Of a stretch of DNA of 64,000 nt, positions 1 through 64,000 are shown piece after piece (position 1 is the first letter of the stretch; every line of letters begins with the position of its first letter). The DNA comes from Terriglobia bacterium. Lineage in GTDB: Bacteria; Acidobacteriota; Terriglobia; Acidiferrales; UBA7541. Both the position numbers and the translations under genes were made by a program. The stretch spans positions 1 through 64,000 of the forward strand of contig JAIQFB010000010.1 of assembly GCA_020073485.1 (NCBI GenBank), given 5' to 3'. The notes under the pieces were generated by a model that was not told the DNA's origin, did no database searches, and worked only from the letters and a program-made list of their open reading frames with translations.

Positions 1-245
1 GCGTTAGTTGAGGACACAGTCGAACCCGTTGCCAAATCAGGAAGCTTAGTGGGATAGTTGCCGTAAGTGGTGGAGAACGCCACCGAAGCCGTATTGATCG
101 TGCGCAGCGAACCGACCGCCGACGCTTCGTTGGCCGCCATCTTCGAACGCAGCAGGTTCGGGATAGCGATCGCAGCGATGATCAGGATGATCGCAACCAC
201 GATCAGCAATTCGATAAGTGAGAAACCCTTCTGTTTATTCCGCAT
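1..245 (-). CDS. pilA: Type IV major pilin, PilA-like (3' end beyond window)
   Basis: This gene encodes a structural subunit of a type IV pilus or pseudopilus. About 81 N-terminal residues are visible. They open with a short basic leader ending in KG, followed by FSLIELLIVVAIILIIAAIA, the class III prepilin signature with the cleavage site between G and F and Glu at +5 of the mature protein. The hydrophobic helix continues into IPNLLRSKMAANEASAVGS, typical of deltaproteobacterial and acidobacterial pilins. The ATG at 243-245 is preceded on the minus strand by GAGGAG about 11 nt upstream. It lies beyond pilR on the same strand, so the order pilB-pilT-pilC-pilS-pilR-(insert)-pilA is kept. A sigma-54 type promoter lies upstream at 317-333. 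A pseudopilin rather than the major pilin cannot be excluded from the N-terminus alone. Confidence 0.93.
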   Translation of the reverse strand, partial: MRNKQKGFSLIELLIVVAIILIIAAIAIPNLLRSKMAANEASAVGSLRTINTASVAFSTTYGNYPTKLPDLATGSTVSSTN

Positions 246-862
246 TTTATTGTTTGCTCCTCTTTTTTAGTAGCCAGAAATCGTTTTTGTCCCGTACCGG
301 GGAACGCCCTCATAGGAGCAACTGCCATGCCAAGGAGGGTGGAGGTAGGTAACGATACGGACACAATCAACGTAATCCACTGACCGCATTATACTTACTA
401 ACTTTCGTGAGCCTTAGGTCCAGACCCGCTAGGCTCTCAGCAGGGCCTAAGAACGACTCAGTGTGACAAACTTTGTCGTTGGGGAGAGCCAGAACTTGGC
501 GTCCCGATGCGGGGCCCGCAAGGCCGTATCTCCTTGAATTCAATACTTTCCCAGTGCCTTTTCGACGGAAGGCGAGTGCGGGAAGACTGCGTCGCCTTTG
601 TGGGGCACGGCTCGATCCGCGCCATTCAGCGCGCAAATTCAATGCGGCTTTGCCTCTGGCGCCTTGAAAATGGACCTCTCACACGCCTTCAAGTGCTCGC
701 GCGGACTGGACGTGGTCCCGCGCACTCACCGCAGCACTGGCTAACTAAAAGGACATGCGCAGCTCGCACAAGTCTCGGTTCCAATTGCACCCGCGACGGG
801 CAGCCCATAAACTTAATCTTCTTGCGAATGTCTCAAGCGTTCAGGAGCGTTTTCCGATTCTA
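246..862. other. Intergenic region between pilA and the glycosyltransferase gene
   Basis: About 617 bases between divergently transcribed genes. The left part holds the pilA ribosome binding site and sigma-54 promoter. Open frames run through about 370-860 on both strands, but none has a recognisable domain, a good ribosome binding site or a plausible product, so I treat the rest as non-coding or decayed sequence. Confidence 0.5.
317..333 (-). promoter_or_regulatory. Sigma-54 (-24/-12) promoter for pilA
   Basis: The minus strand reads TTGGCATGGCAGTTGCT. This matches the RpoN consensus TGGCAC-N5-TTGCW, with the invariant GG and GC dinucleotides at the correct 12-base register; the single notable deviation is T for C in GGCAC. 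It lies about 70 nt upstream of the pilA ATG, giving an inferred leader of roughly 60 nt. PilR in the same locus is a sigma-54 activator, which supports function. No expression data are available here. Confidence 0.75.
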
Positions 863-2182
863 ATGGGCCAATTGTCAAAACGACTCTTTTGGTCGCCCGC
901 CTTCATCGTGGTGTTTGCCTTTGCGGCGCGCATGCTGCTGCTCTATCACGCCTGGAAGGTCGCGCCCCTTGCGGTGAGGGATTTTCTGCCCTACGGCTAT
1001 GAGTTGGGACGCGTGGCGCGGGCTATCGCCGCAGGCCAGGGATTTTCTTCTCCCCTGCGCATGGTCGATTCGGGGCCTACCGTCTGGTTCACTCCAATTT
1101 ATCCCTACATAGTCGCCGCGATTTTCAAGATCTGGGGAACCTATACGGATTTATCGCGCATGATTATTCAAACGCTGAACTACGCGTTTGCCGCCCTGAC
1201 CATCATCCCCATCTACAGCATCGCCCGCAGATCGTTTGGCGAAACAGTAGCCGTGTGGTCCTCCTGGTTTTGGGTTTTTCTGCCGACTTCCCTATTCTTT
1301 CCGCTCACCTGGATCTGGGACACCTCTCTGACGGCACTCTTTCTTGCCCTGATTTTCTGGGCCACGCTGTCCATGCACGAGGCCCAGACGACGTGGTCCT
1401 GGGCGGGCTACGGAGCCCTTTGGGCCATCGGTGTATTGATCAATCCCTCGGTGCTTTCCCTGTTTCCCTTCCTGGTGGGGTGGGTCGTATGGAATTCACG
1501 CCTTGACGGCGCGCCGTGGATCAAGTTTTCTTCGGCCACGATTTTGGTTTTTGCCATCGCGCTGGTTCCCTGGACAGTCCGCAACTACCGCGTGTTCGGC
1601 AAATTCATCGTCCTGCGCTCGAATTTCGGCCTGGAACTGTGGCTGGGAAACAACTCCGACGTGCCCGATTCGTGGACTCCCTGGCTGCACCCCAATGACA
1701 ATTTGCAGGAAGCCTTGAAGTACAAGCGCATGGGCGAAATCGCCTACATGGCCGAAAAACAGCGGGAGGCTTTCGCGTTCATCCGCACGCATCCCCTGGA
1801 TACGGTGCAGTTCTCGTTTCACAGATTTATCAATAACTGGCTGGCCGTGAGCGACAGTCCGATTGATTCCTGGTCCTACAGCCCGTATTACCTGAAGCTA
1901 TTCATGGTCCTGAATGTGCTGCTGTCGCTGTTCACGTTTGTCGGCGCATTGTTTGCCTATCGCGCGGGGCGCGTGGATGCCTTTCCCTACGCCATGGTCC
2001 TGCTGATTTTCCCGCTTGTCTTTTACCTGACCCACGCTTCCCTGCGGTACCGCTTCCCCATGGATCCAATCATGATGGTCCTCGCAGCCTACGGCGTCGG
2101 GCAGACGATTGCCTTGCTGCGCGGACGATTGGCGCATCGGTCTCACACCGTCACACCTATTGGGCCACTGCCAACTGCTTAG
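863..2182 (+). CDS. GT-C fold membrane glycosyltransferase (GT39/PMT-like)
   Basis: A polytopic membrane protein of 439 residues, likely transferring a sugar from a lipid-linked donor to an acceptor on the outer face of the inner membrane. The visible pattern is that of the dolichyl-phosphate-mannose/ArnT superfamily: a first membrane helix, an extracytoplasmic loop with YGYELGRVARAIAAGQGFSS, about ten further hydrophobic segments, and a late loop with ASLRYRFPMDP followed by a last helix. A longer frame opens at 755, but its 36 extra residues are basic and non-hydrophobic; the ATG at 863 starts just before the first helix, with an AGGAG 15 nt upstream. It is divergent from pilA, which suggests pilin or surface glycan modification. 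The substrate is unknown. Confidence 0.75.
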   Translation: MGQLSKRLFWSPAFIVVFAFAARMLLLYHAWKVAPLAVRDFLPYGYELGRVARAIAAGQGFSSPLRMVDSGPTVWFTPIYPYIVAAIFKIWGTYTDLSRMIIQTLNYAFAALTIIPIYSIARRSFGETVAVWSSWFWVFLPTSLFFPLTWIWDTSLTALFLALIFWATLSMHEAQTTWSWAGYGALWAIGVLINPSVLSLFPFLVGWVVWNSRLDGAPWIKFSSATILVFAIALVPWTVRNYRVFGKFIVLRSNFGLELWLGNNSDVPDSWTPWLHPNDNLQEALKYKRMGEIAYMAEKQREAFAFIRTHPLDTVQFSFHRFINNWLAVSDSPIDSWSYSPYYLKLFMVLNVLLSLFTFVGALFAYRAGRVDAFPYAMVLLIFPLVFYLTHASLRYRFPMDPIMMVLAAYGVGQTIALLRGRLAHRSHTVTPIGPLPTA

Positions 2183-2502
2183 CCTGTACATCCGAGGGGC
2201 ACATTAGAGGCGGTCTTGATGTGAATGTGATGAATTGAAGATGGATGCGTCCATAGTGACGAATGAGTCTGTTGGGCATGGTGCGGAAGAAAAGTCAAAA
2301 CCCCGACCCTTTAAAACCAAAGGAGTCGGCCACCCGGAAAAGCTGTACCGGTCACTCAGCGCTAACGAATTGGCGTGGCATCATCTAATCGTGAAAATTC
2401 GTTGACAGGAAAATACGGGGAACGTGGATCAACCGTCGGGCAGTTCAGTTTCTTCTTAAATCGCTCGCATCTTAGTGGAAGCTTCATCAAGAACTGCGAG
2501 TG
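2183..2502. other. Intergenic region holding the left arm of an inverted repeat
   Basis: About 320 bases between convergent genes. The only recognisable structure is the 27-nt arm at 2328-2354, which is repeated in inverted orientation at 3415-3441 on the far side of the protease gene. I see no gene here. Confidence 0.5.
2328..2354 (+). repeat. Left arm of inverted repeat flanking the protease gene
   Basis: The arm reads GGCCACCCGGAAA, six variable bases, then ACCGGTCA. The same 13-mer and 8-mer, with the same six-base spacing, occur in inverted orientation at 3415-3441. In total 22 of 27 positions match. The two arms bracket only the serine protease gene and its promoter region. Confidence 0.8.
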
Positions 2503-3315
2503 TTATTTGATTGAATCGTAGATTTCCATAAGTGCTGAGGCTTTCCAAACTCTGCCGACTTCGCTGGCGGAATCTATATCACCTGCATAGACACCTAAGA
2601 ATTTATCAGCTGAACCAATTACGAGGTTACCGTTTTCGTCTCTGTATGAACCGATCCTCCGGGCATAGACGGGAGAACCGGACATGCCGGGACGACTCGT
2701 AGTATCAACGAGGAATTGGGCTGAGCTCTGGTAATTGACGTCCGGATCACTGGCAACGCTTCCTGCTTTCCAAATGGGAAGTCCGGCGGAACTTACATTG
2801 CCGAAAGGAAACCCTACGATACTTACCTCGCTCGCAGGAATTAGTTCGATGGATTTGTTGCGTAATTCAAGATCAAGCGGATAGAACTGCACGTCATCAG
2901 TACTTTCGAGAGGAAGCATGACGAGATCAACTCGTCGCCCAAGGGCGTGTTCGATCCAACGCGGCAAGTGGGTAGTAGGATCGTATAGATCTTCAGTAAC
3001 CCAATGCCATTCGCCAAGCTTCTTATTTGTATTTTGTAATATTCTGATTTGATCCGGAGCTCGTCCTTTAGCATCGAGGACAAGATTATTATCGGGGCGA
3101 CGGCCTGCAATGACGTGCCAGTTGGTCACTAGATAATATTTCGAGCCTTTTTGAACAACAAAACCCGTTGCTGTACCAAGATCTAATTTGTTCGACCAGA
3201 GCACGAGCAACAAAGAAGTGACGCTGAACTGGTCAATTCTGGTCTTGTTCTGAGGAAATGCCTGCGTGGCGAGAACGAATAAGATAAGAGCCGCAGAGGT
3301 TATCTTGAAAAGCAT
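2503..3315 (-). CDS. Exported trypsin-like serine protease
   Basis: A 270-residue protein with an N-terminal signal sequence of about 21 residues ending near QAFPQ, so the enzyme is probably periplasmic or secreted. The chymotrypsin-fold triad can be read directly: His67 in NWHVIAG, Asp130 in RRVDLVMLPLE and Ser212 in RPGMSGSPVY. There is no PDZ domain, so it is shorter than DegP/HtrA and resembles stand-alone trypsin-like peptidases. The ATG is preceded by AAGAAGGTG at good spacing. Codon use looks more A/T-rich than the neighbouring pil genes, and the gene sits between inverted-repeat arms at 2328 and 3415, both suggesting acquisition into the pil locus. Its substrate is unknown. Confidence 0.85.
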   Translation of the reverse strand: MLFKITSAALILFVLATQAFPQNKTRIDQFSVTSLLLVLWSNKLDLGTATGFVVQKGSKYYLVTNWHVIAGRRPDNNLVLDAKGRAPDQIRILQNTNKKLGEWHWVTEDLYDPTTHLPRWIEHALGRRVDLVMLPLESTDDVQFYPLDLELRNKSIELIPASEVSIVGFPFGNVSSAGLPIWKAGSVASDPDVNYQSSAQFLVDTTSRPGMSGSPVYARRIGSYRDENGNLVIGSADKFLGVYAGDIDSASEVGRVWKASALMEIYDSIK

Positions 3316-3414
3316 AGTTACACCTTCTTATACAGAAATCCTACACTATGGCTCACGAAGGCGCTAGCCTCGGATTGAAGGGCGAGGAGGGGAAATGGCG
3401 AGGGACGCACCCTT

Positions 3415-3441
3415 TGACCGGTCTTGACTTTCCGGGTGGCC
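3415..3441 (-). repeat. Right arm of inverted repeat flanking the protease gene
   Basis: Reads TGACCGGT, six variable bases, then TTTCCGGGTGGCC: the inverted copy of the arm at 2328-2354. It runs directly into the hairpin at 3440-3468. Confidence 0.8.
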
Positions 3442-3468
3442 CACCCTTCGCGACTCTCGAAGGGTGGG
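3440..3468. repeat. Perfect 11-bp extragenic hairpin
   Basis: CCCACCCTTCG and CGAAGGGTGGG pair perfectly across a 7-nt loop. The element lies between the protease gene and the 3' end of pilR. It has the form of a repeated extragenic palindrome rather than a classical terminator, as no T-run follows on either strand. Confidence 0.75.
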
Positions 3469-3527
3469 TTGGTTTAGACACACGACCAAATCCGAATTTT
3501 CACTAGGCCAGACCAAACACAACACCT

Positions 3528-4919
3528 CTAGCGGATATTATATTTCTTGGAGTAATGCCGGAACGACCGGTAGCTCATCTTCAGCAATTCCGCGGCACGC
3601 GTGCCAACCCCGTCGCAGGTTTTCAGCGCCGTGAGAATATAAGCCTTCTCCAAATCCTGGATGTGCTTTTCGAGATCGATGCCGGATTCCGGAATGTGAG
3701 CGGAACCATTTTCGAGGCCGGCGCTTTCCAGCGATTCCCGGTGTCCCGAGTTTCGGATTTTTTCCGGGAGCACGGCGGGAGAGATCATCGGCCCGGTTTC
3801 GAGCGCGACCGAGCGCTCCATCGTGTTTTCCAGTTCGCGGACGTTTCCGGGCCACTCGTAGGCTTCGAGCAGGCTCATGGCCTCGGGGCTTATGCCCTCG
3901 ACCGGCTTTTCCATGGTCTTGCGGAAGCGCTCCAGGAACGAGCGCGCCAGCAGCGCAATATCTTCCCTGCGCTCTCGCAAGGCGGGCAAATGAATGGGGA
4001 TCACGCTCAAGCGGTAAAATAAATCTTCGCGGAACTCTCCGGCGGCGATGGCTTTCTCCAGATCCTTATTCGTCGCGGTGATCACGCGGACATCGATATC
4101 GGTCTCTTCATTCGATCCAACGGGGCGCACCTTGCCTTCCTGCAACACGCGGAAAAGCTTCACCTGCATGGTCTGGCTCATGTTTCCGATTTCGTCCAGA
4201 AACAGCGTGCCTCCGTTGGCGGCCTTAAAGAGGCCTTCGCGGTTTTCATTCGCGCCCGTAAACGCGCCCTTGACGTAGCCGAACAGTTCGGATTCCAGCA
4301 GCGTTTCGGGAAACGCACCGCAATTGATGGTGATAAACGGCTTCAGGCTGCGCGAGCTATTTTCATGAATTGCACGCGCCACCAGTTCCTTTCCGGTGCC
4401 GGTCTCGCCGGTGATCAGCACGCGGCTGGTCTGCGGCGCGATGGTCATGATCATGTCGAAGACGGCGCGCATGCCGGCGCTGTGGCCGATGATGTTGTCG
4501 AGGCCGGTGAGGCGGCGCAACTCGCGGCGCAGGTAGCCGGCTTCGTCCTTCAGTTTCAGGGTTTCGTCCACCTGGCGGACGGCGCGGCGCAACTGGTCGA
4601 CCAGTTCATGGTCCTTGATGACGTAGCGGTCCGCGCCCGAATTGATCGCGGCGATGGCGGTTTCGAGCGTCGGCAATCCGGTAATCAGCAGGAAATAACT
4701 GAAAGGCGAAATTTCCTTGCAGAATTGCAGCAGCTCGACGCCGGTGGTGTCCGGCATGCGGATATCGGAAATCACGATGTCGAAAATGCTGGATTCAAAT
4801 TTCCGCCGGGCCGTTTCCCCGTTCATGGCCACTTCGACGCGATGGCCTTCCTTGCGAAAAGTAATCTCCAGCAGTTCGCAGATGGAGCGTTCATCGTCGA
4901 CAATCAGAATGTGAGCCAT
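3528..4919 (-). CDS. pilR: Sigma-54 dependent response regulator PilR
   Basis: An NtrC-family activator of 463 residues. The receiver domain (about 1-120) carries the acidic pair DD at 8-9 and the phosphoacceptor Asp52 in ISDIRMPD. The AAA+ domain has Walker A GETGTGKE at 171-178 and the sigma-54 contact loop GAFTGA at 218-223. A Fis-type helix-turn-helix closes the C-terminus (TRAAELLKMSYRSFRHY). It follows pilS on the same strand, separated by a 207-nt gap that contains a palindromic repeat. PilR proteins activate pilA from sigma-54 promoters, and such a promoter is present at 317-333. Other NtrC-type roles are possible, but position favours PilR. Confidence 0.88.
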   Translation of the reverse strand: MAHILIVDDERSICELLEITFRKEGHRVEVAMNGETARRKFESSIFDIVISDIRMPDTTGVELLQFCKEISPFSYFLLITGLPTLETAIAAINSGADRYVIKDHELVDQLRRAVRQVDETLKLKDEAGYLRRELRRLTGLDNIIGHSAGMRAVFDMIMTIAPQTSRVLITGETGTGKELVARAIHENSSRSLKPFITINCGAFPETLLESELFGYVKGAFTGANENREGLFKAANGGTLFLDEIGNMSQTMQVKLFRVLQEGKVRPVGSNEETDIDVRVITATNKDLEKAIAAGEFREDLFYRLSVIPIHLPALRERREDIALLARSFLERFRKTMEKPVEGISPEAMSLLEAYEWPGNVRELENTMERSVALETGPMISPAVLPEKIRNSGHRESLESAGLENGSAHIPESGIDLEKHIQDLEKAYILTALKTCDGVGTRAAELLKMSYRSFRHYSKKYNIR

Positions 4920-4997
4920 AAAAGACTGTTTCCTTCCGACAGCCGGTACTGCTTACTGTGGCACACGATTACCAGGTTGCTGAAAAACTTCGTTTCC

Positions 4998-5087
4998 CGT
5001 CATTCCGAGCGAAGCGAGGAATCCCTCTTCGATCGACGCGCAGGAAAAGAGCGATTCCTCGGCGAAAAACGCGCCTCGGAATGACGG
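4998..5087. repeat. Imperfect palindromic element of the CGTCATTCCGA family
   Basis: The element begins CGTCATTCCGAG and ends CTCGGAATGACGG, with inner arms GAGGAATC and GATTCCTC. It sits between pilS and pilR. The same family recurs as a perfect 29-nt inverted repeat at 45893-45978. Confidence 0.8.
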
Positions 5088-5126
5088 CCCTTTTAGTTTT
5101 TCATTACCTCGTAAGCCCCTGCCACC

Positions 5127-6740
5127 TCAAGCCACACGCGGCAATTCCACGGTAAACTCCGCGCCCTGGTCCTTCTCGGAGACCACGGCAATGCGGCCGC
5201 TGTGCGCCTGCACGATCTGGTACACGATGGCCAGGCCGAGACCGGTGCCTCCCGCAAAGTTGGACTGCAGCGGTTCAAAAATCTTGGCGGACTGCTTGGG
5301 ATCGATTCCCGCGCCGGTATCGCGAAACCGGATGCGCACCCAGAACGGAACCACTTCGAGCGAGACGGATAAGACTCCGCCGTTGGGCATGGCGCGCAAC
5401 GCGTTGTCCGACAAATTCCAGAACACCTGCTTGATGCGGTTGCGGTCCACGCGCGCGCGCACTTCCGAACCGGTGAACGTGCGCTCGATGCGATACCGCT
5501 CGTCGACCTGCGGGTTGCGCTCGAGCAGCGTCAGCGTCTCGTCCAGCAGCCTGCTGACGTCCTCCTCGGAAAAATCGTACGTTTTTTCGCGCGAGTAATT
5601 AAGGAACTCGGTAATGATCTTGTTCAGCCGCTCGGATTCCCGGCTCACGATTCCGACCAGATGCTGTTCGTCCTCCTGCAGCGGCACCAGGCGGCCCAGC
5701 TCCTTGACGGCGCCGGCCATGGCGGTGAGCGGCTGGCGGATTTCGTGCGCGATGGCCGCTGAGAGCCGGCCCAGCGCGGCCATGCGTTCCTTGGTGGCCA
5801 CTTCCTGCTCCAGCAGCTTCAAGCTCGTGAGGTCCTGAAAGTTGAAAACGTATCCGGTAGTGCGGCGCTCGCCGGTGCGCAGCGGAGACGCGGAGATTCC
5901 GATAAAACGCTGCTGGCCTTCGGGCGTGAGGAATTCGATTTCCTGGCGCTGCGGGAGTTTGCCGTCCGCGGTGGCTTCGCCGGGGAGCCAGAAAACGGGC
6001 CACAATTCCTGCAACAGCGCCCCGCGGACGTCGCGAAACTTGTATCCGGTAATCTCTTCCCCGGTGCGGTTCAGGAGCAGAATGTGGCCTTCCAGATCGG
6101 TGGTCAGCAATCCGCCGCGCATGGAGTGAATGATGTCTTCGTTGAAGGCCTGCAGGTCCTGCAATTCCCCGCGCTTCACTTCCAGTTCGGCGCCCTGGCG
6201 CCGCAGGCTTTGCGCCAGCAGGCTGGACAGGTACGCCACGGCCAGGAAATAAAACAGATTGCTGAAGATCCAGGTCTGCAATTGCCGGCCGCTGGGAACC
6301 TCGACCTGCATGCGCGGCAAAATGTTGTAGTAAATCAGTTCGGTCAACCCGCCGAGCAGCACGAAGCTAAACCCCGCGACGATGAACGTGGCCTCGCGCG
6401 AAAACAAAATGCTCGCCACGATGATCGCCAGTGGGTACAGCCAGATGAAGTAGCTGTCCTGCGTCCCGGTCAAATAAATCAGGCAGGTCACCAGCAAAAG
6501 ATCGAACACCATCTGCATCGGGCCGTGCCAGGACGCCACCGGCATCCAGCGCATCAGGATTGTGTAGATGATGGCCAGCGTGTACCAGAGGATGATCAGG
6601 GGAATAAACAGGCGGGTGGAAACCGCAAGCTGACTAGTCTTTCCGAGGACGAGGACCAGCGCGAGCAGCAGCGTGATCAGGAAAAAGCGGACGCGCGAAA
6701 GCCATCCGAGCCAAGCAGCGACATTTTGTGTCAAGTCCAT
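5127..6740 (-). CDS. pilS: Sensor histidine kinase PilS
   Basis: A membrane sensor kinase of 537 residues that would phosphorylate PilR. The N-terminal 175 residues hold about six hydrophobic segments, as in PilS. A short coiled region leads into a PAS domain (about 195-310), a HisKA domain with His332 in [12 protein letters not shown], and a HATPase domain with the N box [11 protein letters not shown] (N446) and glycine motifs DTGAGID and GGTGLGLAI. Gln follows HEIR where most family members have Asn. The frame is open upstream to a TTG at 6842, but those 34 residues are polar and overlap a hairpin, so I use the ATG at 6738-6740. Confidence 0.87.
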
Positions 6741-6814
6741 TCGAGGCGAACGAGTCGGCCGGAGGCCGTTCCGAATTTGAAAATGCTGCTCAGGCTTAAT
6801 CCAGAATGAATTTT

Positions 6815-6839
6815 GGGGCGGCTCTTCGCGAACCGCCCC
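6815..6839 (-). terminator. Hairpin between pilC and pilS
   Basis: On the minus strand GGGGCGGTTC pairs with GAGCCGCCCC (one G-T wobble) across a 5-nt loop. The 10-bp stem starts 25 nt after the pilC stop. Only AAAA follows, with no T-run, so it may be a weak terminator or attenuator, or an mRNA-stabilising structure that uncouples pilBTC from pilSR. Confidence 0.5.
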
Positions 6840-6863
6840 CAAACGCGAGATTCTTGCCGATTC

Positions 6864-8078
6864 CTAGTGCGAGTTGCTCAACTGGCCGATCAAGGTGAAC
6901 AGCGGCAAATACATCGAAATGACGATGCCGCCGACCACGACGCCCAGAAACACGATCATCATGGGTTCGAGGGCGGACAGCAGGTCCTTCACCGCGGCGT
7001 CCACTTCGTCTTCGTAGAAGTCGGCGATCTTCTGCAGCATGGCGTCCATCGCGCCGGTTTGTTCTCCGACGCCGATCATCTGCGTGACCATGCCCGGAAA
7101 AACGTCGGTATCCTTCAGCGGATCGGAAAGATTTCGTCCCTGTTCCAGCCCTTTGCGGACCTCGAGCAGCGCTTTTTCGATCACCGCGTTGCCCGCGGTG
7201 CGCGCCGTGATGTCGAGTCCTTCCAGGATGGGCACGCCGCTGGAGATTAGCGTTCCCAGGGTCCGCGTAAACCGCGCCACCGCGATTTTTCGGAGCAAGA
7301 TGCCCATGAGCGGGAGCTTCAACAGAGTGCGGTCAATAACCATTCTTCCCGTGGGAGTCCCGTACCAGACTTTCAGTCCGATCACCGCCCCGATAAACGC
7401 CACCAGGATCATCAATCCGAATATGCTGCCCACAAAATTGCTCATGCCAATGACGATTCTAGTCGGCAGCGGCAGGTCCACGCCCAGGCCCAGGAACAAT
7501 GTCGCGAAAATCGGCACCACTTTCCACAGCAGTAGGACGATGACGCCGGCGGCGACCAGCAACACGGCCACCGGATACACCAGCGCGGATTTCACGGCGC
7601 GCTTCAACTTCACATTCTTTTCAATGTAGGACGAAAGGCGCTGCAGAATGGTATCGAGGATACCGCCGGTCTCCCCGGCCTCGACCAGGTTGACGTACAG
7701 CGAGTCAAACACCTTGTCGTACTGCCGCATGGAGGCCGAAAGAGTCGATCCGCCTTCGACAGAGGCGCGGGTTCCGGTGAGCACCTTCTGGAACATCTTG
7801 TTTTCCTGCTGGCCGGCCAGAATTTCCAGGCACTGCACCAAGGGCAATCCGGCGTCGATCATCACCGAGAACTGGCGGGTAAAGACGGCGAGTTCCTTGG
7901 AGTCCACTCCGCCGCCGAACGTGGGCAAGTTGAATTCCTTGCCCTTCTCGGACATTTTGGTCACGTTGATTTGCTGGCGCTTGAGCGCATTGACCAGTTC
8001 CGTCTTGCTCTGGGCCACTTGCTCGCCGGTGACAGTGGTCCCGGCTCGATTCGTTCCGCGATAAGTGAACACCGGCAT
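6864..8078 (-). CDS. pilC: Type IV pilus inner-membrane platform protein PilC
   Basis: The 404-residue polytopic platform protein of the type IV pilus assembly machine, working with PilB and PilT. It has the standard layout: an N-terminal segment beginning MPVFTYRGTNRAG, a first T2SF domain (about 70-190) followed by a hydrophobic helix, a second T2SF domain (about 270-390) and a C-terminal helix. GEQTGAMDAML and the earlier GETGGILDTIL are the paired family motifs. The ATG is preceded by a strong GAGGAGGG on the minus strand. It follows pilT after a 141-nt gap. Confidence 0.95.
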   Translation of the reverse strand: MPVFTYRGTNRAGTTVTGEQVAQSKTELVNALKRQQINVTKMSEKGKEFNLPTFGGGVDSKELAVFTRQFSVMIDAGLPLVQCLEILAGQQENKMFQKVLTGTRASVEGGSTLSASMRQYDKVFDSLYVNLVEAGETGGILDTILQRLSSYIEKNVKLKRAVKSALVYPVAVLLVAAGVIVLLLWKVVPIFATLFLGLGVDLPLPTRIVIGMSNFVGSIFGLMILVAFIGAVIGLKVWYGTPTGRMVIDRTLLKLPLMGILLRKIAVARFTRTLGTLISSGVPILEGLDITARTAGNAVIEKALLEVRKGLEQGRNLSDPLKDTDVFPGMVTQMIGVGEQTGAMDAMLQKIADFYEDEVDAAVKDLLSALEPMMIVFLGVVVGGIVISMYLPLFTLIGQLSNSH

Positions 8079-8219
8079 CGTTCTATCCCTCCTCAGATGT
8101 CCCCATGCCCGATCCCAATTGCGAAAATCCGCGGGATGGCAGTCTTAAATTGTCGCGGGTACCTAGTCGTGCCCGCGTGTTTGCGTGCCGCAAGCTACAA
8201 ATACAAACCACACCCAGTA

Positions 8220-9332
8220 TTACCGCCGAACCGGAGCGGGCCCACGCGAGGTAGGCGAGGTCACTCCCCGGTTAATCATATCCTGCAACTCCTCGGGATT
8301 GGACGAACGTGACAACGCGATTTCCAAAGTGATTAACTTCCCGAAATAGGCGTTGGCCAGGCTCTGGTTGAAGGTTTGCATACCGCTGGTGCCCGTTCCG
8401 GTCTGCATGGCCGAATAAATCTGGTGAATTTTGTCCTCGCGGATCAGGTTGCGGATGGCCGCGGTCGGCACCAAGACTTCCATGACCATGGCGCGCCCGC
8501 GCCCGTCCACGCGCGGCAACAGGGATTGGCAAAGGATTCCCTCGAGCACCATGGAGAGCTGCGCGCGAATTTGCGGCTGCTGGTAGGACGGAAAGACGTC
8601 CACGATTCTGTTGATGGTCGAGATCGCGGAATTGGTGTGCAGCGTGGCGAAGGTCAAGTGGCCGGTTTCGGCGATGCGCAGCGCCGATTCGATGGTTTCC
8701 AGGTCGCGCATTTCTCCGATCAACACCACGTCCGGGTCCTCGCGCAGGGCAGCGCGCAGCGAGTTGGCGAACGAGTGCGTGTCCGAATGCACTTCGCGCT
8801 GGTTCACCAGGCACCGCTTGTGGTTGTGCAAAAACTCGATGGGGTCCTCGATCGTGATCATGTGCTCTTCGCGTTCGGAGTTGATCTTGTCGAGCATCGC
8901 CGCCAGCGTCGTGGATTTTCCCGAGCCGGTCGGCCCGGTGACCAGCACCAGCCCGCGCGGCTTGTCGCACAGGGCCTTCACCACCACGGGAAGTCCGAGC
9001 GCGTCGAAGTTTTTGATCTCCCACGGAATAGTCCGGAAAACGGCCCCGACCGCGCCACGCTGCTGAAACAGATTGCCGCGGAAACGCGCCAGATTTTTCA
9101 ATCCGAAGGAGAAGTCCAGTTCCAGATTTTCCTCGAACCGGTGCTTCTGCGCGTCGGTGAGGACGCTGTAGGCCAGCGCCTTGGTGTCGGCGGCGGTCAG
9201 CGGCGCCATGTCCATGGGCTTGAGCTTCCCGTGCACGCGTACGCGCGGCGCGCTGTTGGTGGTGATGTGCAGGTCGCTGCCGCCCAGTTCGATCATCTTT
9301 TTCAGCAATTCGCTCAGCGTGATTCCAGACAT
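8220..9332 (-). CDS. pilT: Type IV pilus retraction ATPase PilT
   Basis: The 370-residue hexameric ATPase that powers pilus retraction. Visible are the ASD-type opening (GGSDLHIT, 18-25), Walker A GPTGSGKS at 133-140, the Asp box ITIEDPIEF, Walker B VVLIGEMRD at 202-210, the His box ATLHTNSA, and the PilT-specific motif AIRNLIRE at 292-299. This last motif separates PilT from assembly ATPases. It lies 13 nt after pilB and is evidently co-transcribed with it. A second PilT-family gene begins at 63836. Confidence 0.96.
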   Translation of the reverse strand: MSGITLSELLKKMIELGGSDLHITTNSAPRVRVHGKLKPMDMAPLTAADTKALAYSVLTDAQKHRFEENLELDFSFGLKNLARFRGNLFQQRGAVGAVFRTIPWEIKNFDALGLPVVVKALCDKPRGLVLVTGPTGSGKSTTLAAMLDKINSEREEHMITIEDPIEFLHNHKRCLVNQREVHSDTHSFANSLRAALREDPDVVLIGEMRDLETIESALRIAETGHLTFATLHTNSAISTINRIVDVFPSYQQPQIRAQLSMVLEGILCQSLLPRVDGRGRAMVMEVLVPTAAIRNLIREDKIHQIYSAMQTGTGTSGMQTFNQSLANAYFGKLITLEIALSRSSNPEELQDMINRGVTSPTSRGPAPVRR

Positions 9333-9345
9333 TGTTTTCCCTTCC

Positions 9346-11064
9346 CTACAGCACAGTTTCGCGAACCACTTCCTCGATCGTCGTAAGACCCAGACCGACC
9401 TTAATCAAACCGCTCCTGCGCAGCATAATCATTCCCTGATCGATGGCCTTTTTCTTCAGTTCCAGCGCCGAAGCGCCCACCAGAATCAATTCCCGAAGCT
9501 CGTCGTTGATCTCCATGACTTCATAGAGGCCGACGCGGCCCTTGTATCCGGTCTTGTTGCAGACGCCGCATCCCTTGCCGATGTAGACGGTCGTGGTCTT
9601 AACCTCTTCCGGCGTGAACCCGGCGTCCAGCATGGCCTGCTCGGGCATGTTGTGCGGTTCCTTGCAGTTTGCGCAAATCCTGCGGACCAGGCGCTGTGCG
9701 CAAATCAGGTTGACCGACGTGGCTACAAGAAATGGTTCGATGCCCATGTTCATCAAGCGGCTGATGGTCGAGGGGGCGTCGTTGGTGTGCAGGGTGGAAA
9801 GCACCAGGTGCCCGGTGAGCGCCGCTTTCACCGCGATTTCCGCCGTTTCAAAATCGCGGATTTCGCCGACCAGAATGATATTCGGATCCTGCCGGAGGAA
9901 AGCGCGCAACGCAGCCGCGAAGTTCAATCCGATCTGATCCTTCATCTGAACCTGGTTGACGCCGCCTAGTTGGAATTCGACCGGATCCTCGGCCGTCATG
10001 ATGTTGGTTTCCGGCGTGTTGAGTCGCGCGATGGACGAGTACAGCGTGTTGGTCTTGCCCGACCCGGTCGGCCCGGTTACCAGAACCATTCCGTAGGGAC
10101 GCAAAATCGCTTTCTCGAATTTATTCAGCGATTCCTGCTCGAATCCCAGCTTGGTCATGTCCAGGCGCAGGTTTTCCTTGTCCAGCAAGCGCATGACGAT
10201 CTTTTCGCCGTACAGCGTCGGGATCGTCGAGACGCGGAAGTCGAGGTCCTTGATCTTGCCTTCCTTGCGGTACTTGATCATGATGCGGCCGTCTTGCGGC
10301 AGCCGCTTTTCGCTGATGTCCAGCTTGGCCATGATCTTGACGCGGCTAATGATGGCGTCGCGCAGCTTCATCGGCGGGTTCATCACCGACTGCAGAATGC
10401 CGTCGATGCGGAACCGTACGCGGATTTCCTTCTCGTAAGGCTCGATGTGAATGTCGCTCGCGCCGCGCTTCACCGCGTCGGTCAAGACCAGGTTCACCAG
10501 TTTGATGATGGGCGCTTCCTCGGCCGCACGCTCCAGCTCGGCGAGGTTCATTTCCTGTTCTTCGGCCGCCAGTTCCAGATCCCCGGTTTCATCGCCGGCA
10601 AGATCCTTCATCACCTTGGTGAGTTCTTCCTCGCTCTGCGCCTCGCCGTAAAACTTGGTGATTGCCTCGCTGATGGCCGTCTCGGAAGCCACCACCGGTT
10701 CCACGTTGAATCCGGTCATGAACTTGATGTCGTCCATGGCGAAGACGTTGGTGGGATCGGTCATCGCGATCGTCAGCGTGGAGCCAACGCGCGATAGCGG
10801 CACGATCTGATAGCGGATTGCGGTATCCTGCGGAATCAGCTTGATGACGGACGCATCGACTTCGTAATATTTTAGATTGATGGAGGGAACGCCGTACTGG
10901 CGGGAAAGCACACCGGTAATTTCGTCATCGCTGATGAATCCGAGCTTCATCAGGCACGTCCCCAACCTTCCGCCGTTGGCTTTCTGGTGTTCCAGGGCCT
11001 GACGGAGCTGGTCAGACGTGATCAAACTTTCTTTGATCAGTATTTCGCCTAGCCGGGACGACAT
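9346..11064 (-). CDS. pilB: Type IV pilus assembly ATPase PilB
   Basis: The 572-residue extension ATPase. It has an N-terminal MshEN/GspE-II domain (about 1-150, with LGEILIKESLITSDQL), a linker rich in Glu, and the C-terminal ATPase with Walker A GPTGSGKT at 331-338, Asp box TAEDPVEF, Walker B IILVGEIRD near 396-404 and His box LSTLHTND. The zinc-binding tetracysteine is complete: Cys464, Cys467, Cys499 and Cys502. It is the first gene of the pilB-pilT-pilC run and is divergent from the DNA glycosylase gene. Confidence 0.96.
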   Translation of the reverse strand: MSSRLGEILIKESLITSDQLRQALEHQKANGGRLGTCLMKLGFISDDEITGVLSRQYGVPSINLKYYEVDASVIKLIPQDTAIRYQIVPLSRVGSTLTIAMTDPTNVFAMDDIKFMTGFNVEPVVASETAISEAITKFYGEAQSEEELTKVMKDLAGDETGDLELAAEEQEMNLAELERAAEEAPIIKLVNLVLTDAVKRGASDIHIEPYEKEIRVRFRIDGILQSVMNPPMKLRDAIISRVKIMAKLDISEKRLPQDGRIMIKYRKEGKIKDLDFRVSTIPTLYGEKIVMRLLDKENLRLDMTKLGFEQESLNKFEKAILRPYGMVLVTGPTGSGKTNTLYSSIARLNTPETNIMTAEDPVEFQLGGVNQVQMKDQIGLNFAAALRAFLRQDPNIILVGEIRDFETAEIAVKAALTGHLVLSTLHTNDAPSTISRLMNMGIEPFLVATSVNLICAQRLVRRICANCKEPHNMPEQAMLDAGFTPEEVKTTTVYIGKGCGVCNKTGYKGRVGLYEVMEINDELRELILVGASALELKKKAIDQGMIMLRRSGLIKVGLGLTTIEEVVRETVL

Positions 11065-11153
11065 ACGACGCGGACTCCCCGGGGCATGGACACTCCCGGA
11101 AATCTTAAAGTAGCAGATCGCTCGCGGAGGCTATGGCCCCATTTTTGGCTGCA

Positions 11154-11209
11154 GTACTGTAACGGACAATATGCAGCACAGTACGCAGCACCTGTACTTC
11201 CGTACAGGT
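11154..11209. promoter_or_regulatory. Dyad-rich control region with a CTGT-N8-ACAG box
   Basis: At 11190-11209 the sequence ACCTGTAC-N4-GTACAGGT is a perfect 8-bp-arm palindrome and satisfies the enterobacterial LexA consensus CTGT-N8-ACAG. Just upstream GTACTGT (11154-11160) and ACAGTAC (11178-11184) form another inverted pair of the same half-site. The region lies between pilB and a DNA glycosylase gene. Whether the host LexA uses this motif is unknown, and one match of this quality is expected by chance in 64 kb. Confidence 0.45.
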
Positions 11210-11302
11210 AGCCTGCCCCCAGTTGGAACACTTGGTGATTGGCGTTGCCTTGACTCCACCCACGACCACCGTTATCTTCCAGATCGAACAATTGGCGAAT
11301 CC

Positions 11303-12124
11303 ATGGACAACACGATGGGCGACGCGATAGGGCAGGGCGGGCGAAAATCGGCCCGAAGGGCTCGCCGGCGGGGCCAGCGCAGGAAAGACAAGTTGTCTTC
11401 AACCAGCCTGCAATCCGACGACCTGATGCGCTACTATGAAACCATGTCCGGCGCGCTCGGCCCGATGCACTGGTGGCCGGCTAAAACGCCGTTTGAGGTT
11501 ATTGCGGGGGCGATCCTGACCCAGAGTACCGCTTGGGCAAACGTCGAAAAAGCGATGGAGAATCTGCGCTCGGCGAACTTACTGACCCCTTCGGCGATCC
11601 TGAAGGTGGCGCCCTCACGACTGGCGTCGCTGGTGCGGCCGTCCGGATATTTCCGCCAAAAAGCAAAAAAATTGAAATCGTTCGTGCGATTCCTGCAGTC
11701 CGAGTACGGCGGCTCGCTTCCGCGCATGTTCCGGACGCCGACAGCGGAGCTGCGCGAAAAACTTTTGGCGGTTCATGGCATCGGTCCCGAAACCGCGGAC
11801 TCTATTTTGCTCTATGCCGGCAATCATTCCGTGTTCGTGGTGGACGCCTACACGCATAGGATTTTCGGGCGTCACGGATTGCTCAGCGGCAAACCGGATT
11901 ATGAAGGCGTGCGCGCCCTGTTCGAGGCGGCACTGCCCGCGCATCCTCCATTGCTCAACGAATTTCACGCGCTCATCGTGAACACGGGAAAAAACTGGTG
12001 CCGGAAAAGCGCCCCGCGCTGCGCGGATTGCCCGCTGCGTCCCATGCTGCCGGCCGATTCGCCACTTTCGCGATTGCTCGCGCCGAATCCATCCGCCCCT
12101 TCCCCCTCCGAGGCATTAGCGTGA
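11303..12124 (+). CDS. Endonuclease III-like DNA glycosylase (MagIII-type)
   Basis: A base-excision repair glycosylase of about 273 residues. The family core begins GPMHWWPAKTPFEVIAGAILTQ and contains the helix-hairpin-helix LLAVHGIGPETADSILLYAG followed by the catalytic Asp in VVDAYTHR. The Lys that gives endonuclease III its lyase activity is Glu here, so a monofunctional glycosylase like MagIII, which removes 3-methyladenine, is more likely. The C-terminal cluster motif reads C-x6-C-x2-C but lacks the fourth Cys. The frame opens at 11171; I start at the ATG at 11303, though 11426 (MRYYETM) would also fit the family N-terminus. The last codons overlap the ntrY start as GTGA. Confidence 0.78.
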   Translation: MDNTMGDAIGQGGRKSARRARRRGQRRKDKLSSTSLQSDDLMRYYETMSGALGPMHWWPAKTPFEVIAGAILTQSTAWANVEKAMENLRSANLLTPSAILKVAPSRLASLVRPSGYFRQKAKKLKSFVRFLQSEYGGSLPRMFRTPTAELREKLLAVHGIGPETADSILLYAGNHSVFVVDAYTHRIFGRHGLLSGKPDYEGVRALFEAALPAHPPLLNEFHALIVNTGKNWCRKSAPRCADCPLRPMLPADSPLSRLLAPNPSAPSPSEALA

Positions 12125-14337
12125 GCACAAGCCCCAGAGCGCGACTCTTTCTTTACGTCGGCGGCGTGGCCATCGTGCTGCTCCTGGCGGCGGTGTTCAC
12201 GCTTGGTTCGCTCACACTTCCCTACCAACCGCCCGATCTGGATCAGGCGATCCTGTACGCGCTGTCCACTTTCATCGTCGCCGCTCTTTTGGTTTTCACA
12301 TCGATCCTCATCCGCAGTCTGGTGCGTCTGGGAGCGGAACGCGTTGCACACAAGCCCGGTTCCCGCTTTAAAACAAAAATGGTTCTGGGAGCGATCGGTG
12401 TCTCATTCCTCCCGGTCGTCTTTTTGTTTTTTGTGAGTTACGCCCTGCTGAACCGCACCCTCGTGCTCTGGTTTCCGCGCCCCCTGGAAATCGCCACGCA
12501 ATCCAGCCGCGAACTGGTCGATCAAATGAGCCGCGCCGACGCCGCGCGCATGTCGGAAATTGCCAAGGAAGTCGCGCCTGCCATGACTGGAAGCGCCGCG
12601 AAGGACACCATTCACGCGTTCGATCAAACCTTTGAGCGCGGCGCGGATCTCGCCTGGGAATTAAACGTGAATGGGCATCCGGTCGCGGTTGCCGCCAATC
12701 CCGATTTCAAATTTCCACCTCGCCCCGCGGGTTCCGCGGCGGGTTCGCAACCCGATCTGCCCGTCGAGGTTCGCCAAAGCCCCGGCGGCGCCGAGCTTTG
12801 GCAATATGGCGGAAAGCTCTTCCTGGCGGGCCGCGCGCAGACGGCAAACGGGTTCCTGCTTGCCGGACGAAATGTCCCGGACGATTTTCAGAATCGCCTG
12901 AGGGAAATCAACGCCCAGACCACAGCCTACGGTCTGCAGCGCCAGCGCCTGCGCACGTACAAAAATCAATTGCTGGCGACGCTGCTGCTCTTCACCATCC
13001 TGCTGATGTTTGCCGCTACCTGGGCCGCGTTCTTCCTATCCAAGCAAGTTACCGTGCCCATTCAGGCGCTGGCCCAGGCCACGCAGGAGATCATCGAGGG
13101 CAATTACGAGACGCGCGTCAACGTGCAGGCCAAGGACGAACTGGAAACGCTGGTCCTCTCCTTTAACCGCATGACCGAGCAACTCGGCGACAGCCGCCGC
13201 CAGATCGATGTCTTTACGCAAAATCTGCAGCAGGCCGTGCAGGAACTCGAGCGCCGGCGCACGCTGATGGAAACGATTCTGGAAAATATTCCCACCGGCG
13301 TAATCTCCGTCGATGAGACCGAATCGATTCGCCGCGTCAATCCCGCCGCGGTGCGCATGTTTGGCGAAAGCTCCAAGCAGGCCGTTTCCTTCGCGCAATT
13401 GCTGGGTGAGGAAGGCGCACGCGCCGTTCACATTTTGATGCGCAGGTCGCTGCGTCTCGGCACCGCCACGCAGGAACTCGAATTTGCGGCTTCCGGACGC
13501 CTGTTGCACGCCGCCGTCACGGTCAGTTCGCTCGGCCCGCGCCGCTCCAACCGCGGCTACGTGGTGGTCGTGGACGATTTGACCGACCTGCTGCGCGCGC
13601 AAAAAGCGGCGGCCTGGCAGGAAGTCGCGCAGCGCATCGCCCACGAAATTAAGAATCCGCTGACGCCGATCCAGCTTTCCTCGCAGCGATTGTCGCGATA
13701 CTTGGAACGCAACCGCGCCAATCCCTCGAAGAACGATCCGCCCGATCTGGTGCGCCTGGTGGGCGAATGCTCGAGCCTGATCGAGCGCGAAGTCTCCGCG
13801 CTGGAATCGCTGGTGGGAGAATTTTCGCAGTTCGCGCGCTTCCCCACCGCCAAGCTGACTTCCGCCTCTCCTAACGAGATCGTCACCGAGGCCCTGGCCG
13901 TATTCGAGGGCCGCCTCGAGGGCATCGCGGTGCGCACGGACTTGGCGCCGGACCTGCCCAACATCCGCGCCGATGGCGAATTGTTGCGCCGTGTGATCGT
14001 CAATCTCATCGACAACGCCGCCGAATCCATGGAAGGCTCGTCGGTCAAGGAACTCCTGTTGCGCACGCGGCTCAACAGCGATCGCGAAACCATTGAAATC
14101 ATCGTCGCCGACAGCGGCCACGGAATTTCCCCGCAGGATAAGGACATGCTCTTCCTGCCGCATTTCTCGACCAAGGACCGCGGCACGGGCCTGGGCCTGG
14201 CCATCGCCAGCCGCATCATGGCCGAACACAACGGCTCGATCCGCGTGGAAGATAACTATCCGACGGGAGCAAAATTTATTTTGCAACTGCCCATGACGGA
14301 GGTCGCCGCCGTGCCCGCCTCCGGGCGAACCGCGTAG
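12121..14337 (+). CDS. ntrY: NtrY-like membrane sensor histidine kinase
   Basis: A 738-residue sensor kinase expected to act on the NtrX-like regulator downstream. It has three N-terminal membrane helices in the first 110 residues, an extracytoplasmic region of about 170 residues, another helix (LLATLLLFTILLMFAATWA), a HAMP domain, a PAS domain, HisKA with His508 in AHEIKNPLTPIQ, and HATPase with NLIDNAAESM, DSGHGIS and RGTGLGLAI. The longer frame from 11998 would run far into the glycosylase gene; the GTG at 12121 overlaps its stop as GTGA, marking translational coupling. NtrYX systems respond to nitrogen or redox state; the signal here is unknown. Confidence 0.85.
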   Translation: MSTSPRARLFLYVGGVAIVLLLAAVFTLGSLTLPYQPPDLDQAILYALSTFIVAALLVFTSILIRSLVRLGAERVAHKPGSRFKTKMVLGAIGVSFLPVVFLFFVSYALLNRTLVLWFPRPLEIATQSSRELVDQMSRADAARMSEIAKEVAPAMTGSAAKDTIHAFDQTFERGADLAWELNVNGHPVAVAANPDFKFPPRPAGSAAGSQPDLPVEVRQSPGGAELWQYGGKLFLAGRAQTANGFLLAGRNVPDDFQNRLREINAQTTAYGLQRQRLRTYKNQLLATLLLFTILLMFAATWAAFFLSKQVTVPIQALAQATQEIIEGNYETRVNVQAKDELETLVLSFNRMTEQLGDSRRQIDVFTQNLQQAVQELERRRTLMETILENIPTGVISVDETESIRRVNPAAVRMFGESSKQAVSFAQLLGEEGARAVHILMRRSLRLGTATQELEFAASGRLLHAAVTVSSLGPRRSNRGYVVVVDDLTDLLRAQKAAAWQEVAQRIAHEIKNPLTPIQLSSQRLSRYLERNRANPSKNDPPDLVRLVGECSSLIEREVSALESLVGEFSQFARFPTAKLTSASPNEIVTEALAVFEGRLEGIAVRTDLAPDLPNIRADGELLRRVIVNLIDNAAESMEGSSVKELLLRTRLNSDRETIEIIVADSGHGISPQDKDMLFLPHFSTKDRGTGLGLAIASRIMAEHNGSIRVEDNYPTGAKFILQLPMTEVAAVPASGRTA

Positions 14338-14349
14338 CCTCGGACCCTG

Positions 14350-15702
14350 ATGCCAAATTCCATTCTCATCGTGGACGACGAGCAAGGCATTCGCGAAGCG
14401 CTGACTTCCATTCTCACCGAGGAAGGATACGAAACCACCTCGGTCGCCTCGGGTGAGGAGTGTCTCGCGCAGCTCGACCAGCGCTCGATTGATCTGGTCT
14501 TGCTCGACGTCTGGCTGGACGGCATCGACGGGCTGGAAACGCTGGAACGCATCCGCAAAAGCGGCCTGGACCCCATGGTGGTGATGATTTCCGGGCACGC
14601 GAGCATCGAAACCGCCGTGCGCGCCACCAAACTCGGCGCATTCGATTTCATCGAAAAGCCCCTGTCGCTCGAAAAAATTATCCTGGTCATCAAAAACGCT
14701 CTCGAAGTGCATCGCCTCGGCCAGGAAAATCGCCGCCTGCGCGAGGAACTCGGCGGGAAGACGCAGCTGTATGGAGACTCCGTCCCGATGCGCGCCCTGC
14801 GCCAGCAGATTACGCTCACGGCTCCCACGCATGGCCGCGTTTTAATCTATGGAGAGAGCGGCACGGGCAAGGAACTCGTGGCGCGTTCCCTGCATGCCGC
14901 CAGCCTGCGCAACGAGCGCGCGTTCGTGGAAGTCAATTGCGCCGCCATTCCCGAAGAGCTCATCGAATCCGAGCTGTTCGGGCACATCAAGGGAAGCTTT
15001 ACCGGCGCGACGGAAAATAAAGTGGGGAAATTTGAGAAGGCCGACGGCGGCACGCTGTTCCTCGACGAGATCGCGGACATGAGCCTACGCACGCAGTCCA
15101 AAGTCCTGCGCGTCCTCGAGGAACAAAAACTCGAACCGGTCGGCTCGAACCAGACGATTTCGGTCGACGTGCGCGTGATCGCCGCCACCAACAAAGTATT
15201 GGAGGAAGAAATCGCGCACGGCAGGTTTCGCGAGGACCTCTTCTACCGCCTCAACGTGATCCCCTTCAACCTTCCGCCGCTGCGCGAACGCATCGAGGAC
15301 GTGCCGGTGCTGGCGCGCCATTTCATGTCCGAATTCGCCGCCGCCTACGGCCGCAAACCGAAAGAGCTCAGCGAAGCCGCCATCAGCGTGATGCTGCGCT
15401 ACCACTGGCCGGGAAATGTCCGCGAATTGCGCAACCTGATCGAACGCCTGATGATCGTGGTGCCGCAGGAAAAGATCGAGCCGCTGCATCTTCCGCCGGA
15501 ACTGTTCCGCGCCAGCTCGCGCATGGCGCAGCAGCCCAACGCCACGCTCCACCAGGCGCGCGATTCCTACGAACGTGAATTCATCCTGCGTAAGCTGGAA
15601 GAAAATCAGTGGCACATGACGCGCACCGCCGAAGCCCTGGGCCTGGAACGCAGCCACCTCTACCGCCGCATGCGCACGCTGGGAATTACCGCGGAAGAGT
15701 AA
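14350..15702 (+). CDS. ntrX: NtrX-like sigma-54 response regulator
   Basis: An NtrC-family regulator of 450 residues, 12 nt after ntrY. The receiver domain has DDE at 9-11 and phosphoacceptor Asp53 in VLLDVWLDGIDG. The AAA+ domain has Walker A GESGTGKE at 168-175 and the sigma-54 loop as GSFTGA at 215-220, with Ser in place of the usual Ala. A Fis-type helix-turn-helix ends the protein (TRTAEALGLERSHLYRRM). The Ser substitution may reduce or tune sigma-54 activation, which has precedent among NtrX-type proteins. A terminator-like hairpin follows. Confidence 0.86.
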   Translation: MPNSILIVDDEQGIREALTSILTEEGYETTSVASGEECLAQLDQRSIDLVLLDVWLDGIDGLETLERIRKSGLDPMVVMISGHASIETAVRATKLGAFDFIEKPLSLEKIILVIKNALEVHRLGQENRRLREELGGKTQLYGDSVPMRALRQQITLTAPTHGRVLIYGESGTGKELVARSLHAASLRNERAFVEVNCAAIPEELIESELFGHIKGSFTGATENKVGKFEKADGGTLFLDEIADMSLRTQSKVLRVLEEQKLEPVGSNQTISVDVRVIAATNKVLEEEIAHGRFREDLFYRLNVIPFNLPPLRERIEDVPVLARHFMSEFAAAYGRKPKELSEAAISVMLRYHWPGNVRELRNLIERLMIVVPQEKIEPLHLPPELFRASSRMAQQPNATLHQARDSYEREFILRKLEENQWHMTRTAEALGLERSHLYRRMRTLGITAEE

Positions 15703-15757
15703 GAGGACAGGCTTTTCATCCTGAGCACAGCGAAGGACAGCCTGTTGGTTTTGGGGA

Positions 15758-15786
15758 GCACAGGCACTCCTGCCTGTGCGGTTTTT
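15758..15786 (+). terminator. Hairpin terminator after ntrX, also a repeat-family member
   Basis: GCACAGGCA and TGCCTGTGC form a perfect 9-bp stem across the loop CTCC, followed by GG and five T. It serves plausibly as terminator for ntrYX. The same CACAGGC/GCCTGTG palindrome recurs at 44774, 62638 and 63634, so it belongs to a dispersed extragenic family. Confidence 0.7.
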
Positions 15787-15854
15787 GCAATCCAAGTTGA
15801 ACCGGCGGCTTATGTGTGGCCCACGAAACCGCCAGGCAAGAACGCCTGCGCTAC

Positions 15855-16769
15855 TTATTCCTTCGTCATCCGCTCCAACTGCCACTGCCAATCCATCTGC
15901 CGCACCAATTGCGCGTTATCGCGCCAGTCCTTCTCCACCTTCACATACAGCCCCAAAAAAATCTTCGTTCCCAGGATCGACTCCAACTCCTTGCGCGCCG
16001 CCGTCCCAATCTGCTTCAGCGTGCTCCCCTTGCTGCCGATCAAAATTCCCTTCTGCCCTTCCTTCTCGACGTAGATCGTGGCGCGGATGCGGATGATGTC
16101 CGGCGCTTCCTCGAATGAATCCACCAGAACAGCAAGGGCATGAGGAACTTCCTGCGTGGTCGCCGCCATGGCCTTTTCCCGCACAATTTCCCCTGCCAGA
16201 AATCGCTCCGGCTGGTCGGTGTACTGGTCGGCTGGAAATTGCGGCGGCCCGACAGGAAGATATTCGATAAATTTTTCCAGCGCTCGCTCGACGCCGTCCC
16301 CCTTCAGCGCGGAAATCGGGATGATCTCCGCGAATTCCCCCAGTTTCGCGGCCTTCTCGATCAGCGGAAGCAATTCGTCTCTCGGGATCCGGTCGATCTT
16401 GTTCAGCAGCAGGATCCGCGTCCCCTCAAAGCGGCTGACGCGTTCCAGCGCCCGCCGAACTCCCTGCCCCATCTCTTCGCTCGCATCCAGGATCAGTGCC
16501 AGCACATCCACGGCATCGATCGCCGCGTCCACTTCTCCCATCATCTGCTTGCCGAGCGCGGAATCGGGCCGGTGCAATCCCGGCGTATCGATCAGCACGA
16601 CCTGCGCCCCAGGCCGGTTCACGATCCCGTGAATGCGGTTGCGCGTGGTCTGCGGCTTCGAGGTAACGATCGCCACCTTTTCCCCAACCAGTTTGTTCAC
16701 CAGCGTCGATTTTCCCGCGTTGGGGCGTCCCACGATCGCAACAAAACCGGATTTGAATTCTTCAGCCAT
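15855..16769 (-). CDS. era: GTPase Era
   Basis: A ribosome-associated GTPase of 304 residues needed for 16S rRNA maturation and 30S assembly. G1 is GRPNAGKS near residues 13-20, G3 is DTPGLHRP and G4 is NKIDRI. The C-terminal KH domain contains GSKGSTLKQIGTAARKEL. The start at 16769 gives the usual family N-terminus (MAEEFKSGFVAIVGRP); an upstream extension to 16898 is rejected as non-homologous. It belongs to the common phoH-ybeY-corC-era group but is separated from corC by a transporter gene on the opposite strand. Confidence 0.94.
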   Translation of the reverse strand: MAEEFKSGFVAIVGRPNAGKSTLVNKLVGEKVAIVTSKPQTTRNRIHGIVNRPGAQVVLIDTPGLHRPDSALGKQMMGEVDAAIDAVDVLALILDASEEMGQGVRRALERVSRFEGTRILLLNKIDRIPRDELLPLIEKAAKLGEFAEIIPISALKGDGVERALEKFIEYLPVGPPQFPADQYTDQPERFLAGEIVREKAMAATTQEVPHALAVLVDSFEEAPDIIRIRATIYVEKEGQKGILIGSKGSTLKQIGTAARKELESILGTKIFLGLYVKVEKDWRDNAQLVRQMDWQWQLERMTKE

Positions 16770-16885
16770 TTGATTATGATACCCCGCGGCCCGCGGAAAC
16801 ACATCAGCGCGTTCCCCGTGGCCCGTAGACCGGGTCCGGGCTGTACTTACAGACCGCGAAGAGAGAGTCATCGGAGAAAAATCGA

Positions 16886-17593
16886 ATGCCAGCAACACCT
16901 CATATCGAACACCACTTCACGGCCACCGCATCCGTGCGCGACGTCGTCATCGGCATGTCGGACGGCCTGACCGTCCCCTTTGCCCTGGCCGCCGGCATTT
17001 CCGGCGCGCTGGCCGCGAATCCTCATGCCTCGGCGCTGGTGGTGACGGCGGGCCTGGCGGAAATTGCCGCCGGATCGATCGCCATGGGCCTCGGCGGCTA
17101 CCTGGCCGCGCGCACCGATATCGAGCACTATGAATCCGAACGCGAGCGCGAAATTCGCGAGACCGTTGAATTGCGCGATATCGAAGTCGAGGAAGTCGCC
17201 AAAGTGTTCCGCGATTATGGTTTGACTGAGCAAGAAATGGCGCCGGTGGTGAACGCGATTACGGGCGACCAAAAAACCTGGGTCGATTTCATGATGCGAT
17301 TCGAGCTGGGCCTGGAAGAGCCGCAACCCAGGCGCGCGCGCATCAGCGCCTTGACCATCGCAATGTCCTACATTGTTGGGGGAATGATTCCACTCACCCC
17401 GTACATCCTGCTCTCCAACGTGCAAACCGGATTGTGGTGCTCGGTGGGCGTTACGCTCCTGGCCCTCGCGGTCTTCGGCTACATAAAAGGCCGTTTCACG
17501 GGCATCAATCCGTTAAAGGGCGGATTGCAGACCGTCGTCACCGGCGGCCTTGCGGCGGGAGCGGCCTTCCTCATCGCCAAGCTCATCAGTTAG
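16886..17593 (+). CDS. VIT1/CCC1-family transporter
   Basis: A 235-residue membrane protein of the vacuolar iron transporter family, which moves Fe2+ or Mn2+ out of the cytoplasm. It has a first pair of hydrophobic helices (DVVIGMSDGLTVPFALAAG, then ASALVVTAGLAEIAAGSIAMG), a cytosolic acidic/Glu-rich helical domain (about 75-145, with HYESEREREIRETVEL) that binds metal in this family, and a second set of helices to the C-terminus. The ATG is preceded by GGAG at good spacing. It is divergent from era and convergent with corC, an interruption of a conserved gene group, and is followed by inverted repeats. Confidence 0.85.
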   Translation: MPATPHIEHHFTATASVRDVVIGMSDGLTVPFALAAGISGALAANPHASALVVTAGLAEIAAGSIAMGLGGYLAARTDIEHYESEREREIRETVELRDIEVEEVAKVFRDYGLTEQEMAPVVNAITGDQKTWVDFMMRFELGLEEPQPRRARISALTIAMSYIVGGMIPLTPYILLSNVQTGLWCSVGVTLLALAVFGYIKGRFTGINPLKGGLQTVVTGGLAAGAAFLIAKLIS

Positions 17594-17615
17594 GTTGGAT
17601 TCACAGCAAAAACAG

Positions 17616-17866
17616 AGGCTTTAACACAGAGAACACGGAGGACGCTGAGGGCACAGAGAAATGCAAAAAAGCTTTTGAATTTCAGGATTTCGTATCGAGG
17701 GTGAAAATTGGAAGCGGTTCGCTTCTAGCCTCAGGCGAGTGACCATCTTCAAACCCATTCGGGCCGCGCGGAGATTTTCCTTCACTTCCTTGAGTTTCTT
17801 TGATTCCTCTGCTTTCCTTGTTTTCTCTGAGCCCTCTGTGTACTCAGTGTCCTCTGTGTTAAAGCC
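17616..17866. repeat. Inverted repeat of the CACAGAGG family
   Basis: The left arm at 17616-17661 starts AGGCTTTAACACAGAG and continues with several copies of a degenerate CACAGAGGA unit. The right arm at 17822-17866 is its inverted copy ending CTCTGTGTTAAAGCCT. About 160 nt lie between. The space separates the VIT1-type gene from corC. A related stretch occurs at 24284-24315 within the LptE-like coding region. Confidence 0.8.
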
Positions 17867-17875
17867 TTTGACCTC

Positions 17876-19153
17876 TCACTCGGCCGAAACCACCGCCGCC
17901 AACCGCCGCGCCCTCACCCGCAGTACCTTCCTCTGATTCGCCTCCAGAATCTCAAACCGCAGGCCGCCGTACTCCACGCGCTCTCCGGCCGCAGGCACGC
18001 GCCCGGCAACGTGATTCAGCAGTCCCGCAATGGTCGTCGCCGATTCTTCTCCCGACACTTCCCACTCGACGCCAAACAATTCCTGCACCTTCTCGACCGA
18101 CACGCTCCCGCGCAGCACCAGGCTTCCGTCGGGTTCGCGCACCGCGTCCGGCGCCGGCACGCGGTCGTCCTCTCCGATCTCACCGATAATTTCCTCGACC
18201 AAGTCCTCGATGGTCACGATCCCCGCCACCGATCCGTGCTCGTCCACCACGATGGCCATTTGCTGGTTTCGCCGTTGCATTTCCTTCAGCAAATCCGACC
18301 CGTGCTTGGTTTCCGGCACAAACATGGCCGGCCGCGCCATATCGCGCACGCTTCGATGCCGCGCCTCTTCTTCCGGCACCTGCAGCAAGTCCCGCGCGAA
18401 GGCCACGCCGAACGCGTCGTCGAGGGTTTCTTCATACACCGGCACGCGCGAAAATTTTGTCTCGATCAGGAGCTTACGAAGCTGCTCGACGGTCGCGCCG
18501 GCCGCAATGGCCACGACATCCGGCCGCGGCGTCATGAATTCCAGCACGCGCTTGTCGCTGAACTCGACCACCTGCTCGATCATCTGCGCTTCGTCCCGCT
18601 CGAGAATGCCCTCCTGCTCGGCGGCGTCGACCAAGGCTTCGATTCCCTCCTGTTGCGCGGCCTCGCTATCGACGCCGGCATCGTCGGAAATGTGCGCCAG
18701 CGAAATCGCCCCCTGCAGAACCGCCCGGAAAGGCCAGACGATCCACAAAAATGCGCGGATCACCAATGCCAGGCGGATCAGCCAGCGGCCTTTGGTCCGC
18801 GCCAGCAGGAAATCGGGAATAAATTGCGAGAGCAGCAGCACTTCCACCAGAACGTAAATCATCGCCTGCACCAGCGCGTCCCACGTCCCGGGCACGAACA
18901 CGATCACGCCGCGCGCCGTCTCCCACGTGACCAGAACCAGCCACAGATTTGCCAGCAGGCGAAAGCCCGTGGTGCCCCTTATGCGCTCGATGTGAAAATG
19001 CGGTTCGATCTCCGCTTCGAAAAATTCCAGATGCTCGCGCACACGCCCGGTCGTCACGCGTCCCAGCTCGCGGTAGATCCGGTCGATGTAGGAAAAAATC
19101 ACCAGGCCGACGCCCAACGCCGATACCCCGAAGAAGTAGAGAAAAGTCATCAT
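17876..19153 (-). CDS. corC: CorC/HlyC-family CBS-domain membrane protein
   Basis: A 425-residue protein of the CNNM/CorC group implicated in Mg2+ or Co2+ efflux. Four hydrophobic segments lie in the first 150 residues. They are followed by a pair of CBS domains (about 200-320, with MTPRPDVVAI and the later VVDEHGSVAGIVTIEDLVEE) and a C-terminal CorC_HlyC domain (ending GLRFEILEANQRKVLRVRARR). Its start lies 3 nt beyond the ybeY stop, so the two genes are co-transcribed. Direct transport is debated for this family. Confidence 0.87.
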   Translation of the reverse strand: MMTFLYFFGVSALGVGLVIFSYIDRIYRELGRVTTGRVREHLEFFEAEIEPHFHIERIRGTTGFRLLANLWLVLVTWETARGVIVFVPGTWDALVQAMIYVLVEVLLLSQFIPDFLLARTKGRWLIRLALVIRAFLWIVWPFRAVLQGAISLAHISDDAGVDSEAAQQEGIEALVDAAEQEGILERDEAQMIEQVVEFSDKRVLEFMTPRPDVVAIAAGATVEQLRKLLIETKFSRVPVYEETLDDAFGVAFARDLLQVPEEEARHRSVRDMARPAMFVPETKHGSDLLKEMQRRNQQMAIVVDEHGSVAGIVTIEDLVEEIIGEIGEDDRVPAPDAVREPDGSLVLRGSVSVEKVQELFGVEWEVSGEESATTIAGLLNHVAGRVPAAGERVEYGGLRFEILEANQRKVLRVRARRLAAVVSAE

Positions 19154-19156
19154 GGG

Positions 19157-19576
19157 TCAGCCAACTCCCAATCGCCGGCGCAACCTGCGCTCCAGCCGGT
19201 CCATTTCGCCGTGATCGGTTTCATGATCGTATCCTGCCAGGTGAATCATGCCGTGCAGGATCAGGATGCGGAGCTCATCGGCGAGAGTCCTCGCGAACCG
19301 GCGCGCGTTGCGCCGCGCCGTCGCCGGAGAGATGGCAATGTCTCCCACATATTCCGATTTTGCATTCGGTTTCGACCCGTTGACGGGAAAGGAAAGCACA
19401 TCGGTGGGCCCGCGTTTGTGGCGGAAGGTCTGGTTCAACCGCGCCATGGCGTCATCGCCGATCAATTGCACGGTAACCGATTCCGGCGGGAACTTCATTT
19501 CTAGACGCGCGCGCTCGTAGAACTCCTGCAGGGGCTCAATAGCCACGGGTACGCGGCGCTGGCGATTGACGATCAT
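19157..19576 (-). CDS. ybeY: Endoribonuclease YbeY
   Basis: A 139-residue metal-dependent RNase that matures 16S rRNA and takes part in ribosome quality control. The zinc-binding signature is complete: HGMIHLAGYDHETDH, with the three metal-binding His residues. RGPTDVLSFP upstream is also typical. It lies between phoH and corC on the same strand, the common arrangement. Confidence 0.95.
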   Translation of the reverse strand: MIVNRQRRVPVAIEPLQEFYERARLEMKFPPESVTVQLIGDDAMARLNQTFRHKRGPTDVLSFPVNGSKPNAKSEYVGDIAISPATARRNARRFARTLADELRILILHGMIHLAGYDHETDHGEMDRLERRLRRRLGVG

Positions 19577-19606
19577 GTGAGTCTGAGCATTCTTTAGCCA
19601 GGCTGC

Positions 19607-19686
19607 AGTAGCGTAGGCTTCAGCCTGCGCGGTTTAAATCTCACACGTGCGTAATCTAAACAGCGCAGGCTGAAGCCTACACTACT
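19607..19686. repeat. 24-nt inverted repeat in the phoH-ybeY gap
   Basis: AGTAGCGTAGGCTTCAGCCT at the start of the left arm (19607-19630) is mirrored at 19663-19686 with 23 of 24 positions matching, around a 32-nt centre. The core GTAGGCTTCAGCC resembles the other CAGGCT palindromes in the window. Confidence 0.85.
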
Positions 19687-19720
19687 AAAACCGGAGCCGT
19701 GCATTTTCCCTGACCAACAC

Positions 19721-20725
19721 TCAGTTGCGAGGCTCCACTTTCTTGCTCTCAACCGGAGATGCCTTCCGGCCCTCGCCCGCCCCAAACTCTTCGTACGCCT
19801 TGATAATCTGCTGCACCAGATTGTGCCGCACCACGTCGCGTTCATCGAACTTTATGAACGCGATCCCCTCGATGCGTCCCACCACTTCCAACGCCTCGAC
19901 CAGTCCGGATCGCCGGCCCATCGGCAAGTCAATCTGCGTCACGTCCCCGGTCACCACGGCCTTGGAATTGAATCCCAGGCGCGTCAAAAACATTTTCATC
20001 TGCTCGCTGGTCGTGTTCTGCGCCTCGTCCAGAATCACGAAAGAATCGTTCAGCGTGCGCCCGCGCATGAACGCCAGCGGTGCAACCTCCACGATTCCCT
20101 TTTCCAGGAACCGTTCCAATTTATCGGCGTCAAGCATGTCGTACAGCGCGTCATACAGCGGACGCATATAGGGATCGATTTTCTGCTGCAGCGTGCCGGG
20201 AAGAAATCCGAGCCGCTCGCCGGCTTCCACCGCGGGCCGCGCCAGAATAATGCGGTCCACCTGCTTGGTGAGCAGCGCCGAAACGGCCATGGCCACGGCC
20301 AGATAGGTTTTCCCCGTCCCGCCCGGGCCCACGGCAAAGGTCATGTCGTGTTTCTCGACCGCTTCCATGTACGCCCGCTGGTTCGAGCTCTTGGGCGTGA
20401 CGCTTTTCTTCCCGAAAATACGCGGCCGCGATGGCGCCCCCGGCTCCAGAACCTGCTTCAGCGTGGTCTTGTGATCCTGCGTGGCCACGCGAATCATGGC
20501 CTTGACGTCGCCATGGCTCATGCGGCGGCCTTCGCGGATCAACTGGTTGTATTCGTTGATGATGCGGACAGCGCGTTCGACTTGCGGGGCCTCGCCTTCG
20601 ATGGCAAGGTGGTCGTCCTGCAAGTGCGTGGTGACGTGCAGCGCGGATTCCAGCAGTTTGACGTTTTCGTCCAGCGTGCCGAACAGCGATTCCAGCCCGC
20701 CGGCAATGTGTACCGTGCGTCTCAT
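19721..20725 (-). CDS. phoH: PhoH-family ATPase
   Basis: A cytoplasmic PhoH/YbeZ-like P-loop ATPase of 334 residues, a frequent partner of YbeY in RNA metabolism. An N-terminal domain with RNA-binding character (about 1-100) precedes the PhoH core with Walker [29 protein letters not shown] and Walker [12 protein letters not shown] start at the ATG at 20725 (MRRTVHIAG); a TTG at 20761 would add 12 residues and has a GGAGG upstream but at long spacing. It is the first gene of the phoH-ybeY-corC run. Confidence 0.9.
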
Positions 20726-20842
20726 GGATGATTCGGAAGGCTTTTCTGCACCTGCAACCAACCGATGGGGTAAACACCTCCGAACTTCAGAGAGGAGCGA
20801 ACAAGGAAAGCGTACTCGAAAGGAACGTGGGGGTCAAGAAAT

Positions 20843-20919
20843 GGTAGGGCAGACACTGTTGCCTGTCCTTGTCCACCCTGCCCAGACTTTACAAGACAGG
20901 CAACAGTGCCTGTCCTACC
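20843..20919. repeat. Inverted repeat between phoH and the Kelch gene
   Basis: Arms at 20843-20870 and 20892-20919 are inverted copies with about three mismatches over 28 positions. The core is CACTGTTGCCTGTC. The centre is about 21 nt. It is another member of the GCCTGT palindrome class. Confidence 0.8.
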
Positions 20920-20933
20920 CAACAAACGGCAAT

Positions 20934-21998
20934 TCACTTTTGGCCATCAGGAAACACAAACGCGTCCACCTCGCCGGTCGAAGCCGCAATCCCCGTCCCG
21001 GAAGATTGCACATCGCCGCCCACCAGAATCAGGCGATTGCCGATCACTCCAGCGGCAAGGCCGTGCCGGCTCACCGGCATCGACGGCATGATGGACCACG
21101 TGTTGCTCGCCGGATCGTACGCCTCAAGCGCGCGGAACGTCGCCATCATGTGCGGGTCCTGAAATTCTCCGCCGGCGACGTACATCCGCCCGCCAAATAC
21201 TCCCGCGCCCAGCGCGCTGCGCGCGGTTGGCATGCGGGAACGCGGCGCGCTCCACTTGTCGGTCGCAGGGTCGTATTCCTCGACCACGGAAATATCCGAC
21301 GCAAGCCCGATGAACGCGGCCCCCACCCTGCCGCCGACCACATAAATTTTCCCGTTGATGACGCCGGCAGCCGTGTGGTTGCGCGGCGTGGGCATGGGAC
21401 TCCGCTCGCGCCAGGTATTTTTCTCGGGATCGTACTCTTCGACCGTGCCAAAGACCATTTGCGGCGTGGTTTGATCGATTTTCGTCTCGGATGACCCGGG
21501 AATATTTCCCGCGCCGCCGATCACATAAATTTTGTCCCCCACCACGGCCGCCACCGGCGAACCGCGCTTGGTCGGCATCGGCGCCAGCGCCTTCCAGGTA
21601 TCGGCCGCGGGATCGTATTCCCACGAATTATTGATGGGCACCCACGCCGGCGGCCCCGATTGCGGATACACAAACCCGCCAAACGCGTAAATCTTCCCGT
21701 GGTATTCAGTTAGCGCCACGTGGTGCGAAGGCAGCGCCATGGGCTTCTTCTTCGTCCAGTGATCGGTGGCCGGATCGTACTCGTACACCAGCCCCATCGG
21801 TTTCCACAGCGGGATCAGCCCGGCAAACACGTACATCTTGCCGCCCGCCGCCGCGCCCAGAATTTCTTCCGCCGGCTCGGGAAACGGCGCCAACTTCTCC
21901 CACTTGCCTTGCGCGAACGCTGCGGAACTCCCCACCAGCAGGCCAGACAGGGCGACGGCGAGTTGAATCAGCCCAGCGCAAATTCGTTTAAATGACAT
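20934..21998 (-). CDS. Exported Kelch-repeat protein
   Basis: A 354-residue protein with a signal peptide (MSFKRICAGLIQLAVALSGL, cleavage near AFAQ) followed by about six Kelch repeats, each with the pattern VYEYDPATDHW...GGKMYVFAG. This predicts a six-bladed beta-propeller outside the cytoplasm. No catalytic residues are identifiable. Related proteins include N-acetylneuraminate epimerases and binding propellers, so the role is open. The ATG at 21998 starts the signal peptide; the longer frame to 22070 adds non-signal sequence. Confidence 0.85.
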   Translation of the reverse strand: MSFKRICAGLIQLAVALSGLLVGSSAAFAQGKWEKLAPFPEPAEEILGAAAGGKMYVFAGLIPLWKPMGLVYEYDPATDHWTKKKPMALPSHHVALTEYHGKIYAFGGFVYPQSGPPAWVPINNSWEYDPAADTWKALAPMPTKRGSPVAAVVGDKIYVIGGAGNIPGSSETKIDQTTPQMVFGTVEEYDPEKNTWRERSPMPTPRNHTAAGVINGKIYVVGGRVGAAFIGLASDISVVEEYDPATDKWSAPRSRMPTARSALGAGVFGGRMYVAGGEFQDPHMMATFRALEAYDPASNTWSIMPSMPVSRHGLAAGVIGNRLILVGGDVQSSGTGIAASTGEVDAFVFPDGQK

Positions 21999-22332
21999 GT
22001 TCGGTTCTCCAATACCCGGATGCGCCGTACTATACAACGGACCGCCCTCCGCTGCATCCGCGCATCCCATTCCCCGGCAAAAATATGGAGAGCCGCGAGT
22101 AGCACAGGCTCTTGCGATGAGCGAGGCGAATCGTCAGCCTGTCGCATTTGAATCTGTGCGGCAAGGATCGAAAACCCGACAGGCTGAAGCTTGTCCTACC
22201 GGGACGTGCGACAATTCGCAGGAGGGGACGTTCGTTGACAAAGACTTGCCCCTCCGTTAGTGTATTTCCATCGAATCCATCGAATCGGAAGCGGCTCCGC
22301 ATGGGAGCTGCCGAAAAAAACAGGAGAATTGA
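21999..22332. other. Intergenic region upstream of rpsT and the Kelch gene
   Basis: About 330 bases between divergent genes. It contains scattered CAGGCT/AGCCTG repeat motifs near 22100-22200 and the rpsT promoter at 22235-22263. I see no gene. Confidence 0.5.
22235..22263 (+). promoter_or_regulatory. Sigma-70 type promoter for rpsT
   Basis: TTGACA at 22235-22240 is followed after exactly 17 bases by TAGTGT at 22258-22263. The inferred start lies about 60 nt before the rpsT ATG. Confidence 0.6.
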
Positions 22333-22638
22333 ATGGCGCAAGGTGCGGCAACAAAAGTAAAGAAGCGTAAACCATCGGTCTTGAAGCGGGCCAAGCAGTC
22401 CCACAAGCGCGCGGCTATTAACCGCGCGAACACCACGCGCGTGCGTTCCGCGATGAAGGCGCTGCGCACGGCCATCGCCGCGAAGGACGCCACATCCGCG
22501 AAGAATCTTCTGCAGCCCACGCTTTCCGCGATCGACAAGGCCATCAGCAAGGGCGTGCTGGAAGAAAATACCGGCAACCGCTACAAATCGCGCCTCAGCC
22601 TGGCCATCAACGGCTTGCAAGCCGCGGCCAAGGCCTGA
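22333..22638 (+). CDS. rpsT: 30S ribosomal protein S20
   Basis: A 101-residue basic helical protein binding 16S rRNA early in 30S assembly. The sequence KKRKPSVLKRAKQSHKR, then NTTRVRSAMKALRTAI and a C-terminal KGVLEENTGNRYKSRL are typical of S20. AGGAG precedes the ATG by 6-7 nt. It is monocistronic, with its own promoter and terminator. Confidence 0.96.
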   Translation: MAQGAATKVKKRKPSVLKRAKQSHKRAAINRANTTRVRSAMKALRTAIAAKDATSAKNLLQPTLSAIDKAISKGVLEENTGNRYKSRLSLAINGLQAAAKA

Positions 22639-22680
22639 CGCGACTGACTTCCCCAAATTGATTTTTTGGAATTTCACCGG

Positions 22681-22709
22681 CCGCCCGGGAGCAAATCCCG
22701 GGCGGTTTT
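22681..22709. terminator. Bidirectional rho-independent terminator
   Basis: CCGCCCGGGA and TCCCGGGCGG form a perfect 10-bp stem around GCAAA, followed by TTTT on the plus strand. It lies between the convergent genes rpsT and holA and could serve both. Confidence 0.88.
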
Positions 22710-22720
22710 GCGTTCAGGAA

Positions 22721-23764
22721 CTACGCCCGCCCCTCGGAAGCCAGTTGCGCCACCAGAAATTCCATCACCGTGCGCTGGCTCCAGCTGCCCGATTTCAACC
22801 GGCTATCGGCCTCATAGAGCGCCTCGAGGCCCTTCGCGAGCTGCGCTTTCGGAAATTTCCGGCACTCCCGCAGTGCAAGCTCCGCCTGTTCCTTCCGCAT
22901 TTTCAGCATTCCCGCGGCCTGCCCTCCGTAGATTCCCCGCGGCAATTCCTGCGCCTCCAGCAGCTTCCGGTACATCCAGGCCAGCCCGCCGAGCAGCGCC
23001 ACCGCCTGCTCCCCATTGCGCAGCAGACTATCCAGAAATTCCAGCGCCTGCGCCGGCTGGCGCGCCGCCAGCATGTCCGCCAAATCCCAGACCTCGTACT
23101 TTTTGTCGGACACCACCAGCAGAGCGACATCCGCCCGCGTGATTTTGCGCCGTTCGCCCGCATACGCCGCCAGCTTTTCGATTTCCGTTCGGATCGCCGC
23201 CAGTTCCCCGTCCAGCATTTCGCACAACTCTTCCGCCGCCTCACGCTCGATTTCCACTCCCAGTTCGCGCGCCATTTCCAAACTGACCGCCTCGGCCAGA
23301 TGAATTCTTTCTTCCGGATTCTCGGAAAGCGCCACCGCCACGGTGAGTGTTTTCTCCATCAAGATTTTGGCCAGGCGCATTCGCTGATCGAGCGCGGACG
23401 CCTCCAGCACCAGAATCGAAAACGGCGCGGGATTGGACAGGTATTCCGAAAGCTCCTTCACGAGCGCGTCGCGCGATTCCTCCCCCAGCCGCTCCCAGGC
23501 CTCCACGCCCGACACGAAAATCACCTGCTGAGCAGCCAGCATGGGCAAAGTTTGCGCCTGCCCCAGAATCCCGGAAAGCTCGTCGTCATCGGCCGAAAAT
23601 CGTTTGATGCCCCAGTCTCGCGAAGTTTCCGGCACGTACGCTTCCACGATTTTCTTCCGGCACATCTCACGCAAGTACCCATCCCCGCCCAGCAGGAGAA
23701 TCCCCGGAACCGGCTTCCCTTTCGCCAGCCGCGCCAGCAATTCGTTCGGCGACACTCCCGCCAT
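22721..23764 (-). CDS. holA: DNA polymerase III delta subunit
   Basis: The 347-residue delta subunit of the clamp loader, which opens the beta clamp. It shows the HolA pattern: LLLGGDGYLREMCRKKI at the N-terminus, LPMLAAQQVIFVSGVEAW, then helical domains with EIEKLAAYAGERRKITRADV and the C-terminal LEALYEADSRLKSG. Its ATG overlaps the stop of the LptE-like gene by one base (TGATG). The lptE-holA order is conserved in many Gram-negative bacteria. Confidence 0.93.
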   Translation of the reverse strand: MAGVSPNELLARLAKGKPVPGILLLGGDGYLREMCRKKIVEAYVPETSRDWGIKRFSADDDELSGILGQAQTLPMLAAQQVIFVSGVEAWERLGEESRDALVKELSEYLSNPAPFSILVLEASALDQRMRLAKILMEKTLTVAVALSENPEERIHLAEAVSLEMARELGVEIEREAAEELCEMLDGELAAIRTEIEKLAAYAGERRKITRADVALLVVSDKKYEVWDLADMLAARQPAQALEFLDSLLRNGEQAVALLGGLAWMYRKLLEAQELPRGIYGGQAAGMLKMRKEQAELALRECRKFPKAQLAKGLEALYEADSRLKSGSWSQRTVMEFLVAQLASEGRA

Positions 23765-24456
23765 CAGAAATTCTCCACAATGTCGGCGACCAGCCGCGAA
23801 GCGAAATCGCGCGACAATCGGCCCATGGCCGGCCCCTGCTCGTCGAAAAATTTCGTGGGGTCGGTCGAGAGCTCGTAGGGCTCGCGGAATAGATAATTAT
23901 CGTTCTTGTAGAGCACTTGCTTGGTCTCCCGCTCCTCGAGCCACACCTTCATGCGCACTGAAACCAGCATCGCGGTGGCGCTGGTCGTGGTGGCGTTCAC
24001 ATTCGGCACCGGCGTGGAGTTCGGGCCAGGGGTCGTGTCGAAAACCACCGGAGTGGCATCGAAGCTGTTGATTTCCGCGTGCAGCACTGCGTCCGCGTCC
24101 CCTTCGGCCGTCACGATCCGGTACTTCGTGCGGGCCAGAAATTCGTGCACGAGCGCTTCGGTCATCACCTGTTCGATGCGGTAGCGGTTCGTGCGGTTCT
24201 CGATCGTGGGAACTGCGATGACTTTCAGCCCCGCGGGAAGCCGCGAAGACGTCCCCGCCACGCGGTAGCCGCAGGCGGAAACAAGAACGGCCACGGAGAC
24301 ACAGAGGCACAGAGGGGAAAGCCGCGAAGAGATGACCGAAAAACCGCGGAAGGCAATTTGAAATTTCACAATTTGAGATTTGAAATAAGCAAAGGGCGGA
24401 AAACCCCGAAAGGTATTTTCAAATTTCACATTTCTAAATTTGAAATTGGATGGCAT
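23764..24456 (-). CDS. lptE: LptE-like LPS-assembly lipoprotein with repeat-derived leader
   Basis: An outer-membrane lipoprotein that would plug and support LptD during LPS insertion. The lipobox is LVSAC with Cys62 in this model, and the mature part starts GYRVAGTSSRLPAGLKVIAVP, typical of LptE. The domain continues through ENRTNRYRIEQVMTEALVHEF. The 61 residues before the lipobox are abnormal: a 20-residue unit (KFRNVKFENTFRGF, KSQIVKFQIAFRGF) repeats, and SPLCLCVSV is encoded by a CACAGAGG-type repeat. I start at the ATG at 24456, 9 nt after GAAGG. An internal non-ATG start closer to the lipobox is possible, so the start is uncertain while the function is fairly secure. Confidence 0.75.
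   Translation of the reverse strand: MPSNFKFRNVKFENTFRGFPPFAYFKSQIVKFQIAFRGFSVISSRLSPLCLCVSVAVLVSACGYRVAGTSSRLPAGLKVIAVPTIENRTNRYRIEQVMTEALVHEFLARTKYRIVTAEGDADAVLHAEINSFDATPVVFDTTPGPNSTPVPNVNATTTSATAMLVSVRMKVWLEERETKQVLYKNDNYLFREPYELSTDPTKFFDEQGPAMGRLSRDFASRLVADIVENF
24284..24447. repeat. Repeats inside the 5' end of the LptE-like gene
   Basis: Two parts are visible. At about 24284-24315 the plus strand reads CCACGGAGACACAGAGGCAC and on, the same unit as at 17616-17661. From 24343 to 24447 an imperfect direct repeat has an exact 60-nt period (ACCGCGGAAGG at 24343, ACCCCGAAAGG at 24403, each leading into AAATTTCACA). Confidence 0.8.
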
Positions 24457-24493
24457 ACGCATCGGCCTTCGCAGCCGAAGCCGGGTTTGTGTC

Positions 24494-25543
24494 TCACGAT
24501 GCAAGCAGCTTCTCCGCAATCGCAACAGCCGTCACGGCCGGGACGCGCAGGTTGTCCGCCGCGCCCCAGAGCCACACGCCGTTTTCGATCAATGGATCGC
24601 GCGCCGGCTGCCCCAATACCGGGCGGCCCTCGCCCACCACGTTCACGTTCGACGGGGCTTCTTCGTTCGACGGAGTCACTTTCAGTCCGGCTGCTTCCAG
24701 ACTTTTCACCACGGCGTCCAGCGCGGGAGCAGTCTGGAATTCCGCGAACGCGCTGAACGTGTGCGAATGAAAAACCGGAGCCTGCACCAGTGAAATCGCG
24801 GGCATGGGAGTCCTCCCCGCCAGGTATCTTCGGACTTCCCCGACGATTCTCGCCCGCGCCTCGTTCAAATCCTCGGCGCTCTCCGGGCCGTAATTGGCCA
24901 GCATATTAAAACCGATCTGCGCATCAAACACCGTCTTGGAAATCGGCTGGAAGGACAACAGATTAACCACCTGACTTTCCAATTCCTCGATCGCCTGCGA
25001 TCCGCGCTCCGACGCAGGCTGCAAAAAAGTCAGCGCCAGACGCGCCAGTCCCAGCGACGCAAACGCCGCGGACATCGAAATCGCGACATCCGCGGGAACC
25101 GAGGGGACCAGGAACAGGCTCTGGGGTTCTCCTGCCGTCAGGCTGGTTGCCGGAGGCGCCAGCAAGCCGTCCAATCCTGGGATCCAGAGTTTCGCGCCCG
25201 GGTCGGCGGCCATCCCGCCGCTGAGGTCGATCACCACGGCGCCCGAACTTCGCGCCTGCATTCCGTGCGCGATGGAAAATCCCGCCGAACCCGCAAAAAA
25301 CGCCATGCGGATGCGCTCGAAGCTTTCCTGGTTCACCGTCTCGATCACTGCCGGCTCGCCACCGAGTGCCGTCAGAGTGCCGGCAGCGATCTCCTCGTCC
25401 AACAGGCGAACTTCCACGGCCGGAAAATTCGATTCTTCCAGCCACAGCTTCAATTCCTTGCCCAGGAGCGAGGACGCGCCGGCGATGGCCACGCGCGAGG
25501 CAGGGCGGGCTGCTTGCTGGGCCGCTTCTCGAGGAGAGGTCAT
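24494..25543 (-). CDS. Aspartate-semialdehyde dehydrogenase-like protein lacking the catalytic cysteine
   Basis: A 349-residue homologue of aspartate-semialdehyde dehydrogenase (Asd). The NAD-binding start reads VAIAGASSLLGKEL, and the dimerisation domain retains APVFHSHTFSAFAEF, matching the conserved substrate-domain segment. The catalytic segment, normally NPNCST, reads VPSVPADVAI at 146-155, so the nucleophilic Cys is absent. Asd activity is therefore unlikely; USG-1 proteins are a known Cys-less branch. Its start overlaps the pssA stop as ATGA, placing it in the psd-pssA operon. Its job there is unknown. Confidence 0.8.
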   Translation of the reverse strand: MTSPREAAQQAARPASRVAIAGASSLLGKELKLWLEESNFPAVEVRLLDEEIAAGTLTALGGEPAVIETVNQESFERIRMAFFAGSAGFSIAHGMQARSSGAVVIDLSGGMAADPGAKLWIPGLDGLLAPPATSLTAGEPQSLFLVPSVPADVAISMSAAFASLGLARLALTFLQPASERGSQAIEELESQVVNLLSFQPISKTVFDAQIGFNMLANYGPESAEDLNEARARIVGEVRRYLAGRTPMPAISLVQAPVFHSHTFSAFAEFQTAPALDAVVKSLEAAGLKVTPSNEEAPSNVNVVGEGRPVLGQPARDPLIENGVWLWGAADNLRVPAVTAVAIAEKLLAS

Positions 25544-26373
25544 GAGGTTTTGGCTGGATTCGATACCAGGCGATGACGAACCATGCGCACCACATGCAGC
25601 GTCAGCCCGCTCACCACAAAAATGGTCGCGATCAACATCAACACCACTTCGGAATTCATCACAATCAGGCCGATCAGCAGGCCGATGAGAACAATCAGCA
25701 GCGACGGCCTGCGCCGGGCCATGGGCATTTCCTTGAAGCTGCGGTAGCGCACCGTGCTGGACATCAGGGCCGCGTCTCCGACCACGATCAGCATCCAGAA
25801 AATCGACCAGCGCCAGTCTTCAATCGGAGATTTTATGGCGTGCACGGTCGCGGCAATCAACCCGGCTGCCGCCGGGCACGGCAGCCCGACAAAATATTTC
25901 GACCCGCTTCCCGGCGCCATTCCCTGAATGTTGAATCGCGCCAGCCGCCAGGCGCAGCAAATCACGAACGACAGTGCCACCCACCATCCGATCGCGTGCA
26001 GGCGCCGGATATCCAGAAATTCGGTCTCGGAAATCCCGCGCACACCCCAGGTAAACGCCAGCGCCGCCGGAGCAATCCCGAAACTGACCATATCGGCGAG
26101 TGAATCGAACTGTTTGCCAAATTCGCTGCTGGTTCCCGTGGCCCGCGCCAAAAATCCATCGAAGGAATCGAACAGGATCGCGATTCCAATGGCCCTTGCC
26201 GCGTTGTCGAGGTCCGTGCCCCCGCCCTTCAGCGTGGCCATGACGGCATAAAAGCCGCAGAGCATGTTGGCCACGGTCATGGAGCTGGGCAAAAGGTAAA
26301 TTCCGCGCCGCAGCTTCAGGTTCGGCCGCCGTGTCCCGGGAAATCCAAGTTCGTGCTGTTCGAAGTCGCTCAT
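25540..26373 (-). CDS. pssA: CDP-diacylglycerol-serine O-phosphatidyltransferase
   Basis: A 277-residue integral membrane enzyme making phosphatidylserine from CDP-diacylglycerol and L-serine. The CDP-alcohol phosphotransferase motif is complete: DSFDGFLARATG, eight residues after AR a Gly, then QFDSLAD. Six to eight hydrophobic helices follow. The ATG at 26373 overlaps the psd stop as ATGA; the frame also allows a GTG two codons earlier. With psd it forms the phosphatidylethanolamine pathway. Confidence 0.92.
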   Translation of the reverse strand: MSDFEQHELGFPGTRRPNLKLRRGIYLLPSSMTVANMLCGFYAVMATLKGGGTDLDNAARAIGIAILFDSFDGFLARATGTSSEFGKQFDSLADMVSFGIAPAALAFTWGVRGISETEFLDIRRLHAIGWWVALSFVICCAWRLARFNIQGMAPGSGSKYFVGLPCPAAAGLIAATVHAIKSPIEDWRWSIFWMLIVVGDAALMSSTVRYRSFKEMPMARRRPSLLIVLIGLLIGLIVMNSEVVLMLIATIFVVSGLTLHVVRMVRHRLVSNPAKTS

Positions 26374-26981
26374 TTCCACCGTGCCAGTGCGCTCGAGCCC
26401 GCCGCAACATGCTGCCCGGGTCGAACCAGAATTTCAACCCGATCCGGAAGCCATATATCCATGCGCGATCCGAAGCGTATCATACCTACGCGTTCGCCCC
26501 GCATTACGGTATCTCCCACCTTTTTCCAGCACAGGATCCGGCGCGCGACCCACCCGGCGATCTGCTTAAAGACCACTTCCCCATGCTCGGTGGCAACATG
26601 GAAGGTATTCTGTTCGTTCTCCGCCGAGGCTCTGCCGCGCATGGCGGCATAGAATTTTCCGGTGCGGTACTCGATGGCCGTGATTTTTCCGGCCACCGGG
26701 GAGCGGTTCACATGCACGTCGAAAATCGAAAGGAACACGCTGATCCTGCGCCCGGGATTGCCGCCCAGCGACTCTTCGACAACCATCATCACGCGGCCGT
26801 CGGCAGGGGAAACGATGGTTAGCGGGTCAGCAGGCGGCGTCCGTTGCGGATCACGAAAAAAGAAAAGGACAAACAGGCCCAGCAAAATGAAAATGCCGCT
26901 CAGCCAAATCCAGTGAAGCCCCGCTGCAACGACGCCCAGCAACAGCGGTACCGCGGCAAATTTATAACCGTCCTTAACCAT
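26370..26981 (-). CDS. psd: Phosphatidylserine decarboxylase (short archaeal/bacterial type)
   Basis: A 203-residue proenzyme that converts phosphatidylserine to phosphatidylethanolamine. Two hydrophobic segments lie in the first 40 residues. The conserved stretches SPADGRV, FDVHVNRSP and RFGSRMDIWLP are visible; self-cleavage between Gly171 and Ser172 would create the pyruvoyl group. Its length fits the short Psd class. I start at the ATG at 26981 (MVKDGYKFA). It is the first gene of the psd-pssA-(Asd-like)-lptE-holA run. Confidence 0.92.
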   Translation of the reverse strand: MVKDGYKFAAVPLLLGVVAAGLHWIWLSGIFILLGLFVLFFFRDPQRTPPADPLTIVSPADGRVMMVVEESLGGNPGRRISVFLSIFDVHVNRSPVAGKITAIEYRTGKFYAAMRGRASAENEQNTFHVATEHGEVVFKQIAGWVARRILCWKKVGDTVMRGERVGMIRFGSRMDIWLPDRVEILVRPGQHVAAGSSALARWK

Positions 26982-27401
26982 GGGGGTCCTTGGCAGGAGG
27001 CAACCGGCGCGCACCTGCCCAGTGCGCAATCATTCTATCTCAATTCCCGGATGTCCCGGAGGTCGGCGAACTATCCGGCTCATTTGGCAGCACAAGAAGA
27101 ATCGTGTGCACAGCGACATCCGCCCGCGGAATCGCCACACCACAATCTCAAGAAAGAGCGTCTACTGGTCACGAGAACTTGCTGATTGTCTCGCCAAAGG
27201 CGCATCTGGTGGCTTTGCAACAGTCCGAATGTCGGGTGCGTGGTGTTAAGTTGTATCCGAAGCCTAAATCGACACTTACTTAATGTCCCACATTCCGAGA
27301 ACCCCGTTTATCAGGCGCTATCCAGTTTGAGTAGGGATTGGAATCACTTCCGGGTGCGCCGTGATCCGCGCACAATCCGCCAAGGTTAAGAGGCGATCGT
27401 T
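26982..27401. other. Intergenic region upstream of psd
   Basis: About 420 bases between the psd operon and the 3' end of the ABC permease gene. Short plus-strand frames show no domain. It must hold the psd operon promoter, but I cannot single out a convincing one. Confidence 0.45.
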
Positions 27402-28184
27402 CTAAACCGAGGCCGGCCACTTGAGCAAGCTCAAAATGAACATAGCCGCCGAGATGATGACGATGACGGCTCCCGGACTGAATTGTGGCAGCAGGTAGTG
27501 GGTCACAGCGAAACCCGATCCAACGGCCACTACGCTGGCAAGACAGGAGACGACCAGAAAGTGCGATAGATCACTCGTTAGCCTCCGGCCCGTAGTCGCA
27601 GGGATAATTATCAACGCTCCGGCAAGCAGCGCGCCCAGGAATCGCAGTCCGACAAGAACTGACAGGCTGAACACCAATAGGAAATAGAGATTTAATCTTT
27701 CTAGCTTCACACCAGTCGCCGCGGCCAATTCAGGCGCGAACAGTCCCAAGATCAACTCGTCCTTAAATCGGAAAACAACCAAGATAATGATGAAGACCGC
27801 GCAGACTCCAAGCAAGAACGCCAGGAGCGAGAGATCCTCGAACCGCCCAAACAACGCCTCAACAAGGTCCTCTTTCGGCGTCAAAACGGCGCCTATTGCG
27901 ACTGACCCGGCGAATACCACTCCAATCACGGCCTCAGTCGCGAGGCCCGTTTGCTTTTGTAATTGCCAGATCAGCAGCGTACCCAGGAAAAGGGTCGCTG
28001 CTCCGCCAATCAGCGGATTAAAGCCCAAAAGAAATGCCAGACCCAGTCCTGGAAGCGCTACATGCGAGATGACATCGCTGGCTAAGAGCATCCGTTTCAT
28101 GAGCGCAATGCTGCCGACAAGGCCCGCGGCAATAGCAAAGAGCAGGGCCAGCACGAACGCATAGATTTCGCCTGAATGAAACAT
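27402..28184 (-). CDS. ABC-3 family metal permease (ZnuB/MntB-like)
   Basis: A 260-residue permease with eight or nine hydrophobic segments. Family signatures are visible: ALMKRMLLASDVISHVALPG near the N-terminus, LGLFAPELAAATGVKLERLN in the middle, and FLGALLAGALIIIPATTGRR towards the C-terminus. Such permeases import Zn2+, Mn2+ or Fe2+. Its ATG is 11 nt after the stop of the ATPase gene. No substrate-binding protein gene is adjacent, so metal specificity cannot be assigned. Base composition looks more A/T-rich than the flanking genes. Confidence 0.88.
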   Translation of the reverse strand: MFHSGEIYAFVLALLFAIAAGLVGSIALMKRMLLASDVISHVALPGLGLAFLLGFNPLIGGAATLFLGTLLIWQLQKQTGLATEAVIGVVFAGSVAIGAVLTPKEDLVEALFGRFEDLSLLAFLLGVCAVFIIILVVFRFKDELILGLFAPELAAATGVKLERLNLYFLLVFSLSVLVGLRFLGALLAGALIIIPATTGRRLTSDLSHFLVVSCLASVVAVGSGFAVTHYLLPQFSPGAVIVIISAAMFILSLLKWPASV

Positions 28185-28195
28185 TCGCTGATCCT

Positions 28196-28897
28196 TTACT
28201 TGTCGTGATGATGCTCGTAGAACTTCAATGGCGCGGAGTAAACAGTTTCTAACGTCTCTGGTGTCAAGATTTCTCTGGGAGGACCAAAACAGGGCTTTCC
28301 CTTGCTGAGGCAGAGCACTTTGGTCGCGGACTGATACACGACACTGAGATCGTGCGAGACGAGAAGAATTGTTAAATGACGCTCGCGCTGCAAGTCTCGG
28401 AGCAATTCGTAAATATGTTCTTCTGCTAACTCGTCGAGACTGGCCGTTGGTTCGTCAAACAGCAGCACATTAGGTTCTCCCAGCAAAGCGAATGCGATCA
28501 GAGCTTTTTGAAACTCTCCTCCGGAGAGTGTCCCGACGCTGGTTTTGAGTAGCTCAGCAGTAAGGCCAACTCTATCTGCAACCGACCGAATATTCTTGGC
28601 GGGGAGTTTCAGTATTCGCGCTTTTGCGGCCAGAAGGTCGTTCACGTGAAGAGGCAACTGCCGATCTGCTGCAATTTTCTGGGGAACGTAGCCTAATTTG
28701 GCATCGGGCGACCATTCAATGACGCCCTCGTATGGCAACAAACTCAGTAGGGCGTGTAGAAGGACCGTCTTGCCAGCGCCGTTTGGTCCAATGATCGCCA
28801 GATTATCACCAGGATTCACCTCGAAGGTCAGATGCTGGATGACCGTCCGATTTGCAAACTTGATCGTGAGATCCCGCACTGAAAGTATAGGCGCCAT
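28196..28897 (-). CDS. ABC transporter ATPase for metal uptake (ZnuC/MntA-like)
   Basis: A 233-residue ATPase partnering the ABC-3 permease. Walker A is GPNGAGKT near 38-45, the signature is TLSGGEFQKA, Walker B is NVLLFDEPTASLDE and the switch His is in LVSHDLS. The C-terminus ends EHHHDK, a histidine cluster possibly sensing or binding the metal. It is the first gene of a two-gene operon. Confidence 0.9.
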   Translation of the reverse strand: MAPILSVRDLTIKFANRTVIQHLTFEVNPGDNLAIIGPNGAGKTVLLHALLSLLPYEGVIEWSPDAKLGYVPQKIAADRQLPLHVNDLLAAKARILKLPAKNIRSVADRVGLTAELLKTSVGTLSGGEFQKALIAFALLGEPNVLLFDEPTASLDELAEEHIYELLRDLQRERHLTILLVSHDLSVVYQSATKVLCLSKGKPCFGPPREILTPETLETVYSAPLKFYEHHHDK

Positions 28898-29482
28898 GTT
28901 TGCATCCGACTCAGCCCCGAACGCAGGGCAGCCGTTGCATTATGGCACCACCATCAGTGGATCACTAGTATGTATGGCAGGCACGAAACACATCATCTAC
29001 CTTGTCTTGTAACGAGCTACGTCGAGAAGGGGCCGGACTCCACATTTCAATTCGAGTCATTAGGCGATAATTCTAGGGTAGTCGCCAACTCGGAAGCTAT
29101 TCTCGGATCGGCACTCCGCGTCGCAAATCGGATAGTGCTTGAAAAGTCGGGTGGTCTCAATGGGTCGGTGCAACACCATCCAACCAGCTGATCTGACAAC
29201 ACTTCCCCCCCCGAGAATCAATCTGCACGGCAGTACTCAATCAGAACCTATACAGAGCGGTGTTCCGTTTGAATCAGCGCTCCCAAACGAAATCAGCCTT
29301 TTAGACTCATACAAGGAAGACTCTGAGAAAGTGTTGCGTCGACCCATTGAGACCACCCCGTTTATGAGGTAGTTCCCAGTACGGTACGCACAGTTGGGAC
29401 CTTAGATCGACCTGCATAGACAGACGGGCGCAACTTCCATCTTAGGCTGAATCACCCGGCCATTTCGCGGCGCGAATTCCGT
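28898..29482. other. Gene-free region with a MITE-like inverted repeat
   Basis: About 585 bases without a credible gene. Its left end should hold the promoter of the metal ABC operon. The right half is dominated by the inverted-repeat element at 29148-29359. Confidence 0.5.
29148..29359. repeat. 212-bp element with 29-nt inverted terminal repeats (MITE-like)
   Basis: The arms 29148-29176 and 29331-29359 are inverted copies matching at 26 of 29 positions without gaps. The core GGTGGTCTCAATGGGTCG is identical. The 154-nt centre encodes nothing recognisable. No clear target duplication is visible at the ends, so it may be a decayed miniature element or a remnant of an insertion sequence. Confidence 0.7.
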
Positions 29483-29713
29483 CTAGACGCCGTGATTCAA
29501 ACGAGTCGCCACGTACCGCTCCATCGCGTCCTTGACGCGCAGTTTCAATTTTTTTAGGGTAACTTCGCGCTGCAGGTCTTCCAGATTCAGGTAGGAGGAG
29601 TGCGAAAGTTGCAGTAACTGCTCTTCGTATTGCGTGTGCTGCTCTACGAGTTTTTGAAACTCCTGGTCATATGTCAGTAGTTGCTCGCGTGTCTGCCGAG
29701 TCAAGGTGGGCAT
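29483..29713 (-). CDS. DUF465-like small coiled-coil protein
   Basis: A 76-residue, highly charged helical protein (LLTYDQEFQKLVEQHTQYEE, then LQREVTLKKLKLRVKDAMER). The layout, with a central turn and a Lys-rich second helix, matches the DUF465/YdcH type. The ATG at 29713 has a strong AGGAGG 7 nt upstream; the longer frame to 29833 is rejected. Function unknown; the gene sits downstream of rimI on the same strand. Confidence 0.72.
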   Translation of the reverse strand: MPTLTRQTREQLLTYDQEFQKLVEQHTQYEEQLLQLSHSSYLNLEDLQREVTLKKLKLRVKDAMERYVATRLNHGV

Positions 29714-29811
29714 TGCCTGCCTCCTGATCGATCCGATTTGTGAATGGGGAGTACATCCTGATTGCAACCTAGCACATTGCAAAACGCCCGCCAAGAGAAA
29801 ATCAACAAAAT

Positions 29812-30297
29812 TTATTCTTCGGTTGATTTCCATTCCATTGTGAACAGCAGCGCGTCCTCAGGCGGGTGCTGGTAGTACTGTTCGCGCCGCCCGCTGGCGG
29901 CAAAGCCATGGAGCTGATAGAGATGGATTGCCGCCTGATTGGAAGCTCGCACTTCCAGGTGCGCGCTCCTTGCGCCGGATTTTCGCACGCGCTGCAGGGT
30001 TTGCCTCACCAGTTGGCCGCCTATCCCGCGGCGACGATGGCCCCGCGCCACGGCCATGTTTAAAATTTCAAATTCGTCCGCAACCGCGCGTCCGATCAGA
30101 AAACCGGCCACGGTGCCGTCCTGTTCCGCAACCCATGCCCATCCCTGCGCCGCGGACTCCAGTAGGCTTTTTTCGGACCAAAGCGAGGCTTCCGGACTTT
30201 TCCGAAGAATGGAGAGAACGGCCGGGACATCGGAGGAAATCATTCCGCGAATGGCAACTGCCGAAGGATCCCGCGCGGACTTACTTCCGGAGCCCAT
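29812..30297 (-). CDS. rimI: GNAT N-acetyltransferase, RimI-like
   Basis: A 161-residue acetyltransferase. The acetyl-CoA binding motif is RGHRRRGIGGQLVRQTL, followed by LEVRASNQAAIHLYQLHGF, the RimI pattern. RimI acetylates the N-terminal Ala of ribosomal protein S18. Its ATG overlaps the tsaB stop by one base (TAATG). tsaB-rimI linkage is common, which supports the assignment, but other protein N-alpha acetylation is possible. Confidence 0.85.
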   Translation of the reverse strand: MGSGSKSARDPSAVAIRGMISSDVPAVLSILRKSPEASLWSEKSLLESAAQGWAWVAEQDGTVAGFLIGRAVADEFEILNMAVARGHRRRGIGGQLVRQTLQRVRKSGARSAHLEVRASNQAAIHLYQLHGFAASGRREQYYQHPPEDALLFTMEWKSTEE

Positions 30298-31022
30298 TAC
30301 CTATCGCTCCAGGCCGCCTCCGCGTCCGATCTGCGAACGTAGTTCGCATCCAGACGTAGCGGGTCGAGCAGGTCGCCGCGCTTGGCTCGTTCAAATGCCA
30401 ACCGCCCAACGGCCGGAGCGAGTGCTTCGGACACGGTTTCGATCCGAATGCCCGGGAGAGACTCCTCAACCAGTCCGCTGGGAAGCAAATTGGGGACCGG
30501 CGAAACAATCGTTGTCCGTCCCAGGTGAACTCTCCCCTTCACCAGATCGATGAACTCCTGTGGAGAAACGATACTCTCTTCGCTCAGTGGTTCCAGGGCG
30601 GCGCCGTTGCTCGCCGGGCGCCGGTAGATGCACCCGAACAACTGCCCCCGGCGGGCATCGAAAAAAGGCGCCAGGATTTGGTCTTTTGCCGGCAAACCCG
30701 CGCAGCCCGCCGTGGATTGCGCGGCAATCGCCTCCAGACCGCTGATGGCCGCGATGGGCTTGTCGTGGATCTCGGCCCAGGCCTTGACCGCAGTCAAGCC
30801 GATGCGCAGCCCCGTAAACGACCCCGGACCCGAGGCCACCGCAAACACGTCGATCTGGTCCAGCGAGAATGACGCGTCCCGTTTCAAGGTTTCCAGATCC
30901 CGAAAAAGGCGCGAGGAATAAGGCGTTTCTTCGTGCCCGGAAACCTCCGCAAGTACCACGCCGTCATGGAGCAGCGCAACGCTTCCGGTTCGAGTACTGG
31001 TGTCGATGGCCAGAATCCGCAT
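30297..31022 (-). CDS. tsaB: tRNA threonylcarbamoyladenosine biosynthesis protein TsaB
   Basis: A 241-residue protein of the actin-like ASKHA fold that supports TsaD in making t6A at position 37 of ANN-decoding tRNAs. The N-terminus MRILAIDTSTRTGSVALL and the segment ASGPGSFTGLRIGLTAVKA are diagnostic. I start at the ATG at 31022; the frame extends 14 codons further without homology. The partner tsaD is about 10 kb away at 41402. Confidence 0.93.
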   Translation of the reverse strand: MRILAIDTSTRTGSVALLHDGVVLAEVSGHEETPYSSRLFRDLETLKRDASFSLDQIDVFAVASGPGSFTGLRIGLTAVKAWAEIHDKPIAAISGLEAIAAQSTAGCAGLPAKDQILAPFFDARRGQLFGCIYRRPASNGAALEPLSEESIVSPQEFIDLVKGRVHLGRTTIVSPVPNLLPSGLVEESLPGIRIETVSEALAPAVGRLAFERAKRGDLLDPLRLDANYVRRSDAEAAWSDR

Positions 31023-31250
31023 GGGGGAGCATATTCTAGCGTAAACGGCGGAAATAGATGGCATAAGAACGCATGGGGGTGGGGGAAAGAAGGTAAAAAT
31101 GTAAAAAAGAGGTAAAAATTTACATGCAATTCAATGACCACTCTCACATCAAAATCTTCCTTAACTTGCTGATTCTAGGAGAAATATGTTGACTTTGGCA
31201 CTCCTGTGATCCAAACTGATTCAAGTTTTCCTCTTAGGGGGCTTCCGACC

Positions 31251-31784
31251 ATGGATTATAAGATGGGTGACAAAGTCGTCTACCCGAACCACGGCGTAGG
31301 GATCATCGAACAGATTAATTTCGGGGTTCTGAACGGAAGGACAGAAAAGTATTACATGCTCAAGATTTTCTCCAGCGGGTTGAAAGTCATGGTCCCTGCC
31401 ACCAACGCGATATCGGTTGGGTTGCGGCCCGTGATTCGAAACGGCGAGACGCTGAAGGTTTTGACCTTTCTGGAAAAGGGCAAGCCCAATTCACATCACG
31501 ATTGGAAACACCGGTTCAAGGAAAATTCCGAACGCATGCGAACCGGCTCTCTGATCGAAGTAGCCGCGGTATTAAAGAGCCTGGTATCGCTCAGCCGCAC
31601 CAAGCCTCTTTCGTTCCGCGAAAAGAAAATGCTCGAACGGGCCAAATTCCTCCTCGTCAGCGAACTCGCCACCGCACGAAACACCTCCCCGGAAACCATG
31701 GAAGACGCACTCATCAAGTCGCTGGCGAAAGCGCGGCTGCAGATGCCTTCTCCCCTGGAAAAATCCGAGACCGTCGAGTTCTAG
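31251..31784 (+). CDS. CarD/CdnL-like transcriptional regulator
   Basis: A 177-residue RNA polymerase-binding protein. The N-terminal CarD_CdnL_TRCF domain begins YKMGDKVVYPNHGVGIIEQI and includes YYMLKIFSSGLKVMVPA. The C-terminal half is helical with RTKPLSFREKKMLERAKFLL, as in CdnL, which stabilises open promoter complexes. I start at the ATG at 31251, behind an AGGGGG. It is divergent from tsaB across a 228-nt, partly A/T-rich region. Mfd in this window carries the same RNA polymerase-interacting fold. Confidence 0.9.
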   Translation: MDYKMGDKVVYPNHGVGIIEQINFGVLNGRTEKYYMLKIFSSGLKVMVPATNAISVGLRPVIRNGETLKVLTFLEKGKPNSHHDWKHRFKENSERMRTGSLIEVAAVLKSLVSLSRTKPLSFREKKMLERAKFLLVSELATARNTSPETMEDALIKSLAKARLQMPSPLEKSETVEF

Positions 31785-31812
31785 AGCCACTTTTTCGCTT
31801 TTCTCAACAGCC

Positions 31813-33435
31813 TCAAGGCGACGGCGCCTTGGGGCTTTTTCTTTTCCCGCGCTGCTTGTTCGCGCTTGCCAATCCCCAGCCGCCGCCTCCCGGTGTTTCA
31901 ATCCGGATTACCGCGCCGGCCGGAACATAGAAAGTGCATTTCGATGGCAGTTTTTGCGTTCGCCCTTCGACGATCAATTCATTCTTGCCTGATTTGCCCG
32001 GCTTGCCTCCCGACAAACCATAGGGCGGGAGTTCCCTTCTATCCGAGAGGATTCCGGCTTGAACGTCGCTGAGGAATTCGATTTCGCGAAGGATCCCGTC
32101 ACCGCCGGAGAATTGCCCTTCTCCCGCCGAGCCCCCGCGCAGAGCGTAGCGCCGAACGCGAACGGGATAAGCGTGTTCGAGAACCTCGGTGGGTGTGTTC
32201 AGCGTGTTGGTCATGTGGCTCTGCGTGGCGCTGGTTCCCGGCGAACCCGGGCCGCCTCCCGTGCCTCCGGCAATCGTCTCGTAGTAGGCGAACGGTTTTC
32301 CAGGGACGCGCCGCGAGTCAATTCCGCCAAAACTCAAATTATTCATCGTTCCCTGGCTCGCCGCGGGAATTCTGGATGGAATCGCCCGGGACAATGCACG
32401 GAGCAATGTGTCCACAATGCGCTGCGAGGTCTCCACGTTTCCGCCGGCGACCGCGGCCGGAGGGCGCGCGTTTACGATTGTTCCTGCCGGGGCTGTCACG
32501 TGGATTGAGCGCATCAGGCCGGACGTGGCCGGCACCTGCTCATCGAGCAGGCAGCGAAACACGTAAAACACCGCCGACCAGGTAATGGCTTCGACGGCGT
32601 TCACGCTGCCGGAGCACTGCGGTGCGCTTCCAGCGAAATCCACTTCGGCGGTTTTCCCGCGAATGCGCAGCGCGACGGCGATGCGTTGCCTCTCGGGCGT
32701 GACGCCGTCATCGTCCAGGAAATCCTCGGCGCGATAAATTCCGTTGGGGATTGCCTCGAGCGTCGCGGCCATCATTCGGGCGGAATAGTCCAGCAGGTGC
32801 CGCCCGTAGGAGATCACATCACGCTTTCCGTATTTGGAGGCCATCTCCAGCAATCGCCGCTCGCCGATGCGGCACGCCGCGATCTGCGCGGTCAAGTCCC
32901 CTTCGCGTTCGCGCGCGGTGCGAACATTGGCGAGAATCAGCGACATCACGTCCTGCGCCACGCGCCCGCGCTGCATGATTTTTACCGGCGGCACGCGCAG
33001 GCCTTCCTGAAAAATCTCGCGCGACATTCCCATCGAACCCGCATTGGCGCCGCCGATGTCCGCGTGGTGCGCGCGGTTGGCGATGTAGAACAGCGGCCGC
33101 GAGGTGCCAGCGGCGTACACCGGCATCACCATCGTCAAATCAGGCAGGTGCGTGCCTCCCGCGTAGGGATCGTTGAGCAGTGCGACGTCCCCCGGGTCGA
33201 GCCGCAGCGCGTGCAACGCCGCCGTCACCGACATGGGCATCGAGCCGAGGTGAACGGGCATGTGATCGCCCATGGCCAGGACCTCACCGGCGGCGTCAAA
33301 CACGGCGCAGGAATAGTCCCGCCGCTCCTTGATATTCGGGGAGAACGCCGACCGGCGCAGCGCCGCGCCCATTTCCTCGGCCACGGAGTGAAAGAGATTC
33401 TTGAAAATTTCCAGCCGGACCGGATCGACGCTCAT
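31813..33435 (-). CDS. hyuB: Hydantoinase/oxoprolinase subunit B (HyuB-like)
   Basis: A 540-residue HyuB-family subunit, partner of the HyuA-like protein in ATP-dependent hydrolysis of hydantoins or 5-oxoproline. Visible family stretches are KERRDYSCAVFDAAGEVLA, LNDPYAGGTHLPD, NRAHHADIGG and GGNVETSQRIVD, with GGTGGGPGSPG near residue 420 and GGGGWG near the C-terminus. The ATG at 33435 overlaps the hyuA stop as ATGA. The substrate cannot be told from sequence. Confidence 0.88.
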   Translation of the reverse strand: MSVDPVRLEIFKNLFHSVAEEMGAALRRSAFSPNIKERRDYSCAVFDAAGEVLAMGDHMPVHLGSMPMSVTAALHALRLDPGDVALLNDPYAGGTHLPDLTMVMPVYAAGTSRPLFYIANRAHHADIGGANAGSMGMSREIFQEGLRVPPVKIMQRGRVAQDVMSLILANVRTAREREGDLTAQIAACRIGERRLLEMASKYGKRDVISYGRHLLDYSARMMAATLEAIPNGIYRAEDFLDDDGVTPERQRIAVALRIRGKTAEVDFAGSAPQCSGSVNAVEAITWSAVFYVFRCLLDEQVPATSGLMRSIHVTAPAGTIVNARPPAAVAGGNVETSQRIVDTLLRALSRAIPSRIPAASQGTMNNLSFGGIDSRRVPGKPFAYYETIAGGTGGGPGSPGTSATQSHMTNTLNTPTEVLEHAYPVRVRRYALRGGSAGEGQFSGGDGILREIEFLSDVQAGILSDRRELPPYGLSGGKPGKSGKNELIVEGRTQKLPSKCTFYVPAGAVIRIETPGGGGWGLASANKQRGKRKSPKAPSP

Positions 33436-35459
33436 CGCCGCGGCTCCAGAAGGATATTTCCGTAGGAATCGACGCGGCCCGCCCAACGGGGAGAGATCAG
33501 CGTGGTCGCGCTGTATTCCATGACGATCGCGGGCCCCGCGATGCGATTCCCCGCCAGTAATTTTTCGCGATCGTAAATGGGAGTTGCCACGCGGCGGCCC
33601 GCGAACCACGCCAGACTCTGTGAAATTAGCGCCCCACGCGCGCGCGCTCCTCCGGGTTTCAATTTCGGCAGGTGGGGTTTCGGCGTTCGCCCGGTGAATC
33701 GGGCGCGCACGTTGACCACTTCGCAGGGGCGAGCGCGATCCGCGTAGCCGTAGCGCTGCTCGTGCGCCCGGTGGAATGCGGCGACATAGCCCCGCGAATC
33801 AGGAACCATTAATTCAAACGACTGGCCTGAATAGCGCATGTCCAGTGCGCGCTCAATTTGGACGCCACTCGACGGGAATCCTTCCGCGCGCATTCGCTTC
33901 AAACCCTCGCGCTGCAATTTCGCAAACTCCAGGTCAAGCGCGGGACGGGTTCCGGAGGCGCTGCGAATTTTCAGGCGAATGGTGCGCGACAAATCCTTGG
34001 TGACGTCCGCCCGCAGAATCCCCAGCGCCGAAAGCGCCCCCGGCATGCACGGCACCAGCACGCGGGGAATATCCAGAGCAGCCGCCAGGTCGCAGGCGTG
34101 CAGCGCACCCGCGCCGCCGAACGCCACCAGCGTGTAATCGCGCGGGTCGTGCCCACGCTCGACCGAGATCACACGGATGGCCTTTTCCATGACGGCGTTG
34201 GCCACGTCCACGATTCCCTGCGCAAATTTTTCCACCGACCAGGCCGGGCCGCGTTCGCGGTCCATCAATTCGCGGGCCCGGTGGACGTCCAATTGAAACG
34301 CGCCGCCCAGCAGGCCCGACTCCGGAATGCGTCCCAGAACGAGGTTTGCATCGGTTACGGTGGGCTTTTCGCCGCGCCCGTAGCATATCGGTCCAGGATC
34401 GGCGCCGGCGCTCTCAGGACCGACGCGCAGGGCTCCAGCGCGGTCGTATCGCGCAATGGAACCGCCGCCCGCGCCGACGGTGTGAATATCCAGCATGGGC
34501 ACGGCGACCGGGACGTCCGACACAATCGTTTCCGATGTGGTGGCGAGCGCTTCCGACCGCCCGCCTTCCATGAGCGCGACATCGGTGGACGTCCCGCCCA
34601 TATCAAACGTGATGATTCGTTCGATACCCGCCAACTCGGCGACGTACTGCGCGCCGAGAATGCCTCCCGCCGGGCCGGACAGGATCGTTCGTACCGGTTC
34701 GCGAGCGGCGGCGCGGGCGGACAAGATGCCGCCGCTCGATTGCATGATTCGAACGCGCGCGCCGCTTGTCCGGAGGCTGGCGCGGCGTGACGTCACGGCG
34801 GCGCTGCGCTCGATCTCCGCAAGATATTTGCTCATGACCGGAACCAGGTAGGCGTTGACGACAGTGGTCGAGGTGCGTTCGAACTCGCGATGTTCGGGAA
34901 GAATCTGGTGCGACACGGAAACCTGAAGTCCCACTTTAGATAGTGCGCGGCCTATTGCCTGCTCATGTTCTGGATTCACGAAGGAAAATAGGAAGCAGAT
35001 GGCAACCGACTCGGCTCCGCTGCGGACTACGGCGCGAACGGTTCGGGCGATTTCGTTTGGCGGAGGCGATAACAGTGGATGTCCTTCGGAATCGAGCCGC
35101 TCGGCCAGACCAAAACGCCGCTCGCGAGGGACCAGCGGCGCCTGTTTCTCGACAAAGAGGTTGTAGAGTTTGGTCCTGGCCTGCCGGCCGATTTCGAGAA
35201 TGTCCTCAAATCCCGCCGTGGTGACGAGCGCGACGCGGCCGCCTTGCCTTTGCAGCAATGCGTTTGTTCCGACGGTGGTGCCGCACGCAAGATCGAGTGG
35301 GGAGACTTCCCTGCTGCCGTGCGTGATTTGTGCCAGCGCGTTGGAGATGGCCTCCGCGGGATTCCGCGGATTGGAAGGAATTTTCAGAATTTCGATGCGC
35401 CTGTCGCGAAGGTAGACGCAATCGGTGAACGTGCCGCCGGTATCGAAGGCGATGCGCAT
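33432..35459 (-). CDS. hyuA: Hydantoinase/oxoprolinase subunit A (HyuA-like)
   Basis: A 675-residue HyuA-family subunit. The N-terminus MRIAFDTGGTFTDCVYL carries the phosphate-binding signature, followed by Hydant_A_N, then the main hydantoinase A domain with ITFDMGGTSTDVALMEGG and VGAGGGSIA. A C-terminal domain follows from about residue 500. I start at the ATG at 35459. The upstream extension of the frame is encoded by a repeat that recurs at 37441-37500. Gene order is hyuA-hyuB on the minus strand with coupled translation. Confidence 0.88.
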   Translation of the reverse strand: MRIAFDTGGTFTDCVYLRDRRIEILKIPSNPRNPAEAISNALAQITHGSREVSPLDLACGTTVGTNALLQRQGGRVALVTTAGFEDILEIGRQARTKLYNLFVEKQAPLVPRERRFGLAERLDSEGHPLLSPPPNEIARTVRAVVRSGAESVAICFLFSFVNPEHEQAIGRALSKVGLQVSVSHQILPEHREFERTSTTVVNAYLVPVMSKYLAEIERSAAVTSRRASLRTSGARVRIMQSSGGILSARAAAREPVRTILSGPAGGILGAQYVAELAGIERIITFDMGGTSTDVALMEGGRSEALATTSETIVSDVPVAVPMLDIHTVGAGGGSIARYDRAGALRVGPESAGADPGPICYGRGEKPTVTDANLVLGRIPESGLLGGAFQLDVHRARELMDRERGPAWSVEKFAQGIVDVANAVMEKAIRVISVERGHDPRDYTLVAFGGAGALHACDLAAALDIPRVLVPCMPGALSALGILRADVTKDLSRTIRLKIRSASGTRPALDLEFAKLQREGLKRMRAEGFPSSGVQIERALDMRYSGQSFELMVPDSRGYVAAFHRAHEQRYGYADRARPCEVVNVRARFTGRTPKPHLPKLKPGGARARGALISQSLAWFAGRRVATPIYDREKLLAGNRIAGPAIVMEYSATTLISPRWAGRVDSYGNILLEPRR

Positions 35460-35519
35460 GAAAGCGGGGATTGTAGCGCAAGTTTCGAGTTGAGAGATAA
35501 GAGTTGGAAATTGAGAGAT
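35455..35519. repeat. Dispersed repeat, copy 1 (at the hyuA start)
   Basis: The plus strand starts CGCATGAAAGCGGGGATTGT and ends in repeated GTTGAGAGATAAG-like units. A second copy starts CGCATGAAAGTGGGGAGTGC at 37441. Read on the minus strand, the two encode similar peptides (TLISQLETCATIPAFMR and TLNSQLEPCAALPTFMR). Confidence 0.7.
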
Positions 35520-35727
35520 CGGCGGCGCGCCATTTGGCAATCTTCATGTTCCTAGAAATCGGACGCCGCAACCTTTCCGCGGCCTTCCTGGACAGCAAAT
35601 TCGTTGTGCGGAGGGCGGGAGAAGCATATGATGCGCCAGACGTCGGACCCCATAGGAATTGCCGGACTTAGGCCCCCAGGCCCCACCAAAGCAGACCCGA
35701 ACTGAAAAAAAGAGGAGAGTTAAGACG

Positions 35728-36612
35728 ATGAGAACACTCACCAGGTGCCTAGTGGCATTGTCACTCGTGGCCGCATATGCGTGCGCGACAGCGGCGCAGC
35801 AGTCGCCTTCGGGCAACATGTCTGTGCCCAAAGTGTTGCAGATCACACGGGAATACCTCAAGCCCGGCAAATCGGGAATGACTCACGACAAAAGCGAGCG
35901 CGCGTTTGTGGATGCGATGGCGCGCGCCAAGTGGCCCACGCACTATATCGCCATGACTTCCCTGTCGGGCAAGTCGCGCGCTTTGTATCTTACGCAGTAC
36001 GAGTCTTTCGATGCCTGGCAAAAGGACAATGATGCAGTTACGAAGAACACAGCCCTTTCGGCAACCCTGGACCGCGCCTCCGTAGCAGACGGGGAACTGC
36101 TCGATTCGCTGGATCAGGGCGTATTCTATTTCCATGAGGAGATGAGCTTGCGCCCGCGCGCGGACCTCTCGCAGATGCGCTACATGGAGGTTTCCCTGTA
36201 CCAGGTGCGTCCGGGAAAAGAAAGGCAATGGGCCGAGGTCGTGAAGTTGGCCAAGGCGGGTTATGAAAAAGGCGTGCCGGATGCGCATTGGGGAATGTTC
36301 GAGGAGGTTTATGGCGGCAACGGCGGGACGTACTTGTTGTTGAGCTCGCACAAGACGCTGGCGGAAATCGACAAGGGCTTCGGGGACGACAAGCAATTCG
36401 AGGCCACGATGGGCGAGGACGGCATGAAGAAATTCGCTGACCTGTATGCAGAGTGCTGCGAGCTTTCGCAACACCAGTTGTTTGCCTTCAGCTCGGCGCA
36501 AAGCTACGTGCCGGATGAATGGATCAAGGCCAGTCCGGATTTCTGGAAGCGCAAACCGGTTCCCGCGGCCGCCGCAAAAGCGCCGGCCGAGGACAAGAAA
36601 CCGAAACCGTAG
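35728..36612 (+). CDS. Exported protein with two dimeric alpha/beta barrel-like repeats
   Basis: A 294-residue protein with a signal peptide ending near ATAAQQ. Two halves resemble each other: REYLKPGKSGMTHDKSERAF with a later LYLTQYESFDAW, and LYQVRPGKERQWAEVVKLAK with a later YLLLSSHKTLAEI. Each suggests a NIPSNAP/ABM-like ferredoxin-type fold, and the pairing suggests an intramolecular barrel. This is my inference from pattern. The C-terminus is a Lys/Ala/Pro-rich tail. The ATG at 35728 has GAGGAG upstream; the frame from 35659 is longer but not a signal peptide. Function unknown. Confidence 0.7.
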   Translation: MRTLTRCLVALSLVAAYACATAAQQSPSGNMSVPKVLQITREYLKPGKSGMTHDKSERAFVDAMARAKWPTHYIAMTSLSGKSRALYLTQYESFDAWQKDNDAVTKNTALSATLDRASVADGELLDSLDQGVFYFHEEMSLRPRADLSQMRYMEVSLYQVRPGKERQWAEVVKLAKAGYEKGVPDAHWGMFEEVYGGNGGTYLLLSSHKTLAEIDKGFGDDKQFEATMGEDGMKKFADLYAECCELSQHQLFAFSSAQSYVPDEWIKASPDFWKRKPVPAAAAKAPAEDKKPKP

Positions 36613-36856
36613 GGATTGGGAAAACTCGCATTGAGTCAGATCCCGGCGGGGGCAAGTGTATTTGGCTATGCCCCGCTCCGGGACCAGCCCCTTGGACGTT
36701 TACTGGACTGGCCCGCCAATTGGAAATGTTCAGCGAATCGAGGAAGTGGTAATTCCGTTGTGCCGCGGGTGGGCGAGGCGTAGGATGCGCAGATCACAGG
36801 CCCAGGCCGGACATTCCCCGTTTCTACATCAAGAAGGAAATCTGAGAGGAGATACC

Positions 36857-37321
36857 ATGAAAATCAGGACGATCCTGTGTGCCGTGGCCATGTTGCTCGC
36901 TGTCGTTGGGGTGAGCTTCGCCGCCGACGTGAACGTGGGCTCCTGGAAGCTGAACGAAGCAAAGTCAAAGGTCAGCCCGGGGGCTCCGAAAAATACGATG
37001 GTAGTGATCGCGGCCGCGGGCGACAGCATGAAAGTCACGGTGGACGGTGTTGGGGCCGACGGCAAGCCCTCGCATAACGAATGGACGGGCAAGTTCGACG
37101 GCAAGGATTACGCCATCACCGGCGATCCGGTTTCCGATATGCGGGCGTATAAGCCGGTCGACGATCACACGCTTGCGTTGACCGAAAAGAAAGGCAGTAA
37201 GATTACGAATTCAGGCCGCGTGGTGGTGTCGGCAGACGGTAAAACCCGCACCGTCACTGTCAACGCCACGGATGCGAGCGGCAAGAAGACGAACATCGTG
37301 TTTGTTTACAATAAGCAGTAG
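36857..37321 (+). CDS. Small exported protein of unknown function
   Basis: A 154-residue protein with a clear signal peptide (MKIRTILCAVAMLLAVVGVS, cleavage after FAA). The mature part starts DVNVGSWKLNEAKSKVSPG and is predicted all-beta, with repeated short strands such as GRVVVSADGKTRTVTVN. The WKLN-K-SK opening is a motif I associate with small secreted proteins of soil bacteria. AGAGGAG precedes the ATG, and a strong terminator follows. No catalytic site is visible. Confidence 0.75.
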   Translation: MKIRTILCAVAMLLAVVGVSFAADVNVGSWKLNEAKSKVSPGAPKNTMVVIAAAGDSMKVTVDGVGADGKPSHNEWTGKFDGKDYAITGDPVSDMRAYKPVDDHTLALTEKKGSKITNSGRVVVSADGKTRTVTVNATDASGKKTNIVFVYNKQ

Positions 37322-37344
37322 TTGGCGGATTTGCTGAATCACCG

Positions 37345-37379
37345 AAGGCCGCGGATTCTCGCGGCCTTTTTTCTTTTTC
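37345..37379 (+). terminator. Rho-independent terminator
   Basis: AAGGCCGCG and CGCGGCCTT form a perfect 9-bp stem around GATTCT, followed by TTTTCTTTTTC. It lies 24 nt after the stop of the preceding exported-protein gene. Confidence 0.9.
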
Positions 37380-37440
37380 GTGGCCTTTTCCAAATGTGAG
37401 CCGCGGCCGAGTATTGAGGCCCACAGGCAACTAAGCCGGG

Positions 37441-37500
37441 CGCATGAAAGTGGGGAGTGCAGCACAGGGTTCAAGTTGAGAGTTAAGTGTTGAGAGTCTT
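37441..37500. repeat. Dispersed repeat, copy 2
   Basis: Related to the sequence at 35455-35519, with GTTGAGAGTTAAGTGTTGAG at its right end. It lies just beyond the 3' end of the propeller protein gene. Confidence 0.7.
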
Positions 37501-37519
37501 GCCGCCCGCGCCTGATCGC

Positions 37520-39241
37520 CTAATCCAGGGGTTCGACCTTCATCATTCTTGCGGTGCGTGTGTTGCACATCCACAGCGTCGTTCGGCTCGTGGTGGGATC
37601 GTAGGCGATTTTCTTGGAATCGAATTCGGTGGGCATTTGATATTCGACGATTTCGCCGGTCCTGGGATCGAGGCGGATGAGGCGTTCGGACATGTTGCTG
37701 GTGGCATAGACGTAGCCGTTCTTGTCGGGGGCCGAGACGGCGTAGGGGGTGGTGTACTTGCGCAGCATGGGCCATTCCTGGAATTTTTCGGTGCGCGTGT
37801 CGAACATGCCGATTTTGTCGCCGGTGTACTCGGCGAACCAGAAACGGTCCTCGGCGTCCATGCGGCCGCGCCGCGGCGAGGCTCTGGGAGTGGGGACCTG
37901 GAAGAATTTTGGTTCGCCGGTTTTTGCGTCGATGCCGATGATGTACGAGCCGCCGATATCGGGCGCGTAGGGATTGCCCTTGGAGTTTACCACCGTGAGA
38001 TCGACGTACTGGCGGTGGGGGCCGGGGGGCAGGTTCGGGGATTTCTCCCAGCTAAAGGTGGCCTCGACTTTCATCGTTTTGGGATCGATCCGCGACCAGC
38101 CGGCCCAGATTTTTCCTTCAGGGCCAATCGTCATGAATTGCGTGCCTACACCCTCGATGGTGCTCACTTCCTGCGTCTTCGGGTTGAACTTGGTCATGAC
38201 GATGGCGGCGCTCGCGATGCGGCGGGGGAACCAGAGGTTGTCGTCGCGATCGACTTGAATGTCCCTGGCGCCGGGAAGGTCTCCGGGCGGGACCGGCGGC
38301 AGGACGAACTCGGTGAAGGCTCCGGTTTTCGGATCCATTTTTCCGAAGAACATGCGGCTTTCGTCGGTGTACCAGACGGTGCCGGAGGAATCGAGGTCGA
38401 GATCGTGCGCCACGGTGTCGGGGCGCGGCATGTCGTACTGGGTGATGATAACGCGCGTGGCCTTGCCCTTGGGGCGCGGCAGCGTTTTTAGTTCGTAGGG
38501 CCAGGTAGTCTTGCCGCCGCTGAGGTTGATCGTGGCGAGATATTCGGCCAAATCTTTCTTCGGCACCCCGAAAGGCTCGCGGCCCCAGATGGGATTCGTG
38601 TCAGCGGCGGCAACCTGATCGGGAGGGCCCAGCTGCCCACGACCGCGGTGGTCGGTACTGACCGCCGAGCCGTCGGTGTAGTACTTCTGCATTCGCGTGA
38701 TCAGGTCGACGAATTCGTCGGCAGTGTGGTTCGAGCGCACGACGCGCTGCCAGGTGTGGCAATAGGCGCAGCTCACAGTCTGATAGATGACTTTGTCTTT
38801 TTGTTCGGGCGTGCCGGGGACGCTCATGGCCCACTCGAGAGAGCTGAGTTGTGCGGCGAGGTCCCTGGCCTTCACGAGCTTGAGGTCCGCGATTGCAGGC
38901 TTGCTCTCGGCGACGATCACCGATGCAGGTCCGCTCAGATCGTAGCCCACGGCGCGAATGGTCAGCGCGTATTTTCCGGGCTGCAGGTGGGCGCGGGGGA
39001 AACTGTACTTCCCTTGCGCGTCGCTCACGACCGACACGGTGAAATTGGCGTCGTCGCACCGGGCGCTGACCACGACGCCCTCCATGAGGCCTTCCTGCTG
39101 GGAACTGACGACTCCGCTCAGGGCCGCCGGGGCCGATGTCTGCGCCATGAGATCGGGAACGGCACTGCTCATGGCACTGGTCAAAAGAGTCCCGAGGGCC
39201 CCGAGAGCCCACAGAGCGATGACCAGGAATCGATTCGGCAT
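37520..39241 (-). CDS. Exported beta-propeller (virginiamycin B lyase-like) with carboxypeptidase-regulatory and heme-motif regions
   Basis: A 573-residue exported protein. A signal peptide (about 1-33) is followed by a carboxypeptidase-regulatory-like beta-sandwich (about 38-125: ALSGVVSSQQEGLMEGVVVS, GKYSFPRAHLQPGKYALTIRA). Next comes a helical segment with a single c-type heme motif, CAYCH at 158-162. From about 260 to the end there is a beta-propeller of the virginiamycin B lyase/SMP-30 type (HDLDLDSSGTVWYTDE, DIQVDRDDNLWFPRR, GRMDAEDRFWFAEYTGDKIG). The combination suggests a periplasmic redox or binding protein rather than an antibiotic lyase. The ATG at 39241 starts the signal peptide. 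Confidence 0.75.
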   Translation of the reverse strand: MPNRFLVIALWALGALGTLLTSAMSSAVPDLMAQTSAPAALSGVVSSQQEGLMEGVVVSARCDDANFTVSVVSDAQGKYSFPRAHLQPGKYALTIRAVGYDLSGPASVIVAESKPAIADLKLVKARDLAAQLSSLEWAMSVPGTPEQKDKVIYQTVSCAYCHTWQRVVRSNHTADEFVDLITRMQKYYTDGSAVSTDHRGRGQLGPPDQVAAADTNPIWGREPFGVPKKDLAEYLATINLSGGKTTWPYELKTLPRPKGKATRVIITQYDMPRPDTVAHDLDLDSSGTVWYTDESRMFFGKMDPKTGAFTEFVLPPVPPGDLPGARDIQVDRDDNLWFPRRIASAAIVMTKFNPKTQEVSTIEGVGTQFMTIGPEGKIWAGWSRIDPKTMKVEATFSWEKSPNLPPGPHRQYVDLTVVNSKGNPYAPDIGGSYIIGIDAKTGEPKFFQVPTPRASPRRGRMDAEDRFWFAEYTGDKIGMFDTRTEKFQEWPMLRKYTTPYAVSAPDKNGYVYATSNMSERLIRLDPRTGEIVEYQMPTEFDSKKIAYDPTTSRTTLWMCNTRTARMMKVEPLD

Positions 39242-39426
39242 AACGCCGACTTGTAGCATAGGCATTGGGCCCGGTCAATGAATCAGGCGCGAGTGTGGCG
39301 GACGAATTTGGGGGACGCGGCCTTGCGGGTCTGCGCACGCTGGACGATGTGCCGCCTTGCGGTTTCCGCGAATTGGTACGACCATTTGTTATCGGTGGCC
39401 TCTGCCCGCGCAGGAAGGAGGGAACA

Positions 39427-40179
39427 ATGACAAGCAGATCCCTCGTCGCTGCGGAGCCGTTTCTGGTCAAACAAGAATATGAAATCTATACGACGGAGCA
39501 GCATTCCGTCTGGTCCGAACTGGTGAGCCGGAGGCTTCCGCAGGTACGGGAACATGCGTGCCGCGAATTTCTGGACGGGTACGACACCATTGGACTGAGC
39601 AACGACCGGCTGCCCAATCTGCGCGAGATCACCGAACGGCTGAGGCCCAGGACGGGCTGGAGCACCACGGCCGTGAGCGGATTCCTTCCCGGCAACGCGT
39701 TTTTTGAAATGCTCGAAGCGCGCATGTTTCCGACCACCACCTGGCTGCGAAGCCGCGATTCGCTCGCTTACATCCCGGAACCCGATATTTTTCACGACGT
39801 CTTCGGGCACGTGCCGATGCACGCGCACCCGGTGTTCGCCGATTTTCTACAGCATTACGGGAGCGTCTGCGCGCGCATCCAGAACGCGCAGGCGCTGGAA
39901 CGGCTGGGGCGGCTGTTCTGGTACACGGTGGAATTTGGACTGATACGGCAGGACAACAAAATCAAAGTGTACGGGAGCGGCGTGATCAGCTCGCATGGGG
40001 AATGCAACAACGTGATCGAGGGCGGGTGCGAAGTGCGACCGTTCAATCTGAGCGAAGTGCTGGATACTCCCGTGAAGGTGGATGAGCTTCAGAAGGTGCT
40101 GTTTGCCATCGAGAGCTTCGACCAGGTGTACGAAGCGATTCAGGAAGCGGAAAAGCAAGTGAAACAGGCTTCGGAATAA
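39427..40179 (+). CDS. phhA: Phenylalanine-4-hydroxylase
   Basis: A 250-residue monomeric aromatic amino acid hydroxylase that turns phenylalanine into tyrosine using O2, Fe2+ and tetrahydropterin. The iron ligands are visible: His123 and His128 in FHDVFGHVP and Glu169 in YTVEFGL. There is no N-terminal ACT domain, as usual in bacteria. A strong AGGAGG precedes the ATG at 39427; the longer frame from 39265 is rejected. No pterin-4a-carbinolamine dehydratase gene is nearby. Confidence 0.94.
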   Translation: MTSRSLVAAEPFLVKQEYEIYTTEQHSVWSELVSRRLPQVREHACREFLDGYDTIGLSNDRLPNLREITERLRPRTGWSTTAVSGFLPGNAFFEMLEARMFPTTTWLRSRDSLAYIPEPDIFHDVFGHVPMHAHPVFADFLQHYGSVCARIQNAQALERLGRLFWYTVEFGLIRQDNKIKVYGSGVISSHGECNNVIEGGCEVRPFNLSEVLDTPVKVDELQKVLFAIESFDQVYEAIQEAEKQVKQASE

Positions 40180-40449
40180 GCCCCACACGTTTTCATTTCG
40201 AGTGCTTGGTTTAGGACTAGGAAAACGTCCGCAAAAAATCTTTCTGGGTTCTAAAGTTAGAAGAATGAGAGATTGCCCGGCAAAAAGCATGCCAAGGGCC
40301 GGATCGCCCATATTCCGATGAAGCCGTTTCTCAGGACTCATCGCCGAAGGGCCGCCACAATCGAGAAGAACTCACTCGGAGTGAAAACGAACTGTTCGGG
40401 TGTGCCAGGAATCAATGGATACCCGTTCGTCTCCTCGGATGTGAGCCGC
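40180..40449. other. Intergenic region between convergent genes
   Basis: About 270 bases. I see no gene and no strong terminator hairpin. Confidence 0.4.
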
Positions 40450-41235
40450 TCACATGTCAATATTGGGTCCAAAATCTTTTGATGCTTCGACCGTCCCGCC
40501 CGGCTTGACTTGTACGTTGAGAAATTCAACTCTTCCTTTGCTGTCTCGGAGGGTGTGGCCGTTTCCTCTCCCGAAGAAATTCCTTTTCTCATTCAAAGCC
40601 CCAACCGTGTGCGCGGACTGCATGATGAGCGTGTATTCGCCAGCAGGAACATCACGCATTTCAAAGTTTCCATTCTCGTCTGCGATGGAATACTGAATTG
40701 CCGGGTATCTTTCCGGGTTTGCGCTCGTTCCCACCGAGGTGCCGGTACCCACAAAAGTTTGGTCGGCCGGGATTTCAACTCGCCCATTAACAAGCCACAC
40801 TTTGGTCCCAACGTCGGGCTTGTTCCCCGTATGAAAGTCGACGAAATAGGTGATAGTGCCTTTAATGCGACCGATTCCAGATGGCTGTGCGCTTACCAAC
40901 GGAACTTGTGACGACGGTGGTTGCACTCTTGTCGATGGAAGTTGCGACGACGCTGACGGAAGTTGCGGCGGCGCTGCCTGTGCGGTCACGGCTGGAAGTT
41001 CTGGTAACGTGAGTGCGATCTGCCCGTCGCCGTAGGCAATTGTCCCTCGGAGGCTTTGTGCCAGGTCTTCGACGGCCACGAAGTGCCTCCCATCCACTTC
41101 CAACACTTTGCCTTTAATGGGTTGGCCATTGATCAGAACCGATGTCGAAGACTGAGCGGGAGCGTTCTTCTTGTTCTGTGCCGAGACTGACAGAGACAAG
41201 AGAGCGAGCACGAAAACGAAAGTTGCAAATCTCAT
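40450..41235 (-). CDS. Exported protein with stalk-like domain, repetitive linker and beta-sandwich domain
   Basis: A 261-residue exported protein. After the signal peptide (MRFATFVFVLALLSLSVSAQ) comes a segment SSTSVLINGQPIKGKVLEVD ... FVAVEDLAQSLRGTIAYG, resembling the copper amine oxidase N-terminal/stalk domain. A Pro/Ser/Gln linker follows (about 90-125), encoded by tandem 21-nt units. The C-terminal part has the carboxypeptidase-regulatory-like pattern (NGNFEMRDVPAGEYTLIMQS). GAGGAG precedes the ATG. Likely anchored to or acting at the cell surface; no enzyme motif. Confidence 0.72.
   Translation of the reverse strand: MRFATFVFVLALLSLSVSAQNKKNAPAQSSTSVLINGQPIKGKVLEVDGRHFVAVEDLAQSLRGTIAYGDGQIALTLPELPAVTAQAAPPQLPSASSQLPSTRVQPPSSQVPLVSAQPSGIGRIKGTITYFVDFHTGNKPDVGTKVWLVNGRVEIPADQTFVGTGTSVGTSANPERYPAIQYSIADENGNFEMRDVPAGEYTLIMQSAHTVGALNEKRNFFGRGNGHTLRDSKGRVEFLNVQVKPGGTVEASKDFGPNIDM
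40901..40983. repeat. Tandem 21-nt repeats encoding a Pro/Ser/Gln linker
   Basis: Plus-strand units GGAACTTGTGACGACGG, GGAAGTTGCGACGACGCTG and GGAAGTTGCGGCGGCGCTG recur at roughly 21-nt or longer intervals. They encode the QLPSASS-like linker of the exported protein and could vary in copy number between strains. Confidence 0.6.
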
Positions 41236-41401
41236 GGCAGATACTCCTCTATTTGCGGGTGCAACTGGAAATGCAGTCATTCAAAACCGTCACTTTGGGT
41301 AAATGTCGAGGGTAGTGTAACACTGGGATACCAGCGCCAAATCCCGATGAGGCCTCTTATCGAAATGAGGCCCGCAACTCACAATTGGCGCTCACAGGTG
41401 A

Positions 41402-42553
41402 CTAGGCCAGGCGCAGATTCGGCTCGGCGTTCATGTCTGGTGAAGCCAAATCCCCCGCGAGCAGATGGGAATAAGCGGCTGCGGCGATCATCGCTGCGTT
41501 GTCGGTGGAGAGGGCGCGGCTGGGGAAGAAGACGTCCACGTCCAGGCGGGCAGCTTTTTCCTCGAAGCGTTTTCGCAGTTCGGAGTTTGCGGCTACGCCG
41601 CCGGAGACCAGGACGGTGCGCGATCCAGTTTCCTCCGCTGCGGCGAGCGTTCGCGCGACAAGATCATGCACGACCGCGGCTTGAAAATTGGAAATGAGGG
41701 CGAGCGTGCGAGGGCTGCACAGGGGCATGAGTTCGGCGGCTTTTCGCAGGCCTTGCTGCATTGCCTTTTTGCGGGCTTCGATTTCTTCCGCAAATTCGGG
41801 ATGCGCGCGGACGTAATAGAGGACAGCGGTTTTGATTCCGCTGAAACTGAAATCGTGGGCGTTGCCGCGGATTTTCACGGGGCTGAATTTTAATTCGTCC
41901 TTATCACGAGCGCTGAAAGCCACACCGGACGCGGCGACTTTTGTGGCGATCTGATCGATGATCGGGCCGCCGGGATATCCGAGGGCGAGCAGGCGGGCGA
42001 CTTTGTCGTAGGCTTCGCCGGCGGCGTCGTCGCGCGTGCCGCCGAGCCGGCGGAAGCGAAACCCGCGCGCTGCAGCGCCGACGTTTTCGTTCGCGGACTG
42101 GACGTGATACAGCAGCGTGTGGCCGCCGGAGACGATCAGGCAAATGGCCGGGAGCGCTGGAACGCGGCCCGCGATGTGCGCCTCCAGGAAAACGGCGTGG
42201 ACGTGGCCTTCCAGATGATTTACGGGGATGAGCGGCTTGCCCATTTCCTCGGCCAGGACTTTGCCATAGGTGAGGCCGACCAGAAGCGAGCCAACCAGGC
42301 CCGGGCCTTGGGTGACGCCGACGGCGTCGATATCGGCGAACGTGAGGCCGGCCTGCAGGAGCGCCTCCCGCACCACCGGAACGATCTGGCGCAAATGTTC
42401 GCGGGAAGCGAGTTCGGGGACGACACCGCCGTATTTGCGGTGGATATCGAGTTGCGAGGCGACGACGCTGGACAAAATGTCGCGGCCGTCGGCAACGATG
42501 GCCGCGGCGGTTTCGTCGCAGGAGGATTCGATTCCCAGGATGCGCGTTGGCAT
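41402..42553 (-). CDS. tsaD: tRNA N6-adenosine threonylcarbamoyltransferase TsaD
   Basis: A 383-residue metal-dependent enzyme transferring threonylcarbamoyl to A37 of tRNA. The N-terminus ILGIESSCDETAAAIV, the metal motif HLEGH with His113 and His117, IVSGGHTLLYHV and VSGGVAANSELRKRFEEKA are all characteristic. A short insertion (NENVGAAARGFRFRR) follows the GGHT region. I start at the ATG at 42553; the frame continues to a TTG at 42574. Its partner tsaB is at 30297-31022, not adjacent. Confidence 0.95.
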   Translation of the reverse strand: MPTRILGIESSCDETAAAIVADGRDILSSVVASQLDIHRKYGGVVPELASREHLRQIVPVVREALLQAGLTFADIDAVGVTQGPGLVGSLLVGLTYGKVLAEEMGKPLIPVNHLEGHVHAVFLEAHIAGRVPALPAICLIVSGGHTLLYHVQSANENVGAAARGFRFRRLGGTRDDAAGEAYDKVARLLALGYPGGPIIDQIATKVAASGVAFSARDKDELKFSPVKIRGNAHDFSFSGIKTAVLYYVRAHPEFAEEIEARKKAMQQGLRKAAELMPLCSPRTLALISNFQAAVVHDLVARTLAAAEETGSRTVLVSGGVAANSELRKRFEEKAARLDVDVFFPSRALSTDNAAMIAAAAYSHLLAGDLASPDMNAEPNLRLA

Positions 42554-43015
42554 GAGGCTCTTCCCTGATTGCAAAGAAAGTCCATGTTAGCACAGGCCGG
42601 GGATAGGTCTTCGTCGCGCCATAATTCGGCGTCGACTGGGCCAGCGGCTTAAAGCCGACTTGATTTTGCTTTCGCCATGGCACGGCTGCAGCCGTGCCCT
42701 ACAAAGATTCCGGAATGCCGGCGGGATTGTGGAAAGCGTTCGGGACAAGTTGAGCCGGCGAGCTATCGCATAGAACAAGCGCTTTTTATATGTCCCCTTC
42801 CGTACAGAAGGAATGCTACACTCCCCTCGCACGATGTACCCCATCCGCCGCGCTCCCACGCGCGCCGGTTTACTAGCCTTCACGCTGAGCCGTGGGCGAG
42901 CGCCAAAACCGTTCGAGTCCGGGCTCTACTTCCACGCTGAACGTCGCGATCAGATCGGGACGTGGAGCCCGCCGGAAAGTTGGAAAGTTCGACCGCTGTT
43001 GGAGAAAACAAAACC
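42554..43015. other. Divergent intergenic region with a perfect palindrome
   Basis: About 460 bases between tsaD and the radical SAM gene. It contains the 20-nt palindrome at 42679-42698. I looked for a cobalamin riboswitch ahead of the radical SAM gene and did not recognise one. No gene is supported. Confidence 0.45.
42679..42698. repeat. Perfect 20-nt palindrome
   Basis: GGCACGGCTG followed by its exact complement CAGCCGTGCC, then CCTACAAAGATTCCGG. A close relative occurs at 59614-59633 followed by CCTATAAAAATTCGGG, so both the palindrome and its right flank are shared. Confidence 0.85.
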
Positions 43016-44587
43016 ATGAAAATCCTGCTCTATAGCCCGGATAACGGCGTAACGCGAAATTTCATGCCGCACCTGTGGATGTTTCTGCTGCAGGCGCTGA
43101 CGCCGCCCGGGCACGAAGTGGTGCTGATCGACGGGAACGCGCAGCCGATGGATGAAGCGGGCATAGCGCGCTACGTGGTGGAAAATAAAATCGGGCTGGT
43201 GGGAATCGGCGCGATGACGCGCATGATCGCGAAGGCTTACCGCATGGGCGACGCGGTGCGCGCGGTGGGCGTGCCGGTGGTGATGGGCGGCCCGCACGTC
43301 ACGGAAATGCCGGACGAGGCGCTGGGAAAAGTCACGGGCCGGCGGCATGCCGACGCGGTAGCCCTGGGCGAGGCCGATGAGACCTGGCCGAAGATCGTGG
43401 CCGATGCGGCGTGCGGGCAACTGAAGGATGTTTACGCTCCGGTGGATGAATTCGGGCAGGACAAGAAGCCTTCGCTGCAATCGTACCCGGCGATTCCGTG
43501 GGACACGATCGACCTGAAACAATTCAACATCGTTCCGAAGGCGCTTACGCCGTTGTTCCGGCGTGTTGGCGAGGGCTGGGGAACGTTCCGGATCGTGCCG
43601 GTGGAATCGGGGCGCGGTTGTCCGTACGGGTGCGAGTTCTGCACGGTGACCGGATTTTTTGGAGACTCGATACGGTTTCGCACCAATAAGAGCGTCGTCG
43701 ATGAATTGCTGCTTCTGAAGGCTCGCGCGAAGAGCGAACTGGGGCAGATCGCCGTATTTTTCATCGACGATAATTTCGCCATCAACGTGAAACGCACCAA
43801 ATCGCTGCTGCGCGACATCATCGCCGCGGGCGCGCAGGTGCACTGGGTGGCGCAGATCAGCGCCAACCTGCTGCGCGACGAGGAACTGGTGGATCTGATT
43901 GCCGAGTCCGGCGGCAAGTGGATTTTTATCGGCATGGAGTCGATCGACCCCGCGAATCTTGCCGACGTGAACAAGGGATTCAACAAGCCAGGGGAATATG
44001 CGGCCGTGCTCCAAAGGCTCGCCAATCGCAACGTGTTTGCGATCACTTCTTTCATTTTCGGAATGGACAACGACACGCCGGGAGTGGCGGACCGCACGCT
44101 CAAGGAAATTCGTACCTGGCCTCCGGGATTGCCGATCTTCGGATTGCTCACGCCGTTGCCGGCCACGCCGCTGTATAAACGGCTGGAGGCAGCGGGCCGG
44201 CTGACCCGGCCCAAGCACTGGGAAGAGTTCATCCCCTTTGCGATGGCGCACACGCCGCTGAAAATGTCGGTGGCGGAAGCGCACGCCGAGGTCCGGCACG
44301 GGTGGAACATGGCCTATAGCCCGGAAGCGATCGCGCAGGCGGTGCGTTCCATCCCGGCCGACCCGCTCGGCTACCGCATCAACATTCTTATTTCACGCAT
44401 CTGTTTCCGCGGAATCTATTTCCCGCAAATGGGGCCGCTGGCATGGCTGAAAGTACTTGCGGAAAATCAGCAGACCATCACGGACGTGGTGAAGGAAGGT
44501 TTCCGGCAGTGGATCAGCGGGTGGTGCAAGCGGCCGCCGCTCGCGGGCAAAGTGCAGGCGGCGCTGGAGGCCCCCGGGGCGGATTAG
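43016..44587 (+). CDS. Radical SAM protein with B12-binding-like N-terminal domain
   Basis: A 523-residue radical SAM enzyme. The N-terminal domain (about 1-150) has the Rossmann layout of cobalamin-binding domains (MKILLYSPDNGV, LIDGNAQPMDEA, VGIGAMTRM, VVMGGPHVTEMPDEAL) but lacks the DxHxxG motif that ligates B12. The radical SAM core carries CPYGCEFC with Cys202, Cys206 and Cys209, then FFIDDNFAIN and FIGMESI. A long C-terminal region with hydrophobic helices follows. GGAG precedes the ATG. Related enzymes modify lipids, bacteriochlorophyll or hopanoids; the substrate here is unknown and no biosynthetic cluster is adjacent. Confidence 0.85.
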   Translation: MKILLYSPDNGVTRNFMPHLWMFLLQALTPPGHEVVLIDGNAQPMDEAGIARYVVENKIGLVGIGAMTRMIAKAYRMGDAVRAVGVPVVMGGPHVTEMPDEALGKVTGRRHADAVALGEADETWPKIVADAACGQLKDVYAPVDEFGQDKKPSLQSYPAIPWDTIDLKQFNIVPKALTPLFRRVGEGWGTFRIVPVESGRGCPYGCEFCTVTGFFGDSIRFRTNKSVVDELLLLKARAKSELGQIAVFFIDDNFAINVKRTKSLLRDIIAAGAQVHWVAQISANLLRDEELVDLIAESGGKWIFIGMESIDPANLADVNKGFNKPGEYAAVLQRLANRNVFAITSFIFGMDNDTPGVADRTLKEIRTWPPGLPIFGLLTPLPATPLYKRLEAAGRLTRPKHWEEFIPFAMAHTPLKMSVAEAHAEVRHGWNMAYSPEAIAQAVRSIPADPLGYRINILISRICFRGIYFPQMGPLAWLKVLAENQQTITDVVKEGFRQWISGWCKRPPLAGKVQAALEAPGAD

Positions 44588-44963
44588 AATTTTATTTGGC
44601 GAATGGCCGTTTGCGCACGATTTTTTGTTCCCGACAAAACCCGCAGACTTCCGCCGCGATCCGAACGCACGAGCTTCGCAGATTGCGGAAAGGTCAAGTT
44701 GCACAGCAACTCTTGGCTGTGCGATCTTGTGGACCACACGAACTGCGCCGATCCGGCTGCGCTTGCAGGAACCGCACAGGCAGGTGCGCCTGTGCCACTT
44801 AAACCACCTCCGAATTTATAGTTTCCGCGAACCGAGAAGTCCCTCCACGTTGCTCCTTCCCCTGGACCGATTCCAAAAGATTAGGCTTTGGCTACGCGTG
44901 GGACATGCGATGGATTGACATGTCGCGCGAGCGGCACGTAAGGTGGCAGCAGGGTAAAAACAT
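44588..44963. other. Intergenic region upstream of galU
   Basis: About 376 bases with the hairpin GCACAGGC...GCCTGTGC at 44774-44795. Short open frames are not convincing. It should contain the galU promoter. Confidence 0.45.
44774..44795. repeat. CACAGGC-family hairpin
   Basis: GCACAGGC and GCCTGTGC pair over an 6-nt loop and are followed by CACTTAAACC. The copy at 62638-62663 is likewise followed by CTACTTAAACC. Confidence 0.8.
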
Positions 44964-45857
44964 ATGTCCGAGAAGCCACGACGCGTCCGGAAAGCGGTCC
45001 TGCCTGCTGCGGGATTGGGAACCCGATTCCTGCCCGCGACCAAAGCGCAACCCAAGGAAATGCTACCGGTTGTGGATAAACCGCTGATCCAGTACGTGGT
45101 GGAAGAGTGCGTCGCATCGGGAATCGACAACATTATTATCGTCACCGGGCGCGGCAAGAACGCCATCGAAGATCATTTCGATTCCTCGCCGGAGCTGGAA
45201 CATTTTCTGGAGAGCAAGGGAAAATGCGAACTGGCCAAGCTGGTGCACGACATCGGCAACATGGTGACTTTCAGCTACACGCGGCAAAAGGAACCGCTTG
45301 GCCTGGGGCATGCCGTGCTGGTGGCGAAGGAGCTTGTCGGAAATGAGCCTTTCGCGGTGCTGCTCGGCGACGTGATCATTCCCGGGCCGCGGCCGGCCAC
45401 GCAACAACTGGTCGAGATTTGGGAGTCGACAGGCAAGGGCGCGATCGCCGTCGAAGAGGTGCCGCGCGCGAGGACGGGATTGTACGGCATCGTGGACGTG
45501 GAACCGACCAACCCATCGTCGGCGAATAGCCGGCTGCTGAAGATTCGCGACCTGGTGGAGAAGCCGAATCCGGCCGAAGCTCCCTCCAACCTTGCGGTGA
45601 CCGGGCGCTACCTGCTGCCACCGGAAGTGTTCGATTGCCTGGAGCGGACCAAGCCCGGGCGCGGCGGGGAGATTCAATTGACCGATGCGCTGCGGCTGCT
45701 GGCGCAGGAATCCGGGTTGTACGCGTACAACTATGAGGGGAAATCGTACGACGCCGGGGACAAGTTGGGATTCCTGAAAGCGACCGTGGAGATTGGCCTG
45801 GAGAACAAGGAATTTGGCGCGGAGTTTCGGGAGTACTTGCGAGGGCTGAGGTTTTAG
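44964..45857 (+). CDS. galU: UTP-glucose-1-phosphate uridylyltransferase
   Basis: A 297-residue nucleotidyltransferase making UDP-glucose for surface polysaccharides. Visible motifs: AVLPAAGLGTRFLPATKAQP (nucleotide-binding loop), PKEMLPVVDKPLIQYVVEE, RQKEPLGLGHAVL, LLGDVIIP and RGGEIQLTDAL. The length is standard for bacterial GalU. The ATG follows AGGG by 9 nt. It stands alone. Confidence 0.95.
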   Translation: MSEKPRRVRKAVLPAAGLGTRFLPATKAQPKEMLPVVDKPLIQYVVEECVASGIDNIIIVTGRGKNAIEDHFDSSPELEHFLESKGKCELAKLVHDIGNMVTFSYTRQKEPLGLGHAVLVAKELVGNEPFAVLLGDVIIPGPRPATQQLVEIWESTGKGAIAVEEVPRARTGLYGIVDVEPTNPSSANSRLLKIRDLVEKPNPAEAPSNLAVTGRYLLPPEVFDCLERTKPGRGGEIQLTDALRLLAQESGLYAYNYEGKSYDAGDKLGFLKATVEIGLENKEFGAEFREYLRGLRF

Positions 45858-45892
45858 CGGGACGAGCTTTGCACCTGCGGCAAGTCATTAAG

Positions 45893-45978
45893 CGCCGTCA
45901 TTCCGAACGAAGTGAGGAATCCCTCTTTTATTCGATCTAAACCAGGAGCGATTCCTCACTTCGTTCGGAATGACGGCG
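45893..45978. repeat. Perfect 29-nt inverted repeat, CGTCATTCCGA family
   Basis: The arms 45893-45921 and 45950-45978 are exactly complementary, around a 28-nt centre. They begin CGCCGTCATTCCGAACGAAG. The element lies downstream of galU and can form a very stable hairpin; TTTT follows on the plus strand, so it could also end galU transcripts. It is related to the element at 4998-5087. Confidence 0.9.
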
Positions 45979-46029
45979 TTTTGGGAGATGAGGAAGAAAA
46001 TCAGGCCCTTTATTCCCTACCGGCCAGGA

Positions 46030-46368
46030 TTACTTTTCCTTCGAGGAACTTGAGCTCTTCTTGTGGTCCTTGGCGGACGCCGCGGGCTTGGATTCGTGTT
46101 TGTCCGACTTTTCGGATTTTTCCGGCTTGGCGGATTTATCCGATCCTTCCCCTTTGTCCGATTTGGAGGCGTCGCCGCCCGAGGTCTTGCCCCGGCCGTA
46201 GTCGGTGACGTACCAGCCCGAGCCCTTGAATTGAATGGCCGGGGCGGTGATCACCGATTCCACTTTTCCGCCGCAGTGCGGACACTTCTTCAAATGCGGG
46301 CCGTTCAAATTCTCAATTTTTTCGGTGTGGCGCTTGCATTTCACACAGCTGTACTCGTAGAGCGGCAA
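46030..46368 (-). CDS. FmdB-type zinc ribbon protein
   Basis: A 112-residue protein with the FmdB/CxxC_CxxC_SSSS signature: MPLYEYSCVKCKRHTEKIEN, then CPHCGG. Four Cys in two CxxC pairs would bind zinc. The segment SVITAPAIQFKGSGWYVTDY is typical. A Lys/Ser/Asp-rich disordered tail of about 50 residues ends SSSSSKEK. The start is TTG at 46366-46368, supported by the invariant MPLYEY family start and a strong GGAGGAG about 7 nt upstream. Function is unclear in the family. Confidence 0.88.
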   Translation of the reverse strand: MPLYEYSCVKCKRHTEKIENLNGPHLKKCPHCGGKVESVITAPAIQFKGSGWYVTDYGRGKTSGGDASKSDKGEGSDKSAKPEKSEKSDKHESKPAASAKDHKKSSSSSKEK

Positions 46369-46520
46369 TTCTGATCTCCTCCAGAGCCATGTTCAAAGAG
46401 GATTATCTTACCACGTTGCGTGGCCCGGAACGCGCGGACCGTGAATGCCGGGCCGCTCTGCGTTTACATACGACAGCCGGCACGGGCTATGCATGTTAGA
46501 CTCGGCAGACTGCAACGAGT

Positions 46521-47381
46521 ATGACCGAGGAATCACAAAACGAAGCGGCAGGCGGATGCCTTTACCTGGTGGCGACGCCGATCGGAAACCTGGAGGACAT
46601 TACGCTCCGGGCGATTCGCGTGCTGAAAGAAGCGGATCTGATCGCCTGCGAGGATACGCGGCAGACGCAGAAATTGCTGCAGCACTACGGGATCCACAAG
46701 GAGATGTCCAGCTATCACGCGCACAATGAATTGACGCGCGCGGCGGAACTGGTGATCAAGCTGGAGCAGGGCGCGCAAGTGGCTCTGGTGAGCGACGCGG
46801 GAACTCCGGTAATTTCCGATCCCGGGCACCATTTGGTGACGCTGTGCCTGCGGCACCACATTCCGGTGATTCCGATTCCCGGGCCATCGGCGGTGGTTGC
46901 GGCGCTGGCGGCTTCGGGGCTGTCGACCGAGGAATTTTTGTTTGTGGGATTTTTGCCGTCGCGCGCCGGGGCGCGGCGCAAGGCGCTGGAAAACCTGAAG
47001 TCCGAACCGCGGACCATCGTGTTGTACGAGGCGCCTCACCGGCTGGTGGAGACATTGGCCGATGCGGCGGCGGTGATGGGGCCGCGGCCGGCCGTGGTGG
47101 CGCGCGAAATTACCAAGATTCATGAAGAATTCCTGCGCGGGACTCTGACCGAGCTGTGCGAAGCCGCGCAAAAGCGCGCGCCGCGCGGGGAGATCACCCT
47201 GCTGATCGGGCCGAGCGACGGCGTGCCGCAGGCTATGGATACGACGATTTCTTTGAAGCAAAGGGTGTCGCAGCTCGAGGCCGAATCCGGGATGGATCGC
47301 AAAGCAGCGCTGAAGCAGGCGGCGCGCGAGCGAGGATTAGGCAAGCGAGAAGCCTACAAGCAACTTCTGCTGGAGCGGTAA
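46521..47381 (+). CDS. rsmI: 16S rRNA 2'-O-methyltransferase RsmI
   Basis: A 286-residue tetrapyrrole-methylase-fold enzyme that methylates C1402 of 16S rRNA. Diagnostic stretches are LYLVATPIGNLEDITLRAI, CEDTRQTQKLLQHYGI, SDAGTPVISDPG, PIPGPSAVVAALAASGL and YEAPHRLVETL. The C-terminal region ends with LGKREAYKQLL, also typical. It is divergent from the zinc ribbon gene across 152 nt. Confidence 0.95.
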   Translation: MTEESQNEAAGGCLYLVATPIGNLEDITLRAIRVLKEADLIACEDTRQTQKLLQHYGIHKEMSSYHAHNELTRAAELVIKLEQGAQVALVSDAGTPVISDPGHHLVTLCLRHHIPVIPIPGPSAVVAALAASGLSTEEFLFVGFLPSRAGARRKALENLKSEPRTIVLYEAPHRLVETLADAAAVMGPRPAVVAREITKIHEEFLRGTLTELCEAAQKRAPRGEITLLIGPSDGVPQAMDTTISLKQRVSQLEAESGMDRKAALKQAARERGLGKREAYKQLLLER

Positions 47382-47400
47382 ATCACTTGCGATTCTCCTG

Positions 47401-47763
47401 CTAGGTCGATTCCGACACAAACATGCGGTGAAAGCGCGGACCGGTGAATTCGACGCCGACGATCAGTTCGCGGGCGTTGGCGCCGGGGACGATGTGGACG
47501 ATGCGTCCGTGCGTTGAAAAATCCGCGTCCGGTTCGGAGGGAGAAGGAGCGACGGGGATGTTGATTTGCAAACGGTCTCCCAGAGCCAGGGCGTAGCGCG
47601 TGGCGAAGGCGGCGCCGCCGCGGCAAAGATTCACACTGGAAGTGCGCTCCTCGAATTTCTCTCCGGCGCGGTCGGTGCCGCGAACCAGGATCGGCAAGTG
47701 AACCGCGAGGCGGCGTTCGCGGCGGCGTTCGGGGGTGGGATCCATGGCCCTGGCGGCGGCCAT
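47401..47763 (-). CDS. PilZ domain protein
   Basis: A 120-residue single-domain protein, probably binding cyclic di-GMP. The first PilZ motif is RRERR near residues 13-17, and the second, usually D/N-x-S-x-x-G, reads NLCRGG, with Cys in place of Ser. The frame reaches 47931, but the ATG at 47763 overlaps the dusB stop by one base (TGATG), the usual coupling in this operon. It is the last gene of the seven-gene operon. Confidence 0.82.
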   Translation of the reverse strand: MAAARAMDPTPERRRERRLAVHLPILVRGTDRAGEKFEERTSSVNLCRGGAAFATRYALALGDRLQINIPVAPSPSEPDADFSTHGRIVHIVPGANARELIVGVEFTGPRFHRMFVSEST

Positions 47764-48758
47764 CAATCGCCTCCCGCGACCATGCTGCCGGCAAAGAACG
47801 CGTCTACCTGATTCAAAATTTCGGAAGTGGTACGGGCGGTGTGCACGTTCCGGCGCAACTCGCTGCCGTTGCGGACGCCGTGCGTGAAGTAGCAGGCGAA
47901 CTGCTTCATTTTTCCGATGGCGTCGGGCCATTCGGTATCGACCAGGTTGCGGAAATAACCGGAGAGCAGTCGATAGCGGTCCAGATCGGTCGGCTCATCG
48001 TAGGAGCCGGTTTCCGCGTATTGCGAAATCTGGCGGAAAATCCAGGGATTGTTGGAAGCTGCGCGGCCGATCATTACGGCGTCGCATCCGGTTTCGCGCA
48101 GCATGCGCATGGCGTCTTCCGGGGAGTTGATGTCGCCGTTGCCGATCACGGACATGCGCACGGCCTGCTTGACGTCGCGGATGATGTTCCAATCGGCGCG
48201 GCCGGTATAGCCCTGAAAGCGCGTGCGCGGGTGGACGGCGATGGCTTCGATGCCGAGCTGCTCGGCCATGCGCGCGACCTCGACGGCGACGATGTTGTGT
48301 TCGTCCCATCCGGCGCGAATTTTGATGGTCAGGGGAATGGCAACGGCGGAACGCACCGCGCGCAATACCTCTTCGAGAGCCTTCAAATCACGCAGCAAGC
48401 CCGAGCCGCCACACTTGATTACTTTTCTTGCGGGGCAGCCGAGGTTGATGTCCACGATGTCGAAGCCGAGCTGCTCAACCATTCCCGCGGCGTTGGCCAT
48501 GACTTTCGGATCGGCGCCGAAAAGCTGGCCGGTAATGGGATGCTCGTCCGCCTCAAAAAAAAGATAGCGGGAGGTGCGCGCGGAATTCCGGGTGATGCAT
48601 TCGGCGCTGGTGAATTCGGTCATGATCAGGCCGCAGCCGCCGAGGCCGCGAATCATGCGGCGAAAGACGGTGTCGGTGACGCCGGCCATGGGAGCCAGAA
48701 CGGTCCCCGGCGCAATGCGGTGGTCGCGAATTTGGAAATGATCAGGCAGCATGTTCAT
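47763..48758 (-). CDS. dusB: tRNA-dihydrouridine synthase
   Basis: A 331-residue FMN enzyme that reduces uridines in the tRNA D-loop. The TIM-barrel family stretches are APMAGVTDTVFRRM, VDINLGCPARKVIKCGGSGL, HPRTRFQGYTGRADW, IGNGDINSPEDA and CDAVMIGRAASNNPW. DusB-type is most likely by length and order. Its start abuts the blaI stop with no gap. Confidence 0.93.
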   Translation of the reverse strand: MNMLPDHFQIRDHRIAPGTVLAPMAGVTDTVFRRMIRGLGGCGLIMTEFTSAECITRNSARTSRYLFFEADEHPITGQLFGADPKVMANAAGMVEQLGFDIVDINLGCPARKVIKCGGSGLLRDLKALEEVLRAVRSAVAIPLTIKIRAGWDEHNIVAVEVARMAEQLGIEAIAVHPRTRFQGYTGRADWNIIRDVKQAVRMSVIGNGDINSPEDAMRMLRETGCDAVMIGRAASNNPWIFRQISQYAETGSYDEPTDLDRYRLLSGYFRNLVDTEWPDAIGKMKQFACYFTHGVRNGSELRRNVHTARTTSEILNQVDAFFAGSMVAGGD

Positions 48759-49214
48759 TTAGAGTAACGTCTCGTCCAGGCTCTGCTGCGAGGATTCTAC
48801 GGCCACGGCGGCGGGAGCGTCAACGATCTGCGGCGCGGCAGCAGGGACGGTTAGCGCGGAGCCGCCGCGAGCCGCAAGATGCGCGGCGAGAGCGTCGGCT
48901 GAGCCCTCGAAAAATCCGGCCACGATCTTCTCGACTGCTTTCACGCGCGCTTCGTCGGCGCTCAGATTCGCCTGGTAGCGGAACGCGCGGCCCACTTTAC
49001 GGCGCGTGACGATGCCTTTTTGCGCCAGACGGTCCATGATCGTAAGCACCGTGGTGTAGGCGCGCGGCCGGGCAGCGGCCAGCTTGAGGTGGATGTCGCG
49101 CACGGTCGCTTCTCCCATGGGCCACAGGGCGCTCAGGCATTCCAGTTCGAGCGGAGCAAGATCCAGAATCGAATGCCGCGGACCTGTTGCTCGATGCGAT
49201 CCGGCGTGTTCCAT
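48759..49214 (-). CDS. BlaI/MecI-family winged-helix repressor
   Basis: A 151-residue regulator. The winged-helix part (about 18-100) reads LELECLSALWPMGEATVRDI, then RAYTTVLTIMDRLAQKGIVTRRKVGRAF, the BlaI pattern. BlaI repressors usually work with the membrane sensor protease BlaR1 or an M56 peptidase; none is encoded in the window. The C-terminal 40 residues are Ala/Pro-rich. The gene is embedded without gaps between yhaM and dusB, so it may regulate a distant target or its own operon. Confidence 0.85.
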   Translation of the reverse strand: MEHAGSHRATGPRHSILDLAPLELECLSALWPMGEATVRDIHLKLAAARPRAYTTVLTIMDRLAQKGIVTRRKVGRAFRYQANLSADEARVKAVEKIVAGFFEGSADALAAHLAARGGSALTVPAAAPQIVDAPAAVAVESSQQSLDETLL

Positions 49215-50237
49215 TTATTTTTCCCTCGAGCGCACAGGAGCGGCCGGAACCGACGCCGCCTTGGCGGAATCCGCGCCAGCCCCTGACAAAAACCGATCGG
49301 ACCGTAGAATTCTTCGCTCCAGCGCCCCGTTATACGCCGTCCAGTTCCCTTCTCCAGCGCCGGATTCGAGCGCGGAGCGGACGGCGGCCATCTTGGAATC
49401 CAGATCGTCCAAATAATGCAGCAGCAGGGCTTCGCGGAACATCGGCAGCTTGGGCGATCCGAATTCGTATTTTCCGTGGTGGGCGATGAGCATGTGCTGC
49501 ACCAGGGTTTTCAGGGGGGGAGGAAATCCGGCGATGGCGTCGATTTTTTGGGTGACCAGTTCGTATTCGAGCAGGATGTGGCCGAGCAACTGGCCTTCGT
49601 CGGTGTAGCCGAGGGAACGGTCGTAGCTTAATTCCTGCAATTTTCCAACGTCGTGCAGGACGGCGCCGGTCAGCAGCAGGTCCGCGTCGGCTTCGGGGTA
49701 ATGGTCGAGCGCGGCGCGGCACAATCCGCACAGGCTGATGACGTGCTCCAGCAGGCCGCCGAAGTAGGCGTGATGCATGACCTTGGCGGCGGGGGCGCGC
49801 TTCCATTTGGGAACCAGTTCGGGATCGAGCACCACGCTATCGAGAAGTTTGCGCAGCCAGGGGTTGCCGACGGACGAGACCACCTCGAGCAGTTTCGCAT
49901 ACAGCAGTTCGACGTCTTCCTTGGTATGCGGGAAGAAATCGGCGGCGTCGACTTCGCTGTCTTCCGCGCGCCGGATCTTATCGATCATCAACTGCAGCTT
50001 GTTGCGGTAACTCTCGACGCGCGCCTGAACTTTTACAAAATCGTCCTGCTCGAATCCCTCGGCGGATTTCTCAAATCCGTCCCACATGCGGGCCTCGATG
50101 CGGCCGGTGGCGTCGCCCAACTCCAGGCGCAGGTAGGATTTGCCTTCGCGGGTGGCGCGAATTTCCTTTTCACAGACAAGAAAGTGGGAGGTAATGGTCT
50201 GGCCATCCTGCAGATTGGAGACGAAGCAGGGTTTCAT
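49215..50237 (-). CDS. 3'-5' exoribonuclease YhaM-like HD protein
   Basis: A 340-residue protein with an N-terminal OB-fold nucleic-acid binding domain (about 10-90, with YLRLELGDATGRIEARMWDG) and an HD phosphohydrolase domain (HHAYFGGLLEHVISL, then LLTGAVLHDVGKLQELSYD, then HMLIAHHGKYEFGSP). This is the YhaM/CBF1 arrangement, acting on RNA or single-stranded DNA ends. An Ala-rich tail follows. Its ATG overlaps the surA stop as ATGA. Confidence 0.88.
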   Translation of the reverse strand: MKPCFVSNLQDGQTITSHFLVCEKEIRATREGKSYLRLELGDATGRIEARMWDGFEKSAEGFEQDDFVKVQARVESYRNKLQLMIDKIRRAEDSEVDAADFFPHTKEDVELLYAKLLEVVSSVGNPWLRKLLDSVVLDPELVPKWKRAPAAKVMHHAYFGGLLEHVISLCGLCRAALDHYPEADADLLLTGAVLHDVGKLQELSYDRSLGYTDEGQLLGHILLEYELVTQKIDAIAGFPPPLKTLVQHMLIAHHGKYEFGSPKLPMFREALLLHYLDDLDSKMAAVRSALESGAGEGNWTAYNGALERRILRSDRFLSGAGADSAKAASVPAAPVRSREK

Positions 50238-51340
50238 GTTCCGGATTTCTTCGGGATAACGCCTAAAAAGCGGCCGGACTTCTTTTTGGTATCGGGTTTA
50301 TCGGGCGTCACGGCGACCTCTTCAATGGGGTCGAATTTAGTGGCGGCCGTGTCGGTATATCCCGGCTTGACTTGCACGTAGCTGTCCTGGCGCAAGGTTT
50401 CGAGGTAGGCGCGCATGGCCGGCTCCATTTTCGATTCATAGAGGCGGTTGGTGATTTCGGGCTCGACCTTTTCCAGGGGCTGCTCGCCGGCGTCGTAGCG
50501 CTCGACCACTTGCAGAATTTCAAATCCGGTTTTGGTCTCGATGATGTCTGTCATCTGTCCGTGCTTGAGGGCAAACACTTTTTCGGCGATGTTGGGATCC
50601 AGCTGCGAGCGCTCGAACGACCCGAGTTCGCCGGACTGCTGCGCGGTGGTGCTGTCGGAAAAATGCTTGGCCATCTCGCCGAAATCGTCGCCGCGATTGA
50701 GGATGCGGTCGCGCAAATTTTCGGCTTTCTTGCGCAATGCGGGAACGTCCGCGGCGGGCTTGCCTTCGGTGGAAACGAAAATCTCGCGCAGGACGACGGT
50801 TTCCGGACGGACAAATTCGCTCTTGTGATCGGCGTAGTATTTGGCCACTTCCTCGTGGCTCACGATAATGCGCGAGCCCACTTCCTTGCGGATCACTTCC
50901 TGGGTGAGCAACTGGTCGCGGATCTGGCCCTTGAAATCCTCGAAATCCTGGCCCGTCTTGGCCACTTCCGCTTCCAGGGCTTCCATGCTGGGAAGTTTGT
51001 ATTGCTGGCGGATGGAATCCAGGCGCTTGACGACTTCGGTGTCAACGGAAATGGAAGCGTCCTTGGCGCGCTGCACGAGCAGGGATTGATCGATCAAATC
51101 GCGAAGCAGGTTCTTTTCCTTGGCGGCGATTTCCGTTTGCACCTGCTCCGGGGTGCAGGAGCGGCAGGAGTCCTTGATTTCGTTCTGCATGCTGTCACGA
51201 GCGCGAGTCAGATCCTCGCGCGTGATGACGTCATTGTTGACGCGCGCCACGATTTCCTCGACCACCGTGCCCTTGGTTTGCGCGCCGAGCGGCAGCGCGG
51301 CAAATAGAAGAGGAAAAACGAGCCATTTACCTGGTTTCAT
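50234..51340 (-). CDS. surA: SurA-like periplasmic peptidyl-prolyl isomerase
   Basis: A 368-residue exported chaperone. A signal peptide (ending GAQ near residue 21) precedes the SurA N-terminal domain (VVEEIVARVNNDVITREDL, DLIDQSLLVQRA) and one parvulin-type PPIase domain (about 185-290: VVLREIFVST, HFSDSTTAQQSGELGSFERS, IIETKTGFEILQVVER). It would help fold outer-membrane proteins. A CRSC pair near residue 60 is unusual. The ATG is 22 nt after the mfd stop. Confidence 0.9.
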   Translation of the reverse strand: MKPGKWLVFPLLFAALPLGAQTKGTVVEEIVARVNNDVITREDLTRARDSMQNEIKDSCRSCTPEQVQTEIAAKEKNLLRDLIDQSLLVQRAKDASISVDTEVVKRLDSIRQQYKLPSMEALEAEVAKTGQDFEDFKGQIRDQLLTQEVIRKEVGSRIIVSHEEVAKYYADHKSEFVRPETVVLREIFVSTEGKPAADVPALRKKAENLRDRILNRGDDFGEMAKHFSDSTTAQQSGELGSFERSQLDPNIAEKVFALKHGQMTDIIETKTGFEILQVVERYDAGEQPLEKVEPEITNRLYESKMEPAMRAYLETLRQDSYVQVKPGYTDTAATKFDPIEEVAVTPDKPDTKKKSGRFLGVIPKKSGT

Positions 51341-51362
51341 AGGTTTCTCTCAAGTGTTGAGT

Positions 51363-54300
51363 TTATCGCTTCGTTTCCAGCGGAAGCAACACGTTTCTGA
51401 CGCTCTCCGCAATGCGTCCGCGCTTCTCGATCCGCATCCACAGCGTGCCACTGGGATCGAGGCGCAAGCCTTCGCCCCGGGAGCGGATCAAACTCACCAG
51501 TTTCTCGGGGGACAACGGGGTTTCGGGATGAAATTTGATCCCCACTTCGTTGGCTCGCCTTTCGATCGACGAGACCAGCAGGCGTTCCGCCAGGCCCTTG
51601 AGCAAGGCGTAATCCAGCAGATTTCCGACCGCCGGAGGCGGCGGGCCAAACCGATCGGCGAGTTCGCGGTTCACTTCTTCCCTTTCGGCTTCATTGTTGA
51701 TTCCGGCAATGCGTTTGTACGTTCGCAAGCGCAGATTTTCGTTGGCGATGTACTCCTGTGGGATTCGGATATCGAGGCCGAGGTTGATCGTGGCGCGCAT
51801 TTCGGGCTTGGGTTCCTCGCCCTTCAGCACGGCTACGGCGCGCTCCATCATCTGGCAGTACATGTCGAATCCGATGGCGTTGATATGGCCGTGCTGCTGG
51901 CCGCCGAGCAGGTTGCCGGCGCCGCGAAGCTCCAGGTCAAGCGCGGCGACGCGGAAGCCTGCTCCGAGGGCGCTGAATTCCTTGAGCGCGGCGAGGCGGC
52001 GCGCCGCGAGCGGCGTGAGGCTGACGTCCTCGGGAACCATCAGGTATGCGTAGGCGCGCTGATTGGACCGGCCGACGCGGCCGCGCAGTTGATAGAGCTC
52101 GGACAGGCCAAAGCGGTCGGCGCGGTTGATGAGAATTGTATTGGCGCGGGGAATGTCGAGGCCGTTTTCAATGATCGTAGTGGAGACCAGAATATCGGCT
52201 TCGTCCCTCACGAATTTGTACATCACGGATTCGAGTTCCTTCTCGTCCATCTGTCCGTGGCCCACCACGATGCGCGCCTTGGGAACCAGCTTCTGCACCA
52301 GTTCCGCAAGCGAGTAAATCGTCTCCACGCGATTGTGGACCAGGAACACTTGTCCCTTGCGGGCCAATTCTTCCTCGATCGCACGCCGCACCAGGGATTC
52401 GGAAAAGGGAGCGACCACGGTTTGGATCGCCAGGCGGTCTTTTGGCGGCGTTTCGATCACGCTCATGTCGCGCAGGCCGACCAGGGACATATTCATGGTG
52501 CGCGGGATGGGCGTGGCCGATAGGGTCAGGACATCGACGTTGGTTTTCAGCTCCTTCAGGCGCTCCTTGTGCGCGACGCCGAAGCGCTGCTCTTCGTCGA
52601 CGATCAGCAGGCCGAGGTCGAGAAACTTGACGTCCTTTGAAAGCAGGCGGTGCGTCCCGATGACGATATCCACCTTGCCGGATTCCACTCCCGCGAGGAC
52701 TTCTTTGATTTCACGCGGGCTGCGGAAGCGGCTGAGCATGTCGATCCTCACGGGGAAAGCGGCAAAGCGCCGGCGAAAAGTTTCAAAATGCTGGAATGCC
52801 AGGACGGTGGTGGGAGCGAGGACTGCGACTTGCTTCGAGTCGGTGACCGCTTTGAAGGCCGCGCGCATGGCCACTTCCGTCTTGCCGTAGCCGACATCGC
52901 CGCAGAGCAGGCGGTCCATGGGCTGCGGGCGCTCCATGTCGCGCTTCACGTCCGCGATGGCGATGACCTGGTCGGGGGTTTCGTCGAACTCGAAGGCATC
53001 CTCGAATTCGCGCTGGAAGGCGCCGTCGGGAGAAAACGCGAAGCCCTTCCCCGCTTTGCGTTCCGCATAAAGCTTCAGCAGCTTGTCGGCCATGTCCTCG
53101 ACCGACTTTTTTACGCGGGCTTTTCGCGCGGTCCAGGTGGTGCCGCCGAGCTTATCCAGCTGGGGCTTGGCGCCCTCGACGGCCCTGTAGGACTGAACCA
53201 GGTCGAGGCGCTCGAGGGGAACGTACAGGCGCGCGTCATCGGCGTAGCGCAGCCGCATGAATTCGCCGCGCGCGCCGCCATTTTCAATTTGCTGCAGGCC
53301 CTCGAACTGGCTGATGCCGTGATCGACGTGCACGACGTAATCCCCGGCCTTCAGTTCGGAAAAATCGCTGAAGAAGCTGGCGGTCTTGGGGCGGCGGCGC
53401 GCGGCTGCCCCGGTCTGCATGGTCTCGAACAGATCGCCAGTGCCATAGATGGTGAGATGAGAGTCCGGAAATATCACGCCGTCGGCGAAAGGCGCGCGGC
53501 ATAGGACGATGGCGGGGACGCTGCCGGCGGAGGAATCCTCGGCGAGGCGCGCGCTGGTGGGATTTTTTTCGATGTCGCCGAGCCTATAAGGAATCTCGTA
53601 TTCGTGGCAGAGATCGACGTAGCGCTCGAGTTCTCCGAGATTGGCGGCGGCCAGCAAAATGGTCTCGCCCTTGGCCAGGCGGTCGCGCGCCTCGGCCATG
53701 AATGCGGGAACGTTGCCGTGAAATCGCGGCGTGGCCTGCGTCTGCAAGGTTCGCGTCTCGTACTCCTCGCGGGACACGGCGAGGCGTTCCAGGTCCAGCC
53801 GCGCGCGGCTTGCCAGTTGGGATTCCCAATCATCGGTAAAAAAATACGCCGGCACGCTGGACGGAACGTTTTCACCGGAATGATCCGCGCCGCTTCGGAA
53901 ACTTTCTTCCGCGGCGGCCAGGAACTGGCGCGAGGCTTCTTCGATCGTTTCGGGCTCGTCCAGGATGACGACGGTATCTTCGCGCAAGTCCAGAAGAGAG
54001 TGACCTCGCGGGATATTTTCCGCATCCGCGAGATGCCCGTTTCCGCCGTGGAAAGCGTACGCGGCGTTTTCCAGCAAGGGCGGAAAAGTCACATGCTCGA
54101 TGGGGCGGACGGAGCGCTGTGTGTTAGGGTCGAATTCGCGGAGCGATTCGAGGGCGTCGCCAAAGAGTTCGAGGCGCACGGGGCGCTCGGCTTCGGCGGG
54201 GAAAACGTCGATGATGCCGCCGCGCACAGTGAACTGGCCGGGCATCTCTACCATGTCGTGCGATTCGTAGCCGACGCGGCGCAGGTGGGCGACGAGTTCA

Positions 54301-54785
54301 TCCAGGGAAATGTTGTCTTCGCGCGCCAGTGACCTGGCCTGCTGCGCGTACGAGGATGCGTCGGCCAGTCGCATGCGGGCGGCGGCGATCGGCGCAACGA
54401 CCACGCGCGTCAGGCCGGTCGAATAACGCCACAGGGTAACCGCCCGCGTTTCCAGGATTTCCGCGTGCGGAACCGCGTCCTGCCACGGCAACGCGTCCAC
54501 CGCCGGAAGGACAGCCACTTCGGTGGCCTGTTGCCCGGCGAGTGCGCTATAGAAAAATTGCAGGGAGGCCGCCATGCTCTCGGCTTGGGCTCCGGTGGCC
54601 ACCAGGACAACTGTTGGGCGGCGAAGCTCCGCGGTGATTTGTCCGGCGATGAACGCCTTTGCGGTTTCGGTCAGCCCCGCCAGGCGCTCGCGCGACGCAC
54701 CCTGGCGCAATGCTGCGACCACGGATTCCAGCGCGGGATGGCGGCTGACCGTCGCCAGGGTTTCCGATACCGAAGGAAGAATCAT
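51363..54785 (-). CDS. mfd: Transcription-repair coupling factor Mfd
   Basis: An 1140-residue DNA translocase that removes stalled RNA polymerase and recruits UvrA. The order is complete: UvrB-like N-terminal domains (about 1-440), the RNA polymerase-interacting CarD-like domain (about 480-535, AGDYVVHVDHGISQFEGLQ), the helicase with Walker A GDVGYGKTE at 629-637 and DEEQ at 730-733, the translocation motif region and the C-terminal TRCF domain (from about 1000). It starts 2 nt after the rfaE2 stop. Confidence 0.97.
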   Translation of the reverse strand: MILPSVSETLATVSRHPALESVVAALRQGASRERLAGLTETAKAFIAGQITAELRRPTVVLVATGAQAESMAASLQFFYSALAGQQATEVAVLPAVDALPWQDAVPHAEILETRAVTLWRYSTGLTRVVVAPIAAARMRLADASSYAQQARSLAREDNISLDELVAHLRRVGYESHDMVEMPGQFTVRGGIIDVFPAEAERPVRLELFGDALESLREFDPNTQRSVRPIEHVTFPPLLENAAYAFHGGNGHLADAENIPRGHSLLDLREDTVVILDEPETIEEASRQFLAAAEESFRSGADHSGENVPSSVPAYFFTDDWESQLASRARLDLERLAVSREEYETRTLQTQATPRFHGNVPAFMAEARDRLAKGETILLAAANLGELERYVDLCHEYEIPYRLGDIEKNPTSARLAEDSSAGSVPAIVLCRAPFADGVIFPDSHLTIYGTGDLFETMQTGAAARRRPKTASFFSDFSELKAGDYVVHVDHGISQFEGLQQIENGGARGEFMRLRYADDARLYVPLERLDLVQSYRAVEGAKPQLDKLGGTTWTARKARVKKSVEDMADKLLKLYAERKAGKGFAFSPDGAFQREFEDAFEFDETPDQVIAIADVKRDMERPQPMDRLLCGDVGYGKTEVAMRAAFKAVTDSKQVAVLAPTTVLAFQHFETFRRRFAAFPVRIDMLSRFRSPREIKEVLAGVESGKVDIVIGTHRLLSKDVKFLDLGLLIVDEEQRFGVAHKERLKELKTNVDVLTLSATPIPRTMNMSLVGLRDMSVIETPPKDRLAIQTVVAPFSESLVRRAIEEELARKGQVFLVHNRVETIYSLAELVQKLVPKARIVVGHGQMDEKELESVMYKFVRDEADILVSTTIIENGLDIPRANTILINRADRFGLSELYQLRGRVGRSNQRAYAYLMVPEDVSLTPLAARRLAALKEFSALGAGFRVAALDLELRGAGNLLGGQQHGHINAIGFDMYCQMMERAVAVLKGEEPKPEMRATINLGLDIRIPQEYIANENLRLRTYKRIAGINNEAEREEVNRELADRFGPPPPAVGNLLDYALLKGLAERLLVSSIERRANEVGIKFHPETPLSPEKLVSLIRSRGEGLRLDPSGTLWMRIEKRGRIAESVRNVLLPLETKR

Positions 54786-54787
54786 GC

Positions 54788-55297
54788 TCAGGGGCGAGGC
54801 TTCGCCGCGGCGTTTTGTGAATTCCCCGCGGTGTTGCGAATTTTTTCGACCAGATTCGTCGTGGAATATCCCGGCGCCAGTGGAATGGAGACGACCCGGC
54901 CGCCTGCGGCTTCGACTTCCTCGCGCCCGGCAACCTGGTCCGGGGCCCAGTCGGCGCCTTTTACCAGGATGTTCGGGAGGACGCGGGAGATCAGGGCGCG
55001 CGGCGTCGGTTCGTCGAAGATGGCCACGTAATCGACCGAGGCAAGAGCCGCAAGAACCTCGGCGCGGTCCTGCTGCGGCACCAGCGGACGGGCCGTTCCC
55101 TTGTTTCCGCGCACGCTCTGGTCGCTGTTGACGGCCACGATCAGGAGATCGCCGAGGCGGCGCGCATCGGCCAGGCAGCGCACGTGGCCGGGATGCAGCA
55201 GATCAAAGCAGCCGTTGGTGAACACCACGCGGCGGCCTTCGCGCTTTTCGCGCGCGGAGATTTGAACGAGTTCATCCTGCGAAACGATTTTTCCCAT
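54788..55297 (-). CDS. rfaE2: D-glycero-beta-D-manno-heptose 1-phosphate adenylyltransferase
   Basis: A 169-residue cytidylyltransferase-fold enzyme making ADP-heptose for the LPS inner core. The motifs VVFTNGCFDLLHPGHVRCL and VNSDQSVRGNKG, then LPNILVKGADW and VVSIPLAPGYSTTNLVEKI are typical of RfaE2/HldE C-terminal domains. The kinase half (RfaE1) is not fused here. I use the ATG at 55297; a TTG at 55312 is possible. It is the first gene of the seven-gene operon. Confidence 0.93.
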   Translation of the reverse strand: MGKIVSQDELVQISAREKREGRRVVFTNGCFDLLHPGHVRCLADARRLGDLLIVAVNSDQSVRGNKGTARPLVPQQDRAEVLAALASVDYVAIFDEPTPRALISRVLPNILVKGADWAPDQVAGREEVEAAGGRVVSIPLAPGYSTTNLVEKIRNTAGNSQNAAAKPRP

Positions 55298-55824
55298 GGA
55301 GATATAGCGCAATAACCCTGTGCGCTGCTGCCGGAAGCCTCCTCCATCTTATCACGCTGGCGGATTGGCATGATCTCGCAGCGCCTGCACCCGAGGCTTC
55401 AGATTTGGCGGAGGGAGAAAGGAGCCTGTTTCCACGGAATCACGGAGGTGCGGGCCTTCTCCCGCCAAGGCGAGGCTTGCACACAAACTCAATATCCCGA
55501 AGTCATGAGGAAATCGCACTTCCAAGCTGAAACTCGGACATCCGGGAGTACCGAATGGATCATCGCCAAAGGGCCGTTGGGTTAACACCGATTTAACTTG
55601 CAATTGTGATGCGGCTCACAGATGCTGTGCGCGCTATCACATACATTGCGCCGCGTTGCAGGCAAATCACGTGCTGGGTGCGATGGCGCGCGCCTGCAAA
55701 TCGGGATTCCGCCTCGATCAGGAAGGGCCCGGATTTGCAGGTTGTGCCGGGATGCAGAATCGCCAGTCCAATTGGCCTTGCGCGGGAAACATCGCCGCAA
55801 GGCGCGACACTAGGAGGCCGCACG
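55298..55824. other. Divergent intergenic region with a CRP-like site
   Basis: About 527 bases between rfaE2 and the first of two paired membrane-protein genes. Apart from the site at 55605-55620 I see no gene. Frames running in from 55606 lack homology before residue 74. Confidence 0.45.
55605..55620. promoter_or_regulatory. CRP/FNR-type operator
   Basis: TGTGATGCGGCTCACA satisfies the CRP consensus TGTGA-N6-TCACA at all ten fixed positions, and AAT precedes it. It lies 205 nt upstream of the first paired membrane-protein gene. With ten fixed positions a chance match in 64 kb is unlikely but possible. No CRP gene is in the window. Confidence 0.5.
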
Positions 55825-56298
55825 ATGTGGGAAGCATTGGAACAGACGCACTGGGTGCAGACATTCTCCACCACGGGATGGATGTACGCGAGTGTGTCGG
55901 TCATCCATTATCTGACGATGTTCTGGTTCATCGGATCCGTTGCCGTCGTCGACTTGCGTGTGATGGGCGTTGCGGCAAAGAAAAGAAACCTGGCGGAACT
56001 CGCGGCCCAGGTTTTCCCATGGGCATGGACGGGAATGGTCCTGGCGATCGTGTCGGGGTTCCTTATGTTTGCGGCCGATGCGGGAGATTGGGCGCCCGAT
56101 CCGGTGTTTCACGTAAAGCTGCTCATGATCACACTTTCGCTTGTGGCCACAATCCTTGTGCAACGGGGCTCGTCGAAGTGGTCGCAATTACCCGAGATTC
56201 CGGCCTGGGCGAAGATTCTCGCCCTGGTTTGCCTGTTGCTGTGGGTTGGCACAATCTTGAGCGCATCGGAAATTCCGGCAATGGAAGGCCTGGGCTAA
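55825..56298 (+). CDS. Small polytopic membrane protein, DUF6644-like, copy 1
   Basis: A 157-residue protein with four or five hydrophobic helices. The first conserved region is GWMYASVSVIHYLTMFWFIG then VVDLRVMG, and the end reads SASEIPAMEGLG. The following gene is a paralogue with the same layout. The ATG at 55825 follows AGGAGG by 8 nt. The DUF6644 label is from memory of pattern, not a search. Function unknown; His in the first helix and the Asp-Leu-Arg motif are the most conserved features. Confidence 0.75.
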   Translation: MWEALEQTHWVQTFSTTGWMYASVSVIHYLTMFWFIGSVAVVDLRVMGVAAKKRNLAELAAQVFPWAWTGMVLAIVSGFLMFAADAGDWAPDPVFHVKLLMITLSLVATILVQRGSSKWSQLPEIPAWAKILALVCLLLWVGTILSASEIPAMEGLG

Positions 56299-56371
56299 AA
56301 TCCCGGAACGCGCGACCGCGTTCGGAACCGCTCCGACCGCACGGCTCGGAGGCGAGAGAGGACACCGCGAA

Positions 56372-56857
56372 ATGTACGCACTCTTGATGAGCTTTGCCAA
56401 GTGGCTGGAGGGTACTCCCTGGGGAGTCGGGGTCCGCACTTCGCTTTGGGCCTACCCGTTTACCCAATTGATCCATTTCACGGGGCTATCCATCTGGATC
56501 GGAACCAATATTGCATTGGACCTGCGCCTGCTCGGCTGGGGAAAGAAGAGAGAAACCGCGGCGGAGCTTGCCGACGATTTATTCGCGTGGAATTGGATCG
56601 GATTCTGCATCGTTCTCACCGGGGGCTTCCTGCTGTTTTCCTCGACCGCGTCGACGTTTCTGGTGAACGTGGCGTTCCGCTGGAAGCTGGGAGTGTTCGT
56701 ACCGCTGGCGCTGATCTGGCACATCGTGGTGCAAAGGATGGCGCGGACCTGGGGGCAGACTTCAGAGACGCCGATGATCGCGAAGATTTCGGGGCTGGCG
56801 GAAATCTTGCTTTGGGTCTGCGTGATTACGGCGGCGGTGGAGATTCCGAACCACTAG
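56372..56857 (+). CDS. Small polytopic membrane protein, DUF6644-like, copy 2
   Basis: A 161-residue paralogue of the preceding gene. The matching segments are SLWAYPFTQLIHFTGLSIWI, then ALDLRLLG, and the end VEIPNH, corresponding to EIPAMEG in copy 1. The gap is 73 nt, so the two genes are probably co-transcribed and may form a heterodimer. GAGAGGAC precedes the ATG. Confidence 0.75.
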   Translation: MYALLMSFAKWLEGTPWGVGVRTSLWAYPFTQLIHFTGLSIWIGTNIALDLRLLGWGKKRETAAELADDLFAWNWIGFCIVLTGGFLLFSSTASTFLVNVAFRWKLGVFVPLALIWHIVVQRMARTWGQTSETPMIAKISGLAEILLWVCVITAAVEIPNH

Positions 56858-56932
56858 GGTCTCGCGGCAGCATAGTGGCATGTCGACGCATATAATTCCT
56901 CGATGCGATCGGCGGCAGTGAAAACTGATTCG

Positions 56933-56961
56933 TTGACACTGTAAACTAAATAATTTACACT
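56933..56961 (+). promoter_or_regulatory. higBp: higBA promoter with overlapping operator
   Basis: TTGACA at 56933-56938 and TACACT at 56956-56961 are separated by exactly 17 bases. Between and over them lies the inverted repeat TGTAAA-N8-TTTACA (56940-56959), a likely HigA operator. A start seven bases past the -10 box falls on the A of the higB ATG, so the transcript may be leaderless. Confidence 0.72.
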
Positions 56962-56967
56962 CATACA

Positions 56968-57243
56968 ATGATCGGCGGCTTCCGGAATAAGGGGCTCGAA
57001 GAGATTTACCTCACCGGGAATACACGCCGGATCGGCGCCGATCATATCAGGAAGTGCGTGCGCATACTGCAATTGCTGGAAGTCGCGGCAAAGCCGGAGG
57101 ACCTGAACGTGGCGGGCTTCCGATTCCATGGACTGCAAGGCAGTCCGAAACGCTGGTCTGTGCGCGTGAACCGAAATTACCGGATCACCTTCGGATGGTC
57201 GGAGGAAAGCGCCTTGGATATCGATTTTGAAGACTACCATTAG
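56968..57243 (+). CDS. higB: HigB-type toxin (RelE superfamily)
   Basis: A 91-residue ribosome-dependent mRNA interferase of the RelE/ParE fold. The family pattern FRNKGLEEIYLTGNTRRI, HIRKCVRILQLLEVA, DLNVAGFRFHGLQG and WSVRVNRNYRITFGW matches HigB toxins, ending in the usual DIDFEDYH. No ribosome binding site is visible before the ATG, consistent with a leaderless message. The toxin precedes the antitoxin, the order typical of higBA. Confidence 0.9.
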   Translation: MIGGFRNKGLEEIYLTGNTRRIGADHIRKCVRILQLLEVAAKPEDLNVAGFRFHGLQGSPKRWSVRVNRNYRITFGWSEESALDIDFEDYH

Positions 57244-57257
57244 ATAGAGGAAAAGTT

Positions 57258-57581
57258 ATGGAGAGAAAGAACGGACTGCCGCCCGTGCATCCGGGCGAGA
57301 TCCTCAAGGAAGACATCCTGCCGTCGGTCGGCATGTCTGTTACGGCAGCTGCGAAAGCTCTGGGAGTGTCTCGCCAGATGCTTCACGGCATTCTGGCGGG
57401 GCGCAAGCCCTTGTCCGCTATCATGTGCCTGAAGGTTTCTCGACTGTTTGGCGGCTCGGCCGAAGTATGGATGCGATTGCAGGCGACTTACGACCTGAAG
57501 AAGGCCGAGCGAAACAAGAAGATCATGGAACGTGTTGCCCGGATCGTGCCGGTAACGCAGAGCGAGGAAATTCGAGCCTAA
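57258..57581 (+). CDS. higA: HigA-type antitoxin (XRE family)
   Basis: A 107-residue DNA-binding antitoxin. The family N-terminus PPVHPGEILKEDILPSVGMS leads into a helix-turn-helix (VTAAAKALGVSRQMLHGILAGRKPL), then WMRLQATYDLKKAE. It should neutralise HigB and repress the operon through the dyad at 56940-56959. It starts 14 nt after higB, with GAGGAAAAG upstream. Confidence 0.92.
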   Translation: MERKNGLPPVHPGEILKEDILPSVGMSVTAAAKALGVSRQMLHGILAGRKPLSAIMCLKVSRLFGGSAEVWMRLQATYDLKKAERNKKIMERVARIVPVTQSEEIRA

Positions 57582-57866
57582 GTCCCAACTAGCATGCAGG
57601 GTTTCTTCAGATCAGAACTTGCTTGTCAGATGGGCCCGCGCGTCTTCGTAGCAATAAGCAAACCATTCTCCATATCACGGCCCTGGCAGGAATACAAAAT
57701 TTCCGTTTCGTCACGCCCATTTCCCGGACTGCAGACGGCGCGCACTTTTCTGCTATACTCCCGGGAAGGTTTAGCGCCGCGGGAACGTCCGCCGGCAACC
57801 TTGAACAATATATTTCCCAGCGCCGGGTCCCGTGCCAGGCTCTGCCCTATTCATCGAGGCGGTTCG

Positions 57867-59060
57867 ATGCGAGAGATTGCGGTCGTGGGTGGCGGTCCGG
57901 CGGGTGCCATGTGCGGGGAAAGATTGGCCCGCGCGGGTTACAGTGTCACGATTTATGACGAGCATCTGGCCTGGGAAAAACCCTGCGGCGGCGGACTGAC
58001 GCACAAGGCCATTCAGGCTTACCCCTTCCTTCTCAGCGGTCCTCACCCAAAAAAATTAATTCGCACCGTGGAGCTGATTTCCAGCAAGGGACATCGCGCG
58101 CATCTGGATCTGGAACAGCCCATCGTGATCTACGCCCGGACGGTGCTCAACGGACTGCTGCTGGAACGGGCCGAGGCCGCGGGGTGCCGCGTGCTGCGCT
58201 CGCGGGTGAATCACATCGATACCGAGGGCGGGCGCGCCAGCCTGGCGATCGGCGATTCGCGCGTGGAGGCCGATTTCGTGGTTATCGCCGCGGGCGCGCG
58301 CAACTCCTTGCTGCCCAGCACGCGGCCGCTCGCGCGCGGCGATCTGGAGATGACGCTCGGTTATTTCGTTCCGGCGCAGGCCGATGGTATTCGCGTGAAA
58401 TTTCTGCGCCGCTTCGAGGGATATCTCTGGTCTTTCCCTCGTTGCGATCATCTTTCGGTGGGCATCTGCGGCAGCATGGCGCGGCACACCAGCCAGGAAC
58501 TCCGCCGCCACCTGCACACGTTCATGGCCGAGGAAAAAATATCGCGGGACGGCGCAACCTTCTATAGCCATGTCCTGCCGTCTCCGCAGCGCCAGACGCT
58601 TTCCTCGCGCCGCGTCGTGGGTCGCAATTGGGCGCTGGTGGGAGATGCGGCCGCATGGGTGGACCCCATCACCGGAGAGGGCCTCTATTACGCTCTGCGG
58701 TCGGGAGATTTGCTGGCCGAGGCCGTGATCGCGGGAAAAGCCTCGGAGTATCCGGCGCGGGTGCGCAACGCGTTTTCCGCCGATCTGGAATTTGCCACGC
58801 GAATCGCGCGGAGATTTTACCGCGGACGGTTTCTGGGCGGCGCGGTGGCCACGCGCATGATTCAGTTCATCGAGCGCAGCCCGACGTTTCGCGCACTGAT
58901 GGCCGACGTGTTCGCCGGGGCGCAGGATTATTGCAGCCTGAAGCGGCGCCTGTGGGCGCAATGCGGCACGACGCTCACCGAAGTGGTGGGCAGCCTGGTC
59001 AAGAGCCAGCCTTCGCTTACCAAAAGCGCGCCAGCTGCGAGCACGGAAAATCTTCCATGA
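57867..59060 (+). CDS. FAD-dependent oxidoreductase, geranylgeranyl reductase family
   Basis: A 397-residue flavoprotein. The FAD-binding GGGPAGAMCGERLARAG lies at residues 8-24, and the CGGGLTHKA segment and DAAAWVDPITGEGLYYAL near residue 265 are the conserved features of the geranylgeranyl reductase/digeranylgeranylglycerophospholipid reductase family. Such enzymes saturate isoprenoid double bonds or halogenate/hydroxylate aromatics. The frame is open from 57594, but homology starts at the ATG at 57867, preceded by GAGGCGG. The stop overlaps the next gene as ATGA. Confidence 0.83.
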   Translation: MREIAVVGGGPAGAMCGERLARAGYSVTIYDEHLAWEKPCGGGLTHKAIQAYPFLLSGPHPKKLIRTVELISSKGHRAHLDLEQPIVIYARTVLNGLLLERAEAAGCRVLRSRVNHIDTEGGRASLAIGDSRVEADFVVIAAGARNSLLPSTRPLARGDLEMTLGYFVPAQADGIRVKFLRRFEGYLWSFPRCDHLSVGICGSMARHTSQELRRHLHTFMAEEKISRDGATFYSHVLPSPQRQTLSSRRVVGRNWALVGDAAAWVDPITGEGLYYALRSGDLLAEAVIAGKASEYPARVRNAFSADLEFATRIARRFYRGRFLGGAVATRMIQFIERSPTFRALMADVFAGAQDYCSLKRRLWAQCGTTLTEVVGSLVKSQPSLTKSAPAASTENLP

Positions 59061-59473
59061 GCGCGGCCGCCGGCGGCGCGAAGCTCGAGCCCGGCCTGGA
59101 AGGCAGCATCGAGCGCGTGGTTCCCCAGGAATGGACCCTGGTGCATTACGATCCCAGATTGCCCGCCGTATTTTCCACGCCGGCCATGATCGGGCTGATG
59201 GAGATCGCGGCTTCGCACACAATCCAGCCTTTGCTTTCGCCGGGCACATTGACGGTGGGTACGCGAATTGAAGTGGATCACCTGAAGGCCGTGCCGGCCG
59301 GAGTTACCGTCGTGGCCAAGGCCAGGCTTGCGGAAGTGAACGGGCGGCGGCTGATTTTCGATGTTGAAGTGATCTGCGGCGTGGATGTGATCGGTAAAGG
59401 ACGCGTGCACCGCGCGATTGTCGGGCATGCGCGGTTTCATGCGATTGCCTCCGAGAAGCCTGCCAAATCCTGA
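59057..59473 (+). CDS. FlK-like hotdog thioesterase
   Basis: A 138-residue hotdog-fold protein. The pattern ERVVPQEWTLVHYDPRLPAVFSTPAMI, MEIAASHTIQPLLSPGTLTV, GTRIEVDHLKAVPAGVTVVA and a C-terminal GVDVIGKGRVHRAIV matches the fluoroacetyl-CoA thioesterase FlK type. The FlK catalytic triad comprises Thr, His and Glu; Thr and Glu are present around TPAMIGLMEIAA. Start coupled to the flavoprotein stop (ATGA). The natural substrate is probably an acyl-CoA made or handled by the flavoprotein pathway. Confidence 0.8.
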   Translation: MSAAAGGAKLEPGLEGSIERVVPQEWTLVHYDPRLPAVFSTPAMIGLMEIAASHTIQPLLSPGTLTVGTRIEVDHLKAVPAGVTVVAKARLAEVNGRRLIFDVEVICGVDVIGKGRVHRAIVGHARFHAIASEKPAKS

Positions 59474-59792
59474 ACGTAAACCAACAGCCTCAGTCGTCCA
59501 CAAGATTTGTACCGCGTTGATGAAATCGCGATAGGAGCAGGTGCGGGCCTAAGGCCCGGAGGGACGACACAACGCGCCAGCGGCCAAATCTGCCTCGATT
59601 TTGCGTGCTTTACGGCACAGCTGAAGCCGTGCCCTATAAAAATTCGGGAGTTCTCACACGCACTCTGACGGGGCTGGACATTGCCGGAGTTGCGGCTTCT
59701 AGACCTGCCAGAAGATCCGCTATCAAAGAGATTGGACCAACAGCTTCCGACGGAAAGAATGGAAAAAGAATTAATTGAAGGGAAAAAAGAGC
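59474..59792. other. Intergenic region between convergent genes with a palindrome
   Basis: About 319 bases. It contains GGCACAGCTGAAGCCGTGCC at 59614-59633, related to the palindrome at 42679. I see no gene. Confidence 0.45.
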
Positions 59793-60209
59793 TTAGTACG
59801 CGGAACGGCGCGCGACGGCTTTGCGCGGGGGCGGAGGAATCACGGTAGCCATCTTGCGAATCATGGCCAGGACCAGGCGTTTGTCGCCGTCAGAAAGCGT
59901 GGTGCTGTATTTTTTGATTTCGGAGAGAAAGCGGATTTCGTCCTCGGAAAGTTCGCCGAGCATTTTCTGGGTGTCGCGGTCGCGCGGCGTTTCCGCTCCG
60001 GGAAAGAAATCGGCCAAGGCGATTTCCATGGCTTCGGCGATTTTTGCAAGCGTTTCGAGCGACGGCACGGTGTGGCCGTTTTCAACGCGCGAGAGGTAGC
60101 AGCGCAATAAGCCGGTGCGGCGCTCGATATCGCCCTGCGAAAGGCCGCGCTGGCCGCGATAACTGCGAATGACTTCCCCAATATTTACTTTCGGTTTTTC
60201 TTTAGGCAC
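59793..60209 (-). CDS. XRE-family transcriptional regulator
   Basis: A 138-residue regulator. The helix-turn-helix spans about residues 8-65: IGEVIRSYRGQRGLSQGDIE, RRTGLLRCYLSRVENGHTVPS, LETLAKIAEAMEIALADFF. The remainder is helical and ends in a basic, Pro-rich tail. The frame contains no ATG before the domain; I choose the GTG at 60207-60209, which has GGAAGGTG 8 nt upstream. A TTG at 60266 is a weaker option. No partner toxin is adjacent, so it is probably a stand-alone regulator. Confidence 0.82.
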   Translation of the reverse strand: MPKEKPKVNIGEVIRSYRGQRGLSQGDIERRTGLLRCYLSRVENGHTVPSLETLAKIAEAMEIALADFFPGAETPRDRDTQKMLGELSEDEIRFLSEIKKYSTTLSDGDKRLVLAMIRKMATVIPPPPRKAVARRSAY

Positions 60210-60617
60210 GGGTTCCACACCTTCCAGACCCGCGGGTATATTACGCAGCCGAGCACGGACACGCAAGACTTTTCTTCTTTTTGCCCAAAACTTCTGTGTT
60301 TCGGGCCTTCCCCCGGCGCAGTTTATCGTTCATTAATATGGGACGCGGGCTATAAGACGGTAAAGGGGGGCCTGCGCCCCTGCAGGGCGCTCCGCAATCC
60401 AGGGATTCCAGCACCCGGGGCGTTGCCCCGGGCTGGTCATTGCCGGCGCTTTCAGCGCCGGAAGTCTTCGATTTGAGGCAAACCCGGGAGATTCAAGAGG
60501 TTCGCTTTCAGCTCCCAGGGCACATAGGAGACGACTTCAAGAACTAGCACCGAAGTTCCGGTGGGTCACAAGCAGAGCCCAATCCGGTCCATTCATTGAC
60601 TGGCAAGGTTTTACGGA
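60210..60617. other. Intergenic region with GC-rich palindromes
   Basis: About 408 bases. Near 60391-60465 there are strong dyads: CCCGGGGC-GTT-GCCCCGGG and CCGGCGC-TTTCA-GCGCCGG. They look like repeated extragenic palindromes and might also terminate transcripts. No gene is supported. Confidence 0.5.
60415..60463. repeat. Pair of GC-rich extragenic hairpins
   Basis: Two adjacent inverted repeats, CCCGGGGC-GTT-GCCCCGGG (about 60415-60433) and CCGGCGC-TTTCA-GCGCCGG (about 60445-60463), each able to form a stable stem. They resemble REP-type elements. Confidence 0.65.
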
Positions 60618-61766
60618 CTAGGGCCGCGATACGGGCAGGTTTACGCGGAATTCAGCGCCTTGCCCGGGAAGGTTGGCCGCCTCGATCGTGCCGCCGTAGG
60701 CGCCGACAACCGCTTTACAAATGGCGAGACCCAAGCCGGACCCGCAGGCTGAACGCGCCGGGGCGGATTCTCCGCGGCGAAAACGCTCAAAAATGTGCGG
60801 GAGATCAGCCGGGGCGATACCCGCCCCGGAATCCATTACCGAGACTTGCGCCATGGCGTCGGAACCCTGCTGCAGACGCATTTTAACCGCCGAGCCCGGC
60901 GGGCTATTCTGGACCGCATTTTCCAGCAGATTCATCCAAATCAATTCCAGGTCTTCGGGATCGGCGGGCAAGGAAAAGGATGCAGAGGCTTCCAGTTGGA
61001 GGGTTACGCCGCGCTCTTCGGCCATCGCATGAATACGCGAAACGGCTGCCTCGCAGGTGGCAGCCAGGTCCACCGAAGCCCGCTTCGGCCGGGCCCCGCC
61101 TTCGGCCATCTGCTCGATGCGCGATAGGCGCAGCATGCGCTCCAACAAATTTTCCAGACGCGCGCAGTCCTCGAGCAACTCTTCCAGGCCGATTTGGTAT
61201 TCCCGCTGCGTCCGCGGGCGGTGCAAGAGCAGCTGCAGGGCGGATTTGACGATGGCCACCGACGTCTTCAATTCGTGGGCGGCATCGCTGGTGAAATCTC
61301 CTTGCCGCCGGAAGGCCGTTTGCAACCGCGACAGCGCCGCATCGACCGATTCGGCGAGGGGCAAAAGCTCCTGAGGCAGTCCGGCACCGGCGGATGCGCC
61401 CAATTTCCAGTTTTTTGCGGAGATTTGGTTCGCGCGTTCGGCTAAATCGCGCAGCGGATCGAGGCTTCGGCGCACGGTCCGGATCACGAAGGCGTTCGCC
61501 AAGATCAGCCAAAGTAAGGCTGCCGCGCCTGCGTAGATTGCAACGTCCGCGCCGGCATACCTTGCGGCCACCAGGACCAGAGCTGCGGCGAAAACCACCT
61601 GGCCGGCAAGCGCCGCCAAAGCTACCCGGTGGGCGATTGAAAACGATTTTTCGTTCGCCGCCGAGGATGGCGTTTCGCTGGGAGCGATGTTCCGCGTTTC
61701 GCTGTCAGATCCCTTTGGCTCGCGGGCGGAACGCGCGGTCTCGGGTTCGCTGAGACTCAGGCTCAT
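60618..61766 (-). CDS. Sensor histidine kinase
   Basis: A 382-residue class I kinase. A 45-residue polar N-terminus is followed by two hydrophobic helices separated by only a few residues (about 48-68 and 75-95), so there is practically no periplasmic sensor domain. Then come a HAMP-like linker, HisKA with His164 in DFTSDAAHELKTSVAIVKS, and HATPase with NLLENAVQNSP, DSGAGIAPADLP and GSGLGLAICK. Its ATG overlaps the response regulator stop as ATGA. The signal could be membrane-borne or cytoplasmic; the target genes are unknown. Confidence 0.9.
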   Translation of the reverse strand: MSLSLSEPETARSAREPKGSDSETRNIAPSETPSSAANEKSFSIAHRVALAALAGQVVFAAALVLVAARYAGADVAIYAGAAALLWLILANAFVIRTVRRSLDPLRDLAERANQISAKNWKLGASAGAGLPQELLPLAESVDAALSRLQTAFRRQGDFTSDAAHELKTSVAIVKSALQLLLHRPRTQREYQIGLEELLEDCARLENLLERMLRLSRIEQMAEGGARPKRASVDLAATCEAAVSRIHAMAEERGVTLQLEASASFSLPADPEDLELIWMNLLENAVQNSPPGSAVKMRLQQGSDAMAQVSVMDSGAGIAPADLPHIFERFRRGESAPARSACGSGLGLAICKAVVGAYGGTIEAANLPGQGAEFRVNLPVSRP

Positions 61767-62467
61767 CGGCTTGGCCTGATTTCCTCGACACTGACGCCCG
61801 GCCTCAAGACATATCCGTGGCCGCGCACCGTGTGGATCAATTTCACCGAATTGGAATCGTCTATCTTGCGCCGCAAACCCGAAATGTAAACTTCAATGAC
61901 ATTACTGAATTTTTCCCAGTTGTAGTCGTACAGGTGTTCGAGAAGCTCCGTCTTGGAGACCACTGCGCGCGGACGGTGCGCCAGATATTCGAGCACGCGG
62001 TACTCCATGGGAGCCAGAGCGATTTCCTGGCGTCCCCGCCGCACGGTTCGCTCCACCGTGTCCATTTCCAGATCGGCCAGGGAAATCACCGGGGCTCGCT
62101 GGCCGGTGCCGCGCCGGATCAGGGCTTTGGCGCGGGCCAATAATTCTCCCAAGTCAAAGGGCTTGGCCACATAGTCATCCGCTCCAGCATTGAGAAGCCG
62201 GATCACCGATTGTTTTTCCTCTTGCGCGGAAAGCACCAGTACGGGAGTGGCATGGCCGCCCTGGCGGTAGCGGACCAGCAAGGTGTGGCCATCCAATTTG
62301 GGAAGTGAGAGGTCCAAAAGGATCAGGTCGTAGGCGCTGGATTCGGCAAGGTAAAATCCCTGCGCGCCGTCCACGGCTACGTCTACCGCATAACCCGCGC
62401 TTTCACGGAACGACCGGGCGATATTCTCCGCCAATCGCCGCTCGTCCTCCACAAGTAGCACCCGCAT
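61763..62467 (-). CDS. OmpR/PhoB-family response regulator
   Basis: A 234-residue regulator. The receiver domain begins MRVLLVEDERRLAENIARSF and has the phosphoacceptor Asp in LILLDLSLPKLDG, with the Lys of the switch in DDYVAKPFD. The C-terminal winged helix carries LAPMEYRVLEYLAHRPRAVV and VIEVYISGLRRKID, then TVRGHGYVL. GGAGGG precedes the ATG. It is the first gene of the regulator-kinase pair. Confidence 0.93.
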   Translation of the reverse strand: MRVLLVEDERRLAENIARSFRESAGYAVDVAVDGAQGFYLAESSAYDLILLDLSLPKLDGHTLLVRYRQGGHATPVLVLSAQEEKQSVIRLLNAGADDYVAKPFDLGELLARAKALIRRGTGQRAPVISLADLEMDTVERTVRRGRQEIALAPMEYRVLEYLAHRPRAVVSKTELLEHLYDYNWEKFSNVIEVYISGLRRKIDDSNSVKLIHTVRGHGYVLRPGVSVEEIRPSR

Positions 62468-62637
62468 AACCCCGCCCTCCCCCGCATCCCCACTCCGCTA
62501 GCGATGCAGGACACCCAGTAATAGGCGTTTTTGACTGAACTTTGCGGCATTGTACACCCGAAAGAAATTTTCCGTACGTGTCTTGTGAACGCTTGTTGCT
62601 TCTTACCGTGCAGGCGGGGAGCTGGAATGGAGTCGCG

Positions 62638-62663
62638 TAGCACAGGCGCTCCTGCCTGTGCTA
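62638..62663. repeat. CACAGGC-family hairpin
   Basis: TAGCACAGGC-GCTCCT-GCCTGTGCTA, a 10-bp perfect stem followed by CTTAAACC. It lies downstream of the acyl-CoA thioesterase gene and upstream of the response regulator gene. Confidence 0.85.
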
Positions 62664-62675
62664 CTTAAACCCGCC

Positions 62676-63197
62676 TCATCGCTTTCTCTTGGCCAGGGTC
62701 GAGAGCCGGGCCTTGCGGCGATCTCCTGCTTCGCGGTAACGGCGGCGCTCGTCCGGCGTTTCCAGGACCAGCGGGGGGACAGCACACGGTTTACCCGAAT
62801 CGTCGAGCGCCACGAAAGTGAGAAATGCCTTGGTGGTATGTTTGCGGACTCCGGCCGCGGAATCCTCCGAAAAGACTTCCACGCCTACTTCCACCGAAGT
62901 GTGGAAAGCGCGGTTCACCTGCGCTTCCAGGACGATCAAATCTCCCACGCGCACGGGATTCAGGAAATCCAGATGATCCACCGATGCCGTCACCACCTGG
63001 CGGTGGCAATGGCGGTGCGCGGCGATGGCGCCCGCGATGTCGATCAGGTGCATGACGCGGCCGCCGAGAATATTCCCGAGCAGGTTGGCGTCCTGGGGGA
63101 GGACGAGTTCGGTCATCTCCGTGCGCGAGGCGCTGACGGGGCGCCCTGGCAATTCATTTCCCGAGGCGCGTTTGATTCCAGCACCGGATGGTTTCAT
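62676..63197 (-). CDS. Acyl-CoA thioesterase, hotdog fold (YciA/BACH type)
   Basis: A 173-residue hotdog thioesterase. The domain reads MTELVLPQDANLLGNILGGR, VMHLIDIAGAIAAHRHC, VVTASVDHLDFLNPVRVGD and VEVFSEDSAAGVRKHTTKAFLTFVA, with the catalytic Asp in the LIDIAG helix and the Asn of DANLLGN. A basic tail of about 35 residues follows. I choose the ATG at 63197 (MKPSGAG), which has GGGAG upstream; 63239 is an alternative that would leave only 24 nt to the divergent TPR gene. Confidence 0.85.
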   Translation of the reverse strand: MKPSGAGIKRASGNELPGRPVSASRTEMTELVLPQDANLLGNILGGRVMHLIDIAGAIAAHRHCHRQVVTASVDHLDFLNPVRVGDLIVLEAQVNRAFHTSVEVGVEVFSEDSAAGVRKHTTKAFLTFVALDDSGKPCAVPPLVLETPDERRRYREAGDRRKARLSTLAKRKR

Positions 63198-63263
63198 GGG
63201 CAGGTCAGGCTCCCTGTGGAATTTGGCGTTCAGTCCCATGGCGAATATACTATGCGCTCGACC

Positions 63264-63590
63264 ATGACCCAACCACAGAAGAAGACACGCCGCCAGATGC
63301 TGGAAGAATTCGTCGCCACAAAGCCCAACGATGCGTTTGCACGATACGGGCTGGCGATGGATTGCGCCAACGCGGGCGATTCCGCCGCTGCCGACGAACA
63401 TTTTAAGGCGCTGCTTGGCGCGAATCCCGAATATGTGTCTGGATATTTCCAGTACGGGCAATTTCTGGCCCGGACGGGGCGCACGGAAGAAGCACGCACC
63501 GCACTCAAGACCGGAATCGCCACCGCTCAACGCACGGGGGATGCGCACGCGCTGTCGGAGATGGAAGCTGCGCTCGCCGAGCTGGCTTAA
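63264..63590 (+). CDS. Small TPR-repeat protein
   Basis: A 108-residue helical protein with about two tetratricopeptide repeats: DAFARYGLAMDCANAGDSAA, then VSGYFQYGQFLARTGRTEEA. These mediate protein-protein contacts. Two ATGs are possible (63252 and 63264), neither with a clear ribosome binding site; I use the second. It is divergent from the thioesterase gene. Confidence 0.75.
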   Translation: MTQPQKKTRRQMLEEFVATKPNDAFARYGLAMDCANAGDSAAADEHFKALLGANPEYVSGYFQYGQFLARTGRTEEARTALKTGIATAQRTGDAHALSEMEAALAELA

Positions 63591-63633
63591 AAGCACTTCA
63601 TCCGTTCACCAATAATTTGGGGCGAGCCTTGGT

Positions 63634-63697
63634 GGCACAGGCTTCAGCCTGCACGGTTTAGATCCTGCAGGAGCGTCATTCAAAACCCACAGGCTGG
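63634..63697. repeat. CAGGCT-type repeat before the second pilT-like gene
   Basis: GGCACAGGCTTCAGCCTGCACGGTTTAGAT on the plus strand (shown in part: GGCACAGGCTTCAGCCTGC) is the same motif as the left arm at 19613, and ACAGGCTGGCC follows at about 63690. The arms are decayed compared with 19607-19686. Confidence 0.6.
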
Positions 63698-63835
63698 CCT
63701 TCGTTTCACTCAGTGTAAAAGCCAGGGCTACTGGACCGTTACTAAGCGGCGTCATCGGTTTCCGGGGCGCTTGCCGGGCTACTTCCCCGGTGCTAGTTTC
63801 CTTAAAGCGATCCTCCTCACGGAGACGGGCTAACT

Positions 63836-64000
63836 ATGGCACTGAGCATCGACGATCTGCTGCGCCGCGCCGTTGAAACCAAGGCGTCCGACCTTCACCT
63901 GAAGGTGGGCAACCATCCCTACCTGCGCATCGACGGGCAGTTGAACCCGCAGACCGATGTGCCGCGCGTCACTCCGGAAGAAATGCTCTCCATGGCGTTC
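63836..64000 (+). CDS. PilT/PilU-family ATPase, N-terminal part (runs off the window)
   Basis: The first 55 residues of a second PilT-family ATPase. The opening IDDLLRRAVETKASDLHLKV and then PYLRIDGQLNPQ match the N-terminal domain of PilT and PilU. GGAG lies about 10 nt before the ATG. It is distant from the main pil locus and may be PilU or a second retraction motor. The ATPase motifs are beyond the window. Confidence 0.88.
   Translation, partial: MALSIDDLLRRAVETKASDLHLKVGNHPYLRIDGQLNPQTDVPRVTPEEMLSMAF

Follow-up and report, generated by a model that had tools for sequence, protein, structure and literature searches.

Positions 2221-3480 of the window, i.e., of the whole 64,000-nt stretch of DNA that was analysed, rather probably represent the decayed remains of a cargo cassette built from a REP-associated tyrosine transposase (RAYT) and its REP elements, comparable to a mobile insertion cassette, and we infer that this unit was once mobile. 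The layout recurs around other single exported-protein genes in related genomes, suggesting a type of small gene cassette not described so far.

The inverted arms belong to a family of REP elements

The initial annotation had described two 27-nt arms at 2328-2354 (-) and 3415-3441 (+) sharing a 13-mer and an 8-mer in inverted orientation. This arm pair is real: the 13-mer TTTCCGGGTGGCC is located at 2328-2340 (-) and 3429-3441 (+), the 8-mer, read from the sequence, at 2347-2354 and 3415-3422, and the arms are 80% complementary across the 30 nt of 2325-2354 and 3415-3444. In the 5.05-Mb genome there are five exact copies of the 13-mer, namely the window pair, a second inverted pair on contig C28 and a single copy on C43, while the backwards-read control pattern gave 0 copies. 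For the right 27-nt arm with <=3 mismatches 0.00 copies are expected in shuffled windows; this search retrieved the right arm alone, as the left arm differs from it by more than three mismatches and hence lies outside the search.

Both arms are part of longer repeats. An alignment places them in a REP family with a conserved head that ends in GTGG and is followed by a hairpin, each arm forming the head of a REP hairpin that extends beyond it. The left arm consists of the REP head and leader sequence, the right arm of the upstream part and the head of the right REP, and it continues into a hairpin at 3440-3468. With the covariance model R1 the left REP, which includes the left-arm 13-mer, was delimited to 2301-2343 (-; 54.5 bits) and the right REP to 3426-3470 (+; 60.9 bits), both with the head pointing inwards and the hairpin outwards. 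The hairpin of the family covaries, with double-sided changes in six of 11 pairs (0/500 shuffles). With the model 47 copies were detected genome-wide at E<=1, and REP copies are present in 32 of the 37 genomes searched, the own genome included. An Rfam search for RNA families returned one chance match far under threshold.

The two REPs of the window are of different subtypes, leader type on the left and plain type on the right, and their identity exceeds that of random REP pairs of the genome by 0.015, i.e., they are not specially alike. The view that the arms form a matched pair of ends private to one cassette had to be abandoned: they are instead two members of a REP family with 41 genome matches at E<=0.1. 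The ends of the window unit are decayed and its boundary is not sharp.

A truncated RAYT gene on the left side

The left arm lies in a leader that precedes a truncated RAYT gene. Window positions 2221-2414 align over 194 nt to the start and leader of an intact RAYT (L006 1773-1970) with a score of 208, while none of 200 shuffles scored above 38. By tblastn, RAYT residues 1-41 match at 2288-2166 with 51% identity (E 1e-9), and the match on the DNA level stops at 2221; the remnant thus covers codon 1 to about codon 20-40. On the basis of both alignments the relic of the RAYT 5' end, comprising the region of the start codon and some 20 codons, was assigned to 2221-2288 (-). The leader itself, a promoter-like stretch with the leader REP and without the outermost half-REP, extends over 2287-2421 (-) (nhmmer with a 19-leader model, model positions 75-206, E 4.5e-10).

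The intact RAYT is encoded in the same genome on contig C28 (L006 1301-1840), where it matches the NCBIfam family REP_Tyr_transpos NF047646 above the cut-off (2.5e-31). It adjoins the left copy of the C28 13-mer pair and its leader carries the window 13-mer, so that a transposase that could act in trans, as anticipated earlier, is indeed present. This RAYT is flanked by inverted REPs at 162731(+) and 163354(-), and the sample described below contains another 14 outward pairs of RAYT size. In the window no inverted REPs flank the RAYT; the 3' REP is lost.

The enclosed gene encodes an exported serine protease

The bracket encloses just one gene, as the initial annotation had stated, located at 2503-3315 (-) and encoding an exported trypsin-like serine protease of 270 aa (Pfam Trypsin_2, 4.6e-10). 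The protein has a hydrophobic N-terminus, and its triad H67, D130 and S212 is invariant among five protease homologues; the protease is probably exported and catalytically active. The gene is also more A/T-rich than its surroundings, with a GC content of 0.470 and a GC3 of 0.454 compared to 0.57-0.61 and 0.72-0.82 in five neighbours. Residues 27-245 match the PADLOC phage defence candidate PDC-S45 (7.1e-24), which has been named as a PADLOC match in a prophage (PMC12429752). An antiphage role of the protease is only a lead, drawn from the PADLOC match.

Among 60 relatives, one has a full-length homologue of the protease and a second has a partial homologue. In a scan of 84,980 species genomes, which reaches close relatives only, two distant relatives with 36% and 30% identity were detected, the nearest being a Bradyrhizobium protein with 36%. 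Homologues on plasmids are many and distant, the best with 44.6%; distant PDC-S45-like proteases were observed in 105 records of plasmids, including 69 from Klebsiella. A phage origin of the protease was rejected, as it matches only two records of one Shigella phage over 55% of its length.

The insertion site in related genomes

The protease block is flanked on the right by a PilR-like sigma-54 response regulator (3528-4919, -) and on the left by a PMT_2-type glycosyltransferase (839-2182, +), which also adjoins pilR in six of the relatives examined (G005, G004, G002, G017, G023 and G009). In G001 and G003 the sequence reads as pilA directly adjacent to pilR. The usual pilR-pilA adjacency is broken in the window, as had been noted, but chiefly by the glycosyltransferase, which the six relatives share. 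A second copy of the glycosyltransferase gene with 40% identity and an in-frame TAG was observed elsewhere in the own genome (G000 C21:36578-37846).

In the closest relative, G005 (PilR 96%, glycosyltransferase 93% identical), pilR and the glycosyltransferase gene are separated by a gap of 202 nt that lacks the protease, and the gaps of five other relatives are short as well (27-173 nt between tblastn ends). The protease block was thus added to this lineage, and none of these six relatives carries the protease at this place, with or without the repeats. The site in G005 contains neither protease nor leader, but a probable decayed right REP, the score of which was reached in 0/1000 shuffles, and a different BIME. 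This apparent decayed copy implies that the right REP may predate the protease. The other REP pair in the G005 gap (C172, L094) is GTAG-tagged, indicating that more than one family of palindromic elements is drawn to this spot.

A survey of facing REP pairs

The surveyed sample comprised 101 stretches, about 1.06 Mb, namely 80 stretches round strong REP matches of relatives together with RAYT loci and own loci. The REP regions in G001, G005, G007, G008, G003 and G017 were taken from the best covariance-model matches listed, ignoring orientation. The RAYT and own-genome loci were fetched for their content, and tests were run with and without them where relevant. REPs were located with a home-made scanner, which at a score of 20 gave 133 matches in the first 625 kb and one in the reversed sequence. 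At a threshold of 16 it yielded 265 REPs in 188 clusters. Facing pairs with a spacing of 250-2500 nt numbered 70, of which 24 were head-to-head, 28 in the same orientation and 18 tail-to-tail, the last including 15 RAYT-sized ones. The p-values given below are exploratory, as several tests were run on one sample and with this home-made scanner.

The head-to-head pairs, which enclose segments of 0.3-1.8 kb, differ from the same-orientation pairs in three respects. Firstly, exactly one REP is of leader type in 20/24 of them, two in 0/24 and none in 4/24, compared to one leader in 5/28 of the same-orientation pairs. Label shuffling reached the count of 20 in 0/20,000 trials, and after removal of the own genome and of the loci fetched for RAYT or protease, 11/14 pairs still had one leader, which was reached by 6/20,000 shuffles. 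Secondly, with the ascertained loci removed, the head-to-head segments are AT-richer than their flanks, with a mean GC difference of -0.052 (n=19) versus +0.005 for same-orientation segments (n=28; difference p=1.6e-4), and this result stands after trimming 150 nt per end. An inherent GC polarity of REPs as the cause was rejected, since none was found in 42 lone REPs. Thirdly, a hydrophobic N-terminus characterises the longest ORF of 21/23 head-to-head segments, compared to 6/23 same-orientation ones. A control with random segments (73/429) turned out to be unfair for this comparison because genes are cut in it, and the same-orientation segments and the neighbours of lone REPs were used instead. 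Exported-type genes account for 17/19 genes in head-to-head segments and for 36/74 genes beside lone REPs, where no bias towards one side is seen (head 16/36, tail 20/38).

Outward-facing REP pairs (BIMEs) automatically create head-to-head neighbours. Among pairs of single REPs outside the ascertained loci, 7 are head-to-head, 3 tail-to-tail (RAYT-sized gaps aside) and 12 in the same orientation, i.e., there is no head-to-head excess. The REPs of a head-to-head bracket are not specially alike: their mean excess identity over random REPs of the same genome is -0.017 (n=24), compared to +0.054 for RAYT-flanking pairs.

A model of the RAYT leader, which consists of a half-REP, about 90 nt and a REP, was built from 19 examples and detected 54 leader-type copies in the sample. 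An intact RAYT follows 20 of these, four, including the one in the window, are followed by a relic, and 30 have no RAYT. The latter, e.g., L256 1363-1515 and L282 5968-6117, resemble a miniature element.

Other brackets and their cargo

Other genes enclosed by paired REPs, which the initial annotation had suggested to look for, are thus present in the own genome and in others. The fullest copies, on C28 of the own genome, C9 and C16 of G020 and C28 of G005, have the order plain REP, cargo, leader, RAYT, plain REP, and their two outer REPs share one orientation. This is the geometry required by a single-strand transposase of the IS200/IS605 type.

Two further brackets contain proteases. The full-length homologue of G020, which belongs to another genus and is 29-32% identical, is located at an unrelated site between REP(-) and REP(+), 967 nt apart with heads inwards and without a leader-type end; this bracket was fetched via the protease and not via the REPs. 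A third PDC-S45-type protease, on C4 of G005, lies in a bracket found through REPs alone, beside a leader that keeps the RAYT start codon. At this locus (L255 6073-6384) tandem leaders adjoin the exported protease gene, the first retaining the RAYT start codon ahead of the second. All three bracketed proteases look exported and match PDC-S45 (7e-24, 1.6e-32 and 1.2e-20). As their mutual identity is 24-32% and the window protease is nearest to the Bradyrhizobium protein, their sequences look like separate captures. A protease model, built from the three, gave no other strong match and one weak match outside the brackets of the sampled stretches; as the three are themselves contained in the model, this result carries little information on further proteases. 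According to ORF strands, the protease points to the leader in the window and on G005 C4, while most other cargo points away from it.

Among the four leaderless brackets, three are the longest (1.7-1.8 kb) and have near-normal GC; these three may be due to chance. The fourth is the G020 protease bracket. A pilin-like ORF was observed just past the REP beside this second protease (G020 C17, L030 2762-3427), and the window protease is located in a pil locus too, possibly by coincidence. An empty-site comparison via this pilin-like neighbour gave one 67% match in 12 other genomes, at a contig start. Among the brackets no cargo was found to recur at a second site with the same ends. Between different brackets only the ends (leader sequence) match, the exception being G003, where C49 carries a 70% paralogue of the cargo on C15. 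On contig C40 of the own genome a tRNA-like gene has a second copy of its 3' end beyond a REP-bracketed membrane-protein gene (L179 1854-1917 and about 3160), and the sequence left of the duplicated tRNA end is unlike that of relatives, as in a tRNA-targeted island. The duplication indicates that another route of gene gain exists at this place.

Origin of the bracket

The order in the window, from right to left, is a plain REP, a foreign protease gene, a RAYT leader with its REP and a RAYT cut after about 20 codons. As in a mobile insertion cassette, a passenger without transposase is thus located between mobile-element ends, the leader REP and the plain REP. Seen as the two ends of one element, one leader and one plain REP are combined in most head-to-head brackets (20/24), as they are in a RAYT unit, but the heads point inwards instead of outwards and the pairs resemble random REPs. 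A RAYT may have moved the protease gene as part of such a unit in cis or in trans, cutting, as a single-strand transposase of the IS200/IS605 kind would, at two same-strand hairpins, i.e., the outer REPs; subsequent loss of most of the RAYT and of its 3' REP would have left a stranded cassette in the window.

The initial idea of a small mobile cassette moved in trans therefore gains from the lineage-specific addition, the intact RAYT and the other bracketed genes, whereas its private matched ends are not borne out. It had also been argued that a common solitary extragenic palindrome would speak against a cassette. This applies in part, since the arms do belong to a dispersed REP family, but the survey makes the cassette more likely and not less. 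Against it we count that the bracket REPs are no more alike than random ones, that the right REP may be older than the protease, that head-to-head pairs of single REPs are not in excess, that the G020 protease bracket lacks a leader-type end, that no cargo recurs at two sites between identical ends, that the C40 site adjoins a duplicated tRNA end and that no mobility event was observed.

A serious rival, which we nevertheless consider less probable, assumes no cassette: the protease would have reached a variable spot by another route, with REP/RAYT elements landing independently on either side, so that the bracket would be a by-product. REP/RAYT elements insert between genes. In favour of this rival, the arms have a random-like similarity, the right REP in G005 is probably older, the GTAG-tagged pair in the G005 interval marks the spot as attractive for such elements, and the C40 bracket adjoins a duplicated tRNA end; REPs were moreover reported to gather near rayt genes (PMC2817692). 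On the other hand, orientation, one-leader asymmetry, AT-richness and exported bias coincide in head-to-head and not in same-orientation segments, and lone REPs have neither a GC polarity nor neighbours as often exported.

It is improbable that REPs heading towards a gene were kept by selection as terminators or supercoiling insulators for exported- or membrane-protein genes. The exported bias of bracketed genes would fit such a function, and gyrase is reported to bind some REPs of other bacteria (PMC6006769), but the foreign composition, the one-leader rule and the RAYT relic of the window would be left unexplained, and lone REPs have no head-side bias. A classic IS-end cassette, on whose matched terminal inverted repeats a DDE transposase would act in trans, is what the initial wording suggests. 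It would account for two inverted arms round one gene but is very improbable and was rejected: both arms are members of a hairpin REP family that comes with its RAYT, they are REPs of different subtypes, and they turn their conserved parts inwards and their hairpins outwards.

Extending the cassette reading beyond the window, it is conceivable, though at present tentative, that the RAYTs of this family of bacteria, besides making REPs, are vectors that move single genes, mostly for exported or membrane proteins, as units of plain REP, cargo, leader, RAYT and plain REP by single-strand transfer between same-strand REPs; the RAYT-less cassettes would be derived from these units, and exported PDC-S45-type proteases would have been captured at least three times.

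Relation to known systems and biological meaning

The described RAYT/REP systems, i.e., REPtrons, BIMEs and REPINs (Nunvar 2010, PMC2817692; Quentin 2018, PMC6006769), share with the elements found here a REP-class HuH/Y1 transposase, inverted flanking REPs, dispersed copies and BIME pairs, as well as a GT[AG]G-like foot at the hairpin base, which here is GTGG. Unlike in the systems as described there, a single foreign gene is repeatedly located between the RAYT leader and an extra plain REP. In the parts of these two papers considered here, REPs and BIMEs are the mobilised parts, REPtrons apparently do not move as units, and cargo is not mentioned (PMC2817692, PMC6006769). The TIRYT or TIRtron of Acidobacteria (Di Nocera 2013, PMC3733652) likewise involves, by its description, tyrosine transposases of this kind, with longer inverted repeats, and one Koribacter repeat belongs to a repeated family; in contrast to the present elements no cargo is described in the portion of that paper considered. 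In the RAYT/TnpAREP literature, covered by title and abstract opening and mostly without subscription journals, no description of cargo genes in RAYT elements was found.

In mobile insertion cassettes a passenger gene is located between the ends of an element whose transposase is encoded elsewhere, the ends being those of DDE insertion sequences. The likeness to the window unit lies in the passenger gene between mobile-element ends; here these are REPs of a HuH enzyme, one of them keeping the transposase leader, and mobilisation in trans is putative.

How RAYTs serve their hosts is still open; in the accounts considered they are described as stable, with REPs and BIMEs moving rather than genes (PMC2817692, PMC6006769). 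If the cassette reading is true, RAYTs would, by virtue of the stereotyped cargo layout, take part in the spreading of genes, and the layout would explain how some lone genes for exported proteins entered the genomes of this group.
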